Source of the DNA: Acidobacteriota bacterium
GTDB lineage: Bacteria; Acidobacteriota; Thermoanaerobaculia; Gp7-AA8
NCBI GenBank assembly: GCA_003223645.1
Contig: QHVT01000004.1
Span: forward strand, 185,334-249,333
Reading direction: 5' to 3'
Length of the DNA stretch: 64,000 nt
The position numbers and the translations under genes were made by a program. Below are positions 1-64,000 of this stretch, one piece after another; positions within the stretch are counted from its first letter, which is position 1; each line of letters begins with the position of its first letter. Below the pieces are notes generated by a model. The model saw only the letters and a program-made list of their open reading frames with translations. It made no database searches and was not told the origin of the DNA.

Positions 1-1
1 G

Positions 2-454
2 CTCGCACTGACGAAGACGCCGATGGGGCCGATGCCAGCACCTCCCGCCACGCCTCCCGCGATCGATCTTCCCACCGCGGACCTCGATCGCATGATCGGC
101 CGGCCGGGGAAGATCGCGGGCGGGACGTATCAGTTCGCCGTGCCGCGAGCGGAGAAGATCATGGAGCATGGAGCCGAGGTCCCGCCGTCGATGGGGATGG
201 CCATCGCGATCAACTTCCAGCCGACCGGTGACGGCCGCGCGGCAATCACGGGCGACTTCGTTCTGCTGGCGTCGGAAGTCAATCCGGTGATCCGCATTCT
301 CCGCAACGGCGGCATTGCCGTGACCGCGCTGCATAGCCACATGCTCGAAGAAACTCCGCGGCTCTTCTTCATGCACTTCTGGGCGAACGACGATGCGAAG
401 AAGCTGGCGACGACGCTACGTGCGGCGCTCGATGCGATGCACGTGAAGAAGTAG
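2..454 (+). CDS. DUF1259 (LppY/LpqO-like) protein, C-terminal part
   Basis: The frame is open through the left window edge, so this is the end of a longer gene; the first in-frame ATG (23) is probably internal. The visible part resembles the LppY/LpqO (DUF1259) family: a short conserved segment near the middle (MGMAIAINFQPTG) and a family-typical end with His-Ser-His followed by a Phe/His-rich strand (ALHSHMLEETPRLFFMHF). Family members are usually exported proteins of about 270-300 residues made of two similar halves, and what is seen fits the second half. The molecular role of the family is not established. It ends 107 bases before the convergent GMC oxidoreductase gene. Family call fairly sure, function unknown. 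Confidence 0.7.
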   Translation, partial: LALTKTPMGPMPAPPATPPAIDLPTADLDRMIGRPGKIAGGTYQFAVPRAEKIMEHGAEVPPSMGMAIAINFQPTGDGRAAITGDFVLLASEVNPVIRILRNGGIAVTALHSHMLEETPRLFFMHFWANDDAKKLATTLRAALDAMHVKK

Positions 455-561
455 CGGCACCCGAACTTCCGCCGTCATCCCGTGTCAGCGGGGAATTGTC
501 GTCATTGGACGACTGCTCGCGGCTACGCCCATTCATCTGAAGAAATCGGGACAGGTTCCTT

Positions 562-2811
562 TCATGACGGGGGAGGCACCGGCGGAAGGGCGTGGATGAT
601 GTTGTCGGAGATGCGCAGCGCGAGCGCGGTGATGGTCAATGAGGGATTGACACCGAGGGCAGCGGGGATGATCGCCGCGTCGCTCACATAGAGACCGGGA
701 TACCCGAATGCGCGGCCGTATTCGTCCACTACTCCGTCCGCGGCGGTTTTCCCCATGCGGCAGCCGCCGAGGGGGTGACTCGTGCCGATCGACGTCGGCG
801 CGACCTCACCGATCGACTTCTCGATCAGCGGGTTCGTGAAATCGGCGCCCGGCGTTGCATCGAAATGCGGCGCCATGCGCTTCAGGCTCGCTCGAATGTG
901 ATCGTAGATCGGATCTTCCCAGAATTCCTTCCCGTCATCGCGCTTGACGCGCAGCGGCGTATCGCGATTTCCGCTCCCGAGCCGGAACTGTCCCACCGAA
1001 CGCTCCCGCCCCTGGGCGACCACGCACATCATGCGGCCGATCAGCTCCTCCTCGCCGCGGAAGAAGTCCTGCTGCTCCCGCGCGTTCTTGAAGATGCTGA
1101 GCAATCGCTGGACGGCGACGCGCAGGATCTTCATCGCGATGAAAAAGAAACTCCTGCGGCCTCGGCCCAGTGAGCGAATCAGCGAGACGCCGGCGCCGGT
1201 GATCGCGCCGAACGGTTGCGGGATGCCTTGGTCCTCGACAGTGTGAAAAAACTCCGGCTTCCCGCCGGTGCCCGGGTCTTCGGTATGGAAGTGGGCGTAG
1301 GAGGTCGTGACCGGCCCGCGAGAGAGAGAGATCCACTGTCTGGTCTTCTCGATGAACCCCACCCAGTCGCCATTCGTGGAGAACCCGTATCCGACGCGGT
1401 CGCTGAGGTTCGGCAACCCGCCCTTGGCCTTGGAGCGCAGCAGGATCTCGCTGGTGCCGAGAGAGCCCGCGGCGACGATCACCTGCCGCGCTTTGACGCT
1501 GTGGGCCGTGGTTTTCGAGTTGTTCTTTGCATCGCGGACGATGTAGAGGACTTCGTAGCCGCCACCGGACAGCGCGCGGATGTGATCCACCTCGGCGAGC
1601 GCTTCGATCTTCAACTGCTCGCCGAGAACGGCCGGCTTGTCCGGCTCCTTCGGAAGGCCGAGGGCCGCGTTCATCAGCTGCTTGTTGAGCGTATGCCTCG
1701 CTCCGGGCAGACAGCCGACATTGCAGCGCCCTTCGCGCTGGCAGAAGTTTTTCGCCGAGCCTTTGGCGTCGTAGACCTGGCCGGGAGGAAGATCATTGAT
1801 CGACGAATCGACGGTGCCCCATTCCGTCGTCACTTTACTGGCGGAAATCTGAAACTCCCGCGCGCGGTCGAGCCACAGATCGTGGTTGTAGTCCTTCAGA
1901 AGAGCGCCGGGAGGAGGGACCGCGGGACGGATCTTCAGCCTCTTCGTGTCCTTTTCGAATTCCGGATCGAGACCGGCGATGCGCGTGGCGATGTTGCTCA
2001 GACCCGTGTTGATCTTCGTCGGACCCTGCAGCACCACGCCGGTTGCACGCTGCGGCTGCGCGGGATCGAACCGTACCCAGACGGTGTTTCCGAGCCGCAG
2101 CCCCTCGTCGACGCGCGGCTCTTCGCCGAGCGTGAACTCCCGCGGTTCCTTCGTCCCGCCCGCCTTCGTCACCTCGATCACGAGCCGCTGCTTCGGCACG
2201 AACTCGAGGACGGGACCGGTCGCGATCGGTGCTCCGGCGGCCTTTGCCTCGCGGTTGCGGAGCGCGAACAGAATGCCGGTACCGATCGCGTCCTTCGCGA
2301 GAGCGTAATACGCGTTGCGTTCGGCGTCGGACCAGCTGATCGGCCATCGCTCATCCTCGAAGATGAAGTCCGGCGGACGGATGGTGATGTTCGAATAGAC
2401 GAGCGATCCTCCTCCGACGCCGCTCGCGCGCACGACCGTCACGCCGTCGCTCTGGCCGCCCAGGGCATCGATGTTGAACAGGCCGCTCCGTCCGAGCCTC
2501 GAGAAGTCATAGAGCCCGTCCTCGTTGCGCTTCTTGCGCAGGCAACGGATGAAGATGTCGACGAACCCGCGCATGTGAGGGACGGAGGACCAGAACTGCA
2601 CCGGCTGCCCCTTCGACTGGAGGAAGCCGTACGTCTTCACTTCCTTGTCCTGAACCGTCGACACGGGCGTCGTCCACCACGTGCCGCGCTCCAGCATGAG
2701 GACGCGCTCGCCCGCGCCGCGCCTCTTGTAGGCGTCGGCAAGAGGCAGCGCTGTCATCGATCCGCCGAAGCCCGACCCGATGACTACTGTGTCGTAATCG
2801 AAGTTCTCCAT
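562..2811 (-). CDS. GMC-family (cholesterol-oxidase-like) FAD oxidoreductase
   Basis: 749 residues. The N-terminus has a Rossmann FAD-binding motif (VVIGSGFGG, residues 9-17). The C-terminus has the GMC signatures GTSHPLGGCRMG and GVNPSLTITALALRI, which carry the catalytic His region and FAD contacts. A Cys cluster in the middle (CQREGRCNVGC) is typical of the large cholesterol-oxidase-like GMC subgroup. It probably oxidises an alcohol or sterol-like substrate with FAD; the substrate cannot be read from sequence. I chose the start at 2811 because a perfect AAGGAGG lies just upstream; the frame runs open to 3120 but that extension is Arg-rich and low-complexity. No signal peptide, so probably cytoplasmic or membrane-associated. 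Confidence 0.9.
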   Translation of the reverse strand: MENFDYDTVVIGSGFGGSMTALPLADAYKRRGAGERVLMLERGTWWTTPVSTVQDKEVKTYGFLQSKGQPVQFWSSVPHMRGFVDIFIRCLRKKRNEDGLYDFSRLGRSGLFNIDALGGQSDGVTVVRASGVGGGSLVYSNITIRPPDFIFEDERWPISWSDAERNAYYALAKDAIGTGILFALRNREAKAAGAPIATGPVLEFVPKQRLVIEVTKAGGTKEPREFTLGEEPRVDEGLRLGNTVWVRFDPAQPQRATGVVLQGPTKINTGLSNIATRIAGLDPEFEKDTKRLKIRPAVPPPGALLKDYNHDLWLDRAREFQISASKVTTEWGTVDSSINDLPPGQVYDAKGSAKNFCQREGRCNVGCLPGARHTLNKQLMNAALGLPKEPDKPAVLGEQLKIEALAEVDHIRALSGGGYEVLYIVRDAKNNSKTTAHSVKARQVIVAAGSLGTSEILLRSKAKGGLPNLSDRVGYGFSTNGDWVGFIEKTRQWISLSRGPVTTSYAHFHTEDPGTGGKPEFFHTVEDQGIPQPFGAITGAGVSLIRSLGRGRRSFFFIAMKILRVAVQRLLSIFKNAREQQDFFRGEEELIGRMMCVVAQGRERSVGQFRLGSGNRDTPLRVKRDDGKEFWEDPIYDHIRASLKRMAPHFDATPGADFTNPLIEKSIGEVAPTSIGTSHPLGGCRMGKTAADGVVDEYGRAFGYPGLYVSDAAIIPAALGVNPSLTITALALRISDNIIHALPPVPPPS

Positions 2812-2822
2812 GGCGATCCTCC

Positions 2823-3097
2823 TTACGCTTCTTTGAGCTTCAGGTACTCGGAGAGGCGTGGATAGGCCCGGTGTTTCGCCTGATCGCCGAGCTTGTGGTC
2901 GGTCACCCAAAGGTCCGCTCGGGCTTTCCCGCGAGCTGCGGGCCGCGGACGACCGTGAGCGGCCGCAACACCTGCGGCGCGGCGGGCGCGCCGTCGAGCA
3001 TCCACTGGAGCTGCGGCGCCTGCGCCGCCTCTGCCGCTCCGATCCAGACATGCAACTGTCCATGCGGCGCGGCGCGCTGGTGAAGAGACAATCGCAT
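2823..3097 (-). pseudogene. Frameshifted small gene upstream of the GMC oxidoreductase
   Basis: Two minus-strand frames carry protein-like sequence and join by a one-base shift near 2905-2925. The first, from ATG 3097, gives HVWIGAAEAAQAPQLQWML and then PLTVVRGPQLAGK. The second continues ADLWVTDHKLGDQAKHRAYP and ends YLKLKEA just before the GMC ribosome-binding site. Flanking frames are Arg/Ala-rich nonsense, so the protein-like character is specific to this path. The encoded product would be about 90 residues; I do not recognise the family. It could be a real pseudogene or an intact gene with an assembly error. Tight spacing suggests it was once co-transcribed with the oxidoreductase. Confidence 0.35.
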
Positions 3098-3286
3098 TTG
3101 ATGTCTTTATAGAGTGCCACAATTCTGAATTTCCGGCTGAACTTGATTCACGTGCGGGCGGCCCGCCTCAGTCGAACGTCACGAACGCAATGAACAGGAC
3201 CCGCCGCGGTGACCACGACAGCAATTGCGACCGCGACGGTGATCCTGTTCCATGGACGCACGGCTACGCCATCCCGGGTCGGGTCA

Positions 3287-4135
3287 TCACGGCTGCAGCC
3301 CCGCCCTTCGCATCTGCACAAAGGTCGCGACGCCGCTCAAAACCAGCAAGACGGCGAAGACGCAGACGATCGTCGGTCCGGTCGGTAGATCCATGCTCTC
3401 CCATTGCGTCGATAGCAACAGTCCGACGATGCCGGCGATCATGGCCACGCACCATCCAATGACGAGCCGCATCCCGATTCGCGCGCTGAGCAGTGCGCCG
3501 CAGACCGCGGGCACGATCAGATACGTGAAGACGAGGTAGACGCCGGCGATCCGGACGAAGCTCGTGACCACCAGGCCGAAGGTCGCGTAGAAGAGGAAGT
3601 CCCACAGCCGTACGCGCATCCCCTGCCGCTCCGCCTCCTCGATGTCGAACGAGATCAGATAGAACTTGCGGCGCAACCAGTAGTGCAGCGCGCCTACCGC
3701 GGCGAACAGCGCAACCGTGCGCAGGACCTCCGCTCGCGAGACCAGCAGAATGTTGCCGACGAGGAGGTTCTTGATCTCCTCGTCGCCGGCCGCCGTGCGG
3801 CTCAGAATCATCGTCGCCGCGGCGGCGGCGGCAATGTAGATGATGCCGATGATCGCCTCATGCGGGACTCGCGGATGACGAAAGCGCGTGAGAGAGAAGA
3901 GCGCGGCTCCCGCGATCGTGAAAAGGACCGCCAGGATGTATGGCAGCGTGCTGTGTTCCGGATCGGCCCCGAGGAGGACGGCCGTCGCGATCCCGAGAGC
4001 GGCGATCTGCGCGAGCGCCAGATCCACGAAGATGATTCCGCGCCCGACGACGTGCAGACCGAAGTAGACCAGGACCGCCGGCAGGACCACGAGCGCGATG
4101 AGCGGCCAGAGCCACAGGGTAAATAGTGTCGTCAC
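3287..4135 (-). CDS. znuB: Zinc/manganese ABC transporter permease (ZnuB-like)
   Basis: 282 residues, almost entirely hydrophobic, with about eight or nine membrane segments and the ABC-3 permease pattern (an early GRGIIFVDLALAQIAALGIA segment with Asp, and a later FEIAAL-like FDIEEAERQGMR loop that would contact the ATPase). It would form the inner-membrane channel importing Zn(II), or Mn/Fe, delivered by the binding protein encoded directly upstream (9-base gap). The start is a GTG with AGGAGAG in front. No ATPase (ZnuC) gene follows or precedes it, so the energising subunit must be encoded elsewhere. Last gene of the porin-znuA-znuB operon. Confidence 0.9.
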   Translation of the reverse strand: MTTLFTLWLWPLIALVVLPAVLVYFGLHVVGRGIIFVDLALAQIAALGIATAVLLGADPEHSTLPYILAVLFTIAGAALFSLTRFRHPRVPHEAIIGIIYIAAAAAATMILSRTAAGDEEIKNLLVGNILLVSRAEVLRTVALFAAVGALHYWLRRKFYLISFDIEEAERQGMRVRLWDFLFYATFGLVVTSFVRIAGVYLVFTYLIVPAVCGALLSARIGMRLVIGWCVAMIAGIVGLLLSTQWESMDLPTGPTIVCVFAVLLVLSGVATFVQMRRAGLQP

Positions 4136-4144
4136 AACTCTCTC

Positions 4145-5059
4145 CTATTTCGCCGCGAGGGCCTGGGCCACGCGTTTCACGACAGTGTCGATGAGGTCGA
4201 GATACGTCGGAGTGCCGGGCAACGCGCCGGGGAACTGAGCCACGTCCACGAGCACACCTCCTGTGCGCGCGACCACGGCTTCCGCTGTTTTGCGAGGCTG
4301 GTACGGCTCGACCAGCAGAACGCGGATGTTCTCGGCCTGCATCTTCTGCATCACTTTCGCGAGATGCGGCGGCGACGGCGGAATGCCGGGCTTCGGCTCG
4401 AGGAACGTATCGGCTTTCAAGCCGAAACGGCGGCCGAAATATCGCCAGGTCGGGTGATAGGTGACGATCTGACGCCCGTTGAACGGCGCGAGCGCGGCCG
4501 TCCACTGCTTCATCTTCGCGTCGAGAGCGGCTTCGAAAGCCGACGCGTTCGTCCGGTAGAGCGATGCGCCTGCCGGATCGAGCGCGCTGAACACGCGCGC
4601 AATGTGCTCGGCGACGATCTTGGCGTTGAGAGGATCGAGCATGAAGTGAGGATTGCCGGCGACGTGCGTGTCGCCCTGCGAACGGTCGGCCGCGAGAGGG
4701 ATGTCCAGCAGCTGGATGCCCTGCGAAGCGACGATTCGTCCCGGAGCTCCTGCCGCGATTTTCGGATTGCGCGATCCGTCGAGAAGCGGCGGCAGCCATC
4801 CGACCTCGAGCTCCGCCCCTCCTTCGATCAGGACGTCGGCGCGGTTCAACGCCACGATCTGGCTCGGCCGGGCATCGACAAAGTGCGGATCCTCGGTGGG
4901 CTTGGCGATGGTGGTCACCGAGACGCGCGCGCCGCCGATCTGCGAAGCCAGAGCGCTGTATTCGCCGGTGGTGCCGACGACCTTCAAAGCCGCATTTGCA
5001 GGAAGCACCGCGGCCATGCACGTCGCGGCGATGGTGAAGAAGACTCTCGTAGTACGCAT
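4145..5059 (-). CDS. znuA: Periplasmic zinc-binding protein of an ABC transporter (ZnuA-like)
   Basis: 304 residues with a Sec signal peptide (FFTIAATCMAAVLPANA). The cluster A-I solute-binding fold carries the expected metal ligands: His in PTEDPHFVDARPSQ, His in GNPHFMLDPLN and His in VTYHPTWRYFG, plus acidic residues near the C-terminus. The His-rich loop seen in many Gram-negative ZnuA proteins is not present. It would capture Zn(II) in the periplasm for the adjacent permease. ATG at 5059 is preceded by AAAGGA; upstream frame is non-protein-like. It starts 13 bases after the porin stop, so the two are probably co-translated. Regulation by a Zur-type repressor is likely but no box was recognised. 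Confidence 0.9.
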   Translation of the reverse strand: MRTTRVFFTIAATCMAAVLPANAALKVVGTTGEYSALASQIGGARVSVTTIAKPTEDPHFVDARPSQIVALNRADVLIEGGAELEVGWLPPLLDGSRNPKIAAGAPGRIVASQGIQLLDIPLAADRSQGDTHVAGNPHFMLDPLNAKIVAEHIARVFSALDPAGASLYRTNASAFEAALDAKMKQWTAALAPFNGRQIVTYHPTWRYFGRRFGLKADTFLEPKPGIPPSPPHLAKVMQKMQAENIRVLLVEPYQPRKTAEAVVARTGGVLVDVAQFPGALPGTPTYLDLIDTVVKRVAQALAAK

Positions 5060-5072
5060 TGATTTTTCCTTT

Positions 5073-6518
5073 TTAGAATTTGTGGGCGGCGTGCGCTCCG
5101 AGCAGGAACTCGAGCTGCAGCCACAGCGAGTGCGCGTCATCCTGGAACGGACTGCGCTTGTCGTAGTTGTACTGAAGACGAAGTTTTGAAAACTCCGTGG
5201 GAAACCACGTCAGTGCGGGGGAGATACGCCACCGCGGCGCCAGAGCATCGTCGGCGGGGTCGCCTCGATCGCCGCTCACGCGGTCGAACCGCAGACCCAC
5301 GATCCTGCCGGCCTTGTATCCCCAGTTAACCTGAAGGTAGCCGCCGCGATCGCGGAACGTCGCCGCGGCCAGGGAATCGACTGCTCCAACGGAGGCGCGC
5401 CGTTGCATGAATTCTCCCTGGACTTTGACGAACGGAAATCCTCGGAATGCATTGGTCGGCTTCCATTTCCAGAATCCGTCGACGCCGTAAATGCGTGTTC
5501 TGCCATGGTCGGACGTGCCGTTCGGACCGAGCGCGGCGGAGGCGCCGACCAGAAGCGTTTCCGTGTCGCTCAGATCGAACGATGCCGCATAGTGAGGAGT
5601 GATCAGAAGATCGGAAACGCTGGCGACTTCCCGCTGCTGAATCTCACGCCCGAACAGGGTCTCGCCCGGCACGCCGCGGAAACTGCTGGCCGTCTCACCC
5701 TGACTGTTTTGCACGGCCAGAAATGCTTCGGAGTAGAAGTTCGTCGGCATCAGCCACGAAACGCGCGCACCCACCGAGCGAAGGCCGTCGGGCCCGAAGA
5801 AGCGCCCGTTGACGAGAGGCTGGTCGACGAAATCCCACGAATGCGGATGCTGCGCGTTCAGCCTTCCGAACTCGGTGAAGAACTGCCCCGCTTTGACCTG
5901 CAGTCCCTTCGGGAGGGAGCTGGTCGTGGCGTAAACCTCTTCGAGCTCGACCGACGTCTCGCCTTCGGGAGTGATCTGAAGAACGATATTCGCCTGACCT
6001 CGCAGGTACGGATCGACGGCGCCTTCGAGAACCGTTTCGACATTCTGGACGGTAAAGCCACGCTGCGTCGGATCGTGTCCGCCCACCTGCAGCGCCTGAA
6101 TGTCTTTGGCGGTCGAGGTGCCGGCCGCGACGAGACCATCGAGGGAGAGATTGAGAAAGTTTTTTCCTCCCGCACCCGACACGATCGTCGTGGGCTCTGG
6201 GGCCGGCACCTCCGCGATCGCCGGCACCGGCTCGGCGGGCGGCGGCGTGGCTTCCGTCTCGACCGGCGGCGTAGTTGCCGCTTCGGGCGATTCCGGAGCC
6301 GCGGCAGGCACGGGCGTCGCTTGAAAGTCGTGTCGCAGCGACTCGATCTCGCTTCGCAGCGTGTCGTTCTCCTGCTTCAGCTCTTCAACGCGTTGCTCGA
6401 GCGCGCGGAGCCGTTCCAAAGGGTCCGCCGGCTGCTGATCCGCGCGGGCCGGGGCAGCTCCGCTGATGACGATCAGGGCTAGTGCGACCCCAATTCGGGC
6501 GCATGTGCTTCTTCTCAT
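5073..6518 (-). CDS. Outer-membrane porin in the zinc-uptake operon
   Basis: 481 residues. A signal peptide (about 1-26) is followed by a Leu/Glu-rich coiled coil (about 33-68, LERLRALEQRVEELKQEN), then a Pro/Ala/Glu linker, and then alternating beta-strand sequence ending with a C-terminal Phe (LLGAHAAHKF). This is the plan of coiled-coil porins that trimerise through the N-terminal helix. First gene of the operon with ZnuA and ZnuB, so the natural inference is an outer-membrane entry channel for zinc or a zinc complex under limitation. A GGAGG-type site precedes ATG 6518. Not TonB-dependent: no plug domain or TonB box. Porin call sure, substrate inferred. Confidence 0.8.
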   Translation of the reverse strand: MRRSTCARIGVALALIVISGAAPARADQQPADPLERLRALEQRVEELKQENDTLRSEIESLRHDFQATPVPAAAPESPEAATTPPVETEATPPPAEPVPAIAEVPAPEPTTIVSGAGGKNFLNLSLDGLVAAGTSTAKDIQALQVGGHDPTQRGFTVQNVETVLEGAVDPYLRGQANIVLQITPEGETSVELEEVYATTSSLPKGLQVKAGQFFTEFGRLNAQHPHSWDFVDQPLVNGRFFGPDGLRSVGARVSWLMPTNFYSEAFLAVQNSQGETASSFRGVPGETLFGREIQQREVASVSDLLITPHYAASFDLSDTETLLVGASAALGPNGTSDHGRTRIYGVDGFWKWKPTNAFRGFPFVKVQGEFMQRRASVGAVDSLAAATFRDRGGYLQVNWGYKAGRIVGLRFDRVSGDRGDPADDALAPRWRISPALTWFPTEFSKLRLQYNYDKRSPFQDDAHSLWLQLEFLLGAHAAHKF

Positions 6519-6593
6519 GACCTCGTTCCTCCACAGGAAAAACCGGCCGCCGGATCGGCGGGCCCGTCTTTCACGCGACGACGGTTGTGAGGG

Positions 6594-6884
6594 CTAGAGC
6601 TGAGGAGGTCCGCGGGAAGGGAGCGCGAGTGCGCAAAGGAGCGATGCGAGCTGAGCGCTCGGAAGCGTCGCCGGCCGATCCGTGACGGCGGGGAGCGGAA
6701 GTTGAACGGCGACCGTCAGGAGTGCAGTGGCAGTGCTGACGCAAAGAACGCAACTCTGCGCGGGAGCCGACGCATGGTCGGTGTACGAATGGTCGATCGC
6801 GTGCGAATGGAGCAGCGCCTGGAGCGTGGCAAAGAACGCCACCACCAGGAACAATCGTCGACCTGCGCTCACGATGCCCGACAT
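6594..6884 (-). CDS. Small membrane/exported protein next to metal operons
   Basis: 96 residues from ATG 6884. One N-terminal hydrophobic segment (RRLFLVVAFFATLQALLHSH) is followed by a His/Asp-rich stretch, a Cys pair (CVLC), a second hydrophobic stretch and a Pro-rich end (RGPPQL). This plan recalls DUF2946-like small proteins commonly found beside copper resistance genes, but that is a resemblance, not an assignment. A longer reading from a TTG at 6929 is possible but unlikely. No clear ribosome-binding site. It lies between the zinc operon and the cus operon, on the same strand as both. Function unknown. Confidence 0.5.
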   Translation of the reverse strand: MSGIVSAGRRLFLVVAFFATLQALLHSHAIDHSYTDHASAPAQSCVLCVSTATALLTVAVQLPLPAVTDRPATLPSAQLASLLCALALPSRGPPQL

Positions 6885-6906
6885 ACCACTACGGAGACGT
6901 ATCGTA

Positions 6907-6924
6907 TGGGATTCGGCATTCCCA
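6907..6924. promoter_or_regulatory. 18-bp dyad, possible operator
   Basis: TGGGATTCGGCATTCCCA is an inverted repeat (TGGGA/TCCCA arms with partly symmetric centre). It lies 23 bases upstream of the small Cys/His protein and 65 bases or more downstream of cusF, in the only non-coding gap between the zinc and copper operons. It could be an operator for a metal regulator. No known consensus was matched; the call rests on symmetry and position only. Confidence 0.2.
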
Positions 6925-7007
6925 ACCAAGCAAACGATGTTGTGTCGTCAGTCCGGATTGGCTTGCACCGCGAAATCGAGCACAAGAATGAAGCAGCGCG
7001 AATGCGC

Positions 7008-7337
7008 TCACCGCCTCACCTCACTTCTCGCTTTTACGCCGGTGACGTAATACGAGCCGCTCCTGTCGTGAACCGTCACTTCGACGAGCGCGCCGTCGGG
7101 CGGCAGTTCCGCGACCTTCGCGCCGCGTAACTCATAGTCCATCTTCATCGCCGGCATCTCGCCCGGCACTTCCTTGTTGTCGAGACTCACGGTGTTCTTG
7201 GCCGGATCGCGCGAGACGATCGTCGCCGTCATCGCGTACGTCTTCTCCTTCGATGCGGACGGCGTGCTCGTCTGCGTCTCTTTCGAGCACGCGGCGATGG
7301 TCAGGGCGAACAGCGTGGTGATCATGAGTGTTTTCAT
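7008..7337 (-). CDS. cusF: CusF-like periplasmic copper-binding lipoprotein
   Basis: 109 residues. A lipoprotein signal peptide ends at a lipobox (LTIAACSK). The mature part is a small OB-fold of the CusF/copper-binding family with the signature VPGEMPAMKMDYEL, whose Met residues are the Cu(I)/Ag(I) ligands; the His and Trp of E. coli CusF are not in place, so binding may be methionine-only. It would hand metal to the CusCBA pump. Its ATG overlaps the cusA stop by four bases (ATGA), so translation is coupled. The upstream frame in the same reading frame is cusA antisense to nothing real and was excluded. Confidence 0.85.
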   Translation of the reverse strand: MKTLMITTLFALTIAACSKETQTSTPSASKEKTYAMTATIVSRDPAKNTVSLDNKEVPGEMPAMKMDYELRGAKVAELPPDGALVEVTVHDRSGSYYVTGVKARSEVRR

Positions 7338-10300
7338 GCGTTCTCCGTCGCGGCGATCACCGCGCCTTCGGCGTGACGCACTTCGGCGCGCCACTTCCAG
7401 CGGTAATAGATTGCGGGATACACCAGCAGCTCCATCAAGAATGACGTGAACAGGCCGCCGATCATCGGCGCTGCGATGCGCTTCATCACGTCGGCGCCCG
7501 CGCCGGTGGACCACATGATCGGCACGAGGCCGAAGAAGGCGCAGGCGACGGTCATCACCTTCGGCCGGACGCGCTTCACCGCCCCGTGGTAGATCGCTTC
7601 GCGTAACTCTTCTCGGCTGCGCGGCTTCATCTCGTCGTAGGCCAGATCGAGGTAGAGCAGCATGAAGATGCCGGTCTCCGCGTCGAGCCCCAGCAACGCG
7701 ATGAGGCCGACCCATACGCCGATGGAGATGTTGTAGCCGAGGACCCAGAGCAGCCACACCGCGCCGACGGCCGAGAACGGAACGGCGAGCAGGACGAGTA
7801 GCGTCTTCGGCATCGAGCGCGTGTTGAGGAAGATGAGAAACGCGACGATGAACAGCGTCAGCGGCACGACGACGAGCATTCGCTGCCGCACCCGCTCCAT
7901 CGCTTCGTATTGCCCCGACCACTGCATCGTGTAGCCGGCCGGCATACGGAGCTGCGAGGCGACGGCGCGTTTCGCGTCCTCGACGAAACTGCCGAGATCG
8001 CGCCGCGCCGTATCGACGTCGATGTAGACGTAGCCGGTGAGGCGGCCGTTCTCATCGCGGATCATGGCCGGACCTTCTGCGATGCGAAGCGTCGCGAGCT
8101 GCGCGAGCGGAATCTGTGAACCGTTCATGCCTCCGTTCGCCGGCACCGGAACGAGCACGCGACCGAGCGTGTCCACTTCGTCGCGCAGCTCGCGCGGATA
8201 GCGGACGTTGATCGGATAGCGCTCGCGACCTTCGATCGTCGTCGAAACGTTCTCGCCGCCGATCGCGGTCATGATCGTCTGCTGTACGTCGTCGATGGTC
8301 AGGCCGTATCGCGCGATCGCCGCGCGGTCGATGTCGAAATCGACGAAGTAGCCGCCCGACACGCGCTCGCCGTACACGCTGCGCGCGCCGGGAACGCGAC
8401 TGACGATCCGCTCCAGTTGCTTGCCGACGTTCTCGATCTGCTTCAGGTCCGCACCGAACACTTTGATCCCCACCGGCGTGCGGATGCCGGTGGTGAGCAT
8501 GTCGATGCGATTGCGGATCGGCATCGTCCAGGCGTTCGTCTGTCCCGGGAGTTGCAGCCGCTGATCGAGATCGTTCGTCAGCTCCTCCCATGACATGCGA
8601 TCGGGCCAGAGCGGACGGACCAGCGGCAGCAGAAATGACGGCAGCCACCGTGAGTACCAGCGCGGCTTCATCCGCCATTGCGACTCCGGTTTGAGAACGA
8701 CGGTCGTCTCCATCATCGAGAACGGCGCAGGGTCGGTGGAGGTATCGGCACGTCCCGCTTTGCCATAGACGCGCTCGACTTCCGGCACCCGCCGCAGCAA
8801 CGCGTCCTGCTTCTGCAGCAGCGCGCTCGCCTCGGTGACGGAGATGCCCGGCAGTGTCGTCGGCATGTACAGAATCACGCCCTCATTGAGCGGCGGCATG
8901 AACTCGTGGCCGAGGCGGAAGTAGATCGGCACCGTCGCCAGCACGATGAGCAGCGCGACCGCGATCACGACACGTGTGTGCCGCAGCACCCAATGAATCG
9001 GCGGGCCGTAGATGCGGAACAGCACACGCGAAATCGGATGCCGCTCCTCCGGCACCATCCGTCCGACGAATACCGCGTTCGCCGTCGCGGAGAGCCAGCG
9101 CGGCTTGAAGTCGTAGCGTTTCAGCTTCGTGAACATCAGCCGCAGCGCCGGGTCGAGCGTGATGGCGAGCAGCGCGGCGATGGCCATCGAGAAGTTCTTC
9201 GTGAATGCGAGCGGCTTGAAGAGCTTCCCTTCCTGTGCTTCCAGGGCGAAGATCGGCAGAAACGACAGCGCGATCACGAGGAGCGAATAGAAGCTCGGCC
9301 GGCCCACCTCCTGAATCGCGGTGATCAGCACTTCCTTGTAGTCGCCGCGACGTCCGCCGCTCTCCCACGCCTCCAGCTTCTTGTGCGCGTTCTCCACGAC
9401 GACGACCGCGGCGTCGACGAGTGCGCCGATGGCCACGGCGATCCCGCCGAGCGACATGATGTTCGCGTTGATGCCGAACCAGCGCATGGGGATGAACGCC
9501 AGGATCACCGCGGCGGGGAGCGTGAAGATGGGAATGACGGCGCTCGGGATGTGCCGGAGGAACAACAGGATGATCAGCGAGACGATCAGCATCTCGATCA
9601 GCAGCTCGTGCTTCAGCGTGTGAATCGATGCGGCGATCAGCTCGGAGCGGTCGTAAGTCGTCACGATCTGAACGCCTTTCGGCAGGGAAGGCGCGATCTG
9701 CGCGAGCCGCTGCTTCACCGCGCGGATGACGTTCATCGCATTCTCGCCGTGGCGCATCACGATGACGCCGCCCGCAACTTCTCCCTTCCCGTCCAGCTCC
9801 GCGATGCCGCGGCGCAGCTCCGGTCCGAGCTGCACGTCGGCCACATCGGAGAGCCGTACCGCCGTGCCGTTCGCCGACTTCAGCACGATCTGTTCGAGAT
9901 CGGCTTTGCCGCGGACGTATCCGTGCGCGCGCACCATGTACTCCGCACCGCTCCACTCGATGAGGCGCCCGCCGACTTCGTTGTTCGACTTCCGCACCGC
10001 ATCGCTCACCTGCATGAGCGGGATGCCGTACGAGGCGAGCTTCTGCGGATCGACGGTGATCTGGTACTGCCGCACGAAGCCGCCGACGCTCGCCACTTCC
10101 GCAACGCCCGGCAGGGATTGCAGCTCGTACCGGATGTGCCAGTCCTCGAGCGAGCGGAGATCGGCGAGCGAGTGTTGGCCGGTCATATCGACGAGCGCGT
10201 ACTGAAAGACCCATCCGACTCCCGTTGCATCGGGGCCGAGCGACGTTTCCACGCCCTGCGGCAACTGCGACTGGACTTTCGACAGGGATTCGAGCACGCG

Positions 10301-10621
10301 GCTCCGCGCCCAATAGATGTCCGTACCCTCGTCGAAGATGACGTAGACATAGGAGTACCCGAAGTCGGAGAAGCCGCGGATCGCTTTCACGTGCGGCGCG
10401 CCGAGCAGCGCCGTCGTGACCGGATACGTCACCTGATCCTCGATGATGTCCGGGCTGCGATCCCATTTCGAGAAGATGATGACCTGCGTGTCGGAGAGGT
10501 CGGGCAGCGCATCGACCGCGATGTGCTGAATGCTCCAGACGCCGATCGCGACCAGCACGCCGACGATGATGACGACGATGCCGCGATTCGTCGCGCACCA
10601 GCGAATGATGCGGTCGATCAT
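7334..10621 (-). CDS. cusA: Heavy-metal efflux RND pump, CusA/CzcA family
   Basis: 1095 residues, full length for the family. The first helix (WCATNRGIVVIIVGVLVAIG) is followed by the porter signature DALPDLSDTQVIIFSKW, the membrane motif GALVDAAVVVVENAHKKLE with the proton-relay acidic residues, and a second large periplasmic loop containing MLTTGIRTPVGIKVFGADL, a CusA-type (monovalent Cu/Ag) signature. It would be the inner-membrane trimer exporting copper or silver with CusB and CusC encoded upstream. The ATG lies right against a repeat element (10622-10874) and no good ribosome-binding site is seen; the element may have replaced the original leader. Confidence 0.95.
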   Translation of the reverse strand: MIDRIIRWCATNRGIVVIIVGVLVAIGVWSIQHIAVDALPDLSDTQVIIFSKWDRSPDIIEDQVTYPVTTALLGAPHVKAIRGFSDFGYSYVYVIFDEGTDIYWARSRVLESLSKVQSQLPQGVETSLGPDATGVGWVFQYALVDMTGQHSLADLRSLEDWHIRYELQSLPGVAEVASVGGFVRQYQITVDPQKLASYGIPLMQVSDAVRKSNNEVGGRLIEWSGAEYMVRAHGYVRGKADLEQIVLKSANGTAVRLSDVADVQLGPELRRGIAELDGKGEVAGGVIVMRHGENAMNVIRAVKQRLAQIAPSLPKGVQIVTTYDRSELIAASIHTLKHELLIEMLIVSLIILLFLRHIPSAVIPIFTLPAAVILAFIPMRWFGINANIMSLGGIAVAIGALVDAAVVVVENAHKKLEAWESGGRRGDYKEVLITAIQEVGRPSFYSLLVIALSFLPIFALEAQEGKLFKPLAFTKNFSMAIAALLAITLDPALRLMFTKLKRYDFKPRWLSATANAVFVGRMVPEERHPISRVLFRIYGPPIHWVLRHTRVVIAVALLIVLATVPIYFRLGHEFMPPLNEGVILYMPTTLPGISVTEASALLQKQDALLRRVPEVERVYGKAGRADTSTDPAPFSMMETTVVLKPESQWRMKPRWYSRWLPSFLLPLVRPLWPDRMSWEELTNDLDQRLQLPGQTNAWTMPIRNRIDMLTTGIRTPVGIKVFGADLKQIENVGKQLERIVSRVPGARSVYGERVSGGYFVDFDIDRAAIARYGLTIDDVQQTIMTAIGGENVSTTIEGRERYPINVRYPRELRDEVDTLGRVLVPVPANGGMNGSQIPLAQLATLRIAEGPAMIRDENGRLTGYVYIDVDTARRDLGSFVEDAKRAVASQLRMPAGYTMQWSGQYEAMERVRQRMLVVVPLTLFIVAFLIFLNTRSMPKTLLVLLAVPFSAVGAVWLLWVLGYNISIGVWVGLIALLGLDAETGIFMLLYLDLAYDEMKPRSREELREAIYHGAVKRVRPKVMTVACAFFGLVPIMWSTGAGADVMKRIAAPMIGGLFTSFLMELLVYPAIYYRWKWRAEVRHAEGAVIAATENA

Positions 10622-10874
10622 CTTCGTAGGTCAGAAAGCAGAAAGCAGAAAGCAGAAATGCTTCGCTTCACTTCCGCCTCCATTTGTTGATGAGCGAGAC
10701 GAAGATTGCGATCAGACCGTTGGTCTCGGCCCTGATCGCTTCGAGCATTTTCGCGGTCATGAGATTCGAGCCCTCCACGATCTCGGGCACACAGTCGAAC
10801 CACCCTGAGCGCAAAATCACGAGTACGATCCTTTAAGTCTTTCATTTCTGCTTTCTGCCTTCTGCTTTCTGCTT
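10622..10874. repeat. Inverted heptamer-array element between cusB and cusA
   Basis: The gap is bounded by two arrays of a 7-base unit in opposite orientation: CAGAAAG repeats at 10631-10659 and CTTTCTG/CTTCTGC repeats at 10842-10876. Between them lies a decayed four-helix-bundle gene fragment. The arrays start at the cusB stop codon and end next to the cusA start, so the insertion fits the intercistronic junction exactly. The same kind of inverted array recurs at 43609-43700 and 53530-53635. Confidence 0.75.
10668..10845 (-). pseudogene. Remnant of a four-helix-bundle (23S rRNA intervening-sequence-type) protein
   Basis: From ATG 10845 the frame gives MKDLKDRTRDFALRVVRLC, the usual N-terminus of the four-helix-bundle family linked to 23S rRNA intervening sequences. 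A one-base shift then leads to EIVEGSNLMTAKMLEAIRAE and NGLIAIFVSLINKWRRK, followed by a stop at 10668, which is the usual C-terminal helix. The central roughly 60 residues are missing. So the gene has a deletion and a frameshift and is dead. It sits inside the heptamer-array element, whose arms flank it. Confidence 0.6.
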
Positions 10875-12128
10875 TTAGAACCGCGAGAGCGCGGACTTCA
10901 GACGCGATTCCGAATCGACCAGGAAGTTCGCATCAACCACGACTCGCTCGCCCGGCCGCACGCCGGAACGGATCGCATAGAAGCCGTCGCCCTTCGCACC
11001 GGTGGTCACCTGCCGCGGTTCAAACGTGCCGTCTCCGCGCGCGATGAACACGAGCGACCGCGTGCCGGTGTTCATCACTGCGCTGTCGGGAATCGCCACC
11101 GATGATCCGGCCGGCTGCTGCAGCATGACGTCGGCGTACATGTCGGGCTTGAGCAGACCAGCCGCGTTCTCGAGCTCGATGCGAACGGTTGCCGTGCGCG
11201 TCTGCGCTGCGACGACGGGACCGATGAACGTCACGCGGCCCGGAAGCGTCTGGCCGCCGACGATGATTTGCGCCGGGGTTCCGACGCGCACCGCCTGCAA
11301 CTCGGATTGGTAGACATCCGCGAGCACCCAGACGTGCGACAGATCGGTGACCTCGTAGAGCGTGTCGCTCGGCATCACGCGCGCGCCGGCGACGGCGTTC
11401 TTCGTCGTCACGACGCCGCTCACGGGCGAGCGGAGAACCACATCGCGCGTGGCCTGGCCGGTTCGCACGACGCGGGCGATGTCCGCCGCGCTCATGTCCC
11501 AAAGACGGAGACGCGCGCGTGCCGCATCGGCAAGCGTGCGGCCGAGGTCGGAATGATTGCGTTCGGCGAGGAGCAATTCGTTTTGTGTGGCGAGGAGATC
11601 GGGACTGTAGACGGCGAGCAGCGGATCGCCGCGGCGCACGGGCTGGCCGGTGAAGTTGACGTAGAGCGTCTCGATGAACCCTTCGAACTTGGTCCGCACC
11701 TGCGCCACGCGTCGCTCGTCGGCCGTCACCCTGCCGGTCGTGCGGATGTTGCGCGAGAGATCGCGCAGTTCGGCCGTCGCGAGCTTGACCCCGATGAGTT
11801 GCTGGCGCTGCGGTGCAACCGAGACGTTCGCGTATCCGTCGATGGTCGATGTCGCATGCGTCGTCGTGGCTTCTTCCGCGTATTGCGGCACGAGCTTCAT
11901 GCCGCAGTCGGGTGCGACGCCGGGGTGATTGGACTCGTAGAGATGCGGTGGGCCTTGCGAGTACATCGGGTCGATCCAGGCGACGACGCGCCGGCCCGAG
12001 TGGTCCTGCGTGACGCCACCGATCTCGTTGGCCGATCCTCCGCGCTGCGACAGGAGGAGGACCAGCACGATGCCGAAGGCGAGGGCGAAGAGCGCGCTGA
12101 GGAGCCACGGCAGCCAGGTCCGTTTCAT
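10875..12128 (-). CDS. cusB: Periplasmic adaptor (membrane fusion protein) of the copper RND pump
   Basis: 417 residues. An N-terminal membrane anchor (LLSALFALAFGIVLVLLL) is followed by a heavy-metal-binding domain with HLYESNHPGVAPDCGMKLVP, which matches the YHS/HMBD-type segment of CusB proteins, then the barrel-sandwich, coiled hairpin and beta-barrel domains (VLRSPVSGVVTTKNAVAGA; FIGPVVAAQTRTATVRIEL). It bridges CusA and CusC in the periplasm and may load metal into CusA. The ATG overlaps the cusC stop by four bases. Only the downstream junction to cusA is disrupted, by the repeat element. Confidence 0.92.
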   Translation of the reverse strand: MKRTWLPWLLSALFALAFGIVLVLLLSQRGGSANEIGGVTQDHSGRRVVAWIDPMYSQGPPHLYESNHPGVAPDCGMKLVPQYAEEATTTHATSTIDGYANVSVAPQRQQLIGVKLATAELRDLSRNIRTTGRVTADERRVAQVRTKFEGFIETLYVNFTGQPVRRGDPLLAVYSPDLLATQNELLLAERNHSDLGRTLADAARARLRLWDMSAADIARVVRTGQATRDVVLRSPVSGVVTTKNAVAGARVMPSDTLYEVTDLSHVWVLADVYQSELQAVRVGTPAQIIVGGQTLPGRVTFIGPVVAAQTRTATVRIELENAAGLLKPDMYADVMLQQPAGSSVAIPDSAVMNTGTRSLVFIARGDGTFEPRQVTTGAKGDGFYAIRSGVRPGERVVVDANFLVDSESRLKSALSRF

Positions 12129-13402
12129 CGCGCACCTCCCATCGCCACCGCTCCGCTTCCGCCGGTTGCACCGTGCTGGAGCGCGTCGATTTCGGCATCC
12201 GCGACCAGTAGCTGGCGCAGGAACTCGTAATAATCGACATTGAGCGTGCGGTAGGTTTGCAGCGCGCCGAGCACGCCGTCGAATGTTGCCTTCCCTGTCT
12301 GGTACGACGCGAGCGCCGATTCGAAGCCGAGCTTCGCTTCGGGTACGAGCTGCTCGACATGAAGATTGATTTGTTCGACGGCCTCGTTGCGCGAGGCGAG
12401 CGCTTCGCCGAAGGCGGCAGCGAGTTGCTGCCGAAGCATGCCAATCTGCGCCCGTGCCGCATCGCGTCTTCCGATGGCCTCGGCGACGCGCGGCTCGATC
12501 GTGGTCTTCTTTCGGATCGGCAGCTCGATGCGGCCGACGACGCTGAACATGTCCTTCTGTTCCGGCCGCAAGCCGTATGACGCTTCGATGCTGAAGTCGG
12601 GCTTCGCCGTCAATTTCGCGAGCCGGATGTCTTCTTCACTCCGAGCCGCTTCTGTTTCCAGCGCGGCAATCGCCGGCGTCGAAGGATCGAGCGATACGTC
12701 TTCTGCATGTGCGTGGTGCTCCATCGCATGGTTGAGCGCGAAGGAAGGGATCGTTTCGTTTGCGGGAAGGCCGACGAGAGCGCGGAGGCGTGCGAGCGCG
12801 CTATCCCGGACGCCGCGCTGCATCAGGACAGCGTGTTGGATATTGCTGGCCTCGACCTTGGCGCGGATGATGTCGCTTTGCGCCGTTGCGCCGACTTCGT
12901 ACCGGGCGCGCGCGGCCTCGCTCATCATTGCCGCCAGCTTCACGATCTCGTCGTTCGCGGCGATCTGATTGTTTGCCGCCGCGGCTTCGTCGTAGGCCAT
13001 CAGCACGTCGCGCGTGATCTCGGCACGCCGGGAGTCCGCTTCGTGCTCCAGCCGCTCGACGCCGAGCTGCGCCGCGCGCCGCAGCGCATCGCGGCGTTCG
13101 CCGCGCACGAAGGTCTGTGACGCGCCGACCATGTACATCGTCATCATCGGATCGCGCGAGAGGTCGATCTGTTGATCCCGCACCCCCGCCATCAGCATCG
13201 GGTTTGGCAGCGCGCCCGCTCCGCGGACCTGCGCGCGCGCGGCGGCGAGGTTCGCGTCGATCTCGCGCAGCGACGGTGAAGCCGCGATCGCCGCTGCGAC
13301 GATCGAATGCGGGTCGTTCCAGTCGAGGGCCGACGCGGGCCTTGCGCTTACAAAGGCACTCAGAAGTGCGCCTGCAACGCAGGCCAAGAGTCTTCGATCC
13401 AT
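12125..13402 (-). CDS. cusC: Outer-membrane channel of the copper RND pump (TolC/CusC family)
   Basis: 425 residues with a signal peptide (LACVAGALLSAFVSARPASA) and two TolC-like (OEP) repeats rich in Ala/Glu helices, including EAIGRRDAARAQIGMLRQQL and the family ending YYEFLRQLLVADAEIDALQ. It would form the outer-membrane exit duct. First gene of cusC-cusB-cusA-cusF; a GAGGAT site precedes ATG 13402. No sensor/regulator pair of the CusRS type is adjacent; the nearest regulator is the receiver-GAF protein about 0.8 kb upstream on the same strand. Confidence 0.9.
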   Translation of the reverse strand: MDRRLLACVAGALLSAFVSARPASALDWNDPHSIVAAAIAASPSLREIDANLAAARAQVRGAGALPNPMLMAGVRDQQIDLSRDPMMTMYMVGASQTFVRGERRDALRRAAQLGVERLEHEADSRRAEITRDVLMAYDEAAAANNQIAANDEIVKLAAMMSEAARARYEVGATAQSDIIRAKVEASNIQHAVLMQRGVRDSALARLRALVGLPANETIPSFALNHAMEHHAHAEDVSLDPSTPAIAALETEAARSEEDIRLAKLTAKPDFSIEASYGLRPEQKDMFSVVGRIELPIRKKTTIEPRVAEAIGRRDAARAQIGMLRQQLAAAFGEALASRNEAVEQINLHVEQLVPEAKLGFESALASYQTGKATFDGVLGALQTYRTLNVDYYEFLRQLLVADAEIDALQHGATGGSGAVAMGGAR

Positions 13403-13471
13403 GAAATCCTCACAGGCTCGGAGTCGCGGACGGGTCGTGTCCGCGCGAAAAGGTCACGAGCGCGTGAGGGA

Positions 13472-13840
13472 TCAAATGAGAAGAATGGAGAGGAGGGCGA
13501 GCCTGTCGACGACTCCGCGCCGGGGCGACGTATCGTTGAACGCGTGCGCAAGGGTGGGCGCGAGGCGCGACCCTGGAGGAACGGCTGCGAGCGCGGACGC
13601 GAACCCGACGGTTGGTGCTGCCGGGGATCCCGTGAGCTTCGCGGCCGGTGTGTCGTAACAGGTGATCGCCGTGCAGCAATCGCCTCGTTCCGTCGCCAGC
13701 ACAAGCGTCGCGTCAGGCGCGTGCGAGCAGCACGGCATCCGTGTACAGAAGCCGATGATCGCGGCCGCCGGTGCGAGACCGGCGATCACCAGCACGATCG
13801 CCAGGATGAGCGGCTTGCGAAGCATCGTGGTGCGAAGCAT
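13472..13840 (-). CDS. Small exported Cys-rich protein upstream of cusC
   Basis: 122 residues from ATG 13840. A signal-like hydrophobic segment (LILAIVLVIAGLAPAAAIIG) is followed by Cys pairs (CTRMPCC and GDCCTAITC) and a hydrophobic end (LALLSILLI). The six cysteines suggest metal binding or disulphides in the periplasm. It precedes the cus operon by 69 bases on the same strand and may be its first gene. Two other small proteins of similar plan occur in this region (6594-6884, 17945-18346). Family not recognised; being encoded in a copper region is the only functional clue. Confidence 0.5.
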   Translation of the reverse strand: MLRTTMLRKPLILAIVLVIAGLAPAAAIIGFCTRMPCCSHAPDATLVLATERGDCCTAITCYDTPAAKLTGSPAAPTVGFASALAAVPPGSRLAPTLAHAFNDTSPRRGVVDRLALLSILLI

Positions 13841-13989
13841 GAACACTATCCGTTCCAGTGAGACGGCCAACGCGGGGAAAAGATTCCTCGCGCTGAGCCT
13901 CGCTCCCTGGATACGTTACGGCGGCGCTGTCGGAGCCGTGGTGAGTCGCCGCACTTCGCCGTGTGCGATTCATCACTGGTCTCGCCCAT

Positions 13990-14089
13990 GTCATCCCGAG
14001 CGGGAGCGAGGGACCTGGGTGGGCGGGGGCTGCGAGGCGTTTGCAACGCGCACCACCCGCCCAGGTCCCTCGCTCCCGCTCGGGATGAC
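13990..14089. repeat. 100-bp palindromic element, GTCATCCCGAG family
   Basis: Near-perfect terminal inverted repeats of about 30 bases: GTCATCCCGAGCGGGAGCGA on the left and its complement on the right (ending CGGGATGAC), around a GC-rich centre. It lies in the gap 13841-14145, which contains no gene. Related copies occur at 28977-29079 and 29383-29485, a half copy at about 45495-45530, and a diverged GTCATCCTGAG form at 55187-55280. Confidence 0.85.
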
Positions 14090-14145
14090 GCAAAATCATG
14101 ATTCGGCGTGACGCTGTGACGCATTGCTGCGAGCCACCGCACCGT

Positions 14146-14988
14146 TCAAGAGTGAGACCGGACGATGCGACCCGCGTCCGAATCGTGCTCCAGAATCGCG
14201 AGGCACTCCGAGGCGGTCTGCGACAGGGCATCTCGCTGTGCCGCCTTGAAAGCTTGCGGTTGCTCGAAGCTCCAGCCGATCGTTCCAAGCACCTGCCGCT
14301 CGTGCACGAGAGGAAGGGCTGCGATCGCCTGGCTGCCGTTCGCAGTCCAGATCGAGAGAAGCAACGGATACTCGGCGCTCTCGAGCGTGAGCGACGCAAT
14401 CCACACCGGTTTCCTCAAACGAAACGCGGCACAGATTGGATAGTTTCGATCGATCGGAACGGGAAAGGCGGAGGTTGCCGCGCCGGCAGCGTATCCAAAG
14501 TCCGCGCGAAGGTGCAGCGCGTGATCCGACACCACCGCGATGACTCCGGTGCTGGCATTCAACGGTGCCGATCGCTTCTCGAACCAGCGTGAGAACTCCG
14601 CTGGATCTTGTGACATCCCCGCGGCGTGACATGCAACGCAGCCGAGGACTGTCGCGACGAGATCATCGATCTCGAATGGCTTCCGGATGAGCTTCCAGAT
14701 CAGATGACCGAACTCGAAGCTTTGCAGCGTCGCGGCGGAGACGGCCGTGATGACGATTACGCGGCTGAGGAGATGAGGTTGCCTCTCGCGTAGCACCTGA
14801 AGCAGCTCGACGCCGCTCAAGCCCGGAAGGAGGAGATCAAGAATGATCGCGTCATGGACGCCCTCCAAGATTGCGCTCAGAGCATCATCGCCTCTCGCCA
14901 CCGTGCGAGTGGAGATACCGTTGCGCCGGAGAATCGCCTCCAGGAGCGCCCTCAACGCCCGGTCGTCTTCAATCACGAGCACGGACAC
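14146..14988 (-). CDS. Response-regulator receiver with GAF-like output domain
   Basis: 280 residues. The receiver domain has acidic residues EDD at 7-9, the phospho-acceptor Asp51 (AIILDLLLPGLSG) and the late Lys in IRKPFEI. Residues about 150-275 look like a GAF domain (VIAVVSDHALHLRADFG ... PLVHERQVLGTIGWSFE). Between them is GCVACH, a CxxCH sequence unusual for a cytoplasmic protein. There is no DNA-binding domain, so output may be through protein contacts or ligand sensing. Starts at GTG 14988. It stands between the cus operon and the cytochrome/CusF-fusion genes, hence perhaps a metal or redox response, which is inference only. Confidence 0.75.
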   Translation of the reverse strand: MSVLVIEDDRALRALLEAILRRNGISTRTVARGDDALSAILEGVHDAIILDLLLPGLSGVELLQVLRERQPHLLSRVIVITAVSAATLQSFEFGHLIWKLIRKPFEIDDLVATVLGCVACHAAGMSQDPAEFSRWFEKRSAPLNASTGVIAVVSDHALHLRADFGYAAGAATSAFPVPIDRNYPICAAFRLRKPVWIASLTLESAEYPLLLSIWTANGSQAIAALPLVHERQVLGTIGWSFEQPQAFKAAQRDALSQTASECLAILEHDSDAGRIVRSHS

Positions 14989-15148
14989 GCAAGACCCCGC
15001 TGAACCAGGGCAGCGTACTCCCGCGAGTTGTTTGCGTCAATTGGAAGACGCCGGAGCGAATCTTTCGCGCCATGCAAAAAAACTCAGCGCACAAAAAGGA
15101 GTCGATCGGTTGAACGAACATCGGTCCGGACTTCCTCGCGGACCCGCG

Positions 15149-15457
15149 CTATTTCTTTGCCGGAGCGCTCATCTTCACGGTGCCGGCGGTCTTGCCGTCG
15201 GCCATCATCTTCACAACGACACGTTGCCCGACAGCGAGCTCGGACTGTTTCGCCGCGTGGCTGTCGGAGTGCAGCCACTTCGTTTTCTGCGAAGTCTGGA
15301 TCGTGAGGTCCTTGCCGTCCGTCGTCTTCATCATGAATGCGTTGCGGCCGTGCAGCATCGTGACTTTTCCCATGTAGGTGTGAATGTGGCCGGCGTGCGC
15401 GAAGGCGCTGCTGACGGCCAGGAGGAGGAAGAGAGAGACCGCGGCGAGTTTCTTCAT
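15149..15457 (-). CDS. Small periplasmic protein, OB-fold-like, in the copper cluster
   Basis: 102 residues with a clean Sec signal peptide (KLAAVSLFLLLAVSSAFA). The mature protein begins HAGHIHTYMGKV and has the short-beta-strand pattern of DUF5666/CusF-like OB domains (GKVTMLHGRNAFMMKTTDG ... LAVGQRVVVKMMADGK), with many Met and His that could bind copper. AAAGGA precedes the ATG. Ten bases downstream of the cytochrome c gene, so the last gene of that operon. Family assignment tentative. Confidence 0.65.
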   Translation of the reverse strand: MKKLAAVSLFLLLAVSSAFAHAGHIHTYMGKVTMLHGRNAFMMKTTDGKDLTIQTSQKTKWLHSDSHAAKQSELAVGQRVVVKMMADGKTAGTVKMSAPAKK

Positions 15458-15467
15458 GGATGTCCTT

Positions 15468-16124
15468 TCAGTGGTGGTGTGAATGCGTGGTTGAGCTGGG
15501 AGCCGGCGTTGACGAAGCGTCGCCGCCGGCGAGAAATGCTTCTTCCTGCTGCATCTGCTGCCATTCTTCCGGCGACTTCGGATTCAGCTTCTCCATTTCA
15601 GCCGTCTCCTCGGGCGTGAGCTTCGACAGATGCCGGATGAAGTGAACCAGCTTCCAGTTCTCGGCGTCATCATGGCCGGCGGGATCGCCCCATGCCGGCA
15701 TCCCGGTGAGCCGTACGCCGTTCTTGATGATCGAGAACAACTCTCCGTCCGTCAGCTCCTGCGTTCGCGGTCGCCGCATGTCGGGAGCTTTCGGATAAAG
15801 GTTGCGGCCGATCTCGGTGTTTCCGCTGCCATCATTGGCGTGGCATGTCGCGCAATGATCCGCCCAATGCGCGCGACCTTCCGCCAAGGCGCCGGCGGTG
15901 AGCGGAACGGGATTGCGCGCGCCGCGCATTCTTGCCGGTGTCGCCAGGCGCCGCACGCTCCGCGCGATCACCGCCTCCATCATCGTGGGCCGCGTGCGTG
16001 CGCTCAGGCCGTAATGAACCAGCCAGGCGCAGATGATGATGAGTCCCGCGGCCGCGAGGACGATCGCCGCCGCCAGAATTTTTCCGGTGATGTGCCAGTG
16101 CTGTCGTGCCACGTCTCGCCTCAC
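15468..16124 (-). CDS. Membrane-anchored class I cytochrome c
   Basis: 218 residues. An N-terminal helix (KILAAAIVLAAAGLIIICAW) anchors a periplasmic domain with one haem c site (CATCH) and the distal Met ligand in GVRLTGMPAWGDP. The C-terminal tail is Pro/Ser-rich and ends in His residues (THSHHH), which could bind metal. It would carry electrons in the periplasm. The GTG start overlaps the stop of the CusF-barrel fusion by four bases, so they are translated together; a redox role in copper handling, such as Cu(I)/Cu(II) conversion, is a guess from context. Confidence 0.88.
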   Translation of the reverse strand: MRRDVARQHWHITGKILAAAIVLAAAGLIIICAWLVHYGLSARTRPTMMEAVIARSVRRLATPARMRGARNPVPLTAGALAEGRAHWADHCATCHANDGSGNTEIGRNLYPKAPDMRRPRTQELTDGELFSIIKNGVRLTGMPAWGDPAGHDDAENWKLVHFIRHLSKLTPEETAEMEKLNPKSPEEWQQMQQEEAFLAGGDASSTPAPSSTTHSHHH

Positions 16125-17800
16125 ATGTGCATGGAATGCATGTCGTGCGCGGACGAGCTGCCGCCGCGCAGGCGAACGAAGAGATAGAAAGAGTGCGGAC
16201 TGCTGCCGTAGCTCGGCTTGAGGGCGTCGGGAATCGAGTACGCCGTCACGTTCGCACCGAGCGCGCCGGCGAGCGCCTGCGTCGTGAGCACGTCGCGCGA
16301 GTAGCCGATCGTCAGCGCCTTCACGCGAAACACGCCGTGCCCGATCGCGGGAGGCGCATCCTGCACGGCGAACAGCTCGTCCTTATCGACGATCTCCGCG
16401 CGGCCGGTGACGTAGTTGCGGCCGCCGAACTGCAGCACGGATTCCGCGAGCCATGAAATCGGGGCATGTCCCCCGCTCTTTTTGTTGTGCCCGAAGATGA
16501 CGCTCGTGTCCCACCGGCCGACGCTCGTGGCCTTGCTGTACGCGACGGAGGCGGTGGTCCGCTGGATGTTGCCCGGCTCCGCCGCTTCAGGATGCTCCAG
16601 ATGGCCGGTGGAGATTTGCGCGCTCCAGTTGGGACTCGGATCGAACGTCAGCCGCGCGGCCCACGAATCGATCTTGCCGGTATCGATGTCCCATCTCTTT
16701 TCGTCCGGCTCGCGTCCATGGAAACCGCTGAACGCGAATCCGAGCACGCCGCGCTGCGCACCGAGCGTGATGACGCTTCCGGCGATGTGCGTCGAATCCT
16801 GCACGTGATGGCTGAGCGTCGCCTGCGGGATCTCCGACGCCGACGCGCGATGCGGATAGGCGACCGGGCCGAGAGAAGGATCGCCGAACGGCGCGGCGTA
16901 GATGTACCCGATCGTATTCGCGCCGAGGGGGTGCGCATATTCGGCGGCCACCTCCATGAAGAAATCGTGCGGATGCTGCGCGTCGATGATCGGACGCCCG
17001 TCGACCGTCTCCCCCGTCTGGAACAATTCCGGGTACTTCTTCCCGACTGTCAGCGGCTCGAGACTGAGCATGGAGCGGAGCATCAGGTGACCGCCGCCCA
17101 GCGGCCGTTCGGCCATCCCCATGATCCAATTCGTCGAAAAGAACTTGTCATCGCCGCGGGGACCCGACTGCACGACCTGATTGACGAATGCGAGCCCGTG
17201 CAGCATCAGCATCCAGTCTCCGTGCTGCGTCATCGTCATGTGCATCGGCGCGGCAGCCGGATTCATGCTGGTGCCGGACGCCTGACGCATCAACAGCTCG
17301 CTCGTCGCATCGCTTTGCATCTGCATCCCGCTCATGCCGCCGTGCTGCATCTGCTCCTGCTCGCCGTGCTGCATACCGGTCATCGGCTGCGGTGCAGCCG
17401 CGCCGCCGTGCTGCGCGTGATCGGCGTGCTGCTGCATGGCGGCATGCTCGTGCTGCGGTGCAGACGTTGCGGGCGGCTCGCTCATCGGATACTCCTGCAT
17501 CGCCTTCGCACCCGCCGCGGCAACGTTGGTCAGCCAGTACGTGCCATCAGATTCGTGAAGCGTGGCGGTGATCTTCGCGCCGTCTTTCGGCAGTGATGCG
17601 ACCTTCTGGCCGCGCACTTCGTACGGCATGGTCATGGCGCCCATGACGCCGGGCACCTCGGTATGGGCAACGGTGAGTCGATTGGTGGCTGCGTCGCGGC
17701 TGACGATGGTGCCGCTCAGCGCGCCGCTTTTCTCGGCCGCCTGCGCACTGAACGCGACGAGCAGCACGAGCGTGGGAATTGCTGTCTTGACGAACTTCAT
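16121..17800 (-). CDS. CusF-like copper-binding domain fused to an outer-membrane barrel
   Basis: 559 residues in three parts. After a signal peptide (PTLVLLVAFSAQA), residues about 25-95 form a CusF-type domain with the ligand-rich HTEVPGVMGAMTMPYEV. Residues about 100-180 form a Met/His/Gln-rich linker (HEHAAMQQHADHAQHGG; MQHGGMSGMQMQ). The rest is beta-barrel-like sequence with many aromatic/Gly strands and a Met/His end (DMHSMHM). Family members with only the barrel are known near copper genes; the N-terminal copper-binding fusion is what is odd. The start 17800 has AAGGAG upstream. A direct metal route from a soluble domain to an outer-membrane pore is a reasonable hypothesis. Confidence 0.8.
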   Translation of the reverse strand: MKFVKTAIPTLVLLVAFSAQAAEKSGALSGTIVSRDAATNRLTVAHTEVPGVMGAMTMPYEVRGQKVASLPKDGAKITATLHESDGTYWLTNVAAAGAKAMQEYPMSEPPATSAPQHEHAAMQQHADHAQHGGAAAPQPMTGMQHGEQEQMQHGGMSGMQMQSDATSELLMRQASGTSMNPAAAPMHMTMTQHGDWMLMLHGLAFVNQVVQSGPRGDDKFFSTNWIMGMAERPLGGGHLMLRSMLSLEPLTVGKKYPELFQTGETVDGRPIIDAQHPHDFFMEVAAEYAHPLGANTIGYIYAAPFGDPSLGPVAYPHRASASEIPQATLSHHVQDSTHIAGSVITLGAQRGVLGFAFSGFHGREPDEKRWDIDTGKIDSWAARLTFDPSPNWSAQISTGHLEHPEAAEPGNIQRTTASVAYSKATSVGRWDTSVIFGHNKKSGGHAPISWLAESVLQFGGRNYVTGRAEIVDKDELFAVQDAPPAIGHGVFRVKALTIGYSRDVLTTQALAGALGANVTAYSIPDALKPSYGSSPHSFYLFVRLRGGSSSAHDMHSMHM

Positions 17801-17944
17801 GTTGGGAAACTCTCCTTCGGGCGTGCCGTAGCGGCGCGACGAACGAGACGTCGCGCGGATCGGCATTCAGCGTGTCGAGCGAGAGATGACGCGTCGGCAT
17901 CAGGCGCGCGGAAGCGGCCTCAGTGCGCGTCCCGGGCGGGAGGA

Positions 17945-18346
17945 TCAAATCAGGAGCGTGCGGACGAGAACGTGCAATCCCACGTCCCGGTCGCAGCGGA
18001 TCGCGCCCAATGAGATGAAGCTACGGTACGTCGTCGCGTCCGATGCCGTGAAGTGCTGCCCTGCCGCCGCTGTGACCACGAGTCGGGACGAGCGCGGCAC
18101 CTCGGTCGCGATCCGCTTCACCGGCTCCTGTTTTTCGCGCGCCGGAACGGGCGTCTGCCGGCCACCTTGATCGTGCTGCTCGCCGCGGATGAAACCGAAC
18201 GCGACGTCACACAGCGGCAACGCCTTGTGGATCATGCCATGAAACGGCAGGACGCAACACCCAAAGACGAACACGACCGCCGCAAGAAGCGGAATGGTCG
18301 CGCCGATCACCCAGGCCGCTGCTATCGCCGTGCGTCGCATGGTCAT
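17945..18346 (-). CDS. Small membrane protein with Cys pair, start of the copper cluster
   Basis: 133 residues. A strong N-terminal membrane helix (IGATIPLLAAVVFVFGCCVL) carries a CC pair and is followed by a soluble region with scattered Arg and His, ending LHVLVRTLLI. Two ATGs lie close (18346 and 18340); neither has a good ribosome-binding site. Similar in plan to the proteins at 13472-13840 and 6594-6884. It is the most upstream gene of the copper region, 144 bases before the CusF fusion. No family recognised. Confidence 0.45.
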   Translation of the reverse strand: MTMRRTAIAAAWVIGATIPLLAAVVFVFGCCVLPFHGMIHKALPLCDVAFGFIRGEQHDQGGRQTPVPAREKQEPVKRIATEVPRSSRLVVTAAAGQHFTASDATTYRSFISLGAIRCDRDVGLHVLVRTLLI

Positions 18347-18400
18347 CGCTTGAGGTGCAAATCGTAATCCCGAAACCGCAGATCGGGCGCGAGCGTTCCA

Positions 18401-18851
18401 TCAGCGTGTGGAGGAACCGCTCCACGGATTAAACAGAGGCACTCCGGTCAGGGGAACATCCGCCGTATTTCGAGTGACGAACGTCAGGCCATGATGGAGC
18501 GCCCTTGCGGCGAGCTGGGCATCGATCGTGGGAAAGTGACACGTTGTCGCTTTGCGAGTGCCTCGATCTGGCTGCATCGTTCCGCAACCCATTCGTCGAA
18601 TGAAAGGAGTCGGCCTGCGAAACGGATGCGCAAATCATGATCGAGCCAGCTCTGAAGTGCGCCTCGCTTCGGTTCATCTTCGTCGAACAGGTCAATCCCT
18701 TTTCGAATCTCTCCGATGGTGATGACGCTGAGATGCATCAACTCTTCGGGTGTCGAGATGATCCAATCGGCAACCGAGCGCGCGGGCCGCGCCTTCATCA
18801 GCTCTGAAATGACATTCGTATCGAGGAGGTAGCCCGAAGAACGGTTACCAC
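18401..18851 (-). pseudogene. vapC: VapC-type PIN-domain toxin, broken by two frameshifts
   Basis: A GTG at 18851 has AAGGA upstream, but the PIN N-terminus (YLLDTNVISELMKARP, with the first catalytic Asp) is in another frame about ten codons on. The middle part (IGEIRKGIDLFDEDEPKRG, AERCSQIEALAKRQ) follows in that frame. The C-terminal part (CHFPTIDAQLAARALHHGL; FVTRNTADV) needs a further shift near 18535-18560. Reassembled, this is a normal ~135-residue VapC ribonuclease. As read it cannot make a complete toxin. It could also be sequencing error. It follows the antitoxin gene by about 30 bases. Confidence 0.75.
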
Positions 18852-18882
18852 TTGATCCTTCTCGTCGTATCGCGTTTTCGCG

Positions 18883-19107
18883 TCAGGTCGAGTGTCCGTC
18901 CGCCGGCGGCAGATTGGAAAACTCGAGAAGCGATTCCGGCTGCCGGGCAAGTTCGCCGCTGCGATCGTATTCCTCGGCCGTGACGATAACGACTGCCTCT
19001 CCACGTTGTTTCACGACGCGCTGCGGACCATCCGAACGCACGCGCCGGAATAGCTCGCTGAATCGGGCCTTCGCCTCATGAAGATGCCAAACCTTCGGAT
19101 CGGACAT
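18883..19107 (-). CDS. Phd/YefM-family antitoxin
   Basis: 74 residues. The N-terminal part VWHLHEAKARFSELFRRV is the Phd/YefM DNA-binding fold, followed by RVVKQRGEAVVIVTAEEY, the usual beta-hairpin, and a short toxin-binding tail. It would repress its own promoter and neutralise the PIN toxin encoded downstream. That toxin is frameshifted, so the antitoxin may be an orphan. The pair abuts the left boundary of the tRNA-Asn island at 19182. Confidence 0.85.
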   Translation of the reverse strand: MSDPKVWHLHEAKARFSELFRRVRSDGPQRVVKQRGEAVVIVTAEEYDRSGELARQPESLLEFSNLPPADGHST

Positions 19108-19181
19108 GCCGCAAAACTATGCGGACGAGTCAATCTGGTCAAGCTCAAGACCACGGAGCAGCACCGTCTCCGGAATGAACT

Positions 19182-19228
19182 TGGCTGTGGCGGGAGGGCT
19201 CGAACCTCCGACCACTGGATTAACAATC
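19182..19228 (-). repeat. Displaced 3' half of a tRNA-Asn gene (island attachment site)
   Basis: 47 bases matching the 3' half of the intact tRNA-Asn at 25703-25749 in 43 positions, from the encoded CCA (as TGG on the plus strand) through the T-arm to the anticodon loop, where similarity stops. Two of the four differences form a compensating pair in the T-stem (GGAGG/CCTCC here, GTAGG/CCTAC there). This is the structure expected when an element integrates in the tRNA anticodon-loop region and pushes the old 3' end away. The distance to the intact gene is 6.5 kb. Confidence 0.8.
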
Positions 19229-19438
19229 GTAATTGTCCGGTCCGGACCGCGAGAGACGGCGCTAGATCAATGATTTACGGCCTATCTGGAGCTGTCCTGA
19301 GCGGTCCGGAGAGAACCACCGCGGAAAAATAGAAACTTGTTAGATACCTGCGACGGAATACCGTCCCGAAGAAGGCCCATCGCTGGTCATCAAAGAACCG
19401 CCCGCGCGTTGCTTCGCACTACGGGAATAATCGCGAAT

Positions 19439-21034
19439 CTAGAACCAGTCGTCCGCTTCCCGTCGTGATGCTGACTTCTGGCCCTTCAACAAGAGTCGAA
19501 CGGCGCGTTCGTATGCGGCATACGCACCGACCGTCCGGACCGGTGTGGCGATCGGAAGTTCAGCAACGTCACCTGGCTCGAACTTCACGAGCCCATCGGC
19601 GTATCGACGGCCGATCCGGTCAAGATGGCGGGTCGCATCTGATGTGAGCAACCACATTGCCCAAGCTGCTCGCTCGTCGGTGGTCCAGCCAGCACGAAAG
19701 TGAACAACGTAGAGCGTGTTCGTCGCGGCTAATCGCGCCATCCTTCTAAACACGACCCATGGCCCCCAGCCCGACATTCCGCTCATAAACCCATCGATGG
19801 TTCGCTGGATAGGCGTACGATACCAAGGTTCCCGAGAGCGCACTTTAAGTGCGGTACGATCGCAGCCGCCGTCTTCGGGACTCAGCTCAAGATACCGCCT
19901 CACTGCGTCAATGCGGGTTTGCGATGGTCGAGGATCAAACAACCAGACACGTTCACCATCGTCGCGGAACTGGCGCCAATAATCGGTTGTGATCGCTGCC
20001 GCCGTGAGATGGCGAGCCCTCGATATGATTGGACGGCAAGCGGCCGCTGGCAACCGGTGGCGAAGGCGCTGTTCCTCTGAGAGAACGAAGTAGCTCGCAT
20101 CACCGGTGACGCCACCAAGGCGAATCTGAATGACGTCATCCAGCCGCCGGATCGCTGGAGAAGCCTTGGTTTCTGTGGGACGACATGAATCAGGTGGAGC
20201 GGGTGACTGGTGCACCGATTCCAACCCTGCGTCGGTAGAGATGCTAATCACACGAGCGCCAGAGCTCGCGTTTGCTGGCCGGCGAGTCGCGAGCGTCGCG
20301 ATGAGCGCGTTCGGAGTCTTGTAGTCGATCCGCTGGAGGGACGCTGCTTTATGACCAAACAGCGCGCCGTGATAGCCGTGCGCTACTAGAACCACGCTAC
20401 CCTCGAGAACTGTCCTAAAGAGCGGCTTTCTGCACCGATGAACTTCCACGGCTTGGAATAGTAGCTGGATGGATTCCCGCAGAGACGCAGCGTAATCTGC
20501 GTACTCCCACGCCGCCGGGAGCAGGAATGCGAGGCTGCCCCTCCAGCGCAACAACGCGATACTTGCGCAAAGAAACGCGAACCACGCATTTGCTCCGAGC
20601 GAAACCCGGTGCTTAGTGCCGGGCACTATGACGCGCAGTGCGGCCTCCTGAACAGTAGGAGGCATGCGATTCAGCGCGACGTACGGAGGATTGGCGACGA
20701 TTCTCGAGAATCGCTCCGTGGTGCTCTCGCGCCAACAAAAAAACTCTTCACCTCGCAAAGTGTGTGCAAGGTGATCTTGCTTGCTCGGATTCATATCAAT
20801 GTCTAACGCCCGGATTCGAGTAGGCTCCACATTCGCCGCAGCGAGTGCTTCCAGGAAGACGCCATCGCCCACACAAGGTTCGAGCCATGTAGCATGTGGC
20901 TGATCACCCACGGCCTGAACCATTGCATCCGCCAGTGGCCTTGGAGTGAAGACGACGCACGACTGCGGAATCAGAGATGGTGCTGACGTCGCCCGTTCAG
21001 TGTCTGCTAGCCCGAGGATTTCGAGGGCGTTCAT
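19439..21034 (-). CDS. Adenine-specific DNA methyltransferase (Eco57I/N6 type)
   Basis: 531 residues. The SAM-binding motif is LEPCVGDGVFLEAL (about 51-64) and the catalytic motif IV is VANPPYVALN (NPPY at about 115-118), the signature of N6-adenine methyltransferases of the gamma-like order. The C-terminal half has a target-recognition-like region (LDDVIQIRLGGVTGDASYFV). There is no PD-(D/E)xK or other nuclease motif, so it is a methyltransferase only. ATG 21034 directly follows the stop of the preceding gene; a TTG at 21052 is also possible. Last gene of the island operon; it may mark host DNA as self or modify DNA as an effector. Confidence 0.85.
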   Translation of the reverse strand: MNALEILGLADTERATSAPSLIPQSCVVFTPRPLADAMVQAVGDQPHATWLEPCVGDGVFLEALAAANVEPTRIRALDIDMNPSKQDHLAHTLRGEEFFCWRESTTERFSRIVANPPYVALNRMPPTVQEAALRVIVPGTKHRVSLGANAWFAFLCASIALLRWRGSLAFLLPAAWEYADYAASLRESIQLLFQAVEVHRCRKPLFRTVLEGSVVLVAHGYHGALFGHKAASLQRIDYKTPNALIATLATRRPANASSGARVISISTDAGLESVHQSPAPPDSCRPTETKASPAIRRLDDVIQIRLGGVTGDASYFVLSEEQRLRHRLPAAACRPIISRARHLTAAAITTDYWRQFRDDGERVWLFDPRPSQTRIDAVRRYLELSPEDGGCDRTALKVRSREPWYRTPIQRTIDGFMSGMSGWGPWVVFRRMARLAATNTLYVVHFRAGWTTDERAAWAMWLLTSDATRHLDRIGRRYADGLVKFEPGDVAELPIATPVRTVGAYAAYERAVRLLLKGQKSASRREADDWF

Positions 21035-21035
21035 G

Positions 21036-21794
21036 TCAAAAGCTCGCGACAAACAGCTGAGAGTCGGGCTTAGCTTTTTTCAGCGTCCCCCATGGAGATC
21101 CAGATGCGTCCTCGATGACTTTCAGTTGCCACGCGAGGACGGCGCTCAGGTACCGGCGCTGAATTGGCCACCATCGATTAAGATTGGCGGATTGACTGCT
21201 CAGATGTTTAAGCCAACTTTCTTGAAATAGCTCACCAACGACATACTCCACCACCGCGGCAGGAGTGACGATGAGCGTAGGTAGACGAGGGATATCGAGC
21301 GAGCGCGGGAAAGGCGGCTCATCGCCTTCACCTAGTATTTGTACGTGAAAGTGACAGCCGGGCGAAAAGGCGTCGCCGATTTCGGCCCTCCACATTGCCA
21401 ATTCGGCAGGGGCTCTGCCTGTCGGCATTTCCCGATATATCCGAACACGAGTCGAAGCGTTGCCTGTGAGCCTAAACCGCGCAGCTTTCCCCGACTTTTT
21501 CCGCGGAGGAATTCGCTGAATCGTCCATGTGCTGGTGATCTCGGCGAATACGTTATCTGCGCCTTGGTCGTCAGGCTGATATTCACCGCAGCTTACGGCG
21601 GTGTAGAACGGATTGCTTTCACGAATGCCCCACGGCCAGGCACGTTTCGCGAGGTTGTCGCGTATGCTTTTTAGCTCAGTGATCAGTTGCGGCAGGACGG
21701 TTCTTGAACGCGGGCCGCAATAAGGTCCGATGATCTTGTCGAGCGCATCGAGTTCGTCCAGAACGTCCTGAAAACCGAACTCGAGCTCGCTCAT
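21036..21794 (-). CDS. Island protein of unknown function
   Basis: 252 residues from ATG 21794, which has GGGAGG upstream. A helical N-terminus (FQDVLDELDALDKIIGPYCG) is followed by alpha/beta sequence with VFAEITSTWTIQRIP, a basic patch (PPRKKSGKAARFRL) and a helical end (QRRYLSAVLAWQLKVIED). No membrane segment, nuclease motif or nucleotide-binding loop is evident, and I recognise no family. It lies between the receiver-like gene (49-base gap) and the methyltransferase gene (1-base gap), so it belongs to the same operon. Confidence 0.7.
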   Translation of the reverse strand: MSELEFGFQDVLDELDALDKIIGPYCGPRSRTVLPQLITELKSIRDNLAKRAWPWGIRESNPFYTAVSCGEYQPDDQGADNVFAEITSTWTIQRIPPRKKSGKAARFRLTGNASTRVRIYREMPTGRAPAELAMWRAEIGDAFSPGCHFHVQILGEGDEPPFPRSLDIPRLPTLIVTPAAVVEYVVGELFQESWLKHLSSQSANLNRWWPIQRRYLSAVLAWQLKVIEDASGSPWGTLKKAKPDSQLFVASF

Positions 21795-21843
21795 CGCGAA
21801 CCTCCCGCACGGTTTGGTGCGACGAAGCAGCGGAGCAACGATG

Positions 21844-22980
21844 TCACGGCGCACTCTCTATGCGGTGTCTGTCCTGAGGGACGACGAGAGCTGCGATTCC
21901 TTCGTCTTTCGTACTATCGATATGTACCCACGCCTGTTCGGCATACGCGGGCCAATCATCCGGCTTGATCTCCACAGCATTTATCACGTCGATGGTCTGA
22001 TCTAGCGGCCGGAACGATTGTGGATCCACACACACAACGGGACGATTAAACTTCAGCGGTTCGAGCACCTTGGAGACGTGGGCCTGAACAGCATCACGAA
22101 CCACCACCGCGTTGAAGGGCTCGCCGTCTGTCCATTCCCACAGCATGTGCTCAACACCCGCTCGCCACCACCGGTCGCCAAGAAACTCGGCAAGCACACC
22201 CTTATAGCGGAGCGGCTCAAGTACTCGACGCGCCTTGCTCTCCGACGCTAACGCCTGACGGAGCGATTCCACTTTTACGCAGAGGCGCGCCGCGAGGTAT
22301 CGATCTTCCCAGAGAAACGAGGGATACGGAAGAACCTGATGGAGGAGCCAACGGAGCAACGCCATGCCGTGCGTCGATGCGGCCCATTCATGAATCGGCG
22401 GATGACACGTCTCAACGTCCGCGGCGGCCCGGCTGCCCCATGGCTGTTGTGGCGGAGTGGCCAACAACCTACTAACGAAGCGCTGCGCTTTCTCCGGGTT
22501 CTCCGGCCACTTCCTTGGCAGAGCCTTGACCGCGCCGGCCAACGCCGCAACCTGGACATCCAATTTAGGGCTCTTCTGATTCTGGCGCTTTGAGAACACC
22601 CATTCGAGGTTGAGCGTCCGGGCGATCGCATGTTCGCGGGAAAGTGCTGGCAGTCCTCCACTGAGTTCATCCAGCTTCCCAGAGTGAATTGCAAACGCCC
22701 GCCGCTGGTCGCCGATGTGCTCCTCCACTTGAGAACGCAGCACGGCCGCCAACGCAACGCCGTTTCCAGGTTGAAGAGAGATCGAGTGGACCTCTTGACG
22801 TCCGGGCCAGTCTTCGAGTTGGTAGTCGACCAGAATAACATTCGCTTTCTTGAGGTCCGCCGTCGTGACCTCATCAGGCTTCCGCGCGAGAACATCCACC
22901 GCCTTTTGCAGCTTCAGCTCGGTGGCGTTCTGATCGTCATCGTCGATCGTCAGAACCACTGGTCGTTTCGGTTGGATCAT
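21844..22980 (-). CDS. Receiver-like protein with long C-terminal extension, partner of the GHKL kinase
   Basis: 378 residues. The N-terminus reads VVLTIDDDDQNATELK and then VILVDYQLEDWPG, so the acidic cluster (13-16) and phospho-acceptor Asp52 of a receiver domain are present; the late conserved Lys is not obvious. The remaining roughly 230 residues are mostly helical with many Trp (WLLHQVLPYPSFLWEDRY; FLGDRWWRAGVEHMLWEW) and no DNA-binding motif that I recognise. The ATG overlaps the kinase stop by four bases. The obvious model is phosphotransfer from the kinase's second module, with the C-terminal part acting as output. Confidence 0.75.
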   Translation of the reverse strand: MIQPKRPVVLTIDDDDQNATELKLQKAVDVLARKPDEVTTADLKKANVILVDYQLEDWPGRQEVHSISLQPGNGVALAAVLRSQVEEHIGDQRRAFAIHSGKLDELSGGLPALSREHAIARTLNLEWVFSKRQNQKSPKLDVQVAALAGAVKALPRKWPENPEKAQRFVSRLLATPPQQPWGSRAAADVETCHPPIHEWAASTHGMALLRWLLHQVLPYPSFLWEDRYLAARLCVKVESLRQALASESKARRVLEPLRYKGVLAEFLGDRWWRAGVEHMLWEWTDGEPFNAVVVRDAVQAHVSKVLEPLKFNRPVVCVDPQSFRPLDQTIDVINAVEIKPDDWPAYAEQAWVHIDSTKDEGIAALVVPQDRHRIESAP

Positions 22981-25310
22981 GACTGGCTCGGAAGAACGAT
23001 TTCGAGTGCCGTTGCGAAGCCCTTAGACGGTGTAACGAACTTGATTGTGCCACCGTACTCCGCGAGAACCCCTCGCGTGATCGGTAGTCCTAGTCCCATA
23101 CCTTGGCCCAATACCGCGTCGACTTGCGCCGTGGACGACTCGAAAGGCCGAAACCACCGCTCGCCTTTGGCAGGGTGAACCGAGCTGCCCGTGTTTTCGA
23201 TGCGTAGAATAACGCTGTCCTTGGCTCGTCTAGAGGTAGCACGGATGCGGCCGGCCTCACCGGCAGCTTTAACAGCGTTCGTTAGTAGGTTCGAGAAGAC
23301 GGTGGTGAGTTCCGCGGGGAACATTGGCGGCGACTGGGCGTCTGCAGAGATCCGGTTCTCGATCTGAATGTTCCTAGCCTCCGCCACGTGAGCGATCAAT
23401 CGTGCGCCCGCGTCAAATTTTTCCTCGATCCGCAACCTTGAACGACGCCGGCGTGCGTCTGGCGTCACAACATCCACCAGATACGATGCTTGCCGTTCGA
23501 GATTCCTCCGCAAGTCGGCCATGGTTCGAATGATCAAGGCCAGGACGTTCGCTTCCTTCCGACCGGCAGTGTGACTCTTGAGATTTCTCAGCGCCGCGTC
23601 CAGCGACTCAGCTGCGCCTACAAGCCCGTTGATCTCGTGAACAAATCCAGCCATCTGCGTTCCCACAGACGCAAGGACTCGGATCATTGCAAGTTCGTTG
23701 ATAACATCACCTGAGATTGAGCTGGCGTCCGCAACATACTCGAGCGTCTGTGCGACCTTCTCCTGCGCGCCTTTGACGTTGCCAGCCTCCAACAGACGCC
23801 GCGCCGCCTTTGCAGAGTCCTCAGCTTGACTGACTCTGACCCGGAGCGCACTCGTCGCCGGCGCATCGCCGCGTAATGGTGGTGCGCCGGATTGCGTTCG
23901 CCCTTTCGCGCGCTGCTGTCGTCTCGCTTCCCGCTGCTGCTCAGAAGCTGCCGCCCGCGCTCGCGTCGCGAGATCGATTCCTGCGCGAACCAGCGCCGTC
24001 AGAGTCTCGAAGACAGAATCGGGAACAAATCCCTCCCGGTTTACGAGCATGCGTAGGTTACGGCCACCAGCCTGCGTTAGGAACACCGCGCCGAAGTAAT
24101 GTTTGTTAGGCAGGACCAGTAGTGCATCATTCTTCTTGTCATCGTCTTCAAGTAAGAGCTGCCCTAAAATGTCTGCTGACTCGTTGCGGAGAAGCTTCCC
24201 CCGTCCACGCTCGGTCACGTCACGGTCAATGCCTAGCCAGTCATTGCGGCTCTCGCCGTATGGCAGAACACGGAAGCCTTCCATAAAAACACGGATACCG
24301 CTGGTTCGCGATTCCCAAGCACGCCCTGTGCGTATCAGAACCCGAGCCTGGAAGAACGGCCCGTCCTTGGGCGACGGATGTGCGACTTCGAATTCCTGCT
24401 TCTCGGCGTCAGGGAACTCCGCTTCGGTCTCTTTTGTTGGTGCGATGACGTACCGCACTCGTTTCGTTTTCGCTTGTGCCTCAATCTCCAGCACCCAAGT
24501 TGCCGCTTCTACCTTCGCTTGGAAAAATGCGTCGGGTGGTAAGAGATCGCCGTCCAGCTTCACCTCGAAAGTGTCACGTTTCGCTGCTTTGATGTCTCTC
24601 AAAACAGGCCGATCGAATATCAGACGTCTACCGACGATACGCCGCGGGATCGGTTCTATCAGCGCTTTTGACGGTCCGAATGTCTGAATTTCTTCAAGGA
24701 ACCGCGCGTGAGCGGCTTTCGACCACCTGGTCCGGAGACGGCGCAATGTGATGGTCGTCCCTGGACGTGTCGTGACGTCGGGCGTTAGCTCTTGGACTGT
24801 GACGGCGTCAGTACCCGCTAGTTTATCGAGAGTGGCGTACTGCTCCACAACATCCCATCGGATTGTCGCTTCGACACCATGAGAGGCAGTAAGTGAATGC
24901 GGCTTCCCCGACCAGCGAAAAGATGTCACATCAACGACGTGGGCTAGCTTGTGCGCGGCCAAACGGCCGATGCCCTTCGCTCCCGTGTATCGTCTGCGAA
25001 GTCGCTCCGATCGTCTTTGACCCGACTCCTTAGTACGCGACGCGATTCGAAGAAATCCTTGCTCGAACTCCTTGCGGCCCATACCGTTTCCGTCGTCACG
25101 AATGGCAATGTACCCGGCTTTCGGATTCGAGAGCATTTCTCCGAAGACAACGACTTCTTTCGCATCGGCGTCGTATGAATTCTTGATCAGTTCGATGAGG
25201 GCCGTGGATTCGCGGCCGACAAGTAGTTCACCAAGCTCCCTGAAGAGATGTGTGTCGACGCTGAACGTCGGATGTAGATCGTCGGTTTCGTTCTGCTCGT
25301 TCGCCGCCAT
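22977..25310 (-). CDS. Dual-GHKL ATPase: Hsp90/MORC-like N-terminus plus histidine-kinase-like C-terminus
   Basis: 777 residues with two Bergerat-fold ATPase modules. The first (about 15-130) has ELIKNSYDADA (N44, D47), RDDGNGMG (72-78) and TGAKGIGRLA (109-118), the Hsp90/MutL/MORC pattern. A central region (about 200-430) is beta-rich. The C-terminal part has MAGFVHEINGL with a candidate phospho-His near 558, an N-box (NLLTNAVKA, about 674-682) and a G-box (GQGMGLGL, about 735-742), as in histidine kinases. No membrane segment, so it senses something in the cytoplasm. First gene of the island operon, coupled to the receiver-like gene. This architecture in a tRNA island suggests a defence sensor. 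Confidence 0.85.
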   Translation of the reverse strand: MAANEQNETDDLHPTFSVDTHLFRELGELLVGRESTALIELIKNSYDADAKEVVVFGEMLSNPKAGYIAIRDDGNGMGRKEFEQGFLRIASRTKESGQRRSERLRRRYTGAKGIGRLAAHKLAHVVDVTSFRWSGKPHSLTASHGVEATIRWDVVEQYATLDKLAGTDAVTVQELTPDVTTRPGTTITLRRLRTRWSKAAHARFLEEIQTFGPSKALIEPIPRRIVGRRLIFDRPVLRDIKAAKRDTFEVKLDGDLLPPDAFFQAKVEAATWVLEIEAQAKTKRVRYVIAPTKETEAEFPDAEKQEFEVAHPSPKDGPFFQARVLIRTGRAWESRTSGIRVFMEGFRVLPYGESRNDWLGIDRDVTERGRGKLLRNESADILGQLLLEDDDKKNDALLVLPNKHYFGAVFLTQAGGRNLRMLVNREGFVPDSVFETLTALVRAGIDLATRARAAASEQQREARRQQRAKGRTQSGAPPLRGDAPATSALRVRVSQAEDSAKAARRLLEAGNVKGAQEKVAQTLEYVADASSISGDVINELAMIRVLASVGTQMAGFVHEINGLVGAAESLDAALRNLKSHTAGRKEANVLALIIRTMADLRRNLERQASYLVDVVTPDARRRRSRLRIEEKFDAGARLIAHVAEARNIQIENRISADAQSPPMFPAELTTVFSNLLTNAVKAAGEAGRIRATSRRAKDSVILRIENTGSSVHPAKGERWFRPFESSTAQVDAVLGQGMGLGLPITRGVLAEYGGTIKFVTPSKGFATALEIVLPSQS

Positions 25311-25702
25311 CTAGTTACGCCAGCCTCTACTTCCCGCCTGAATGTTTCCTCTGCGCGCCGCGCGTTTCTCGACGCATCCCTGCTCCGCATCCTACTAGGT
25401 TTGCGCGAACTCTAGCGATTTGACCCGCAGGCAAACCCGGGAGCCTTGGGGCGGGTAGCGGCGTTCGCGAGCGCACCGGTCGAGAGTCCCCGTCCGCCGC
25501 GCCGTCTCTTGAGCCGAGGTGAAGGTGTCTGCCATCGCAAGAATCTCCGTTCCTGCGATGCACCTCAGAGATCGGTTTTGGTCGATTTGCGAGCGGAGTT
25601 AAACGCGATGCTCGGAAAAAAATAGAAACTTTATAGAATGTCGCGGGTTCGATTTGAGGCGTCAAACGCGTCGCAGATTCTAGTTAAGTCTCTGATTCCA
25701 AT
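25311..25702. other. Non-coding right end of the island
   Basis: 392 bases without a convincing gene; open frames here are Arg-rich and lack protein-like sequence. It holds the promoter side of the island operon (transcription leftward) and the subterminal repeat GGAAAAAAATAGAAACTT at about 25614-25631. No clear -35/-10 pair was found. Confidence 0.5.
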
Positions 25703-25778
25703 TGGCTGTGGCGGTAGGACTCGAACCTACGACCACCGGATTAACAATCCGGCGCTCTACCAACTGAGCTACACCACA
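25703..25778 (-). tRNA. tRNA-Asn (GTT)
   Basis: 76 bases with CCA encoded. On the minus strand: acceptor TGTGGTG pairing with CGCCACA (one G-U), D-stem GCTC/GAGC with AGTTGGTA loop, anticodon stem CCGGA/TCCGG with loop TTGTTAA (anticodon GTT), T-stem GTAGG/CCTAC with TTCGAGT loop, discriminator G as expected for Asn, then CCA. It is the integration site of the island on its left; the displaced 3' half is at 19182-19228. Confidence 0.95.
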
Positions 25779-25895
25779 GCATGTTGGGAGGACGGGGATG
25801 GTCGCCGAATGGTGGTTCTTTGTCAACGGCGGCGGCGGGAATCTGTTGCGTTAACTGTTGCGCAACTTGCTCGTAGTTGCGACACTGTTACGTTG

Positions 25896-26330
25896 ATGAG
25901 CAAAGTTGCTGAGGTTCTGCGGGCGCTTCGGAAAGAGGAAAGCCGGCTTCGCGCCGAATTGTCGGGGGTGGAGCGGGCGATTCGGGCGTTGGAAGAGGTG
26001 TTGACGGCGGAGGGGACGGCGGAGGCGCCTCAGGGGGTTGGGGCGGCGGGGACGGAGGAACCGGCACGGCTCTCGCCGGCCGCTGAGAGGCCGTACGCGT
26101 TGCTGCATTTTACGGAGGCCGCAGCCGCCCATCTGGCGGCGATCAGGGAGCCGCAAACGGCACGGCAGATTGCCGAGGCGCTGATCGCCGGCGGCTTTCC
26201 CACCAGATCGAAGGATTTCCGGGCGTCCGTGCGAACGATGTTGGGCCGGACCATTCCTTCCGACGGCATCCAGCGAACGGCGGACGCCAGGTGGCAATCC
26301 ACGGCCGGCCAGACGCAGGATGACGGATGA
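25896..26330 (+). CDS. Small protein with N-terminal coiled coil and winged-helix-like C-terminus
   Basis: 144 residues. Residues 1-35 form a charged coiled coil (VAEVLRALRKEESRLRAELS), a Gly/Ala/Glu linker follows, and residues about 85-135 (EPQTARQIAEALIAGGFPTR ... FRASVRTMLGR) look like the helix-turn-helix/wing pattern found in HARE-HTH and related domains. It could be a DNA-binding or nucleoprotein accessory factor. The frame is open further upstream but crosses the tRNA, so ATG 25896 is the sensible start; no strong ribosome-binding site. Whether it relates to the neighbouring island is unclear. Confidence 0.6.
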   Translation: MSKVAEVLRALRKEESRLRAELSGVERAIRALEEVLTAEGTAEAPQGVGAAGTEEPARLSPAAERPYALLHFTEAAAAHLAAIREPQTARQIAEALIAGGFPTRSKDFRASVRTMLGRTIPSDGIQRTADARWQSTAGQTQDDG

Positions 26331-26357
26331 TTCGTTTTAAGCGTCGTTTCCTTCCGT

Positions 26358-26882
26358 GAAGTCATCGTTCACTTCGGCGAAGTCATCGTTCCTTTCCGCG
26401 AAGCCGTCGTTCCTTTCGGCGAAGCCATCGTTCCTTTCCGCGAAGCCGTCGTTCCTTTCCGCGAAGCCGTCGTTCCTTTCCGCGAAGCCGTCGTTCCTTT
26501 CCGCGAAGTCATCGTTGCTTTCCGCGAAGTCATCGTTCCTTTCCGCGAAATCACTGTTACGTTGTGCGAAGCCATCGTTGCGTTCCGTGAAGTCATCGTT
26601 CCTTTCCGCGAAGTCATCGTTGCTTTCCGCGAAGTCACTGTTACGTTGTGCGAAGCCATCGTTGCGTTCCGTGAAGTCATTGTTGCGTTCCGCGAAGCCT
26701 TTGTTGCGTTCCACGAAGCCATTGTTACGTTCAGCGAAGCCATTGTTACATTCAGCGAAAGCATCGTTACGTTCATCGAAGGCATTGTTACGGTTCGCGA
26801 AGTCATTGTTACGTTCGGTGAAGTCATCGATGGCTTCATCGAAGGCATCGTTGCGGCCGGCGAAGGCATCGATCCCTGCCCC
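26358..26882. repeat. Tandem array of 25 copies of a 21-bp unit
   Basis: The unit is GAAGTCATCGTTCCTTTCCGC with 0-9 changes per copy; copies near the left end are nearly identical and those on the right have decayed. A degenerate copy precedes it at 26337-26357. Because 21 is a multiple of three, both strands stay open in several frames, giving heptapeptide repeats (for example NDGFAER or KPSFLSA). One minus frame continues upstream across pxpA in a different phase. It cannot be decided from sequence whether any frame is translated. There are no spacers between units, so it is not a CRISPR array. Confidence 0.9.
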
Positions 26883-26937
26883 CAAGGCGTCGTTGCGCCG
26901 GCAGAATCTGTCGAGGCTTCGCGCCGAAGCTCGCGCG

Positions 26938-27630
26938 TCAACGGCCGAGGCTCGCGCGGATTGCGCGTAACCGTTCGACCGCTCCATCCATGTCCGCGTG
27001 AATGCAGATGGTGTCGAACGCGATCGGCACTCTCGATCCGTCGCGCGCGATGACGACTCCTTCGCGTGCGAGGAGCGCGGCCTGGGCGGCGGCTTCTTCG
27101 ATCGTGAGGGTCGATCGCGGTTCTTTGCGTGAGACGAGGGCGCCGTCGGGCTCGTAGCGGCGGTCGGCGAAGGCTTCGCGGATGACGGGCGTTCCGGCGG
27201 CGCGGGCGGCGGCGGCCATTTGGGAGTGGTCGGCGGCGACGAGCGCCATGTTCGGATCCATCTGTCGTAGAGCGTCGACGATGACGTCGGCGAGGTCGCG
27301 GTTTTTGTGTGCGTCGTTATAGAGGGCGCCGTGCGGCTTGACGTGATGGACTTCGCCGAACAGGCGCAGCGTCGAGATCTGCGCGATGAGCGACGCGCGC
27401 AAGTCGTGCGGCGGTATGTCCATCGACTTGCGTCCGAAGTTTTCGCGGTCGGGGTATGACGGATGCGCGCCGAGCCGCACGTTGTGCTCATGCGCACGCA
27501 CGGCGGCCTCGCGCATCGAATGCTCGTCGCCGGTGTGGCCGCCGCAGGCGACGTTCGCGCTGTCGATGAGCGGCCAGATTTCGTCTTCGCCGGGCGAGCC
27601 TTCGCCGAGGTCGGCGCTCACGTTGATCAC
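26938..27630 (-). CDS. pxpA: 5-oxoprolinase subunit A (LamB/YcsF family)
   Basis: 230 residues. The family motifs are all there: VSADLGEGSPGEDE, SANVACGGHTGDEHSM, LGAHPSYPDRENFGR, VKPHGALYND and a C-terminal ICIHADMDGAVERL. PxpA works with PxpB/PxpC in ATP-dependent opening of 5-oxoproline to glutamate; those partners are not in this window. Slightly short for the family (usually about 245-255). The GTG start overlaps the MFS transporter stop by four bases and has AAAGGAG in front, so transporter and enzyme form an operon. The 21-bp array begins 55 bases after its stop. Confidence 0.9.
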   Translation of the reverse strand: MINVSADLGEGSPGEDEIWPLIDSANVACGGHTGDEHSMREAAVRAHEHNVRLGAHPSYPDRENFGRKSMDIPPHDLRASLIAQISTLRLFGEVHHVKPHGALYNDAHKNRDLADVIVDALRQMDPNMALVAADHSQMAAAARAAGTPVIREAFADRRYEPDGALVSRKEPRSTLTIEEAAAQAALLAREGVVIARDGSRVPIAFDTICIHADMDGAVERLRAIRASLGR

Positions 27631-28829
27631 AATTCCGCTCCTTTCGTTTCAGGGAGCAGCCAGATGAGGATCGCGCCGATCGCGAAGAGCAGGGCGACGA
27701 CGGAGATCGAGACGCCGAGGCCGTACTTTGTCGCGGCAGCGCCGACACCGTACGTGCTCGCCGCCGCCGCGAAGCGGCCGGTGTTGTAGCAGAAGCCCTG
27801 CGCGCTGGCGCGGATGCGCGTCGGGAAGAGCTCCGCGAGCATCGCGCCGAACACCGAGAAGTATCCGTGCGCGAAGTAGCCGACGAGCGGCAGGAGCGTG
27901 AGCAGGATCAGCGGCGTGCGCGCATGGAACGCGAAGATCGGAATGACGATCGTCGCGGCGATCATGAACAGCGTGAAGGCGGGACGGCGCCCTATGCGGT
28001 CGGCGATCCAGCCGAAGGTAATGTATCCGAGAAATGCGCCGGCCTGCAGAAGAATCAGCCACGCGGCCGACTTCGTGATCGTGAGTCCCGCGCCGCCCTG
28101 CGCGACCGGCGTGGCGAGAAACGCCGGCAGCCAGGACGTCACGCCCCAGTACGCGATGAGCACGCTGCTCGCGACGAGCGTGGCGATGGCGATGCGTTTG
28201 CGAAATGCAGCGCCGAAGATCTCGCTGAAGCGCGTCGTGCGCTGTTGCCGCTCGCGCCACAGCGCCGGCTCTTCGACGGTGCGGCGGACGACGAACGCGA
28301 ATACGGCCGGCAACGCGCCGATGAAAAAGAGCACGCGCCATCCGAGAGGCTCGAGCACGAGCGTGGAGAGTCCGGCCGCGATGAGCGCGCCGATCGCCCA
28401 TCCCGACTGCATGATGCCGATGGCTTTCGCGCGGTGATGCGCCGGCCACGTCTCCGCGACGAGCACCGCGCCGCACGTCCACTCGCCGCCCATGCCGAGT
28501 CCGACGAGCACGCGCCACGCGATCAGTTGCCACAGCGCGTGCGAGGTCGCGACTCCCGCCGTCGCCAGCGAGTACAGCAGGATGCTGATCGTCATCGCGC
28601 GCACGCGTCCGATGCGGTCGGCGAGATGGCCGAAGAACATGCCGCCGATCGCGCTGGCGAAGAGTCCGACCGCGAGCGGGATTCCGATCTGCGCCTTCGT
28701 CAGTCCGAATTCTTTCTGGATCGGCACGAGCGCGAAGGTGAAGAGGAGGAAGTCCATCGCGTCGAGCATCCATCCGAGCTGCGCGGCGAAGAGCGCGCGC
28801 CAGGCGTTGCGGTCGACGTCGGGAAACAT
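27627..28829 (-). CDS. MFS transporter (organic acid/metabolite:H+ symporter type)
   Basis: 400 residues with twelve predicted membrane helices. The loop 2-3 signature is GHLADRIGRVRAMTIS and it is repeated in the second half (GWIADRIGRRPAFTLF). RVLVGLGMGGEWTCGAVLVAE is typical of the aromatic-acid/sialic-acid type symporters of the sugar-porter-like subfamily. It sits upstream of and overlaps pxpA, so it may import 5-oxoproline or a related amino-acid derivative; that is inferred from the operon only. Upstream lies the repeat-rich region 28830-29383. Confidence 0.88.
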   Translation of the reverse strand: MFPDVDRNAWRALFAAQLGWMLDAMDFLLFTFALVPIQKEFGLTKAQIGIPLAVGLFASAIGGMFFGHLADRIGRVRAMTISILLYSLATAGVATSHALWQLIAWRVLVGLGMGGEWTCGAVLVAETWPAHHRAKAIGIMQSGWAIGALIAAGLSTLVLEPLGWRVLFFIGALPAVFAFVVRRTVEEPALWRERQQRTTRFSEIFGAAFRKRIAIATLVASSVLIAYWGVTSWLPAFLATPVAQGGAGLTITKSAAWLILLQAGAFLGYITFGWIADRIGRRPAFTLFMIAATIVIPIFAFHARTPLILLTLLPLVGYFAHGYFSVFGAMLAELFPTRIRASAQGFCYNTGRFAAAASTYGVGAAATKYGLGVSISVVALLFAIGAILIWLLPETKGAEL

Positions 28830-28871
28830 GTGCGCGGCAGTTTACGCGCGCTGTGCTGTTGGCGCTCGCTG

Positions 28872-28940
28872 ATGGTGGCTGCGCGGATGGCGGATGGCAG
28901 CTGCGCTGATGGCGGATGGCAGATGGCGGATGGCCATCAG
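28872..28940. repeat. GGATGGC heptamer array
   Basis: Several direct and interrupted copies of GGATGGC/AGATGGC (for example GCGGATGGCGGATGGC) in the gap downstream of the duplicated kinase fragment. Similar arrays are at 29283-29348, 57173-57243 and 61566-61630. Arrays on both sides of the 406-bp duplication suggest they mediated it. Confidence 0.7.
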
Positions 28941-29278
28941 GGCAGCTGCCCACCGCGCAGCGCAGTTTATGCGGTTGTCATCCCGAGCGAGAGCGAGGGA
29001 CCTGGGGCTCGGGTGGCGCGCCCACGAACGTGCCTCGCAGCCCCACCCGCCCAGGTCCCTCGCTCTCGCTCGGGATGACAATCTCGATCATTCCTCCGCC
29101 ACGTTCCCCGTTCATCGCTGCGATGGTGCCGTGGTGCTCGGCCATGATCTTCTGCGTGATCGCGAGTCCGAGTCCGCTGCCGCCGGGGCGGCGGCTGAAG
29201 AACGGCTCGAATACGTGCGCGAGGTCGGCGGGCGGGAAGCCGGGACCGCGATCGGCGACGGTGAGGAGCAGCGCGCTG
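28902..29278. repeat. Duplicated segment, copy A (406-bp offset)
   Basis: This stretch repeats 29308-29684 with a constant offset of 406 bases and only scattered substitutions. It includes a GGATGGC array, the 103-bp palindrome and about 200 bases of a histidine kinase C-terminus. Copy B belongs to the intact kinase gene; copy A is the duplicated, functionless end. Confidence 0.85.
28977..29079. repeat. 103-bp palindromic element, GTCATCCCGAG family (copy A)
   Basis: Inverted terminal arms of about 30 bases (GTCATCCCGAGCGAGAGCGA and its complement ending CTCGGGATGAC) around a centre with TGGCGCGCCCACGAACGTG. Same family as 13990-14089. It stands exactly at the end of the kinase-derived coding sequence in both duplicate copies. 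Confidence 0.85.
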
Positions 29279-29281
29279 TGG
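29070..29281 (-). pseudogene. Truncated histidine-kinase ATPase end (tandem duplicate)
   Basis: Minus-strand sequence encodes only ALLLTVADRGPGFPPADLAH, then the G2-box region GGSGLGLAITQK and the end of a HATPase domain, about 95% identical in DNA to the kinase gene 29384-31201. Upstream of it there is only repeat sequence, so it has no N-box, no His-containing domain and no plausible start. It arose by the 406-bp tandem duplication. Confidence 0.8.
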
Positions 29282-29307
29282 GCGGCTGCGCTGATGGCGG
29301 TGGCAGC

Positions 29308-29684
29308 TGCGCGGATGGCGGATGGCGGATGGCGGATGGCCATCAGGGCAGCCGCCCGCCGCGCGGCGCAATTTACGCGGTTGTCATCCCGAGCGAGAGC
29401 GAGGGACCTGGGGCTCGGGTGGCGCGCCCACGAACGTGCCTCGCAGCCCCACCCGCCCAGGTCCTTCGCTCTCGCTCGGGATGACAATCTCGATCATTCC
29501 GCCGCCGCGCTCCCCGTTCATCGCCGCGATGGTGCCGTGGTGCTCGGCCACGATCTTCTGTGCGATCGCGAGTCCGAGTCCGCTGCCGCCGGGGCGGCGG
29601 CTGAAGAACGGCTCGAATACGTGCGCGAGGTCGGCGGGGGGGAAGCCGGGACCGTGATCGGCGACGGTGAGGAGCAGCGCGCCG
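29308..29684. repeat. Duplicated segment, copy B (within the intact kinase gene)
   Basis: Partner of 28902-29278 at an offset of 406 bases. Its right part (29486-29684) is the authentic 3' coding end of the histidine kinase; its left part is the palindrome 29383-29485 and a GGATGGC array. Confidence 0.85.
29383..29485. repeat. 103-bp palindromic element, GTCATCCCGAG family (copy B)
   Basis: Same element as 28977-29079. It starts exactly where the kinase's conserved sequence ends (MIEIVIP), so the kinase is translated through the whole palindrome to a stop at 29384. Confidence 0.85.
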
Positions 29685-31201
29685 TTGCCGTCGCCGCGTC
29701 CGCGGATGGTGACGTCGGAGCCGGGCGCGGAGAAGTCGATCGCGTTCTCGACGACGTTCTTGAACACCTGCAGCATGCGGTCGGCGTCGATCGATGCCTC
29801 GGGGAGAGCGCCGTCGACGTCCTGTTTGATCTCGATCCGCTTCTCTTTCGCGCGCGGCGCGCAGACGCGCAGCGTCTCGGCGAGCACCGGACGCAGCGAC
29901 TGCGTGCGGCGCACGGTCTCGTGCGGACGTCCGTAATCGAGTAGATCCTGCATCAGGCGATTGAGACGGCCGACGTCGTTGCGCAGCACCTCGATGTACT
30001 CGGCCTGTTCCGGTCCGCTTCCGAACTCCGCCTCGAAGGCGTCGAGCGCGGCGGCGATGCCGAACAGCGGATTGCGCACTTCGTGCGCGACGCCGGCCAC
30101 GAGCGAGCCCATCACCGACATCCGTTCGCTGCGCCGCAGCGCGTCCTCCATCTCCCTGCGCGCGGTGATGTCGCGGACGACGGCGACCGCGCGCGGTGTA
30201 CCGTCGATCATCGCCGAGCGCACGTTGACTTCGACCCAGAACAGGCTGCCGTCCTTGCGCCGCATCTGCCACTCCAGCAGCCGCCCTTTCGGAGTGACGC
30301 CGCGCAGAACCTCGCGGGCGTTCTCGGGTGTATACGGCGGCACGCCCGAGCTGATCGAGCCGGCCTCGAGCTGCTTTGCTTCCTCGCGCGTGTAGCCGAA
30401 CATCGCGCCCATGCCGGGGTTGACGTCGAGCAATCGCATGTTCTCGGCGTCGAGGATGAGGATCGCGTCGTCGACCGACTCGAAGATCGAGCGGAATCGT
30501 TCTTCGCGCAATTCGAGCAGATGCACCATCGTCTCGATCGACGTGCCGAGGCTCTCCAGCTCCGCCGCCGAGCCCGCAACTGCGGGCGCGGACTCGCGCT
30601 GGTCGCCCGCGCTGACCGCGACGGCGTAGCGCTCGATGCTCATCAGCGGACGCAGGACGACGCGCCACAACACGAGATAGACGACGACGATGAGCAGGAC
30701 GTCGACCACGAGGATGACGCCGATGATCCGCATCAGCGTGTTGCGCAGTTCGCGCTCGACGAATTTCGGCGTCGTGTAGATGCGCACCGTTCCGATCTTC
30801 TCGCGGTTGAAGACGATCGGCTGTTCGTCGACGATGAGGTCCGCGGCGGCGAAGACGCGGTTCTTCGGAACGAAGTGCCATCGCGCGTCGCGCGTGCGCG
30901 CATGCGTCTTCCCCGCCGCGGCCACCACAATCCCGGCGATCGCCTGCACCTCGGATTGGCTATCGAGAATGCGATCGATCTGCGCGCGGTCGATGTTCCA
31001 CACCGGCACCGCCAGCGCGACCGCGAGCTCGCTCGTCTGCGCACGATTCACGCGGCGCAGGCGCGTCATCTCCATCTGCCGGCGCGCGAAGTAATCGGGC
31101 GCGGCGAAGATCGCCAGCACGACCGTCGTCACCGTCACCAGCGTGGCGGCAACGACGCTCCTGACGGAGAGTCGTTTGCGCGTGAGGGGCAGTGTTCTCA
31201 T
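29384..31201 (-). CDS. PAS-domain membrane histidine kinase
   Basis: 605 residues: a helix (about 12-32), a periplasmic sensor region, a second helix (IIGVILVVDVLLIVVVYLVL), HAMP, a PAS domain (FESVDDAILILDAENMRLLD ... GTPRAVAVVRDITARR), a HisKA domain with phospho-His in VAGVAHEVRNPL, and HATPase boxes (NVVENAIDF, DHGPGFPP, GGSGLGLAIA). The last about 30 residues are encoded by a dispersed palindrome. Its ATG directly follows the stop of the binding-protein gene. The likely partner is the NtrC-type regulator encoded divergently at 32145, giving a three-gene sensory unit: binding protein, kinase, regulator. Confidence 0.9.
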   Translation of the reverse strand: MRTLPLTRKRLSVRSVVAATLVTVTTVVLAIFAAPDYFARRQMEMTRLRRVNRAQTSELAVALAVPVWNIDRAQIDRILDSQSEVQAIAGIVVAAAGKTHARTRDARWHFVPKNRVFAAADLIVDEQPIVFNREKIGTVRIYTTPKFVERELRNTLMRIIGVILVVDVLLIVVVYLVLWRVVLRPLMSIERYAVAVSAGDQRESAPAVAGSAAELESLGTSIETMVHLLELREERFRSIFESVDDAILILDAENMRLLDVNPGMGAMFGYTREEAKQLEAGSISSGVPPYTPENAREVLRGVTPKGRLLEWQMRRKDGSLFWVEVNVRSAMIDGTPRAVAVVRDITARREMEDALRRSERMSVMGSLVAGVAHEVRNPLFGIAAALDAFEAEFGSGPEQAEYIEVLRNDVGRLNRLMQDLLDYGRPHETVRRTQSLRPVLAETLRVCAPRAKEKRIEIKQDVDGALPEASIDADRMLQVFKNVVENAIDFSAPGSDVTIRGRGDGNGALLLTVADHGPGFPPADLAHVFEPFFSRRPGGSGLGLAIAQKIVAEHHGTIAAMNGERGGGMIEIVIPSESEGPGRVGLRGTFVGAPPEPQVPRSRSG

Positions 31202-32116
31202 CTACTTGTACGTCTTCGGATCGAACCATAGGCGCTTGTCCGCGAACGGCGTCTCCGGTCCGACGAATGGGTTGTCGATCTTGAACATGCGCCGTTCTTT
31301 GAGGCGCAGCCGCTCGATCTTGCGGCGCTGGTATTGATCGAAGATGCGGTCGTACGTGCCGTCGGCGATCATCATGCGCATTCCCTCTTCGGCGCGCGCC
31401 GAGAGCCGGCGGCCTTCGTCGTTCTTCGAGAACCAGAAGTACATCGGCAGCGGGTAGTAGAAGACGATCCCGTTCTCGATGCGCAGGTTCCTGAGCGTGT
31501 CTTTGCGGCGGTCGTATTCGTCGAGCACTTCGACGGCCGCACGGAGGAAAACGTCGAAACGTTTGTTGACCAGCATCTCGAAGAGTCCGTCGTAGCTCGA
31601 GCCGGTGACGACGTGGAAGCGATTCGCTTTCAGGACGTCGACGTCGATCCATCCGAGTCCGAGGCCGTAGGAAAACCTGCGCAGGTCGTCGAGCGTCTTC
31701 ACGGAGTCGAAGCGTTTCTGATCGCCGTCGCGGATGAGAAAAATGCAGTAGCCGCCGAGGTTGCGATCGACGGGGATGCGGATCGGAATCAGGTTCTTCT
31801 CGAAGTCGGGAGTGGTGCCGAGGTACATGACGTTCAGCTTTCCGCTGCCGGATTTCAGCTCGAAGGCCTGGCGCTGCTCCGTCATCAATTCCGAGGGGAC
31901 CATGCGATACGGACCCCACTTCGCGGTCGTCTTGTCGAGCGCGGTGCGGAGGATTTCCCAGTGATAGAGGTAGCGGACGTCGAGCGACGACTCGGGCGGG
32001 TGGTAGATGTAGGTCATCGTGTGGGTGCCGCCGCCCTCAGCGGCGCCGCGACCGCTGAGGGCAGCGGTCGCCACAAGCGCGAGCAGCACTGCAGCCGCAG
32101 CAGCCCGACTTTGCAC
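31202..32116 (-). CDS. Periplasmic solute-binding protein (PBP2-like) of the sensory unit
   Basis: 304 residues with a signal peptide (AVLLALVATAALSGRGAA). The fold pattern is that of type 2 periplasmic binding proteins (YLGTTPDFEKNLIPIRIPVD; KTLDDLRRFSYGLGLGWIDV; GLFEMLVNKRFDVFLRAAVE). No transport genes are next to it; instead the membrane kinase follows with no gap, so it probably binds a ligand and presents it to the kinase's periplasmic domain. GTG start at 32116, only 28 bases from the divergent regulator, so both promoters overlap in that short gap. Confidence 0.85.
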   Translation of the reverse strand: MQSRAAAAAVLLALVATAALSGRGAAEGGGTHTMTYIYHPPESSLDVRYLYHWEILRTALDKTTAKWGPYRMVPSELMTEQRQAFELKSGSGKLNVMYLGTTPDFEKNLIPIRIPVDRNLGGYCIFLIRDGDQKRFDSVKTLDDLRRFSYGLGLGWIDVDVLKANRFHVVTGSSYDGLFEMLVNKRFDVFLRAAVEVLDEYDRRKDTLRNLRIENGIVFYYPLPMYFWFSKNDEGRRLSARAEEGMRMMIADGTYDRIFDQYQRRKIERLRLKERRMFKIDNPFVGPETPFADKRLWFDPKTYK

Positions 32117-32144
32117 GATGCCGGTACTATATGCCTAACACTCC

Positions 32145-33515
<1,371 letters not shown>

Positions 33516-33559
33516 CGTGCTGAAACCAGCACACCACCCTTCCTGAAATAAATGTCATT

Positions 33560-33593
33560 TTACGTAACCGCTTTATTTTCAGCGTTTACGTGA
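33560..33593. promoter_or_regulatory. 34-bp dyad, candidate activator site before the chemosensory operon
   Basis: Arms TTACGTAACCGCT and AGCGTTTACGTGA are inverted repeats matching in 11 of 13 positions around an 8-base AT-rich spacer (TTATTTTC). It lies between the NtrC-type regulator gene and the chemosensory operon. Size and symmetry fit a binding site for a dimeric Fis-HTH regulator. No T-run follows on either strand, which argues against a terminator. Confidence 0.45.
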
Positions 33594-33603
33594 GTGGCAC
33601 CGA

Positions 33604-33619
33604 TGGCAGTCGGGTTGCT
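33604..33619 (+). promoter_or_regulatory. Candidate sigma-54 (-24/-12) promoter
   Basis: TGGCAGTCGGGTTGCT has GG and GC ten bases apart, as in TGGCAC-N5-TTGCW. The start codon of the first chemosensory gene is at 33633, which would leave a leader of only about four bases. The TTGC also belongs to a hairpin (GGGTTGC/GCAACCC, 33613-33632) whose loop carries AAGG, a possible ribosome-binding site. So the match may be chance. Confidence 0.3.
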
Positions 33620-33632
33620 CTAAGGGCAACCC

Positions 33633-34010
33633 GTGAAGAAGAAACTGCTCATCGTCGACAACGAAGAAACCATCCTGTTCGCGCTGCAGCGCTACTTCCA
33701 GCGCGTCGGGTTCGAGGTCGACATCGCCCGCGAGCTCGAAGAAGCGGAAGCGCTGGCGCTGCACACTCGCTATGACCTGGTGATCGCGGACGTCGCGCTG
33801 ACGACGACCGGGAGCACCGAGGGACTCGAGATCATCCGGCATCTGCGCGTCACGCGGTCCGCCGCGCGCGTGATCATGCTGACGGCGTACGGCACGCCGC
33901 ACATGGAGAGCGAAGCGTATCGCCGCGGCGCCGACGCGTTCCTGCACAAGCCACGTCCGCTCGCCGAGATCGCGCGCGTCGCCGAGCAGCTCACCGGAGG
34001 ATTCGCGTGA
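33633..34010 (+). CDS. Single-domain response regulator (CheY-like)
   Basis: 125 residues from a GTG. The receiver has LLIVDNEE (one acidic residue of the pair is Asn-flanked), phospho-acceptor Asp near 54 (YDLVIADVALTTTG), Thr in MLTAYG and Lys in FLHKPRPL. No output domain. First gene of the chemosensory operon; its stop overlaps the EAL gene start (GTGA). It is one of two CheY-like proteins of this system and could be the phosphate target of the CheA, which lacks its own CheY-docking domain. Confidence 0.85.
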   Translation: MKKKLLIVDNEETILFALQRYFQRVGFEVDIARELEEAEALALHTRYDLVIADVALTTTGSTEGLEIIRHLRVTRSAARVIMLTAYGTPHMESEAYRRGADAFLHKPRPLAEIARVAEQLTGGFA

Positions 34011-34792
34011 CGCCGGTTCTCAATCGTCTGCGGCAGCCGGGCGCGATCCGCGTGGAGTTCCAGCCGATCGTGCGCGTCCACGCGGACCACATCGAGGTAT
34101 ACGCGTACGAAGCGCTCTCGCGCGGACCGCGGGGCACGAGCATGGAGCGTCCCGCGGTGATGTTCGAGTACGCGCGGCGCAAAGGCGTGGAGAGCACGAT
34201 CGACCTGCTCTGCATCGCCGAGGCGCTCGTCGCGGCGACGGCGCTCCCCGGCCGCCCGCTGATCACGCTCAACGTGCACGGGTCGACGCTGGCCGGCGTG
34301 AGCGATTTCACGGAGCGCGTGCTCTCGTCGGCCGAGGCGTTCGGCATCACGCCGGATCGCCTGATGCTCGAGATCGTCGAGCATCGCACGCCGTGGATCG
34401 CCGAGGCGTTCCGCTCGACTCTCGATGAATTGCGCGCCGCGGGCGTGCGCATCGCCGTCGACGACCTCGGTGTCGGCGCATCGAATTTCCAGATGGTCGT
34501 CGACTGCCAGCCCGATCACGTGAAGATCGACCGTCACGTCATCAAAGGATGCAGCCGCGATCCGTGGCGGGGCGCGGTGCTGCAGTCGATCGTCCTGCTG
34601 ACGAAGACGTGCGGCGCGACGCCGATCGCCGAAGGCGTCGAAACCGTCGATGACCTCGAAACCCTGCTCGATCTCGGCATCGACGTCGTGCAGGGGTGGC
34701 TCTACTCGCCCAGCAAGCCGGCCATCGAGCTGGCGAAACATCCACTCGCTCACTCCCCGATTCACCGATCCATGAAAGGAAGTTGCTCATGA
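34007..34792 (+). CDS. EAL-domain cyclic-di-GMP phosphodiesterase
   Basis: 261 residues, a stand-alone EAL domain. Catalytic and metal residues are in place: YEALSRG (the EAL), LNVHGS (Asn), LEIVEH (Glu), VDDLGVGASN (DD pair), DHVKIDRHVI (Lys) and IAEGVET (Glu). It should hydrolyse c-di-GMP to pGpG. Encoded between two receiver genes with four-base overlaps on both sides, so it is made with the chemosensory proteins and may be controlled by them. That ties the CheA pathway here to c-di-GMP rather than, or as well as, to flagella; no flagellar gene is in the window. Confidence 0.92.
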   Translation: MTPVLNRLRQPGAIRVEFQPIVRVHADHIEVYAYEALSRGPRGTSMERPAVMFEYARRKGVESTIDLLCIAEALVAATALPGRPLITLNVHGSTLAGVSDFTERVLSSAEAFGITPDRLMLEIVEHRTPWIAEAFRSTLDELRAAGVRIAVDDLGVGASNFQMVVDCQPDHVKIDRHVIKGCSRDPWRGAVLQSIVLLTKTCGATPIAEGVETVDDLETLLDLGIDVVQGWLYSPSKPAIELAKHPLAHSPIHRSMKGSCS

Positions 34793-35178
34793 AGAAGAAA
34801 GTCCTGCTGGTCGACGACTCCAACACGGTGCTGCTGATGGAGAAGATGATTCTCGCGAAGGGACCGTACGAGATCGTGATCGCACGCGACGGCGCCGAGG
34901 CGATCGTAAAGGCGCACAGCGAACAGCCCGACGTGATTTTGCTCGACGTGGTGATGCCGAAGCTCGACGGCCTCTCCGCCTGTGCGGCGATCCGCCAACA
35001 CGAAACGACCGCGCACATCCCGATCATCATGGTCACGACGCGCGGCGAAGAGCACAACATCGAGACCGCGTTCCGCAACGGCTGCACCGACTACGTGACG
35101 AAGCCGATCAACGGACTCGAGCTGCTGGCGAAGCTGCAGAACGTCCTCGGCGCCGGCATGGCGAAGGTGTCGGCATGA
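34789..35178 (+). CDS. Single-domain response regulator (CheY-like)
   Basis: 129 residues. Receiver with VLLVDDSNTV, phospho-acceptor Asp near 56 (VILLDVVMPKLDG), Thr in MVTTRGE and Lys in YVTKPING. The residues around it are those of PilG/CheY-type output proteins. AAAGGA precedes the ATG, which overlaps the EAL stop (ATGA). Second CheY-like protein of the operon. Confidence 0.9.
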   Translation: MKKKVLLVDDSNTVLLMEKMILAKGPYEIVIARDGAEAIVKAHSEQPDVILLDVVMPKLDGLSACAAIRQHETTAHIPIIMVTTRGEEHNIETAFRNGCTDYVTKPINGLELLAKLQNVLGAGMAKVSA

Positions 35179-35882
35179 AGCGGACCGAGTTTCTCGACAA
35201 AGTCGCCAACGACACGCGCGCGTACGTGCAGTCGCTGATCGACGAGACCCAGCGCCTCGGCAAGATGGTCGCGGAGCTGGAGATCGAGCGCGATCACCGC
35301 GTCGCGCGCGAGGCGATGCTGCAGGAGCGGCTCGACGCGATCGAGACGGAGAGCCGCAAGTACGCGGAGCGCTACGTCGAGGTCGAGCAGCAGAACACGA
35401 ACCTCGCGAATCTCTACGTCGCGAGCTATCAGCTGAACGGCACGCTCGACCGCGAGCGCGTGATCGCCGCCGTGCAGGAGATCGTCATCAATCTGATCGG
35501 CTCCGAGGAACTGGCGATCTGGGAAGTCGAAGAAGAGCTGAACGCACTCTCGCTCATCGGCTCCTTCGGCATCGACGCCGATCAGTGGTCGGCGATTCCG
35601 ATCGGCAGCGGCATGATCGGCAAAGTCGCGGAGACGGGATCGCGCTTCGTCGTCGACGAGGCGCTGTTCGCACCGGAAGATCGCGAGGAATCGCTCACCG
35701 CGTGCATCCCGCTGAAGCTCGACGACAAAGTCGTCGGCGTGATCGGCATCTTCCGGTTGCTGCAGCAGAAGCCGGGACTCGAGGACGTCGACTACGAGCT
35801 GTTCGATCTTCTCGGATCGCACGCCGCGTCCGCGCTCTTCTGCACGAGCCTCCATTCGCGCTGGGCGGAGCAGATGCAATGA
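35175..35882 (+). CDS. Coiled-coil plus GAF-domain protein of the chemosensory operon
   Basis: 235 residues. Residues about 1-80 form a long charged coiled coil (ETQRLGKMVAELEIERDH; LQERLDAIETESRKYAER). Residues about 85-225 form a GAF domain (LDRERVIAAVQEIVINLIG ... IPLKLDDKVVGVIGIF). No catalytic domain is attached. It may be an extra sensor or a scaffold that joins the array. Four-base overlaps on both sides place it in the operon. I do not know this protein in canonical Che systems. Confidence 0.8.
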   Translation: MKRTEFLDKVANDTRAYVQSLIDETQRLGKMVAELEIERDHRVAREAMLQERLDAIETESRKYAERYVEVEQQNTNLANLYVASYQLNGTLDRERVIAAVQEIVINLIGSEELAIWEVEEELNALSLIGSFGIDADQWSAIPIGSGMIGKVAETGSRFVVDEALFAPEDREESLTACIPLKLDDKVVGVIGIFRLLQQKPGLEDVDYELFDLLGSHAASALFCTSLHSRWAEQMQ

Positions 35883-36379
35883 CCGCGTACGCGCTGCCGC
35901 TGGAAGGTGGAGGAACGATGCCGGAATCGGGTCGCGAGCGGCGTCATCTCCAGCCCGGACAACTGTTCGTCGCAGAACGTCCGACCGTCATCACGACGAT
36001 TCTCGGCTCCTGCGTGGCCGTTTGTTTGTGGGATCGGCACAAAGGAATCGGCGGGATGAATCACTTCATGCTGCCGATGAACGCGGGCGGCGCGGTGACG
36101 TCGCTGCGCTTCGGCAACATGGCGATGGAGCAGCTCGTGACGAAGCTGCGCGGCGCCGGCGCGCGCCTGCCGAACCTGCGCGCGCGCGTCTTCGGCGGCG
36201 CGTGCATGTTTAAGGCGATGCAGTCGCCCGATCACCTCGGGGCGAAGAACAGCATGCTCGCGCTCGAGGACCTTGCCAGGCGCGGAATCGAAATCGTGCA
36301 GGCCGAAGTCGGCGGCACACGCGGGCGCAAGCTCGTTTTCTACAGCGACACGGGGGCGGTATGGACGAATTTGATCTGA
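35879..36379 (+). CDS. cheD: Chemoreceptor glutamine deamidase CheD
   Basis: 166 residues. The CheD core is TTILGSCVAVCLWDRH with the catalytic Cys, then GGMNHFMLP with the catalytic His, then ARVFGGACMF and GIEIVQAEVGGTRGRKL. It deamidates receptor Gln residues and can bind CheC/CheY. It starts within the end of the GAF gene (ATGA) and its own end overlaps the cheA start by 19 bases. Context and length normal for the family. Confidence 0.92.
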   Translation: MTAYALPLEGGGTMPESGRERRHLQPGQLFVAERPTVITTILGSCVAVCLWDRHKGIGGMNHFMLPMNAGGAVTSLRFGNMAMEQLVTKLRGAGARLPNLRARVFGGACMFKAMQSPDHLGAKNSMLALEDLARRGIEIVQAEVGGTRGRKLVFYSDTGAVWTNLI

Positions 36380-37842
36380 ACTACGAAGAGCTTTACGCCA
36401 CCTTCATCGCCGACGCGAAGGAAGACATCGCGGCGCTCGAAGCGGGACTGCTCGCGCTCGAAGAAACGCCGAACGATGCCGAGCTGCGGCGCGAGCTGTT
36501 GCGACATGCGCACACGCTGAAAGGCAACGCGTCGTGCGTCGGCTTCGATTCGTTCGCGGCGTTCGCGCATACGTACGAAGCGCAGCTCGAAAGCGCGGAC
36601 GCGCTCGACATCCCGGCGCTGCTGAACGGCATCGACACGTTTCGCAAGATGCTCGGTGTCGCGCAGGCGTTCCAGCCCGCGGCCCCGGGCGGCAGGTCAG
36701 AAAACCTGCCCTACACCAGCACGCTGCGCCTGGCGGTCGAAAAACTCGACCGCATGCTCGATCTCGCCGGCGAGATTGCGATCCTGCGCGGACGCGTGCA
36801 GCAGATCATCAGCGCGCGCGGCGACGATCTCCTGGTCGAAGTCGAGCGGCAGATCGATCAGCTGCAGCGCGAGCTGCAGGAGCTGATCATGCGCGCGCGG
36901 ATGGTGCCGGTCGGCCCGCTGTTCCGGCAGTACGCGCGCACGGTGCGCGACCTCGCGTCGGCGCACGGCAAGAACGCGAGACTGGTCACGCGCGGCGAAG
37001 ACGTGGAGCTCGACACGACCGCGGTCGAGCTGCTGCGCGATCCGCTCACGCACATGATCCGCAACGCGATCGATCACGGCATCGAGTTGCCGGAGGTGCG
37101 CGCTGCGAACGGAAAGTCGCCGATCGGAACGATCACGCTCGACGCGCGCCACGAAGCGGGAACGATCACGATCCGCATCTCCGACGACGGCGCGGGACTG
37201 GATCGCGGCGCGATCGCCGCACGCGCGCGCTCCCTGGGGATGGACGACAGCGATCGCCTCATCTTCGAGCCGGGCTTCACGACGTCGAGCGAAGTGACGG
37301 ATATGTCGGGACGCGGCGTCGGCATGGACGTGGTGCGGCGCGCAATCGAATCGCTGCGCGGCTCGATCGCGATCGAAACGAGCGAGGGCCGCGGCACGAC
37401 GTTCACGCTGCGCCTCCCGCTCACGCTGGCGATGATCGACGGCTTCGGCGTCGCGGCCGGCGACGAGACGTGGATCGTGCCGATGGAGCACGTCGTCGAA
37501 TGCGTCGAGCTGCCGGACGGCGAATCGCGGGACGACACGACCGGCGTGCTCCTGCTGCGCGACGAGATCGTGCCGTGGGTGCGGCTGCGAAAGTTGTTCG
37601 AGATCGGTGGCGATACGCCGTCGCGCGAGAACGTGCTGGTCGTGCAGCACGGCGGCGCGCGCGCGGGGTTCGTCGTCGACGAGCTGCACGGCGCCGGGCA
37701 GGCGGTCATCAAACCGCTCGGCAATTACTTCGAAGCGATTCCCGGCATCGCCGGCTCCTCGATCCTCGGCAGTGGCCGCGTCGCGCTGATTCTCGACACC
37801 GCGACGATCGTCCGCAATCTCGAAATGCGAGGCGCCGCATGA
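36361..37842 (+). CDS. cheA: CheA-type chemotaxis histidine kinase, lacking P2
   Basis: 493 residues. HPt domain with phospho-His51 (RHAHTLKGNA), then dimerisation helices (LDRMLDLAGEIAILRGRV), HATPase boxes (HMIRNAIDHGIE, SDDGAGLD, MSGRGVGMDVV) and a C-terminal CheW-like domain. The CheY/CheB-docking P2 domain is absent: HPt joins P3 through a short linker. That linker (about 101-120, AQAFQPAAPGGRSENLPYTS) is encoded by a dispersed palindrome. It would phosphorylate the two CheY-like proteins and CheB. It overlaps cheD. Confidence 0.93.
   Translation: MDEFDLNYEELYATFIADAKEDIAALEAGLLALEETPNDAELRRELLRHAHTLKGNASCVGFDSFAAFAHTYEAQLESADALDIPALLNGIDTFRKMLGVAQAFQPAAPGGRSENLPYTSTLRLAVEKLDRMLDLAGEIAILRGRVQQIISARGDDLLVEVERQIDQLQRELQELIMRARMVPVGPLFRQYARTVRDLASAHGKNARLVTRGEDVELDTTAVELLRDPLTHMIRNAIDHGIELPEVRAANGKSPIGTITLDARHEAGTITIRISDDGAGLDRGAIAARARSLGMDDSDRLIFEPGFTTSSEVTDMSGRGVGMDVVRRAIESLRGSIAIETSEGRGTTFTLRLPLTLAMIDGFGVAAGDETWIVPMEHVVECVELPDGESRDDTTGVLLLRDEIVPWVRLRKLFEIGGDTPSRENVLVVQHGGARAGFVVDELHGAGQAVIKPLGNYFEAIPGIAGSSILGSGRVALILDTATIVRNLEMRGAA
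36661..36716. repeat. REP-like palindrome inside cheA
   Basis: Two small hairpin modules: CAGGCGTTCCAGCC and GGCAGGTCAGAAAACCTGCC, followed by CTACACC. Same family as 40176-40229, 41456-41509, 46159-46216 and 56600-56631. It lies in the HPt-P3 linker and keeps the frame open. Confidence 0.75.
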
Positions 37843-37931
37843 TCCGCGCGATCCTGCAGGCGCTCTTCCCGCGCCTCTTCAAACCATCCGAGCGCACTCG
37901 AAAGAAGCGCACTTTCATCTTGCTTCGCTAA
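37839..37931 (+). CDS. 30-residue Arg/Lys-rich ORF between cheA and cheW
   Basis: ATG overlaps the cheA stop (ATGA), the same coupling used throughout this operon. The product starts MIRAILQALFPRLF, an amphipathic helix, and ends basic (RTRKKRTFILLR). It stops 10 bases before cheW. It may be a genuine small protein or chance; codon use cannot decide for 30 codons. Confidence 0.3.
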   Translation: MIRAILQALFPRLFKPSERTRKKRTFILLR

Positions 37932-37941
37932 GGAGACATCC

Positions 37942-38415
37942 ATGTACCTGACGTTTTTCATCCGCGGCGAGGAGTACGCCGCACCGATCCTTCGCGTGAA
38001 GGAAATCATCGAATACGAGACGGTGACGCGCGTGCCGTCGACGCCGGCGCACGTGCGCGGCGTGATCAACCTGCGCGGCGCGGTGCTGCCGGTGATCGAT
38101 CTGGCCGCGAAGTTCGGAAACGGCGAGACCGCGGCGACGCGCACGACCTGCATCGTCGTCGTCGAGACGCGCGTCGACGGCGAAACGCTCGACGTCGGTC
38201 TCATGGCCGATGCCGTGTCCGAGGTCGTCGAGATCGCGGACGAACAGATCGAAGAGCCCCCGGCATTCGGCACGGGAATCCGCGTCGACTTTCTCGCAGG
38301 CATGGGCAAGCTCGACCACAAGCTCGTGCTCGTTCTCGACATCGACCGCGTGCTGTCACCGGTCGAAATCCAACAAACCATCGAAGCCGCGGTTCTCGAA
38401 CCGGCGGAAGTTTGA
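37942..38415 (+). CDS. cheW: Chemotaxis coupling protein CheW
   Basis: 157 residues. CheW fold with [40 protein letters not shown] (the conserved receptor/kinase contact segment) and [15 protein letters not shown]. It links the receptor to CheA. A TAAGGAG site precedes the ATG. It lies between cheA and the receptor gene. Confidence 0.93.
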
Positions 38416-38432
38416 ATCAGAGAGGAACCAAC

Positions 38433-40175
38433 ATGTTGCAGCAAATGAATATCGGCAAACGTCTCTTCGCGAGCTTCGCGCTGATCCTCGCATTCGTTCT
38501 CATCGTCGCCGGCGCAGGCCAGTGGGCGATGACGACTTCCGTCGACACGGCGGAGCACGTGCTCACCGTCGACTACGGCATCAACTCCGCGTCGAACGAC
38601 GCGCACGTCGCCACGCTCGATCTCCGCCGCTTCGAGAAAGACTACTTCATCAACACCGGCGACAAGGCGAAGGAAGCGGAGTACCTCGCCAAGTGGAACG
38701 ACTCACGGCAGAAGCTCGATACGCAGCTCACGCAGATCGAAAAGCTCGGCGCGGACGACGAGTCGCACGAGCTGGTGCGGCTCACGCGCTCCGATCTCTT
38801 CGAGTACGTCAATGCGTTCAACGCGATCGCCACGCGCATCGACAGCGGGGAGATCAAGACCGCGGCGGACGCGAACCAGGCGCTGACGCCGTTCAAGGAG
38901 CACATCCGCCGCATCGAGACCTCGGTGCAGACGCTCGACGACGACTCCGCGAAGCGGATGCAGGAGAAGAAACAGACGATCACCGCGGTGGCAGAGCGCG
39001 CGCGCCTGGCGACGGTGATCATCACGATCATCGCGATGGCAGTCGTGTTCCTGCTCAGCATCGCCGTGACGCGCAGCATCACCAGCCCGATCGCGTCGGT
39101 CGTGCAGATCGCGGAGAAGCTCGCGGAAGGTGATTCCGATCAGCGCGTCGAAGTGCGAGGCAAGGACGAGACGTCACAACTCCTCGCGGCGATGAAGAAG
39201 ATGATCGACTCCAATGCGTCGATGGTCTCCGCCGCCTCCGCAATCGCCGCCGGCGACCTCGGCGTCACCGTCGCACCGCGCTCCGATCGCGACACGCTCG
39301 GCCTCGCGCTGTCGAAGATGATCGCGCGCCTCGTCGAGATCATCGGCGAAGTGCGCACGGCGGCCGGCTCGCTCGCAACCGCGGCGGGACAAGTGTCGTC
39401 GACCGCGCAATCGGTGTCGTCCGGCAACAGCCAGCAGGCCGCGGCGGTGCAGGAAACGACGGCGAGCCTCGAGCAGATGAATGCGTCGATCGCGCAGAAC
39501 GCCGACAACAGCAAGCAGACCGAGTCGATGGCGAAAAAGGGATCGCGCGACGCGGAAGAAAGCGGCAGCGCGGTGCGGGAGACCGTCGAGGCGATGAAGT
39601 CGATCGCCGAGAAGATCTCGATCATCGAAGAGATCGCATATCAAACGAACCTCCTCGCGCTGAACGCCGCGATCGAAGCGGCGCGTGCCGGCGAACATGG
39701 CCGCGGCTTCGCGGTCGTCGCGACGGAAGTGCGCAAGCTCGCCGAGCGCAGCCAGTCGTCGTCGCGCGAGATCAGCGCGCTCGCATCGTCGAGCGTGCGT
39801 GTGGCCGATCGCTCCGGCACGCTGCTCTCCGATCTCGTGCCGTCGATCCGCCGCACCGCGGAACTGGTGATGGACGTGGCCGCGGCTTCGAATGAACAGG
39901 CCGCGGGCGTCGCGCAGATCAACCAGTCACTCGCGCAAGTCGATCAGGTCACACAGCGCAACGCGTCAGCGGCCGAAGAACTGGCCGCGACGTCGGAGGA
40001 GCTCGCGGCGCAGGCCGCTGCGCTGCAGAACCTCGTCAGCTTCTTCCGCATCGGAGGCGATCACGCGCAGTCGTCGTACGCGGCTCGCATCGCGTCGATG
40101 CCGTCGATGCACTTCACGCCGCCGCCCGCGAAGAGCGGCAACGGCCGCTCACTCTCGGATTTCCACGCGTTCTAG
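38433..40175 (+). CDS. Methyl-accepting chemotaxis protein
   Basis: 580 residues: membrane helix ([20 protein letters not shown]), a periplasmic four-helix-bundle sensor (about 35-190), a second helix ([19 protein letters not shown]), HAMP, and the kinase-control hairpin with the tip [20 protein letters not shown] followed by [18 protein letters not shown]. Methylation helices are Gln/Glu-rich ([17 protein letters not shown]). There is no CheR-docking pentapeptide at the end (LSDFHAF). The only receptor of this operon. Start 38433 has AGAGGA upstream. Confidence 0.95.
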
Positions 40176-40229
40176 TGGTGCAGGACAGGTTTTCCAACCT
40201 GTCCGCAGGCTGGAAAGCCTGCGCCACAC
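40176..40229. repeat. REP-like twin-hairpin palindrome between the receptor gene and cheR
   Basis: Two hairpins in tandem: GGACAGGTTTTCCAACCTGT(CC) and GCAGGCTGGAAAGCCTGC, within outer arms GTGG/CCAC. It begins at the receptor stop codon and ends a few bases before the cheR start, so it replaces the whole leader. Confidence 0.85.
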
Positions 40230-40234
40230 CAAAG

Positions 40235-41056
40235 ATGAACATGGACACCACGCTCCTCTCCACGAAAGAGTTCCGGCTCTTTCAGAAGCTCGTGCAGCAC
40301 GAGGCGGGGATTTTCCTGTCCGACCAGAAGCGTGCGCTCCTGGTCGGACGCCTCGCGCCGCGCATGCGCGCGCTCGAAGTCGCGTCGTTCGGCGCGTACT
40401 TCGACCGCGTGAGCGCGGACCGCGAGGAGCTCGTGCGCATGATCGACTCGATCTGCACGAACGAGACGCACTTCTTCCGCGAGCCGAGGCAGTTCGCGTT
40501 TCTCGAGCAGCAGGTGCTGCCGGCGTGGCGCGATCGGCCGTCGAAGCGCATTCGCGTCTGGAGCGCGGGCTGCTCGACCGGCGAGGAGCCGTACTCGATC
40601 GCGATGTCGCTGGCGTGGCATCTTCCGAACTGGTCGATCGAGATCGTCGCCAGCGACTTGTCGACGAAGGTACTCTCGCGCGCCGCCGCGGGAATCTGGC
40701 CGATCGATCGCGCGGAGCAGATTCCCGCGCACTATCGGCGCGCGTTCATGCTGCGCGGACGCGCCGCACAGGACGCGAAGATGGCCGCGCGTCCGGAGAT
40801 CGCGTCGCTGATCCGCTTCGAGCGCATCAATCTCTCGCACGCGTCGTATCCGATCAGCGGACCGTTCGACTTGATCTTCTGCCGCAACGTGCTGATCTAC
40901 TTCGACGCGCCGTCGAAGCGGCAGGTCGTCGATCGCCTCCTCGACCGGCTCGATCCGCAGGGCTTTCTCTTCCTCGGCCATTCCGAGAGTCTGCATTTCC
41001 ACGATCGCGTGCGCAGCGCCGGCCCGACCGTGTACGCGTTGAAGGAGCAAGCGTGA
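40235..41056 (+). CDS. cheR: Chemotaxis protein methyltransferase CheR
   Basis: 273 residues from ATG 40235. N-terminal helical domain with FLSDQKRALLVGRLAPRM and TNETHFFREPRQF; SAM-binding core RVWSAGCSTGEEPYSIAM; then DLIFCRNVLIYFD and LGHSESLHFH. It methylates receptor Glu residues with SAM. The frame is open back to 40175 through a palindrome, but that stretch is repeat-encoded and not conserved. No good ribosome-binding site survives. The stop overlaps the cheB GTG start. Confidence 0.93.
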   Translation: MNMDTTLLSTKEFRLFQKLVQHEAGIFLSDQKRALLVGRLAPRMRALEVASFGAYFDRVSADREELVRMIDSICTNETHFFREPRQFAFLEQQVLPAWRDRPSKRIRVWSAGCSTGEEPYSIAMSLAWHLPNWSIEIVASDLSTKVLSRAAAGIWPIDRAEQIPAHYRRAFMLRGRAAQDAKMAARPEIASLIRFERINLSHASYPISGPFDLIFCRNVLIYFDAPSKRQVVDRLLDRLDPQGFLFLGHSESLHFHDRVRSAGPTVYALKEQA

Positions 41057-42108
41057 GCGCGCGCGAGCACATTCTCGTCGTCGACGACTCCGCGGTGGTG
41101 CGGCAGATGTTCTCGATGATTCTGCAGAAGCAGTTTTCCGTCGACACCGCCGCCGACCCGATGATCGCGATGCGCCGCATGCAGAAGCGGCGTCCGTCGG
41201 TGATCGTGCTCGACCTGCAGATGCCGCGGATGGACGGCTTCACGTTCCTGCGCAAGATCATGCGCAGCAACGATCCGATGCCGGTCGTGATCTGTTCCGC
41301 CGCAGCGGCGCAGGGAAGCGACACCGCGATGCGCGCGCTCGAAGAAGGCGCGGTCGATGTGATGCTCAAGCCGTCGATCGAGTTCTTCGAAGAGTCCGCG
41401 CTGCAGATCATCGACACGCTGCGCGCGGCCGCGCAGGCGCGGATCGGCAGAAGGAGTGGAGGACAGGCAATCCTGCCTGTCCGGACAGGCAAGATTGCCT
41501 GTCCTCCACCTGGAGAGCGGCGAGACATCATTGCCGTTGGCGCATCGACGGGCGGCACCGAGGCGCTGCGCTACGTGATCGAGTCACTGCCGCCGAATGC
41601 GCCCGGCATGGTCGTCGTGCAACACATGCCGGAAGGCTTCACCGCCGCATTCGCGAAGCGCCTCAACCTCGGCGCGCGCGTCGAAGTGAAGGAAGCCGTG
41701 TACGGCGATGCGGTCGTGCCGGGACGCGTGCTCATCGCGCCCGGCAACAAGCACATGCTCGTCAAGCGCAGCGGCTCGCGCTATCACGTGCTCGTCACCG
41801 GCGGCCCGCTCGTGTCGCGTCACCGCCCGAGCGTCGACGTGCTCTTTCGCTCCGTCGCGCAGGAAGCGGGCGCGAATGCGGTCGGCATCATCATGACCGG
41901 CATGGGCGACGACGGCGCGGAAGGCATGCTGGAAATGCGCATGTCCGGCGCGCACACGATCGCGCAGGACGAAGCGTCGTCGGTCATCTTCGGCATGCCG
42001 AAAGAAGCGATCGCGCGCGGCGGCGTCAGCGAGGTGCTGTCGCTGACGCACATGCCGAGCGCGATTCTTCGCTACGTGCAGAACGCGCAACCCGTTTCGA
42101 TCGGATGA
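41053..42108 (+). CDS. cheB: Chemotaxis protein-glutamate methylesterase CheB
   Basis: 351 residues. Receiver domain with VVDDSA and phospho-acceptor Asp54 (IVLDLQMPRMDG), then a linker, then the methylesterase domain with catalytic Ser165 (GASTGG), His191 (VVQHMPEGF) and the Asp in GMGDDGAEG. It removes methyl groups from the receptor. The linker residues about 135-152 (SGGQAILPVRTGKIACPP) come from an in-frame 54-bp twin palindrome. Starts at GTG overlapping cheR. Last gene of the operon, convergent with holA. Confidence 0.95.
   Translation: MSAREHILVVDDSAVVRQMFSMILQKQFSVDTAADPMIAMRRMQKRRPSVIVLDLQMPRMDGFTFLRKIMRSNDPMPVVICSAAAAQGSDTAMRALEEGAVDVMLKPSIEFFEESALQIIDTLRAAAQARIGRRSGGQAILPVRTGKIACPPPGERRDIIAVGASTGGTEALRYVIESLPPNAPGMVVVQHMPEGFTAAFAKRLNLGARVEVKEAVYGDAVVPGRVLIAPGNKHMLVKRSGSRYHVLVTGGPLVSRHRPSVDVLFRSVAQEAGANAVGIIMTGMGDDGAEGMLEMRMSGAHTIAQDEASSVIFGMPKEAIARGGVSEVLSLTHMPSAILRYVQNAQPVSIG
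41456..41509. repeat. 54-bp REP-like twin palindrome in the cheB linker
   Basis: GTGGAGGACAGGCAATC...GATTGCCTGTCCTCCAC as outer arms, with each half itself a hairpin (GACAGGCA/TGCCTGTC). Exactly 18 codons, so in frame. Confidence 0.9.
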
Positions 42109-42109
42109 G

Positions 42110-42212
42110 ACCTGTGGAGCGGCGGCCGCCTTCGGCCGCCGAATCAAAACGTACCGAACGCCGGATGCGCGTGCTCATTTCGGCGGCCGGGGGCGGCCGC
42201 CGCTCCACAGGT
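42110..42212. repeat. Palindromic element between convergent cheB and holA
   Basis: Outer arms of 21 bases are perfect complements: ACCTGTGGAGCGGCGGCCGC on the left and its complement ending GCTCCACAGGT on the right, with a smaller GGCCGCCTTCGGCC hairpin inside. It fills the whole gap between the two stop codons. It could end transcription from both sides, but has no T-run. Confidence 0.8.
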
Positions 42213-42222
42213 CGTCGTGTAA

Positions 42223-43599
42223 TCAGCGCACGCGTTGCAGGAGAAACGTCTCGAGGCCGAGGTCGACCGGGATGCCGCCGGACTTGCGTTTGATGTCGAG
42301 GTCGGCGATCTCGGCGAGTGCGCGGAAGAGATCCGACTCGCTCATCGTGCGCGCGGCTTCCCACTTCTTGTGCAGCGGGAACGGGTGCGGGCGCTGGCGC
42401 ACGAGACCGAAGGTCTTGAGATAGTCGCCGAGCTTCTCGGCGATCGAGTCCTTGAAGCGGTTGTACTGCATCGACGATTTCAGATTGAGGTTGTGCGTGC
42501 GCGCGAAGGAATGGATGCCGATCATCTGGCGGATCTCTTCGGCGAGCGGAAAGAGAAAGCGGCCGTAGACGATGTCGGCCGGCGCTTTCGGATCTTCGCG
42601 CCGCGCCTGCGCGACGAGGTCGCGCAGTTTCGCGACGGCTTCGATGATCTTTCCTTCCGTGAACAGCGAGCCGAGCTCGTAGCGCGCCCCGCCTTCGACC
42701 GCGGCGACTTCGCGGTCGACCATGTCGGCGGTCACGCGTCCGCCCGCGCCGGCGAGCGTCGCGAGGCGCTCCGCTTCGGAGACGATGCCGCGCAGCTCGG
42801 GGATCTCGCGCGAGAACTTGTCGGCGAGCATGCGCTCGACGCCAAGGCGTTGCTTGAGTCGCGTGATGGCGGCATTGTCGAAACGAACGCTTGCGTCGGA
42901 CGCGACTTCGGCGATGGCGTTTTCCAGCGCGGCGCTGAAGCCTTCGCGCGTGAGATCGGCCGCGATGACGGCGCCGTGTTTCTCGATGAGATCGATCGTT
43001 GCGGAGTCGCGCGGCACTTCGCCGGTGCGCATGAGCAGAATCGCGCCTGACGCGCCGCCGCGCGCGATCGCTTCCATCAAGAGCGCCGCGTCGTCTTCCC
43101 CGCGTCCCGCTTTCTTTCCCGTCGCGCGGCAGAACGCGAGCATGTCGGTGAGCGTCTGGTCGAGCGTGACGCCGAGCGCGTTCGCGATCGCGCGGTCCGT
43201 CATCTCGAGATCGGCACCCGCGAGGCCGAGGACGTGTAAGAGCTTCGCAGCGGACGACGCGCGCTTGCGATCGGTCTTCGCGCCGCGCCAGTCAGTCAGC
43301 GCCTTCTCATACAGCGAAGCGATCTCTTTTGCGGAGACGAATGCATTGACTTCGTTGACGACGAGAAGACGCGCGCCGCCGAAGAGCGACATCGTGCGAT
43401 AGGAGTCGAGAATCGACGCGAGCTCGGTGCCGGGCTCGTAGTTCTCGACGGAGATCGACGGATTCTTCGCGACGATCGCGTCGCGGATCTCGTGGAAGGC
43501 GTGTTGTGCGAGGAACTCGGAGGAGCCGCCGATGAGAAGAACTCGCGGCGGTTTCCCTTGCGCGATCTCGGCGAGGACGGCGGCGAGCGGCTTAGGCAT
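42223..43599 (-). CDS. holA: DNA polymerase III subunit delta-like protein (HolA)
   Basis: 458 residues from ATG 43599. An N-terminal AAA+-like part (KPPRVLLIGGSSEFLAQHAF; SLFGGARLLVVNEVNAF) and the usual C-terminal helical domain (SDLFRALAEIADLDIKRKSG) match HolA. It would load the beta sliding clamp as part of the clamp loader. Longer than most (about 340), with an insert after residue 110 (LTDWRGAKTDRKRASSAAK). The open frame extends back to 43662 through a heptamer array, which I excluded. Family call good though divergent. Confidence 0.75.
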   Translation of the reverse strand: MPKPLAAVLAEIAQGKPPRVLLIGGSSEFLAQHAFHEIRDAIVAKNPSISVENYEPGTELASILDSYRTMSLFGGARLLVVNEVNAFVSAKEIASLYEKALTDWRGAKTDRKRASSAAKLLHVLGLAGADLEMTDRAIANALGVTLDQTLTDMLAFCRATGKKAGRGEDDAALLMEAIARGGASGAILLMRTGEVPRDSATIDLIEKHGAVIAADLTREGFSAALENAIAEVASDASVRFDNAAITRLKQRLGVERMLADKFSREIPELRGIVSEAERLATLAGAGGRVTADMVDREVAAVEGGARYELGSLFTEGKIIEAVAKLRDLVAQARREDPKAPADIVYGRFLFPLAEEIRQMIGIHSFARTHNLNLKSSMQYNRFKDSIAEKLGDYLKTFGLVRQRPHPFPLHKKWEAARTMSESDLFRALAEIADLDIKRKSGGIPVDLGLETFLLQRVR

Positions 43600-43608
43600 G
43601 GCCGCCCG

Positions 43609-43700
43609 GCAGAAGGCAGAAGGCAGAAGGCAGAAGGCAGAACGAGCGCACGCCGCGTGCACTTCTAAGTTCTGCCTTCTGCCTTCTGCCTTCTGCCTTC
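43609..43700. repeat. Inverted heptamer-array element upstream of holA
   Basis: GCAGAAG repeats (43609-43642) face CTTCTGC repeats (43669-43700) across a 26-base loop, so the whole can fold as a long hairpin. Same type as 10622-10874 and 53530-53635. It separates holA from the dksA-like gene's terminator. Confidence 0.85.
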
Positions 43701-43704
43701 ATAT

Positions 43705-43728
43705 GAAAAGGAGCGCCGAAGCGCTCCC
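43705..43728 (-). terminator. Rho-independent terminator of the dksA-like gene
   Basis: On the minus strand GGAGCGCTTCGGCGCTCC is followed by TTTTC: a 7-bp GC stem with a TTCG tetraloop and a T-run, 31 bases after the stop of the dksA-like gene. Confidence 0.8.
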
Positions 43729-43758
43729 GTTTCAGATCACGGCCAGCGCGTGAACAAC

Positions 43759-44133
43759 CTATGACAAGAGCCCCTTCTCCTGCAGCTCCTGACAGTCGAT
43801 GCAGAACGACGTCCAGGGGACGGCCTGCAGGCGCTTCTCGCCGATCACGTTGTTGCAGTTGGTGCAGGTTCCGTAGCTGCCTTCGCGCATGCGGTTGAAG
43901 GCCTCTTCGATCGACATCAGGAGGTTGCGCTCGCCGTCGGAGAGCGAGAAGTTGAGCTCTTTCGAATAGGCGCTGGCGGCCTTGTCGGCCAGGTCCTGGA
44001 TGCCGTCGTCGGGCAGCGCGTTGCCGGCTGCCTTGTCGCGCTCGTAGGAATCGAGGAGCTCGCGCTGTTTGGCGCGGAGTGCGTCCTCGAAAAACTGATA
44101 CGGGTTCGTCTTCTTCGTCGCTGCTTTTGCCAT
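43759..44133 (-). CDS. DksA/TraR-family C4 zinc-finger protein
   Basis: 124 residues. A coiled-coil N-terminal half (FFEDALRAKQRELLDSYERD; DKAASAYSKELNFSLSDGER) and a C4 zinc finger (GTCTNCNNVIG ... SFCIDCQELQ). Binds RNA polymerase through the secondary channel in the DksA manner and may adjust transcription with or without ppGpp. GAGGA precedes the ATG. It follows rlmH by nine bases, and a terminator lies after it, so it ends the rplU-to-dksA group of genes on this strand. Confidence 0.9.
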   Translation of the reverse strand: MAKAATKKTNPYQFFEDALRAKQRELLDSYERDKAAGNALPDDGIQDLADKAASAYSKELNFSLSDGERNLLMSIEEAFNRMREGSYGTCTNCNNVIGEKRLQAVPWTSFCIDCQELQEKGLLS

Positions 44134-44142
44134 TCTGTCCTC

Positions 44143-44613
44143 TTACTTGTGGTAGGCGATGTTGCGCATCAACGTACACGCCCGATAGATCTGTTCCATG
44201 AGCAAAATCCGCGCGAGCTGATGCGGGAGTGTCATGGGTGACAGACTGAGCAGCTTGTCGGCGCGTCGCCGGATGGTGTCGTCGAAGCCGAGGTCGCCTC
44301 CGACGACGAAATTCACGCCGTGCGGCTGGTCGATCGTCAGCTTCTCGATCCACTTCGCAAATTTCAAAGAATCAAGGACTTGCCCCCGTTCGTCGAGGAC
44401 CACGGTGTACCCGCGATCGGGGATCGCGGCCAACAGGCGCGCGGATTGAGCGCGCATGATAGACGCATCACTCTGAGCTTGTCTACCGCGCTCGGGAGCG
44501 ATCTCAATGAGCTCGATCGGGAAGAAATGCTTGACCCGATTGAAGTAACGCTCGAACACAACAGTCAGTTCAGCGTCGGCATGGGAACGGGGCCAGATCA
44601 GTCTAAATTTCAT
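44143..44613 (-). CDS. rlmH: 23S rRNA (pseudouridine-1915-N3)-methyltransferase RlmH
   Basis: 156 residues. SPOUT-class motifs: VVLDERGQVLDSLKFAKWI, NFVVGGDLGFDD and the closing knot LSLSPMTLPHQLARILLMEQ with the terminal AYHK. It methylates pseudouridine 1915 in helix 69 with SAM. The ATG overlaps the stop of the sigma-54 activator gene by four bases. Normal length. Confidence 0.95.
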   Translation of the reverse strand: MKFRLIWPRSHADAELTVVFERYFNRVKHFFPIELIEIAPERGRQAQSDASIMRAQSARLLAAIPDRGYTVVLDERGQVLDSLKFAKWIEKLTIDQPHGVNFVVGGDLGFDDTIRRRADKLLSLSPMTLPHQLARILLMEQIYRACTLMRNIAYHK

Positions 44614-45530
44614 TCTTCAATGCCGTAACGCTTTCGTTTTTCCAGGAGCGTTTTTCGATTGATCCCCAGGATTTCGGCGGCGCGTGAATAGTTCGAGCGC
44701 GTCGCGCGCAAGACTTCGCGGATGTAGTGCGCTTCGAGATCGGCGAGCGTCCATTCGGCACGGGCGGCGGTGGTGACGAGGTCGCTGAGCGGGAGCGAGG
44801 CTGCACCGATTTTTTCGTTTTGTTCGAGCAGCGCCGCGCGCTCGAGCGCGTTACGCAGCTCGCGAATGTTGCCCGGCCATGCGTAATTGGCGAGCAGCCG
44901 TTCGGCGTCGGCGTCGAGCTTCTTGCGCTTCAAGAATTTTTTCGCGAGCGGGAGGATGTCTTCGCGACGCTCGCGCAACGGAGGAAGCGTCAGCGTGACG
45001 ACGTTGATGCGGTAGTAGAGGTCGCGACGCAGCGCGCCGTTTGCGAGCATTGCAACCAGGTCGGAATTCGACGACGACACGACACGCGCTTCGAATGCGA
45101 TCGATGCCGATCCGCCGAGTCGCGTGAATCGCCGCTCCTGAATCGCGCGCAGCAGCTTCGCCTGCAGCTGCGGCGTCAGCGCGGAGATCTCGTCGAAGTA
45201 AACGGTCCCGCGCCGCGCCATCTCGAGCTTGCCGATTTTCCGCGCGTGCGCGTCGGTGAACGTGCCGCGCTCGTGTCCGAACAATTCGGTCTCGAAGAGC
45301 TCCGGCGGGATGCTCGCGCATTCGATGTGCACGAACGGCTCATTGCGGCGGTTCCCGCACGCGTGAATGGCCTCGGCGAGATAGTCCTTCCCGGAGCCGG
45401 ACTCGCCGAGAATCAGAACGCTGACGTCGTGATCGAGGACCTTCTCGACCGTGTCGACGACGTTCCGCATCGCGGCGTTGCGCGTGCGAAGCAGATCGCG
45501 AAGGCCAGGTGCTCTCGCGCGGGATGACAT
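44610..45530 (-). CDS. Sigma-54-type AAA+ regulator without receiver and with altered GAFTGA loop
   Basis: 306 residues: AAA+ domain starting almost at residue 20, Walker A LGESGSGKD (Lys present, Thr replaced by Asp), loop GTFTDA in place of GAFTGA, Walker B TVYFDEISAL, sensor/R-finger LRRDLYYRI and a Fis HTH (SNYSRAAEILGINRKTLLEK). No input domain. The fifth position of the sigma-54 contact loop is Asp, so it may contact sigma-54 poorly. ATG 45530 lies in a half palindrome (GTCATCCCGCGCGAGAGC), so the first ~14 residues are repeat-derived; MRNVV at 45470 is an alternative start. Confidence 0.85.
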   Translation of the reverse strand: MSSRARAPGLRDLLRTRNAAMRNVVDTVEKVLDHDVSVLILGESGSGKDYLAEAIHACGNRRNEPFVHIECASIPPELFETELFGHERGTFTDAHARKIGKLEMARRGTVYFDEISALTPQLQAKLLRAIQERRFTRLGGSASIAFEARVVSSSNSDLVAMLANGALRRDLYYRINVVTLTLPPLRERREDILPLAKKFLKRKKLDADAERLLANYAWPGNIRELRNALERAALLEQNEKIGAASLPLSDLVTTAARAEWTLADLEAHYIREVLRATRSNYSRAAEILGINRKTLLEKRKRYGIEE

Positions 45531-45585
45531 TCAGGCGACTCTCGTGTGGGAGCCTTGGGCAATCAACGCCGGCGGCCGTGCCGCC

Positions 45586-45990
45586 TCACGAAGTTTTTTT
45601 GAGGGCACGTCGCGGCTTTTCCGCTTCCGCTTCGCCGGTGAACTCGGTCGTCACGTTCGGCGCATCGCCCCACAATCTCTCGAGTCCGTAAAACCGCCGC
45701 ACGTCCTCGGTGAAGATGTGGATGATGAAGTCGCCAAAGTCGAGCAGGATCCAGCGGCCCGGCGTCGTTCCTTCGATGAGCAGCGGACGCACGTTCATCT
45801 CTTTCTTCAAACGCTCGGCGATCTCGTCGGCGATGGCCTGCGACTGCCGCTCGTTGCCGGCGGACATGAGCACGAAGTAGTCGGCAATCGACGTGAGGCT
45901 CGCGACCGCGAGCACGTCGAGGTTCATGGCTTTTTTGTCGAGCGCCGCTGCGACGGCAAGGCGTACGCGGCTTTCTATCGAATCGTTCAC
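45586..45990 (-). CDS. rsfS: Ribosomal silencing factor RsfS (Iojap)
   Basis: 134 residues. Family core LDVLAVASLTSIADYFVLMS, ERQSQAIADEIAERLK and GRWILLDFGDFIIHIFTEDV. It binds ribosomal protein L14 on the large subunit and blocks subunit joining under starvation. The GTG start overlaps the nadD stop by four bases. The last about 25 residues (after WGDAPNVTTEF) are a non-conserved Glu/Lys tail. Confidence 0.93.
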   Translation of the reverse strand: MNDSIESRVRLAVAAALDKKAMNLDVLAVASLTSIADYFVLMSAGNERQSQAIADEIAERLKKEMNVRPLLIEGTTPGRWILLDFGDFIIHIFTEDVRRFYGLERLWGDAPNVTTEFTGEAEAEKPRRALKKTS

Positions 45991-46613
45991 GCCTGTTCCT
46001 TTCGATACAGTCCGTAATGATGAATGTAACGCGCCACGCGCGGATCGACCAGATCTTCGATCGATTCTCCCACGGCTACGCGCCTGCGAATTTCGGTGGA
46101 GGAGATGGGGACGACGGGGTTTTTGGCGAAGACAATGGCGCCGTGGGTGGGGCGCGTTTGGGGCAGGCTTTCCAGGCTGCCGGTTTGGGGGACAGGCTGG
46201 AAAGCCTGTCCTACACGACGTGTCAACACGCAGAAGTTGGCCAGTTCAAAGATTCTGTCGATCGATTTCCATTGATCGAGCTGGGCGAGATTGTCGTCGC
46301 CGATGATCCAGTCGAGCGTGTCGTATTGGTAGACGGTGCGTAGCGCTTCGAGTGTGTCGACGGTGTACGAGATCGCGCCGCGCTCGAGCTCGATCGGCAG
46401 CACGTACATTTCTTCGCGCTCGAGCGTGCCGAGGATGGCCATCGCGAAGCGATGCGGCCCTTCGGCGTGCTCGCGATCGGTTTTGAACGGCTGTCGATAC
46501 GCCGGAATGTAGAGGATGCGATCCCAATTCATGACGTCGCACGCGGCGGCGACGGTGTCGACGTGTCCGCGATGGAACGGATCGAACGTGCCGCCGCAGA
46601 TCCCGATGTTCAT
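45987..46613 (-). CDS. nadD: Nicotinate-nucleotide adenylyltransferase NadD with a repeat-encoded insert
   Basis: 208 residues. GGTFDPFHRGHVD is the nucleotidyltransferase signature and ISSTEIRRRVAVGE the second. It makes deamido-NAD from NaMN and ATP. Residues about 134-154 (VGQAFQPVPQTGSLESLPQT) are encoded by a dispersed palindrome (46159-46216) and have no counterpart in NadD; they fall between a core strand (NFCVLTRR) and the C-terminal motif, where family members have a loop. Overlaps obg and rsfS by four bases each. Confidence 0.93.
   Translation of the reverse strand: MNIGICGGTFDPFHRGHVDTVAAACDVMNWDRILYIPAYRQPFKTDREHAEGPHRFAMAILGTLEREEMYVLPIELERGAISYTVDTLEALRTVYQYDTLDWIIGDDNLAQLDQWKSIDRIFELANFCVLTRRVGQAFQPVPQTGSLESLPQTRPTHGAIVFAKNPVVPISSTEIRRRVAVGESIEDLVDPRVARYIHHYGLYRKEQA
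46159..46216. repeat. REP-like palindrome inside nadD
   Basis: GGGCAGGCTTTCCAGGCTGC and GGACAGGCTGGAAAGCCTGT(CC) hairpins, followed by TACACGACG. In frame; encodes the GQAFQPV-type peptide also seen in the tldD-like gene and, modified, in cheA and cheB. Confidence 0.85.
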
Positions 46614-47614
46614 GCGGCCCGGGTGTGCTCGCGCACGAAACGCGCGAGCTTGCGCACGAGCTCGCGCACGCCGTCGCCGACGACGGCGGAGATCTCGTGA
46701 TAGTCGTAGCCGTGCTTCGCGGCATACGCGCGCAGTTTTTCGGAGTTGCCTTCGATCGCGGAGTCGAGCTTCGAGCCGCAGACGATGCGCGGCTTCGCGG
46801 CGAGCGTCTGCGAGTAGAGCGCGAGCTCGCGCGCGATCACTTCCGCGTCCTCGTCAGGATGTTCGTTCGCCGAGAGATCGACGAGATGCACGAGGACGGA
46901 GCAGCGCTCGACGTGGCGCAGGAACTGATCGCCGAGTCCGTGTCCTTCATGCGCGCCTTCGATGAGGCCGGGGATGTCGGCGACGACGAACGTCTGGTTG
47001 TCGTCCGCGCTCACGACGCCGAGGTTGGGGACGAGCGTGGTGAAGGGATAGTCGGCGATCTTCGGCTTGGCCGCGCTGATGACGGAGATGAGCGTCGACT
47101 TGCCGGCGTTCGGCAGCCCGACGAGCCCGACGTCGGCGATCAGTTTGAGCTCGATGAACAGCTCGCGCTCGTCGCCGGGATTTCCGTCCTGCGCGAAGCG
47201 AGGTGCCTGACGTGTGGCCGTCGCGAAATGCTGATTGCCCCACCCGCCGCGCCCGCCTTTCGCGACGAGCACGCGCTCGCCGTCATTCGCGAGATCGGCG
47301 ATCACTTCGTTGGTCTGCTTGTCGCGCACGACGGAGCCGATCGGCAGCTCGATCGTCGCGTCGTCGCCGTCGTGACCGGAGCAGTTCGAGCCCATGCCGT
47401 GCTGTCCGCGGCCGGCTTTCCACTCACGCTGAAACTGCAGGTGGTAGAGCGTGTTGAGTCGCTTCGACGCGACGATCCACACCGATCCACCGGTGCCGCC
47501 ATCGCCGCCGGACGGTCCGCCCTTCGGAACGAATTTCTCGCGGCGGAAGGCGATGCAGCCGTGTCCGCCGTCTCCTGCCTTGACGCGGATCGTCGCCTGA
47601 TCGATGAACATCAT
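46610..47614 (-). CDS. obg: GTPase Obg (ribosome assembly)
   Basis: 334 residues. The Gly-rich Obg fold (VKAGDGGHGCIAFRREKF; GGPSGGDGGTGGSVW) precedes a G domain with P-loop GLPNAGKST, G3 DIPGLIEGAHEG and G4 CGSKLDS. No C-terminal OCT domain. Acts in 50S assembly and stress signalling. Two ATGs at 47614 and 47611; no strong ribosome-binding site. Follows rpmA after a terminator-like hairpin, so it may depend on read-through. Overlaps nadD. Confidence 0.95.
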   Translation of the reverse strand: MMFIDQATIRVKAGDGGHGCIAFRREKFVPKGGPSGGDGGTGGSVWIVASKRLNTLYHLQFQREWKAGRGQHGMGSNCSGHDGDDATIELPIGSVVRDKQTNEVIADLANDGERVLVAKGGRGGWGNQHFATATRQAPRFAQDGNPGDERELFIELKLIADVGLVGLPNAGKSTLISVISAAKPKIADYPFTTLVPNLGVVSADDNQTFVVADIPGLIEGAHEGHGLGDQFLRHVERCSVLVHLVDLSANEHPDEDAEVIARELALYSQTLAAKPRIVCGSKLDSAIEGNSEKLRAYAAKHGYDYHEISAVVGDGVRELVRKLARFVREHTRAA

Positions 47615-47640
47615 GATTGGATAAGTGCGACTGCTGTGCC

Positions 47641-47673
47641 TGAAAAGCAAACGCGGCCGCTGCGGGCCGCGTT
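47641..47673 (-). terminator. Terminator-like hairpin between rpmA and obg
   Basis: On the minus strand AACGCGGCC pairs perfectly with GGCCGCGTT across a six-base loop and is followed by TGCTTTTC. It lies 24 bases after the rpmA stop and 27 before obg. It would reduce, or attenuate, transcription into obg relative to the ribosomal protein genes. Confidence 0.65.
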
Positions 47674-47696
47674 CGGTTCGAGGCGCAAGAGGTACG

Positions 47697-47960
47697 TTAT
47701 TCGGCGGCCTGCGGCGTGACGCTGATGAAGCGTCCGCGCTCGCCTTTGTCGTGAAACGCGACGATGCCGGCGACTTTCGCGAAGAGCGTGTGATCGCGGC
47801 CGATGCCGACGTTCGGTCCGGCGTTGAACTTCGTGCCGCGCTGGCGAACGAGGATCGATCCACCGGTCACGAACTCTCCGGCGAAGCGCTTCACGCCGAG
47901 CATTTTCGGCTGCGAGTCGCGGCCGTTGCGCGAGGAGCCTTGTCCCTTTTTATGTGCCAC
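47697..47960 (-). CDS. rpmA: Ribosomal protein bL27
   Basis: 87 residues. [20 protein letters not shown] at the N-terminus and [20 protein letters not shown] are diagnostic of L27. Lacks the N-terminal extension that Firmicutes cleave. GTG start at 47960 with AAGGAG upstream. 12 bases after rplU. Confidence 0.97.
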
Positions 47961-47972
47961 TGTCGGATCTCC

Positions 47973-48290
47973 TTAGACGTTGATGCTGTCGATGCGGAGC
48001 TCGACGACGTCCTGACGGTGTCCGTGCTTCCGCTTGGTGTGGTTCTTACGGCGCTTCTTCTTGAAGACGATGATCTTGTCCCCGCGCGTCTCGCCGAGGA
48101 TCGTCGCCACGACCGAAGCACCCTCGACTGTCGGGCTGCCGGACTTCGGCGAGTCGCCGCCGACCATCAGCACGTCGTTGAACGTGATCTTGCTCTCCTC
48201 GGCGCTGCCGAGAACGTCACGCTCGACCTGAAGACGATCTCCCACGGCCACGCGGTACTGCTTCCCACCGGAACGAATGATGGCGTACAC
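47973..48290 (-). CDS. rplU: Ribosomal protein bL21
   Basis: 105 residues: [28 protein letters not shown] and the C-terminal basic [15 protein letters not shown] are L21. The start is GTG 48290, with GGAGG seven bases upstream; a TTG at 48296 would put the same site only about one base away. First gene of the rplU-rpmA-(obg) group. A promoter lies at 48314-48342. Confidence 0.95.
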
Positions 48291-48313
48291 GAACAATCCT
48301 CCAAAAACGCTGC

Positions 48314-48342
48314 TAGGTACACACCGGTGACGTGACAGTCAA
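48314..48342 (-). promoter_or_regulatory. Sigma-70-type promoter of rplU-rpmA
   Basis: On the minus strand TTGACT, a 17-base spacer and TACCTA lie 24-52 bases upstream of the rplU start codon. Good -35, weak -10, ideal spacing and a short leader with GGAGG. Best promoter candidate of the window. Confidence 0.55.
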
Positions 48343-48411
48343 CGGTGCGGAACGGCTTCAACTGATTGATGGGAAACGGAATTCCCGTAGGACTCTTAGG
48401 ACATTTAGGAC

Positions 48412-48459
48412 GTCCTAGAGGTCCTAGAGGTCCTAGAGGTCCTAGCTAGAGGTCCTAGC
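48412..48459. repeat. 9-bp tandem repeat GTCCTAGAG
   Basis: Four consecutive copies of GTCCTAG(AG) from 48412 and one more after a CTAG insert, in the 130-base gap between the rplU promoter and the TonB receptor terminator. GGACGTCC precedes it. Function unknown. Confidence 0.85.
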
Positions 48460-48490
48460 AAAAAGAAAGGCGGCCAAGGCCGCCTTTCTT
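48459..48490 (-). terminator. Terminator of the TonB-dependent receptor gene
   Basis: AAAGGCGGCC pairs with GGCCGCCTTT across two bases (48466-48487); on the minus strand CTTTTTG follows. It lies 20 bases after the receptor stop codon. The A-run on the other side makes it usable on both strands. Confidence 0.85.
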
Positions 48491-48508
48491 CCAAACAGAA
48501 GCGAAAAA

Positions 48509-51370
48509 CTAGAACGAGAAGCGAACGCCGAGCTGAGCGAGGCGCTGCTCGCCCTGGAGCGGGTCGCCCGCGAACACGGTCGGCTCGCCGAAACCGGTGG
48601 TGCCGCGCGTGCCGTTGAAGCGCGTGCCGTTCTTCTCGTTGAGCAGGTTGAAGATTTCGCCGATCAGCTCGACGCCGTAGTCGCCGCCGAACCTGAATTC
48701 CTTCGACACGCGAAGATCGAGCTGCGAGAACGACCCGCCGCGCAGCGAATTCACGTGCGACACGCCCGACGCGAGGTCGTTGTTGTAGCCGTCGCCGTTG
48801 ACGTCCGAACCGGCGAGATCGGTGTACGGAGTCGCCGAGCGGTAGCGAAGGATGCCGGCGACGTTGATGTCGAACGGCGCGTGATAGAGCGTGCTCACCG
48901 TGAGTTTATGACGCGCATCGGTGAACAGCGGACCGAAGTTCCGGCTGTCGAGCGGGTCGAGCGCGTACGCCGGAGCGTTGAGCTGCGCGCCGGGCTGCAA
49001 CGAGTTGTCCCACAGGCGGAACTCGTCGGCGCCGGTCAGCACGTTTCCTTCGGACTCGGACCAGGTGTAGAAGCCCTGTGCTTCGAACTTCGACGCGCGC
49101 GCGTGGAAGCCGACGTTGAAGCCCTTGTACGTCGCTTCGCCGTCAGACATCCAAAGACGCGTGTTGCCGGAAACGCCGGGAAGAATGCGCGAGCCGCCGA
49201 CGACCGGGTTCGCGCGGAAGCGATACGGGATGTCGGTGTAGTCGATGTGCACTGCGTCGAACGTCAGGCCGAGCCAATCGGTCGCCTGCATCGAGTAGCC
49301 GAGCGAGATCTGTTCGGACCTCGGAGCTTTCCATGCTTTCTGCGCGATGTTGTTCGGAAGGATCGCACCGCCGCCCTGGTTCGGCGGCAGCGGATCGATG
49401 CCCGGACGGAAGAAGGTTCCGTTCGCGTTCTTGATGCCGGTCGCGTTCTCATTCGAGTAGACGATGCCGTACGTCGACTGCACGGCGGCGGCCGGGAAGA
49501 GGGTCGTGGCGTTGGTGTACGGGAAGTCGTAGTAGATCCCGTAGCCGCCGCGCACGATGTGCTTCGCGTCGCCCTTGATGTCGTACGTGAATCCGAGACG
49601 CGGGGCGAAGTTGCCGTCCATGTCCTCGATCTGGTCGGCCTCGCCGTTCTTGAACGGCTTGAGGAAGCCGAGCTCGGGGTGTGCGTTCGCCGCGGCCTTG
49701 AAGAGCGGCAGCAGCGGATTCGTTCTCTGATCGAGATCGAATCCCTCCCATCGGTCGTAGCGCACGCCGATGTTGAAGGTGAGCTGATTGTTGAACGACC
49801 AGTCGTCCTGCAGGTATGCGTTGTACTGATTGACCGGAGTCTGATCGCCGAAGAATCCGCCGAAGATGGTGATGGCCGCGACCGGCGAGGTCGGGCTGTT
49901 GTTCAGCATCGCGAACTGGCCGCTGGTGCCGGTGGTGAAGTCGCCGCCGAGAATCGGCTCGTGGATGTAGTTCCCGCCGATCTTGAAGTCGTGGCGTTTT
50001 CCGCCGAGCGTCGTGGACCAGCTGAAGTCATCCTTGAACTGCGACTTCTCCTGAACGGTGGTCTGTGGGGTGTTGACGTTCTGTCCCGACTGCACGCCGT
50101 TCGGGAAGTAGAGGTTCGGCTCGTTGGAGTTGGGAAGAATGCCGTTCTCGAACCGCGTCCACTGATAGACGAACTCGTTCAGCTTGTCGCCGCTGATCGT
50201 CCAGGTGTGGCCGAGGAGCGCGGACTTGTAGTTGTTCGTGATCGTGCCCTGGTTGGAGGGCGTGTACTGCGGCGCGGCGCCATAGATGTCGCTGTTCTTC
50301 TGGTAGCCGTAGCGGACCTGTACGAGCTGTTTCGCCGTGAGGTTCCACGACGTCTTCGCGGTTCCCAACTCGTCTTCGAACGGGATCGCGCCACTCGTTC
50401 CGTCGATCGACGGGAAGATGCCGCCGGTGTCGAACGTGACGGTGGTGTCGCGCTTGGTCTTCTCGTAGGTGCCGAAGAAGTGCGCCTTGTCCTTGATGAT
50501 CGGGCCGCCGAACGACACGCCGTATTGTTTGCGCTTGTATTCGCCCTTGTCGGCGCCGGCCTGCTTCTCGGTCTCGGTCTTCTCGTTGAGGCTCTTGTCG
50601 CGGAAGAAGCCGTAGACGCTGCCGTCGAAGTCGTTGGTGCCGCTCTTGGTGACGACGCTCAGCACGCCGCCCGACGAACGGCCGAATTCGGCCTTGTACG
50701 ACATCGTCTGGATCTTGAACTCCTGCACCGCTTCGAGGTTGAAGTTCTGCAGCGCGCCGCCGATCGTGTCGTCGGTGTTGTCGCCGCCGTCGATCAGGTA
50801 GTTGACGTTTCGTCCGCTGCCGCCGTTGAGCGCGACGGTCAGCTGGCCCGGCTTAGTCGGGTCGGCGTTGACGGAGAGCTGCGTGCCCGGCGCGAGAGAC
50901 GCGAGGTTCGCGAACTGGCGGCCGTTGAGCGGCAGGTTCTCGAGCTCGTTCTGGCTGACCACCGTTCCCACCGCGGGATCGGTCGCGACGAGCGGCGCTT
51001 CGGCCGTGACGGTGATCGCTTCCGTCACCGAGGCCTGCTTGAGCGCGACGTTGAGCTCACGCTCGGACGCGACGTTGAGAACCACATTCTCCGTCGTCAC
51101 GGTCGCGAATCCGGAAAGCTCCGCGATCACTTTGTACGTGCCGGGAGGAAGCGAGGGAAAACGATACGTTCCATCGGCCGCGGTCACGGTCGTGCGCACC
51201 AATCCCGTTTCGGGATTCGTGGCCGTGACCGTCACGCCGGGAACCGGACTACCCGATGCGTCCGCAACCGTACCGGACAACGCCGACTGCGATTGTCCGA
51301 ACGCCAACGTGGGTAGGAAAAGCGCCATGGCCAGTGCCAGGGCAAACCACTTGAGGGAGCGACTATTCAT
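48509..51370 (-). CDS. Oar-like TonB-dependent outer-membrane receptor
   Basis: 953 residues. Signal peptide (LALAMALFLPTLAFG), then a carboxypeptidase-regulatory-like beta domain (SALSGTVADASGSPVPGVTV ... PPGTYKVIAELSGFATV), a plug domain (LENLPLNGRQFANLASLAPG; GGSGRNVNYLIDGGDNTDD) and a large barrel ending in Phe (LGVRFSF). This is the Oar/SusC-like class abundant in Acidobacteriota and Bacteroidota, importing large substrates such as oligosaccharides or peptides; the substrate is not readable. AAGGATGG precedes the ATG. Single-gene unit with its own terminator. The sulfatase-TPR gene lies 148 bases upstream. Confidence 0.93.
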   Translation of the reverse strand: MNSRSLKWFALALAMALFLPTLAFGQSQSALSGTVADASGSPVPGVTVTATNPETGLVRTTVTAADGTYRFPSLPPGTYKVIAELSGFATVTTENVVLNVASERELNVALKQASVTEAITVTAEAPLVATDPAVGTVVSQNELENLPLNGRQFANLASLAPGTQLSVNADPTKPGQLTVALNGGSGRNVNYLIDGGDNTDDTIGGALQNFNLEAVQEFKIQTMSYKAEFGRSSGGVLSVVTKSGTNDFDGSVYGFFRDKSLNEKTETEKQAGADKGEYKRKQYGVSFGGPIIKDKAHFFGTYEKTKRDTTVTFDTGGIFPSIDGTSGAIPFEDELGTAKTSWNLTAKQLVQVRYGYQKNSDIYGAAPQYTPSNQGTITNNYKSALLGHTWTISGDKLNEFVYQWTRFENGILPNSNEPNLYFPNGVQSGQNVNTPQTTVQEKSQFKDDFSWSTTLGGKRHDFKIGGNYIHEPILGGDFTTGTSGQFAMLNNSPTSPVAAITIFGGFFGDQTPVNQYNAYLQDDWSFNNQLTFNIGVRYDRWEGFDLDQRTNPLLPLFKAAANAHPELGFLKPFKNGEADQIEDMDGNFAPRLGFTYDIKGDAKHIVRGGYGIYYDFPYTNATTLFPAAAVQSTYGIVYSNENATGIKNANGTFFRPGIDPLPPNQGGGAILPNNIAQKAWKAPRSEQISLGYSMQATDWLGLTFDAVHIDYTDIPYRFRANPVVGGSRILPGVSGNTRLWMSDGEATYKGFNVGFHARASKFEAQGFYTWSESEGNVLTGADEFRLWDNSLQPGAQLNAPAYALDPLDSRNFGPLFTDARHKLTVSTLYHAPFDINVAGILRYRSATPYTDLAGSDVNGDGYNNDLASGVSHVNSLRGGSFSQLDLRVSKEFRFGGDYGVELIGEIFNLLNEKNGTRFNGTRGTTGFGEPTVFAGDPLQGEQRLAQLGVRFSF

Positions 51371-51518
51371 GCGTCACCATCCTTGATTTGTAAAACTCAT
51401 CACCGATTTATCCGAAAACTTTGCGGCAATCATACGGGCAATCCGCGTTGCCGCACAATCTCTGTTTTGTCTCGATTTTACGGGCATTTACGTCATTCGG
51501 TTTTCTGGACGACGGCGT

Positions 51519-53645
51519 TCAATTCGACGGATTTTTGTGCACCTGCGCGAGCAGCGCACGAGCGACTTCGCGTTGGCGTGAAAACGCGGGATCGTTGCCC
51601 GTTTTCGCGATGAACTGCCGGCAATCGGCCGCCGCGGCATCGAGATTGCCCGTGCCCTGCAATGCGACGATACGGCCGAAGCGCGCCTCATGATAGTTCG
51701 GCGAGAGCTGCAGCGCGCGGTCGAAGTTGATGACCGCTTCACGATATCGATCGCGATCGACGTTCAGCACGCCGAGTCCATTGAAAGGATCGGGATAATT
51801 CGGCGCGAGCTCGATCGCGCGCTGATACGCGCGCTCCGCGTCGTCGCCGCGGCCTAACGCGCGCGCGGCGTTGCCGATGTTGTTATGGATGCGCGCATTG
51901 CGCGGATCGATCTGCGCGGCTTTCTGAAATTCGTCGAGCGCGAGAACCGGCTTCTGTTCGGACATCTCGATGATGCCGAGGACGTTGTGCGCGTCGGGAT
52001 TCGCCGAGTCGCGCCGCAATGCCTCGCGCACCGCTTCGCTCGCGCGCTTCATATCGCCCGCCTCCTGAAACGCGGCGGCGAGGTTGTACCAGGCGCGCGT
52101 GTCGTCGGGCGCGAACGCGATCGCCTCGCGATACAGCTCGATCGCGCGCGCGGGACGTCCGCGCAGCAGCTCGACTCGCGCGAGCGACGCGCGGAAGATC
52201 GGATTTTCCTTGTCGCGCTGCACGAGATCATCGAGCAGTGCAACCGCTTCGTCGTAGCGCTTCGCGGTCGTGGCCCACGTCGCTTCTTCGAATTTGTGGA
52301 AGAGCGGAGCCATGACTTTCGGATCGGCGTGCGACGTGCGGCCCGACGGCGTGCCGCCGACGTAGCCGAGACTCGCGAGCTTCGCCATCGTTTCCGCATC
52401 GGGTGCGGAGGCGGGCGAGTTTTTCGGTGCAGTTGCGACGAGCGCGGCGAGACTCGTCGACAGCGCGCGCATCGTGCGTCGCTCTTCGCTGTAGAGATTG
52501 CGCGACTCGTGCGGATCGCGCGCGAGGTCGTACAGCTCGGGCGCGGGCGAGGAGATGTATTTCGTATCGCCGCGACGCAATGCGGAGAGTCCGCTCCAGC
52601 CGAAGACGGCGGGGTATTCGGTTTCGGCGTAGACGTCGGTCGACGACGGCTCTTCCTTCTTACGGATTGCTTGCGAGAGATCGCGGCCGTCTGCTTTCAA
52701 TGCGACGTTCGTCATCGCCGCGATCGTCGGCGCGATGTCGGCGAGACTCACCGGCGTCTTCACGACGTGCGGATCGATGCCGGGCGCGGAGATGATCAGC
52801 GGCACGCGCAGCGTCGGCTCGTACAAGAGCAAACCGTGCGTCAGCTCGCCGTGCTCGCCTAACGCTTCGCCGTGATCGCCGGCGATCACGGCGATGGTGC
52901 GATCGCGCTGCGGCAGCGCATCGAGAATGCGCCGCACTTGCGCGTCGACGAACGCGATCTCGCCGTCGTACGGCGACGACGCGTAGCGCGAGCGATACGG
53001 CTCCGGCGCGGCGTAGGGCGCATGCGCGTCGTAGAGATGCACCCACGCGAAGAACGGACGGCCGTCGTCCTTCGCGAGCCACGCGAGCGCGCGATCGGTG
53101 ACGAGGTCGCCGCGCCGCTCCGCTTCGAGATGATCGCCGAGCGTCGGATCGCGCGGGATCTCGTCGTCGTAGACGTCGAAGCCGCGATTGAGACCGAAAC
53201 GATGATCGAGCACGAACGCGCCGAGAAACGCGGCGGTGCGATAGCCGTTCGCCTGCAACAGCGTGGCGAGCGTCACGCGATCCGCGGGAAACGAATTCGC
53301 GCCGTTGTTGTGCACGCCGTGATGGAGCGGGAGCAGACCGGAGAGGATCGTGGAGTGAGAAGGAAGCGTAAGCGGGACGGCGCTCGTGGCGTTGTCGAAG
53401 CGAACGCCGGACTTTGCGACGGAGTCGATTGCGGGAGTGAATTCGCGAGAGAGACGATCGGCGCGGAAAGTGTCGAGCGTGATGAGGAGGACGTTGTACT
53501 TAGGTTGCTCACGCTTCGTGCACGCGCTGAAAAGCAGAAGGCAGAAGGCAGAAGGCAAAAGGCAGAAGTAAGAAGTGAGTTTGCGGCGCGTGTTTTTTCT
53601 TACTTCTGCCTTCTGCCTTCTGCCTTCTGCCTTCATTCGTCTCAC
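51519..53645 (-). CDS. Sulfatase-superfamily lipoprotein with C-terminal TPRs; signal peptide encoded by a repeat array
   Basis: 708 residues. The N-terminus carries [18 protein letters not shown], a hydrophobic segment with lipobox Cys42, encoded by an inverted heptamer array. The alkaline-phosphatase/sulfatase fold follows: [15 protein letters not shown] (metal Asp), the nucleophile region [14 protein letters not shown] with Thr93 where sulfatases have Cys/Ser, [14 protein letters not shown], and YLYDAHAPY-type segments. Residues about 460-700 are tetratricopeptide repeats ([20 protein letters not shown]). Possibly a phosphatase/phosphotransferase or sulfatase-like enzyme anchored in a membrane. 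GTG 53645 overlaps the carboxylase stop. Confidence 0.85.
53530..53635. repeat. Inverted heptamer-array element within the sulfatase 5' end
   Basis: GCAGAAG repeats (53530-53575) face CTTCTGC repeats (53598-53635), with TAAGAAG/CTTACTT at the inner edge. It sits inside the translated 5' end of the lipoprotein gene and supplies its signal peptide. Confidence 0.88.
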
Positions 53646-55156
53646 AGCGGAATATTGCCGTGTTTCTTCGGCGGATTCTTATCGCGCTTGTTTCTCAGCA
53701 TCGCGAACGCGGTGATCAGTTTCCTGCGCGTGAACCGCGGCTCGATGATCTCGTCGATGTATCCGCGCTCCGCTGCGATGTAGGGATTCGCGAACTTGTC
53801 TTTGTACTCCGCGACTTTCTCTTCGCGGTTGTCCGCGCCGCGATAAAGGATGTTCACGGCGCCTTCGGCTCCCATCACCGCGATCTCGGCGGTCGGGTAC
53901 GCGTAGTTCATGTCGGCGCGGATGTGTTTCGAGTTCATCACGCAATACGCGCCGCCGTACGCCTTCCTCGTGATCACCGTGATCTTCGGCACCGTCGCCT
54001 CGGCCAGTGAATACAAGAGCTTCGCGCCGTGCACGATGATGCCGCCGTACTCCTGCCCCGTCCCCGGCAGAAATCCCGGCACGTCTTCGAGCACGAGCAG
54101 CGGGATGTTGAACGCGTCGCAGAAGCGGACGAAGCGCGCGCCTTTGCGCGAGGCGTCAATGTCGAGGACGCCCGCGAGAAACGCCGGCTGGTTCGCGACG
54201 ACACCGATTGATTGTCCGTTCAGCCGGATGAAGCCGACAACGATATTGCGCGCGAAATGCTGATGCACTTCGAGGAAATGTGCTTCGTCGGCAATCGTCT
54301 TGATCAGGTCGCGGATTTCGTACGGCTGGTTCGGACTCTCCGGAATGAACGAGTCGAGCGCGTCGTCGACGCGGTTGATGTCGTCCGACGTCGCTACGCG
54401 CGGCGGCTCTTCGAGATTGTTCGACGGCAGGTACGAGAGCAGCTCGCGGATCAGCGCGATGCAGTCTTCGTCCGACTCGGTGGCAAAGTGCGCGACGCCG
54501 GAGACCTGGTTGTGCGTCTCCGCGCCGCCGAGTTTTTCTTTCGTCACTTCTTCGTGCGTGACCGTGCGAATGACGTCGGGGCCGGTCACGAACATGTACG
54601 AGGTCTTCTTCACCATCAAGATGAAGTCGGTGATGGCCGGCGAATACACCGCGCCGCCTGCGCACGGTCCCATGATCGCGGAGATCTGCGGCACGACTCC
54701 AGATGCGAGCGTGTTGCGCAGAAAGATGTCGGCGTAGCCGCCTAACGACACGACGCCTTCCTGAATGCGCGCGCCGCCGGAGTCGTTGAGGCCGATGACC
54801 GGCGCGCCGTTCTTCATCGCCAGGTCCATGATCTTCACGATCTTCGCGGCGTGCGTTTCGCTGAGCGATCCGCCGAAAACCGTGAAGTCCTGCGCGAACG
54901 CATACACGAGCCGCCCCTGCACCGTGCCGTAGCCCGTGACCACGCCGTCGCCGGGGATGCGCTGCTTGTCCATGCCGAAGTCGATCGAGCGATGGACCAC
55001 GAGTTGATCAAGTTCCTGGAACGAACCCGGATCGAAGAGCAGCGCGATGCGCTCGCGCGCGATGAGCTTCCCTTCGTTGTGCTGCCGGTCGATGCGCGCC
55101 TGGCCGCCGCCGAGCTCACTCTGTTGTTTGCGGCGTTCGAGTTCGTCGGTGTTCAT
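53642..55156 (-). CDS. pccB: Acyl-CoA (propionyl-/methylmalonyl-type) carboxylase beta subunit
   Basis: 504 residues. Carboxyltransferase domains: [20 protein letters not shown] (N-CoA-binding) and, in the C-domain, [20 protein letters not shown] and [20 protein letters not shown]. It transfers the carboxyl group from biotin to acyl-CoA, most likely propionyl- or acetyl-CoA; the alpha (biotin carboxylase/BCCP) subunit is not in this window. The ATG has no strong ribosome-binding site. A GTCATCCTGAG palindrome separates it from DUF507. It overlaps the sulfatase-TPR gene. Confidence 0.93.
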
Positions 55157-55186
55157 CTGCCAGTGTCATTCCGAGCCACGATCCCC

Positions 55187-55280
55187 GTCATCCTGAGCCG
55201 CGCAGACGGCGAAGGATCTCGAAATGGCAGGCTCTTCGTATTTCGAGGTCCTTCGTCGCGCTTCGCCGACTCAGGATGAC
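55187..55280. repeat. Palindromic element, GTCATCCTGAG family
   Basis: Outer arms GTCATCCTGAG/CTCAGGATGAC, inner arms GAAGGATCTCGAAAT and ATTTCGAGGTCCTTC. This is a diverged relative of the GTCATCCCGAG elements (13990-14089 and others). It fills the gap between pccB and DUF507; a partial GTCATTCCGAG copy lies next to it (about 55164). Confidence 0.85.
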
Positions 55281-55306
55281 GGCGGATTTCTTCACGGCCT
55301 CTCCGT

Positions 55307-55570
55307 TCACAAAATGAAATTCTTCTCACTCGCAATCCTGCGCATCTCTTCTTCGATCTGGTGATCGGTGGCGCGGTCGCTGAGGCGCTGGCGGGCTTCC
55401 TGTTCGATCGCCTCGACGGCGGCGAAGTTCTCGCCCAGCGCTTTCGCCACCACGATGATCCCCGCCTCGGCGTCGCGAAACTCCACGAGTCCGCGGTCCT
55501 CGAGGCGGTTGACGATCGCGCGTGCGAGAAACTCGATGCGCTTGCCGGTGCCGTTCACGACGGGCCGCAT
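55307..55570 (-). CDS. DUF507 family protein
   Basis: 87 residues, helical: RIEFLARAIVNRLEDRGLVE and EQEARQRLSDRATDHQIEEE are DUF507-like; full family members are about twice this length with two similar halves, so this is the single-domain form. The ATG shares one base with the stop of the gene before it (TAATG). No biochemical role known for DUF507. Confidence 0.7.
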   Translation of the reverse strand: MRPVVNGTGKRIEFLARAIVNRLEDRGLVEFRDAEAGIIVVAKALGENFAAVEAIEQEARQRLSDRATDHQIEEEMRRIASEKNFIL

Positions 55571-56346
55571 TAAAGCATCATCTCCGCGCCGAAGGAACCG
55601 CCCGCGTAGGGGTACCAGGTGACGGTTTCGGAGACGGCCTCGATCCTCCCGGCGTGAACGGTAGCGGGGTAGACGCGCGTGCCGTCGTCGATGAGCACGC
55701 GTACGGTTAGGCCATCGGGCGGCGCGAGCAGCGCGACCGCGCGCGGCAGATCGGGATCGATGCCGGTTTTTTCCGTGCGCAGCCGCAGGTTGAGCGGCAT
55801 GCGGATCGGCCGCACGCGATAGCTGGGGCGATACCAGTTCTCGCCGAATGTTTCGCCGATGTCGTGACCTTTGCCGTCGACGCCGCCGGCCATTTGATCG
55901 ACATTCGGCAGCGACGGCAGGAGCGCGGCACTCACGTTCGGCGCGAGGACGAGATGCTTCGGCGCTTCGCGCTCCTGTTGCTCGACCCGCTTCATCGCGT
56001 TCGCAACTCGCTCGACATCATCCAGCGAATCGATGAGCGCACGAATGCGCCCGTTCACGATCGACAGATGCACGCGATGCGTTTCTTCGGTCCACGTTCG
56101 TCCGTCGAACTCGTGCTCGGCGATGCCATGGCTGACGATCAGTCGCTCGATGTTCACGTCGATCGCGCGGATCGTTTCTACGGTTGCGAGCACGTGTTCA
56201 TCCGAGAGCCAGAGCGCTTCACGATGCTCCGGCTCGCACGTGAACAACTCCCCTTCTTCGATCGCGATGCCGCTCTCGCTCACGCGCACGAGCGTTCCGT
56301 TCTCCCAACGCACGACGTACCCACGCTTGCGATAGATCTCTCTCAT
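55570..56346 (-). CDS. Unknown protein paired with the TldD-like gene
   Basis: 258 residues from ATG 56346, which overlaps the previous stop (ATGA). Begins YRKRGYVVRWENGTLVRVSE, ends with TVTWYPYAGGSFGAEMML. The middle carries LVLAPNVSAALLPSLPNVDQ followed by a Gly/His-rich segment (GGVDGKGHDIGETFGENW). In TldD/TldE pairs the second protein is a homologous partner; here similarity to TldE is not evident. No signal peptide, no membrane segment. Function unknown. Confidence 0.55.
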   Translation of the reverse strand: MREIYRKRGYVVRWENGTLVRVSESGIAIEEGELFTCEPEHREALWLSDEHVLATVETIRAIDVNIERLIVSHGIAEHEFDGRTWTEETHRVHLSIVNGRIRALIDSLDDVERVANAMKRVEQQEREAPKHLVLAPNVSAALLPSLPNVDQMAGGVDGKGHDIGETFGENWYRPSYRVRPIRMPLNLRLRTEKTGIDPDLPRAVALLAPPDGLTVRVLIDDGTRVYPATVHAGRIEAVSETVTWYPYAGGSFGAEMML

Positions 56347-57239
56347 GCGAAGAGCGTCATCATCACCGGCGCGAACGAGCCGACGACGAGCTCCTGTCCC
56401 TCGCGCGAGCAGACGACTCCCGGATAGCGCAGCGTCTCGCCTTCGGCTGCGACGATCGCGCGCGCGACGGCTTCGCGCGACTCGGTGATCTCGAAGGGGG
56501 GGAGGCGGCGGCCTTCGTAGTTCGCGGCGGCGATGTGGAGGGTGACGGTTTGGGTGAGGGGCTCGTATTCGCCGCCGGCGACGAGGAGGACTTCGATGGA
56601 GGGGACAGGCTGGAAAGCCTGTCCTACACCGCTTGCAATCAACGTTGTCATGCGCAACAAGGGCACGTCGCGAAAGGTCGCGCGGCGGATGCGCAGCGGG
56701 ACGTCGACGTGCAGCCATGACGGCCATTCGATCGCTGCGTGTTCATGTTCGAGAGGATGGCCGATCGCTTCGTGCAGGAGCACCGCGGCGGATCCGTTGC
56801 GCCAGACGATCGGGACGCCGTGATAGTCGATCAGCTCGCCGGACGGCTCGACGTCCGCGAGCTCGCGCAGGAGCGCGTAGTCAACGGACGCGTGCTCGGG
56901 CGACGTGACGATCGAGAGTCCGCGCAGGCCGATCGTCATCGTCGATGAAGTGCCATCGGTGCTTGCCGTCGCGACGAGGCGTACGCGCGCGTCGCGCGGC
57001 ATCGCGTCATGCATGCGTTGCATCTCGCGATCGCAGATCGCGAGGAGTGCATCGTCGCGCGAATCTGTCGCGATGATTCCGTACTCGTCTTCGATCGCTT
57101 CGCCGTGCGAGAGCCGGCGCTCGAGGAGACGGCCGCGCAGCCAAAGCTCGTCGCGGGTGGCGATGCGGAATACGGATGGCGGATGGCGGATGGCGGATGG
57201 CGGATTCACACCGGCCATCTGCCATCTGCCGTCTGCCAT
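56343..57239 (-). CDS. TldD/PmbA-like protein with HExxxH motif
   Basis: 298 residues from ATG 57239 (a TTG at 57248 overlaps the kinase stop and is possible). The core has AAVLLHEAIGHPLEHEHA, the HExxxH zinc motif of TldD proteases, and VGQAFQPVPSIEVLLVAGGE, where the first seven residues are encoded by a REP-like palindrome. The first about 25 residues (ADGRWQMAG ... PPSAIRHPPS) come from a GGATGGC array, so the ancestral start is lost. Shorter than TldD (about 480). Peptide or toxin-precursor proteolysis is the family's role. Second gene of an operon headed by a Ser/Thr kinase. Confidence 0.65.
   Translation of the reverse strand: MADGRWQMAGVNPPSAIRHPPSVFRIATRDELWLRGRLLERRLSHGEAIEDEYGIIATDSRDDALLAICDREMQRMHDAMPRDARVRLVATASTDGTSSTMTIGLRGLSIVTSPEHASVDYALLRELADVEPSGELIDYHGVPIVWRNGSAAVLLHEAIGHPLEHEHAAIEWPSWLHVDVPLRIRRATFRDVPLLRMTTLIASGVGQAFQPVPSIEVLLVAGGEYEPLTQTVTLHIAAANYEGRRLPPFEITESREAVARAIVAAEGETLRYPGVVCSREGQELVVGSFAPVMMTLFA
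56600..56631. repeat. REP-like palindrome inside the tldD-like gene
   Basis: GGGACAGGCTGGAAAGCCTG(TCC) hairpin followed by TACACCGC, same as in nadD. In frame. Confidence 0.85.
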
Positions 57240-57243
57240 CTGC
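57173..57243. repeat. GGATGGC heptamer array with inverted arm
   Basis: Four tandem GGATGGC units face four GCCATCTGCC-type units, so the region can form a hairpin. It spans the junction of the kinase and the tldD-like gene and encodes the latter's N-terminus. Confidence 0.85.
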
Positions 57244-57244
57244 T

Positions 57245-59332
57245 TCAATTCAGCTCGTACGTGAATTTCTTGCTCGCCTCGTCGAAGCGGACGACGAGCG
57301 TGTGAGAGCTGCCGGGCTGAAAACGAAACTGCATCACGTGATGCTCGTTGATGTTCTGCGCCGGGATGATGACCCAGATGTCGACGTCCGCGCTCTTCGG
57401 CGGAAACTCGTGCGTGATATTGATCGGCTTGGCGATGTTTGCCGTGCGGCGGAAGAGGTTGCCCTTGCGGACAGTGAAGAGCTGTTCGTTGGCCACGATG
57501 TCGCCGCCGGCGCGGACCGTGATGCGGCCGTCGGTGAACTTGTGGGTGAAGATCGTGGTGAGCTTGGCCGGCGCGGCGGGAACGGCGGGCGAGACGCCGT
57601 CGCCGCCTGACGGCGTGACCGGCGACTTCGTGGTGGTGGTCGTCGTCGCGGCCGCGGTCTTCTGCGTTGCCAGTTTCTGCGCGCGCGCCGTCGCCTTCGC
57701 GTCGTCGACTTTCTGAAGTTCCTGTTGCGCGAGCTTCAGATAGTCGCCGGTTTGAATCGAGCTCGGATTGATCGTGAACGATTCCTGGAACTTCTCGATC
57801 GCCTGATCGAACTGTTTGTTGTTGAAGAGCGCCAGTCCTTCATCGAACCGCGCCTGCGCCGTCACGAGCTGTTGCTTGGTCAGCTCGTCACGCTGCCGCA
57901 ACGCGTCGAGGCGCTGCATCATGCCGCTGACGTACGGCGACTTCGGCGCGAGGCGCGACAGCTCTTCGAATTTCGGCGTCGCATCGGTGACGCGGCCCTG
58001 CGCGAGCAGCGACTGCGCCTGCATCCGCAACTGGCGTTCGTGCGCGCTGAGCGCCCACGCCTGCTTGTCGGCAGGCGTCGTGTCGGAGTACTTACTGCGA
58101 ATGCCGGCGACGGCCGCGATCAGCACGCCGACGAGAATCGCAACGATGCCGAAGAACAACGCCGGCGGAATGCGGCTGCGCCACAGCGGCATCGCGCGCA
58201 CGTTGGTGAGCGTTTGGCGGACCTGCTTCGAGACCGGCTCGCGCGGCGCGCGCGCAACCGCGGGAGCGGCAGCCGCGGCAACCGCGGTGTGCGACGTTCC
58301 CGATACTGGACGCGTGTTGATGCCGGGGCCCGACGCTTCCTGCGCCTGCGGGAACGGCACTTCGACCGTCGGCATCGCCGGCGCGGGACGCTCGCGCGTC
58401 ACCATCGTCACTTCTTCGAGCACCGGATCGGCGGCGCGCGTCGGCCGCTCGCCGCGCAAGACCGCGCGCAGCGCCGCGGCGAGATCGCGTCCGCGCTGGT
58501 AGCGCTTGGCCGGATCTTTCGCGAGGCAGTGCGAGACCACTTCCTCGAATGACTCCGGAATCGTCGGATTGATCTCGTGCAGCGGCGGGAACGGCTCGTG
58601 GACGATCTTGTAGGAGATCGACGTCAGCGAGTCGCCGCCGAACGGCTTGCGGCGCGTGAGGCATTCGTACAAGCAGATGCCGAGGGAAAAAATATCGGTG
58701 CGTCCGTCGACCGGTGCACCTTTGATCTGCTCGGGGGCCATGTAGTTCGGAGTGCCGAGGAACTGGCCGGTGGTGGTGAGATTCGCGCCGCCGCTGGCGA
58801 TCTTGGCAATGCCGAAGTCGGTGATCTTCGCGCGATGGCCGTCGATGAGGATGATGTTCGCGGGCTTGACGTCGCGATGCACGATCCCTTTCGAATGCGC
58901 GAAGTCGAGCGCATCGGCGACCTGCGCGACGATGTCGCCGATCGTGTCGAACGACAGCGTGCGCCCCTGCGCGAGCACTTCCTTCAGATTGTTGCCTTCG
59001 ACGTACTCCATCGCGATGAATGACGTGCCGCTGTCGTCCTGTCCGATGTCGTGCACGGTGACGATCGACGGATGATTGAGAATGCCGGCGGCCTGCGCCT
59101 CGCGCGTGAAGCGCTGCTGAAATTCTTTCGTCTCTTCGTCGTCGGCATGCGCGCTGGCGCGAATCGTCTTCAACGCGACGAGGCGCCCGATGATCGGATC
59201 CTTGGCGAGATAGACGACACCCATCGCGCCCTTGCCAAGCTCACGAACCACTTCATAGCGACCGAGCTTCAAGAGACGTTTTTCTCCGGCGTCGTCGCGG
59301 CCGACAGCCTCAGCCGCAGGGTCTGCACCCAT
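57245..59332 (-). CDS. Transmembrane Ser/Thr protein kinase (PknB-like) with TPR-type region
   Basis: 695 residues. Kinase domain 25-290: LGKGAMGVVYLAKD, VALKTIR (catalytic Lys), HRDVKPANIIL, DFGIAKI and TPNYMAPEQ. A Pro/Ala linker is followed by one membrane helix (ALFFGIVAILVGVLIAAVAG). Outside: two or three TPR-like helices (EGLALFNNKQFDQAIEKFQE), a Thr/Lys linker and a C-terminal beta domain (TIFTHKFTDGRITVRAGGD). It would sense an envelope signal and phosphorylate cytoplasmic targets, perhaps the products of the following genes. Divergent from fusA. Confidence 0.93.
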   Translation of the reverse strand: MGADPAAEAVGRDDAGEKRLLKLGRYEVVRELGKGAMGVVYLAKDPIIGRLVALKTIRASAHADDEETKEFQQRFTREAQAAGILNHPSIVTVHDIGQDDSGTSFIAMEYVEGNNLKEVLAQGRTLSFDTIGDIVAQVADALDFAHSKGIVHRDVKPANIILIDGHRAKITDFGIAKIASGGANLTTTGQFLGTPNYMAPEQIKGAPVDGRTDIFSLGICLYECLTRRKPFGGDSLTSISYKIVHEPFPPLHEINPTIPESFEEVVSHCLAKDPAKRYQRGRDLAAALRAVLRGERPTRAADPVLEEVTMVTRERPAPAMPTVEVPFPQAQEASGPGINTRPVSGTSHTAVAAAAAPAVARAPREPVSKQVRQTLTNVRAMPLWRSRIPPALFFGIVAILVGVLIAAVAGIRSKYSDTTPADKQAWALSAHERQLRMQAQSLLAQGRVTDATPKFEELSRLAPKSPYVSGMMQRLDALRQRDELTKQQLVTAQARFDEGLALFNNKQFDQAIEKFQESFTINPSSIQTGDYLKLAQQELQKVDDAKATARAQKLATQKTAAATTTTTTKSPVTPSGGDGVSPAVPAAPAKLTTIFTHKFTDGRITVRAGGDIVANEQLFTVRKGNLFRRTANIAKPINITHEFPPKSADVDIWVIIPAQNINEHHVMQFRFQPGSSHTLVVRFDEASKKFTYELN

Positions 59333-59427
59333 GGACCGTTCATCATAAACGAGCGGACAGCGGGACCCGCCCGGATTTTAAATTATGATGTCCGCCCGGT
59401 TTTGAAATCCCTTACGGAGTCAGACTC
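59333..59427. promoter_or_regulatory. Divergent promoter region between the kinase and EF-G genes
   Basis: 95 bases with an AT-rich core (GATTTTAAATTATGATG, 59372-59388) holding a -10-like TATGAT on the plus strand and CATAATTTAAAAT on the other. It is the only AT-rich block nearby and must hold both promoters. No convincing -35 pair found. Confidence 0.35.
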
Positions 59428-61524
59428 ATGAAGGTTTACTCGGGTTCCGAGATTCGCAACGTCGCGGTCGTCGGACACAACGACACTGGGAAGACCACGC
59501 TCGTGTCGCAACTGCTGTTCAACGCCGGCGCGCAGACGCGCATGGGTCGCGTGGAAGACGGCACGACCGTCACCGACTTCGATCCCGATGAGATCGAGCG
59601 CAAGCATTCGATCTCGTCCGCGATTGCGTTCGTGGAGTGGAAAGACACGAAGATCAATCTGCTCGACGCGCCCGGCTTCGGCATCTTCATCATGGAGGCG
59701 AAGGCCGCGATGCGCGTCGCCGACTCCACGGTGATCGTCGTCAGCGGCGTGACCGGCGTGGAAGTGACGACGGAAAAAGTGTGGAAGTTCGCGGACGAGT
59801 TTCATCTGCCGCGCGCGATCGTCGTCAACAAGCTCGATCGCGACCGCGCGTCATTTCCGCGCACGCTCGAGGCGCTGCAGAAAAAGTTCGGCAAGAACGT
59901 CGTGCCGATCCAGCTCCCGATCGGCGAGGAGAAAGACTTCAAGGGCGTGATCGATCTCGTCGGCATGAAGGCCTACCTGTATCAGGCCGACGGCTCCGGA
60001 AAGTTCGACGCCGGCGACATCCCCGCGGACCTGAAGAGCGAAGCGGACGAGTGGCGCGAGAAGCTGATCGAGAAAGTCGCCGAAGGCGACGACACGCTGA
60101 TGGAGAAGTTCTTCGAGCAGGGCGGTCTGTCGCAGGAGGATCTGATCGACGGGCTGAAGCGCGAGATCGCGCATCATCAGATTTATCCGGTGCTGCTGAC
60201 GTCGGCGTCGCACAACGTCGGCGGACATCCGGTGCTCGATGCGTTCGCGTCGATGCTCCCGGCCGCGGATGAAGAGAAGAAGGTCGAAGGAAAAGACAAG
60301 AAAGGCGAGCCGGCCACGTTCGATCGCCGCGCCGAGGCGTTCGCGTCGGCGCTCGTGTTCAAGACGTTTTCCGATCCGTTCTCCGGACGCGTGTCGCTGT
60401 TCCGCGTCTATTCAGGAACGCTGAAGTCCGACACCGCGTACTGGAACACGACGCGCGATCACGAAGAGCGCGTCGGCAAGCTGCAGCTGCTGCAAGGCAA
60501 GCAGCAGGTCCCCGTTTCCGAGCTGCGCGCGGGCGACATCGGCGCGGTCGCGAAGCTGAAAGACACGTACACCGGCGACACGATCGCGTCGAAGGACCAT
60601 CAGATCACGTTCGACTTCATGCGCTACCCGGAGGCGGCCATCGCGTTCGCCGTGGAACCGAAAGCGCGCGGCGACGAGGACAAGCTCGGCGCGGCCATCC
60701 ATCGCATCATCGAAGAGGATCCGACGATCAAATTCGAGCGCGACGCGATGACCAAGGAGTTCCTCATCAGCGGCCAGGGACAGCTGCACGTCGAGATCGT
60801 GGTGGCGAAGCTGAAGAAAAAGTACAACGTCGACGTGGTGCTGCATCCGCCCAAGGTGCCGTATCGCGAGACGATCACGAAGCCCGCCGACGCGCACGGA
60901 CGCCACAAGAAGCAGTCCGGCGGTCACGGCCAGTTCGCCGACTGCAAGATCACGATGGAGCCGCTCACGCGCGGCGCGGACTTCGAGTTCGTCGACGAGA
61001 TCTTCGGCGGCTCGATTCCGCGGCAGTACATCCCCGCGGTGGAAAAAGGAATTCAGGACGCGCGCGTGAAAGGATTCCTGGCCGGATTTCCGGTCGTCGA
61101 CTTCCGCGTGCGTTTGAAGGACGGGCAGTTCCACGACGTCGACTCGTCGGAAATGGCATTCAAGATCGCCGGCTCGCTGGCGTTCCAGGACGCGATGGAG
61201 AAGGCGAAGCCGACGCTGCTCGAGCCGATCTTCCACGTCGACATCAGCGCGGCGAGCGAATACGTCGGCGACATCATGGGCGATCTCAACTCCCGCCGCG
61301 GACGCGTGGAAGGCGTCGACGCGGAAGAGGAAATGCAGACCATCCACGCGCGCGTGCCGCTCGCGGAGATGCTCACGTACGGCTCGACGCTGCGCTCGAT
61401 CACGCAGGGCCGCGGCAGCTTCCACATGGAGTACTCGCACTACGAAGAAGTGCCGAAGCAGCTCCAGGAAAAAATCATCGCCGAGGCAAAGAAGGCGAAG
61501 GAAGCGCAGGCGGCGGCGCACTGA
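59428..61524 (+). CDS. fusA: Elongation factor G paralogue (EF-G2-like) with altered G3 motif
   Basis: 698 residues with all five EF-G domains. The P-loop is GHNDTGKTTL, G4 is NKLDRD, and domain IV has PYRETITKPADAHGRHKKQS. G3, usually DTPGH, is DAPGF, so the His used in GTP hydrolysis is replaced by Phe; G2 (ERKHSIS) is also shortened. This fits the EF-G2 type rather than the main translocase; no neighbouring rpsL/rpsG/tuf genes support that. A variant role in ribosome recycling or translation under stress is possible. GGAG precedes the ATG. Confidence 0.88.
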   Translation: MKVYSGSEIRNVAVVGHNDTGKTTLVSQLLFNAGAQTRMGRVEDGTTVTDFDPDEIERKHSISSAIAFVEWKDTKINLLDAPGFGIFIMEAKAAMRVADSTVIVVSGVTGVEVTTEKVWKFADEFHLPRAIVVNKLDRDRASFPRTLEALQKKFGKNVVPIQLPIGEEKDFKGVIDLVGMKAYLYQADGSGKFDAGDIPADLKSEADEWREKLIEKVAEGDDTLMEKFFEQGGLSQEDLIDGLKREIAHHQIYPVLLTSASHNVGGHPVLDAFASMLPAADEEKKVEGKDKKGEPATFDRRAEAFASALVFKTFSDPFSGRVSLFRVYSGTLKSDTAYWNTTRDHEERVGKLQLLQGKQQVPVSELRAGDIGAVAKLKDTYTGDTIASKDHQITFDFMRYPEAAIAFAVEPKARGDEDKLGAAIHRIIEEDPTIKFERDAMTKEFLISGQGQLHVEIVVAKLKKKYNVDVVLHPPKVPYRETITKPADAHGRHKKQSGGHGQFADCKITMEPLTRGADFEFVDEIFGGSIPRQYIPAVEKGIQDARVKGFLAGFPVVDFRVRLKDGQFHDVDSSEMAFKIAGSLAFQDAMEKAKPTLLEPIFHVDISAASEYVGDIMGDLNSRRGRVEGVDAEEEMQTIHARVPLAEMLTYGSTLRSITQGRGSFHMEYSHYEEVPKQLQEKIIAEAKKAKEAQAAAH

Positions 61525-61565
61525 GCGCGCCTCGCGCGATGGCGGCTACGCGCGGCTGACGCCGC

Positions 61566-61630
61566 GCTCGCGGATGGCGGATGGCGGATGGCGGCTGCGC
61601 TGATGGCGGATGGCGGATGGCAGAAGCCAT
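61566..61630. repeat. GGATGGC heptamer array
   Basis: GCGGATGGCGGATGGCGGAT, then interrupted copies (CTGATGGCGGATGGCGGATG) in the gap downstream of EF-G and before the convergent AraC regulator. Confidence 0.85.
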
Positions 61631-61644
61631 CAGCGAAGCCGCGC

Positions 61645-62421
61645 TCAGCGCAGCGTTTCAAAGTAGCGCCTTGGCGTCGTCCCGAGCGCCTTCCGGAACA
61701 TCGCGATGAAGGCGCTCGGGGTGCTGTAGCCGGATTCGAGTGCGACGTGCGTGATCTTTTCGCCGGCGGCTAAGAGCCGGAGCGATCGCACGAGGCGGAG
61801 TTGCTGCCGCCATTGGCCGAGGGACATGCCGGTCTCGGACTCGAAGATGCGCTCGATCGTGCGCTTGCTCGCGCCGGCGCGTTTGCAGATCGCGTCGAGC
61901 GAGCGCGTGTCGGCGACGTCGCGCGACAACGCATCCGCGATGCGCGCCGCGCGCGGATCGGTCGGATGGATGAGCTGCAGCGGCGAGATCTCCACGATCT
62001 TCAGCTGGTCGAGAATCATGTCGATGAGATGCGCCTGCGTTTTCACGCGGCGGCGCAGCGACGGGAACGCGCACGCGTGAAGAATGAGCTCGCGCAGCAG
62101 CGGCGAGACGTTCACGACGCAGCAGTTGGACAGGAAGCGGACGAGGCGCGGCTTGATGTAGAGCGTGCGCATCGAGACCGCGCCGTGCATCGAGACGCCG
62201 TGCGGCGTTGACGCCGGAATCCACACCGCGCGCTGCGACGGTACGACCCATGTCCCCTCCGCGGTCCACACCGTCATCACGCCGCGGCTCGCGTAGATCA
62301 GTTGATGTTCAGGATGGAGATGCCGCGGGATCTCGTGCGCGGACGCGAATTCGTACGACAGCGTCGTGATCGGATTCGGCAGCGGCGGACAGATCTCGAC
62401 GTGCTGTCGTTTTTGCGACAT
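61645..62421 (-). CDS. AraC-family transcriptional regulator
   Basis: 258 residues. An N-terminal cupin-like domain (HEIPRHLHPEHQLIYASRGV; PSQRAVWIPASTPHGVSMHG) and two C-terminal HTHs (RSLDAICKRAGASKRTIERI; THVALESGYSTPSAFIAMFR). The architecture is typical of small-molecule-sensing AraC/XylS-type activators of the NimR kind. The divergent VOC gene (53 bases between starts) is a natural target. Ordinary otherwise. Confidence 0.92.
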   Translation of the reverse strand: MSQKRQHVEICPPLPNPITTLSYEFASAHEIPRHLHPEHQLIYASRGVMTVWTAEGTWVVPSQRAVWIPASTPHGVSMHGAVSMRTLYIKPRLVRFLSNCCVVNVSPLLRELILHACAFPSLRRRVKTQAHLIDMILDQLKIVEISPLQLIHPTDPRAARIADALSRDVADTRSLDAICKRAGASKRTIERIFESETGMSLGQWRQQLRLVRSLRLLAAGEKITHVALESGYSTPSAFIAMFRKALGTTPRRYFETLR

Positions 62422-62474
62422 CTTTTGTCATCGTAGTGAAAGCGCGGTCCGCGCTCAACGCGTACATTGACCGC

Positions 62475-62849
62475 ATGCTCGGCACAAACAAGATCGTCGC
62501 CTTCCTTCCCACCACCGACTACGACGCCGCGCGCGCGTTTTTCGAAGGCGTCCTCGGCCTGCGCTTCGTCAGCCAGGACGGATTCGCGATGGTGCTCGAC
62601 GCGAACGGAATCATGATCCGCGTGACGAAGCTCCGCGAGCACACTCCGCTCCCCTACACGATCCTCGGCTGGGAAGTCTCCGACATCGAGCGCACCGTCT
62701 CCGCGCTCACGGAGCGCGGCGTGACGTTCGAGCGCTTCGGATTCTTCGAACAGGACGCGCTCGGAATCTGGACCGCGCCGACGGGCGACAAGGTGGCGTG
62801 GTTCAAGGATCCGGACGGCAACACGTTGTCCGTGTCGCAGCACGTGTAG
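62475..62849 (+). CDS. VOC-superfamily (glyoxalase/dioxygenase-like) protein
   Basis: 124 residues from ATG 62475. Two beta-alpha-beta modules: IVAFLPTTDYDAARAFFEGV and the second with LGWEVSDIERTVSALTERGV, ending KVAWFKDPDGNTLSVSQH with the Glu/His metal-ligand positions only partly conserved. Cannot say whether it is an enzyme or antibiotic-binding protein. Divergent from the AraC regulator. Confidence 0.85.
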   Translation: MLGTNKIVAFLPTTDYDAARAFFEGVLGLRFVSQDGFAMVLDANGIMIRVTKLREHTPLPYTILGWEVSDIERTVSALTERGVTFERFGFFEQDALGIWTAPTGDKVAWFKDPDGNTLSVSQHV

Positions 62850-62858
62850 CGCTTCGCG

Positions 62859-62923
62859 GAGTGGTGCGCGCCTCCGGCGCGCCTTTGGGGGACGGGAGGC
62901 GCGCCGGAGGCGCGCACCACTCC
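62859..62923. repeat. Perfect 26-bp-arm palindrome
   Basis: GGAGTGGTGCGCGCCTCCGG and its exact complement bracket a 13-base loop (TTTGGGGGACGGG). It fills the gap between the convergent VOC gene and the membrane-protein gene; could terminate both. Confidence 0.9.
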
Positions 62924-62925
62924 GG

Positions 62926-63501
62926 TTAAAACTTCCACGTGATGCGCGCGATGTCCTGCTTCGCGTCGTCGGCCGCGGTCACGACGAACAGTTTCTCCGC
63001 GCCGTTCGGCGCGACGAGCTTCACGTTGTAGCTTCCCGGCTCGGCGAAGTCGTAGACCTCGTCCATCGAGTTGAACTGCGTCACCTGGCCGATCGGAAGA
63101 TCGTTGACGTACACGAGCACGTCGTCCGGCAGCACGTTGAATACGACGCCGCGGCGCGCCCAGTAGCGGGACGTCGCTTGAACGCCGCCGCTGTCGTTGG
63201 TGATCACGGTGCGCGACGTGCCGGGCACGGGCTCGTTCGCGACGGGAGTGTTCTCCGGCAGCACGAGCGATGCGCCGGCGCCCGGCTCGCCTCCCGGCGC
63301 GGGCGCGGTGGGACGCGCTTTGCGCGCCGGCACGTGCGCGAGGATCGTGTCGTCGCTGCGGAAGCGCAAGCCGGTGTAGACCGCGAGCGCGGCGAGCGTT
63401 ACGAGGACGACGCCGATGAAGATCGGGATCCAGCGCGGCATCGGCGCGGACGGCTCTTCATCGTCGCGCGAGAGATCGGCCTCAGGAGGTTGCTCCGTCA
63501 T
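62926..63501 (-). CDS. Membrane protein with periplasmic PEGA-like domain
   Basis: 191 residues. A short acidic cytoplasmic tail, one helix (IPIFIGVVLVTLAALAVYTG), a Pro/Ala/Gly linker and a C-terminal beta domain (VLPDDVLVYVNDLPIGQVTQ; YDFAEPGSYNVKLVAPNG) like PEGA/carbohydrate-binding-type beta sandwiches. The start overlaps the DUF2007 gene by 20 bases. Function unknown. Confidence 0.65.
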   Translation of the reverse strand: MTEQPPEADLSRDDEEPSAPMPRWIPIFIGVVLVTLAALAVYTGLRFRSDDTILAHVPARKARPTAPAPGGEPGAGASLVLPENTPVANEPVPGTSRTVITNDSGGVQATSRYWARRGVVFNVLPDDVLVYVNDLPIGQVTQFNSMDEVYDFAEPGSYNVKLVAPNGAEKLFVVTAADDAKQDIARITWKF

Positions 63502-63844
63502 CGCTCTCCGCCTGCGCGTTCTCGTCGATCTCGGCGACGCCCTCGTCGGTCACGAGCGTGTCGTCGTCGTCATCGATGTGGTCTTCGTATTCGCGCTCGC
63601 GCTCGCGCAACAACTGCATCGCGCGCGGCTCGTCCTCGGCGGTGACGAAGATCCGGATCTCCCCCATCGTTCCGAAGTTGATCGGCTCCATGTGGAACTT
63701 CACGTCCTCGATCTGCGCGGGAATGCCTTCCGCCTCGAGAAATCCCCGCAACAGGTTCGCTTCGTCCTCGGTGCCGACGCTCGCAATCTCCACGAGTGTC
63801 GTGCCGTCCTCGGCGGTAATGGTGTTGGCGGTATCGTCAGGCAT
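63482..63844 (-). CDS. DUF2007 (putative signal-transducing) protein
   Basis: 120 residues. TLVEIASVGTEDEANLLRGF and GIPAQIEDVKFHM match the DUF2007 ferredoxin-like fold; the tail is very acidic (HIDDDDDTLVTDEG). Ribosome-binding site AAGGAG/AAAGGA before the ATG. Follows selD by 12 bases. Confidence 0.85.
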   Translation of the reverse strand: MPDDTANTITAEDGTTLVEIASVGTEDEANLLRGFLEAEGIPAQIEDVKFHMEPINFGTMGEIRIFVTAEDEPRAMQLLREREREYEDHIDDDDDTLVTDEGVAEIDENAQAESDDGATS

Positions 63845-63856
63845 TCCTTTGACTCC

Positions 63857-64000
63857 TTACGTTATGAGAGTGATTCGGCCCTTGTCGGCCGTCATCCTTC
63901 CGATCTTTGCATAGAACAGACCGCTTTCGCTCAGCCGTGCGACGAGCGCGGCCTCGCGCTCCGGCGAGATTGCGATGAGCAAGCCGCCGGACGTTTGTGC
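63857..64000 (-). CDS. selD: Selenide, water dikinase SelD, C-terminal end
   Basis: The last 47 codons run into the right window edge without a start. AQTSGGLLIAIS is the QTSGG(L/M)L segment conserved in SelD near the C-terminus, then helix ALVARLSESGLFYAKIGRM. SelD makes selenophosphate from selenide and ATP. So the organism uses selenium (selenocysteine, selenouridine or both). Confidence 0.8.
   Translation of the reverse strand, partial: AQTSGGLLIAISPEREAALVARLSESGLFYAKIGRMTADKGRITLIT

Follow-up and report, generated by a model that had tools for sequence, protein, structure and literature searches.

A CusF domain fused to a predicted outer-membrane barrel in Acidobacteriota: a candidate copper channel with a built-in periplasmic arm

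Apart from the Cus tripartite pump, the route by which copper passes the outer membrane is still unsettled, and for the barrel PcoB both import (PMC9210255) and efflux (PMC12509749) have been published. The question is raised again by a gene in a stretch of 64,000 nucleotides from an Acidobacteriota genome (GenBank assembly GCA_003223645.1, contig QHVT01000004.1, positions 185,334 to 249,333), here called the window. A sequence-only reading of this DNA had described the gene product as a CusF-type copper-binding domain joined through a Met/His-rich linker to an outer-membrane barrel and followed by a cytochrome c in the same operon. We asked whether this architecture holds, how it is distributed and what such a protein may do with copper.

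The reading frame starts at a likely ATG at position 17800, within a frame that is open up to 17866, and ends with a stop codon at 16121-16123, in agreement with the gene limits of the sequence-only reading (Table 1). The CusF-type domain was borne out by the Pfam model CusF_Ec, which matched the fusion with 36.2 bits and thus above its curated cutoff of 27. The linker contains 9 Met and 7 His per 64 residues and the protein ends in SAHDMHSMHM, in agreement with the proposed Met/His-rich linker and tail. In the full-length model, the CusF part (residues 24-95) consists of five strands with pLDDT blocks of 80-95, most of the barrel exceeds 90, and values below 50 were obtained for residues 99-158 and 550-559. 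In E. coli CusF, Cu(I) is bound by His36, Met47, Met49 and Trp44; compared by eye on the bare sequences, the fused CusF appears to keep the His and the M-x-M and to carry a Met at the place of Trp44. Searches of the PDB sequences with the whole fusion and with the CusF part alone returned no match. An artefact of assembly or reading frame can be dismissed, because two further genomes (G015 and G017) encode the same fusion, and their proteins are 75% and 76% identical to it almost from end to end.

Table 1. Positions of the fusion gene, its predicted parts and neighbouring genes in the window.
Feature	Position	Strand	Evidence
CusF-barrel fusion gene, 559 aa	16121..17800	-	Pfam scan and structure models
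Signal peptide, residues 1-22, MKFVKTAIPTLVLLVAFSAQAA	17735..17800	-	by eye; helix 2-16 in the full-length model
CusF domain, residues 28-93	17522..17719	-	PF11604, E 5.4e-9; five strands in the model
Met/His/Gln-rich linker, residues 99-162, predicted disordered	17315..17506	-	composition, pLDDT
16-stranded outer-membrane barrel, residues 189-546	16163..17236	-	predicted structure
Loop L2, residues 246-280; Q261, E264, D273, Q275, H276, H278 conserved	16961..17065	-	94-100% of 65 rows
Loop L3, residues 307-339; H317, R318, H331, H332, D335, H338 conserved	16784..16882	-	94-100% of 65 rows
Loop L4, residues 362-378; E364, E367, R369 conserved	16667..16717	-	91-94% of 65 rows
Met/His-containing C-terminal tail, residues 548-559	16124..16159	-	sequence; full-length model
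Small membrane protein with FGCCVLPFH and CDRDVGLH motifs	17945..18346	-	upstream of the fusion in 3/3 fused genomes
Cytochrome c, membrane-anchored (by eye)	15468..16124	-	PF13442, E 4.1e-14
Small secreted protein, DUF5666-like	15149..15457	-	PF18914, E 0.0021, 18.8 bits, below cutoff 27
TolC/CusC-type outer-membrane efflux protein	12125..13402	-	PF02321, E 1.7e-34
CusB-type adaptor	10875..12128	-	PF16576, E 1.8e-73
CusA-type RND pump	7334..10621	-	TIGR00914, 1157 bits, cutoff 701
Stand-alone CusF-like protein, lipoprotein by eye	7008..7337	-	49% identical to the fused CusF

Structure prediction agrees with the assignment of the C-terminal part as a barrel. The model of residues 163-559, based on an alignment of 65 rows, reached a mean pLDDT of 93.1 and a pTM of 0.90, and 16 strands were counted from the listed elements of both the partial and the full-length predictions. 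Among solved structures, OprO/OprP ranked first (Z 24.2), practically tied with OmpF/OmpC-type porins (22-23), with identities of 7-12% in the alignments to the listed porins. Such a resemblance does not establish common ancestry. The predicted fold of the window barrel is that of OprO/OprP and the OmpF-type porins (Z 22-24), and we know of no such metal arm on any of them. PcoB was absent among the 50 structures listed in this comparison, which does not by itself speak against a likeness. The metal-binding arm had been placed on the periplasmic side, and this would fit porin topology with both chain ends in the periplasm; for PcoB, N- and C-termini are described as periplasmic (PMC9210255).

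The strands were numbered from the N-terminus, assuming that both chain ends are periplasmic, and with this numbering the conservation concentrates in three loops (Table 1). All window-barrel His residues kept in at least 90% of the 65 rows are part of L2 or L3 (H276, H278, H317, H331, H332 and H338), and D273, D335, E264, E364 and E367 are located in L2-L4. By this numbering, the loops bearing the His/Asp cluster are predicted to face outward; in general porins, it is L3 that bends into the pore. The conserved His and acidic residues of L2 and L3 therefore make a metal site at the mouth of the pore plausible. Divergent paralogues in the alignment apparently have H278 and H338 and lack the other four His (by eye). 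They include a barrel of the same genome (L002, G000:C32:82733-83842), which is 33% identical.

The barrel part had no match in Pfam or among the PDB sequences, the best NCBIfam match was at chance level (E 0.27), and a Pfam scan of the relatives matched none of 65 members (E up to 0.01). It belongs to a family of its own, for which no Pfam model was found. Scanning GTDB contigs yielded at least 559 relatives among 589 candidate stretches, and the best 80 of these at least 559 comprise, by title, 79 from Acidobacteriota and one from Burkholderiales. With the fusion as query at E 1e-10, matches were obtained in 88/396 genomes of the phylum, a count that includes fragments and at least one case (G371) of the CusF end alone, and in 14/398 genomes of Pseudomonadota. 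Three members are plasmid-borne, two in Sphingobium and one in Pontibacter (Bacteroidota), and are annotated as hypothetical protein; the one in Pontibacter is located one gene downstream of a copper P-type ATPase.

Within this family, the CusF domain is the exception. It is fused to the barrel in 3 of the 148 Thermoanaerobaculia genomes (this genome, G017 and G015), a match spanning both parts was found in this genome only in the phylum sample (n=396), and no such match was found in the Pseudomonadota sample (n=398). By these counts the fusion is rare, and not the common, described architecture that would have refuted the earlier reading. Literature searches restricted to open-licence papers revealed no title or abstract opening that describes it, and passages of PMC3707914 contained no such fusion. 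In a tree of the barrels, the three fused members and an unfused barrel (G005) form one group with a support of 99/99 and an unresolved order inside, and the CusF label has to change twice, such as by a single gain plus a single loss. The Met/His-rich arm is more widespread: the N-terminal part exceeded the barrel in Met+His in 91 of 96 members (median 16% versus 7%). This count covers those of the 150 distinct members that allowed a signal-like start to be assigned and had 10 or more residues left between it and the barrel (54 were left out). Judged by composition, the Met/His arm is a trait of the barrel family and the CusF domain is not.

Other modules occupy the N-terminus in some relatives. 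Of the 150 members, 138 have an N-terminal part of 60 residues or more, and 14 of these parts matched a module: CusF (3), cytochrome c (3), cupredoxin (5), a DUF5666-like domain (1) and a Cys-rich domain (2). Members of the family contributed to the module HMMs, and long reading frames are over-represented in the set; these counts therefore represent a list and not a rate. The three fused cytochromes matched PF13442 with E-values of 1.6e-10, 3.6e-11 and 5.9e-10. The matches of the five cupredoxins to SoxE or plastocyanin were weak, with three above a cutoff, and two cupredoxins scanned with NCBIfam matched rusticyanin (E 4.3e-17 and 4.5e-13), under the strict cutoff of that model. The Pfam match of the DUF5666-like domain (L196) was likewise below cutoff, and the repeated Cys-rich N-terminal domain had no credible family match; it occurs in the barrel members L194 6655-8700 (-) and L197 5192-7309 (+). 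CusF is a Cu(I)-binding protein; cytochromes and cupredoxins accept single electrons. For this reason, the swap of modules is the strongest hint that the job of the arm is Cu(I) handling, and it hints at modular copper-handling channels. The module-bearing members can be regarded as a natural experiment in which the modules suggest the role of the arm.

The expected cytochrome c was indeed confirmed as the next gene of the operon, its GTG start overlapping the TGA stop of the barrel gene by 4 bases. A like cytochrome directly follows the fusion in G015 and is also encoded beside two unfused barrels from another family of Thermoanaerobaculia (L172 and L175), whose fetched stretches also encode CusA, CusB and a P-type ATPase. 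G379 has a cytochrome c-barrel fusion directly after CusB and, a few genes on, a P-type ATPase. When the three fused cytochrome domains were compared by BLAST with the 11 PF13442 cytochromes found in the genome, the window cytochrome ranked first in 3/3 cases, with 84.0, 75.1 and 77.0 bits against 54.7, 66.6 and 48.1 bits for the runners-up.

About 2 kb further downstream of the cytochrome c gene, the window contains the genes cusCBA-cusF. The gene order differs in G015, where cusB-cusA-cusF is located directly upstream of small protein-fusion-cytochrome c-small protein, whereas the cus genes of the window are downstream. The last small protein of G015 takes the same place as the DUF5666-like protein of the window; a DUF5666 link between this operon protein and L196 was dropped, because both are below the Pfam cutoff and their mutual E-value is 0.15. 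The small membrane protein upstream of the fusion has counterparts at L164 11847-12197 and L163 6787-7173 and gave no credible family match.

Copper markers were counted around the relatives. A CPC-type P-type ATPase was present in the fetched stretch of 16 of the best 80 of at least 559 relatives, compared with 0/32 control stretches, which came from other genomes (P 0.005); in 15 of the 16, it lies no more than 1 kb from the barrel frame. HMA domains were detected in 4/42 downstream neighbours on the same strand. For the wider family, we used 32 loci (without the window and the two other fused genomes) and the middle 15 kb of each, a range that leaves, for example, the P-type ATPase of L175 outside: any of four copper markers was found at 5/32 loci versus 1/32 same-contig controls (P 0.20), and a P-type ATPase at 3/32 versus 0/32 (P 0.24). 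Association with copper genes is thus clear around the window lineage and for close relatives; across the family at large it is unproven. Among 139 neighbouring genes, the most frequent Pfam families were RecR (5) and YbaB (4), followed by cytochrome CBB3 (3) and by CusB-type, P-type ATPase and OEP with 2 each.

With moderate confidence, we propose that the fusion is a passive outer-membrane copper channel with a built-in periplasmic capture arm. Cu(I) delivered to the periplasm by pumps would be bound by the tethered CusF, and the Met/His arm would hand it on to the mouth of the barrel. The neighbouring cytochrome c, fused in some relatives, may accept an electron from Cu(I), and copper would exit passively, meeting the His/Asp cluster on its way through the pore. 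If the cytochrome oxidises Cu(I), copper would leave as Cu(II) and not return. In other relatives, a cytochrome or a cupredoxin occupies the position of CusF. Copper as the substrate, the direction of flow and the role of the cytochrome are the inferred elements of this proposal; a cytochrome c that oxidises Cu(I) has no precedent known to us, and the cytochrome c link makes such a reaction at the outer membrane directly testable. Several observations count against a copper channel. The G005 barrel is 83% identical to the window barrel and has no CusF, and neither a cus gene nor a cytochrome was recognised around it by eye. In G017, the fusion is followed by a fatty-acid hydroxylase and a cupredoxin gene instead of a cytochrome.

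Among known systems, CopB/PcoB is the obvious comparison. Both are outer-membrane barrels with a disordered His/Met-rich periplasmic N-terminal arm, in a copper-operon setting. Membership in CopB/PcoB was rejected by profile and homology tests: PF05275 had no match in the fusion (E up to 10) or in any of 65 members (E up to 0.01), and hhalign of the barrel against a profile of 8 CopB sequences gave a probability of 0.1%. PcoB has 12 strands (PMC9210255), compared with 16 predicted in the window barrel, which has an additional folded CusF module and a cytochrome as partner, whereas the partner of PcoB is the multicopper oxidase PcoA. The 4-base overlap of the barrel and cytochrome genes resembles that of pcoA/pcoB in Caulobacter (PMC12509749). 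CopB was detected in 28/396 genomes of the phylum and in 0/18 of the family of this genome (own included). A simple replacement of CopB was likewise rejected, because 9 of the 28 CopB genomes also match the fusion query and the two are thus not mutually exclusive. The window barrel represents a second type of barrel with a PcoB-type Met/His arm, without detected sequence likeness to PcoB and, in some members, with folded copper or redox modules.

The published work on PcoB bears on both directions of flow. According to PMC12509749, the disordered His/Met N-terminus is required for copper efflux, and its deletion raises copper sensitivity and cell copper. The structure and flux work in PMC9210255 concludes copper import and would favour an import channel here as well, in which copper enters through the barrel and is buffered in the periplasm by the arm, to supply cuproproteins or to be stored safely. 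The predicted position of the His/Asp cluster on the outer face is where an importer would bind metal. We consider import unlikely in the present case, as the CusCBA setting, together with the P-type ATPases in relatives, resembles export.

A likeness was also found to Cyc2, which combines an N-terminal metal or redox module with a 16-stranded porin resembling OprO/OprP (PMC8406198). A Cyc2-type electron conduit would oxidise Cu(I) or Fe(II) in the pore and pass the electrons to a periplasmic cytochrome or cupredoxin for respiration. In line with this, the window barrel has 16 predicted strands, its best structural matches are the templates reported for Cyc2 (PMC8406198), relatives include cytochrome c and cupredoxin fusions, and a redox partner is encoded next door. 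However, the module of Cyc2 is a monoheme cytochrome, whereas the window barrel bears CusF in place of a redox domain (three relatives have a fused cytochrome), and a long, disordered Met/His linker separates module and barrel. Furthermore, the motif AXPXFAR[Q/K][T/Y] before CXXCH (PMC8406198) is absent from all three fused cytochromes and from the window cytochrome. A conduit of this type appears improbable.

Equally improbable is that the porin serves a different metal or solute, be it silver, zinc, nickel, arsenic or an anion, and that its Met/His arm soaks up metal passively. In favour of this reading, the fold taken by itself matches general and phosphate porins, association with copper genes is weak across the wider family, an ACR3-like exporter lies beside the G005 barrel and zinc-uptake-like genes are also present in the window (both by eye). 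Against it, CusF, the Met-rich arm and the cus genes indicate Cu(I)/Ag(I), and the near-invariant His cluster would suggest a metal over an anion.

A precedent for tethering the CusF fold to an export component of the envelope is SilB of Cupriavidus metallidurans, which has a C-terminal CusF-like domain (PMC4446572); SilB is a periplasmic RND adaptor, whereas the window protein is an outer-membrane barrel with an N-terminal CusF. We read the window protein as one that may function like PcoB/CopB with a Cyc2-like layout, although the profile and homology tests place it outside the former and the motif test outside the latter, in a comparison with Cyc2 that covered layout and motif. The capture channel proposed above can be extended to a broader, tentative and rather unlikely scheme of a widespread copper redox porin family. 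Its His-lined barrel would carry swapped CusF, cytochrome c, rusticyanin-like cupredoxin, Cys-rich and perhaps OB-like modules, Cu(I) would be captured or oxidised at the pore, and the electrons would pass to a dedicated cytochrome c. If true, this family would be the copper-handling equivalent of the iron-based Cyc2 system and would be linked to Cus efflux.

Further small genes were observed around the barrels. Many are preceded by small secreted Cys/His-rich proteins (L030-L109, for example L031 7428-7817 and L093 7278-7691; by eye), which are possibly CopL-like copper-sensing leader peptides; compared with CopL_fam, the upstream small proteins gave weak matches in 2/54 cases (best E 0.0048). 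In the window, a small Cys-rich secreted protein at 13472-13870 (-) adjoins the cus genes and had no credible family match. The ACR3-like arsenite exporter beside the G005 barrel is encoded at L165 8391-9464 (-) and is the single neighbour that argues for something other than copper. The cus genes of the window are followed by a porin-like gene at 5073-6518 (-, NAQHPHSWDF), a zinc-type ABC binding protein at 4145-5140 (-) and an ABC permease at 3287-4135 (-); by eye, this trio is probably a second metal cluster for zinc uptake.
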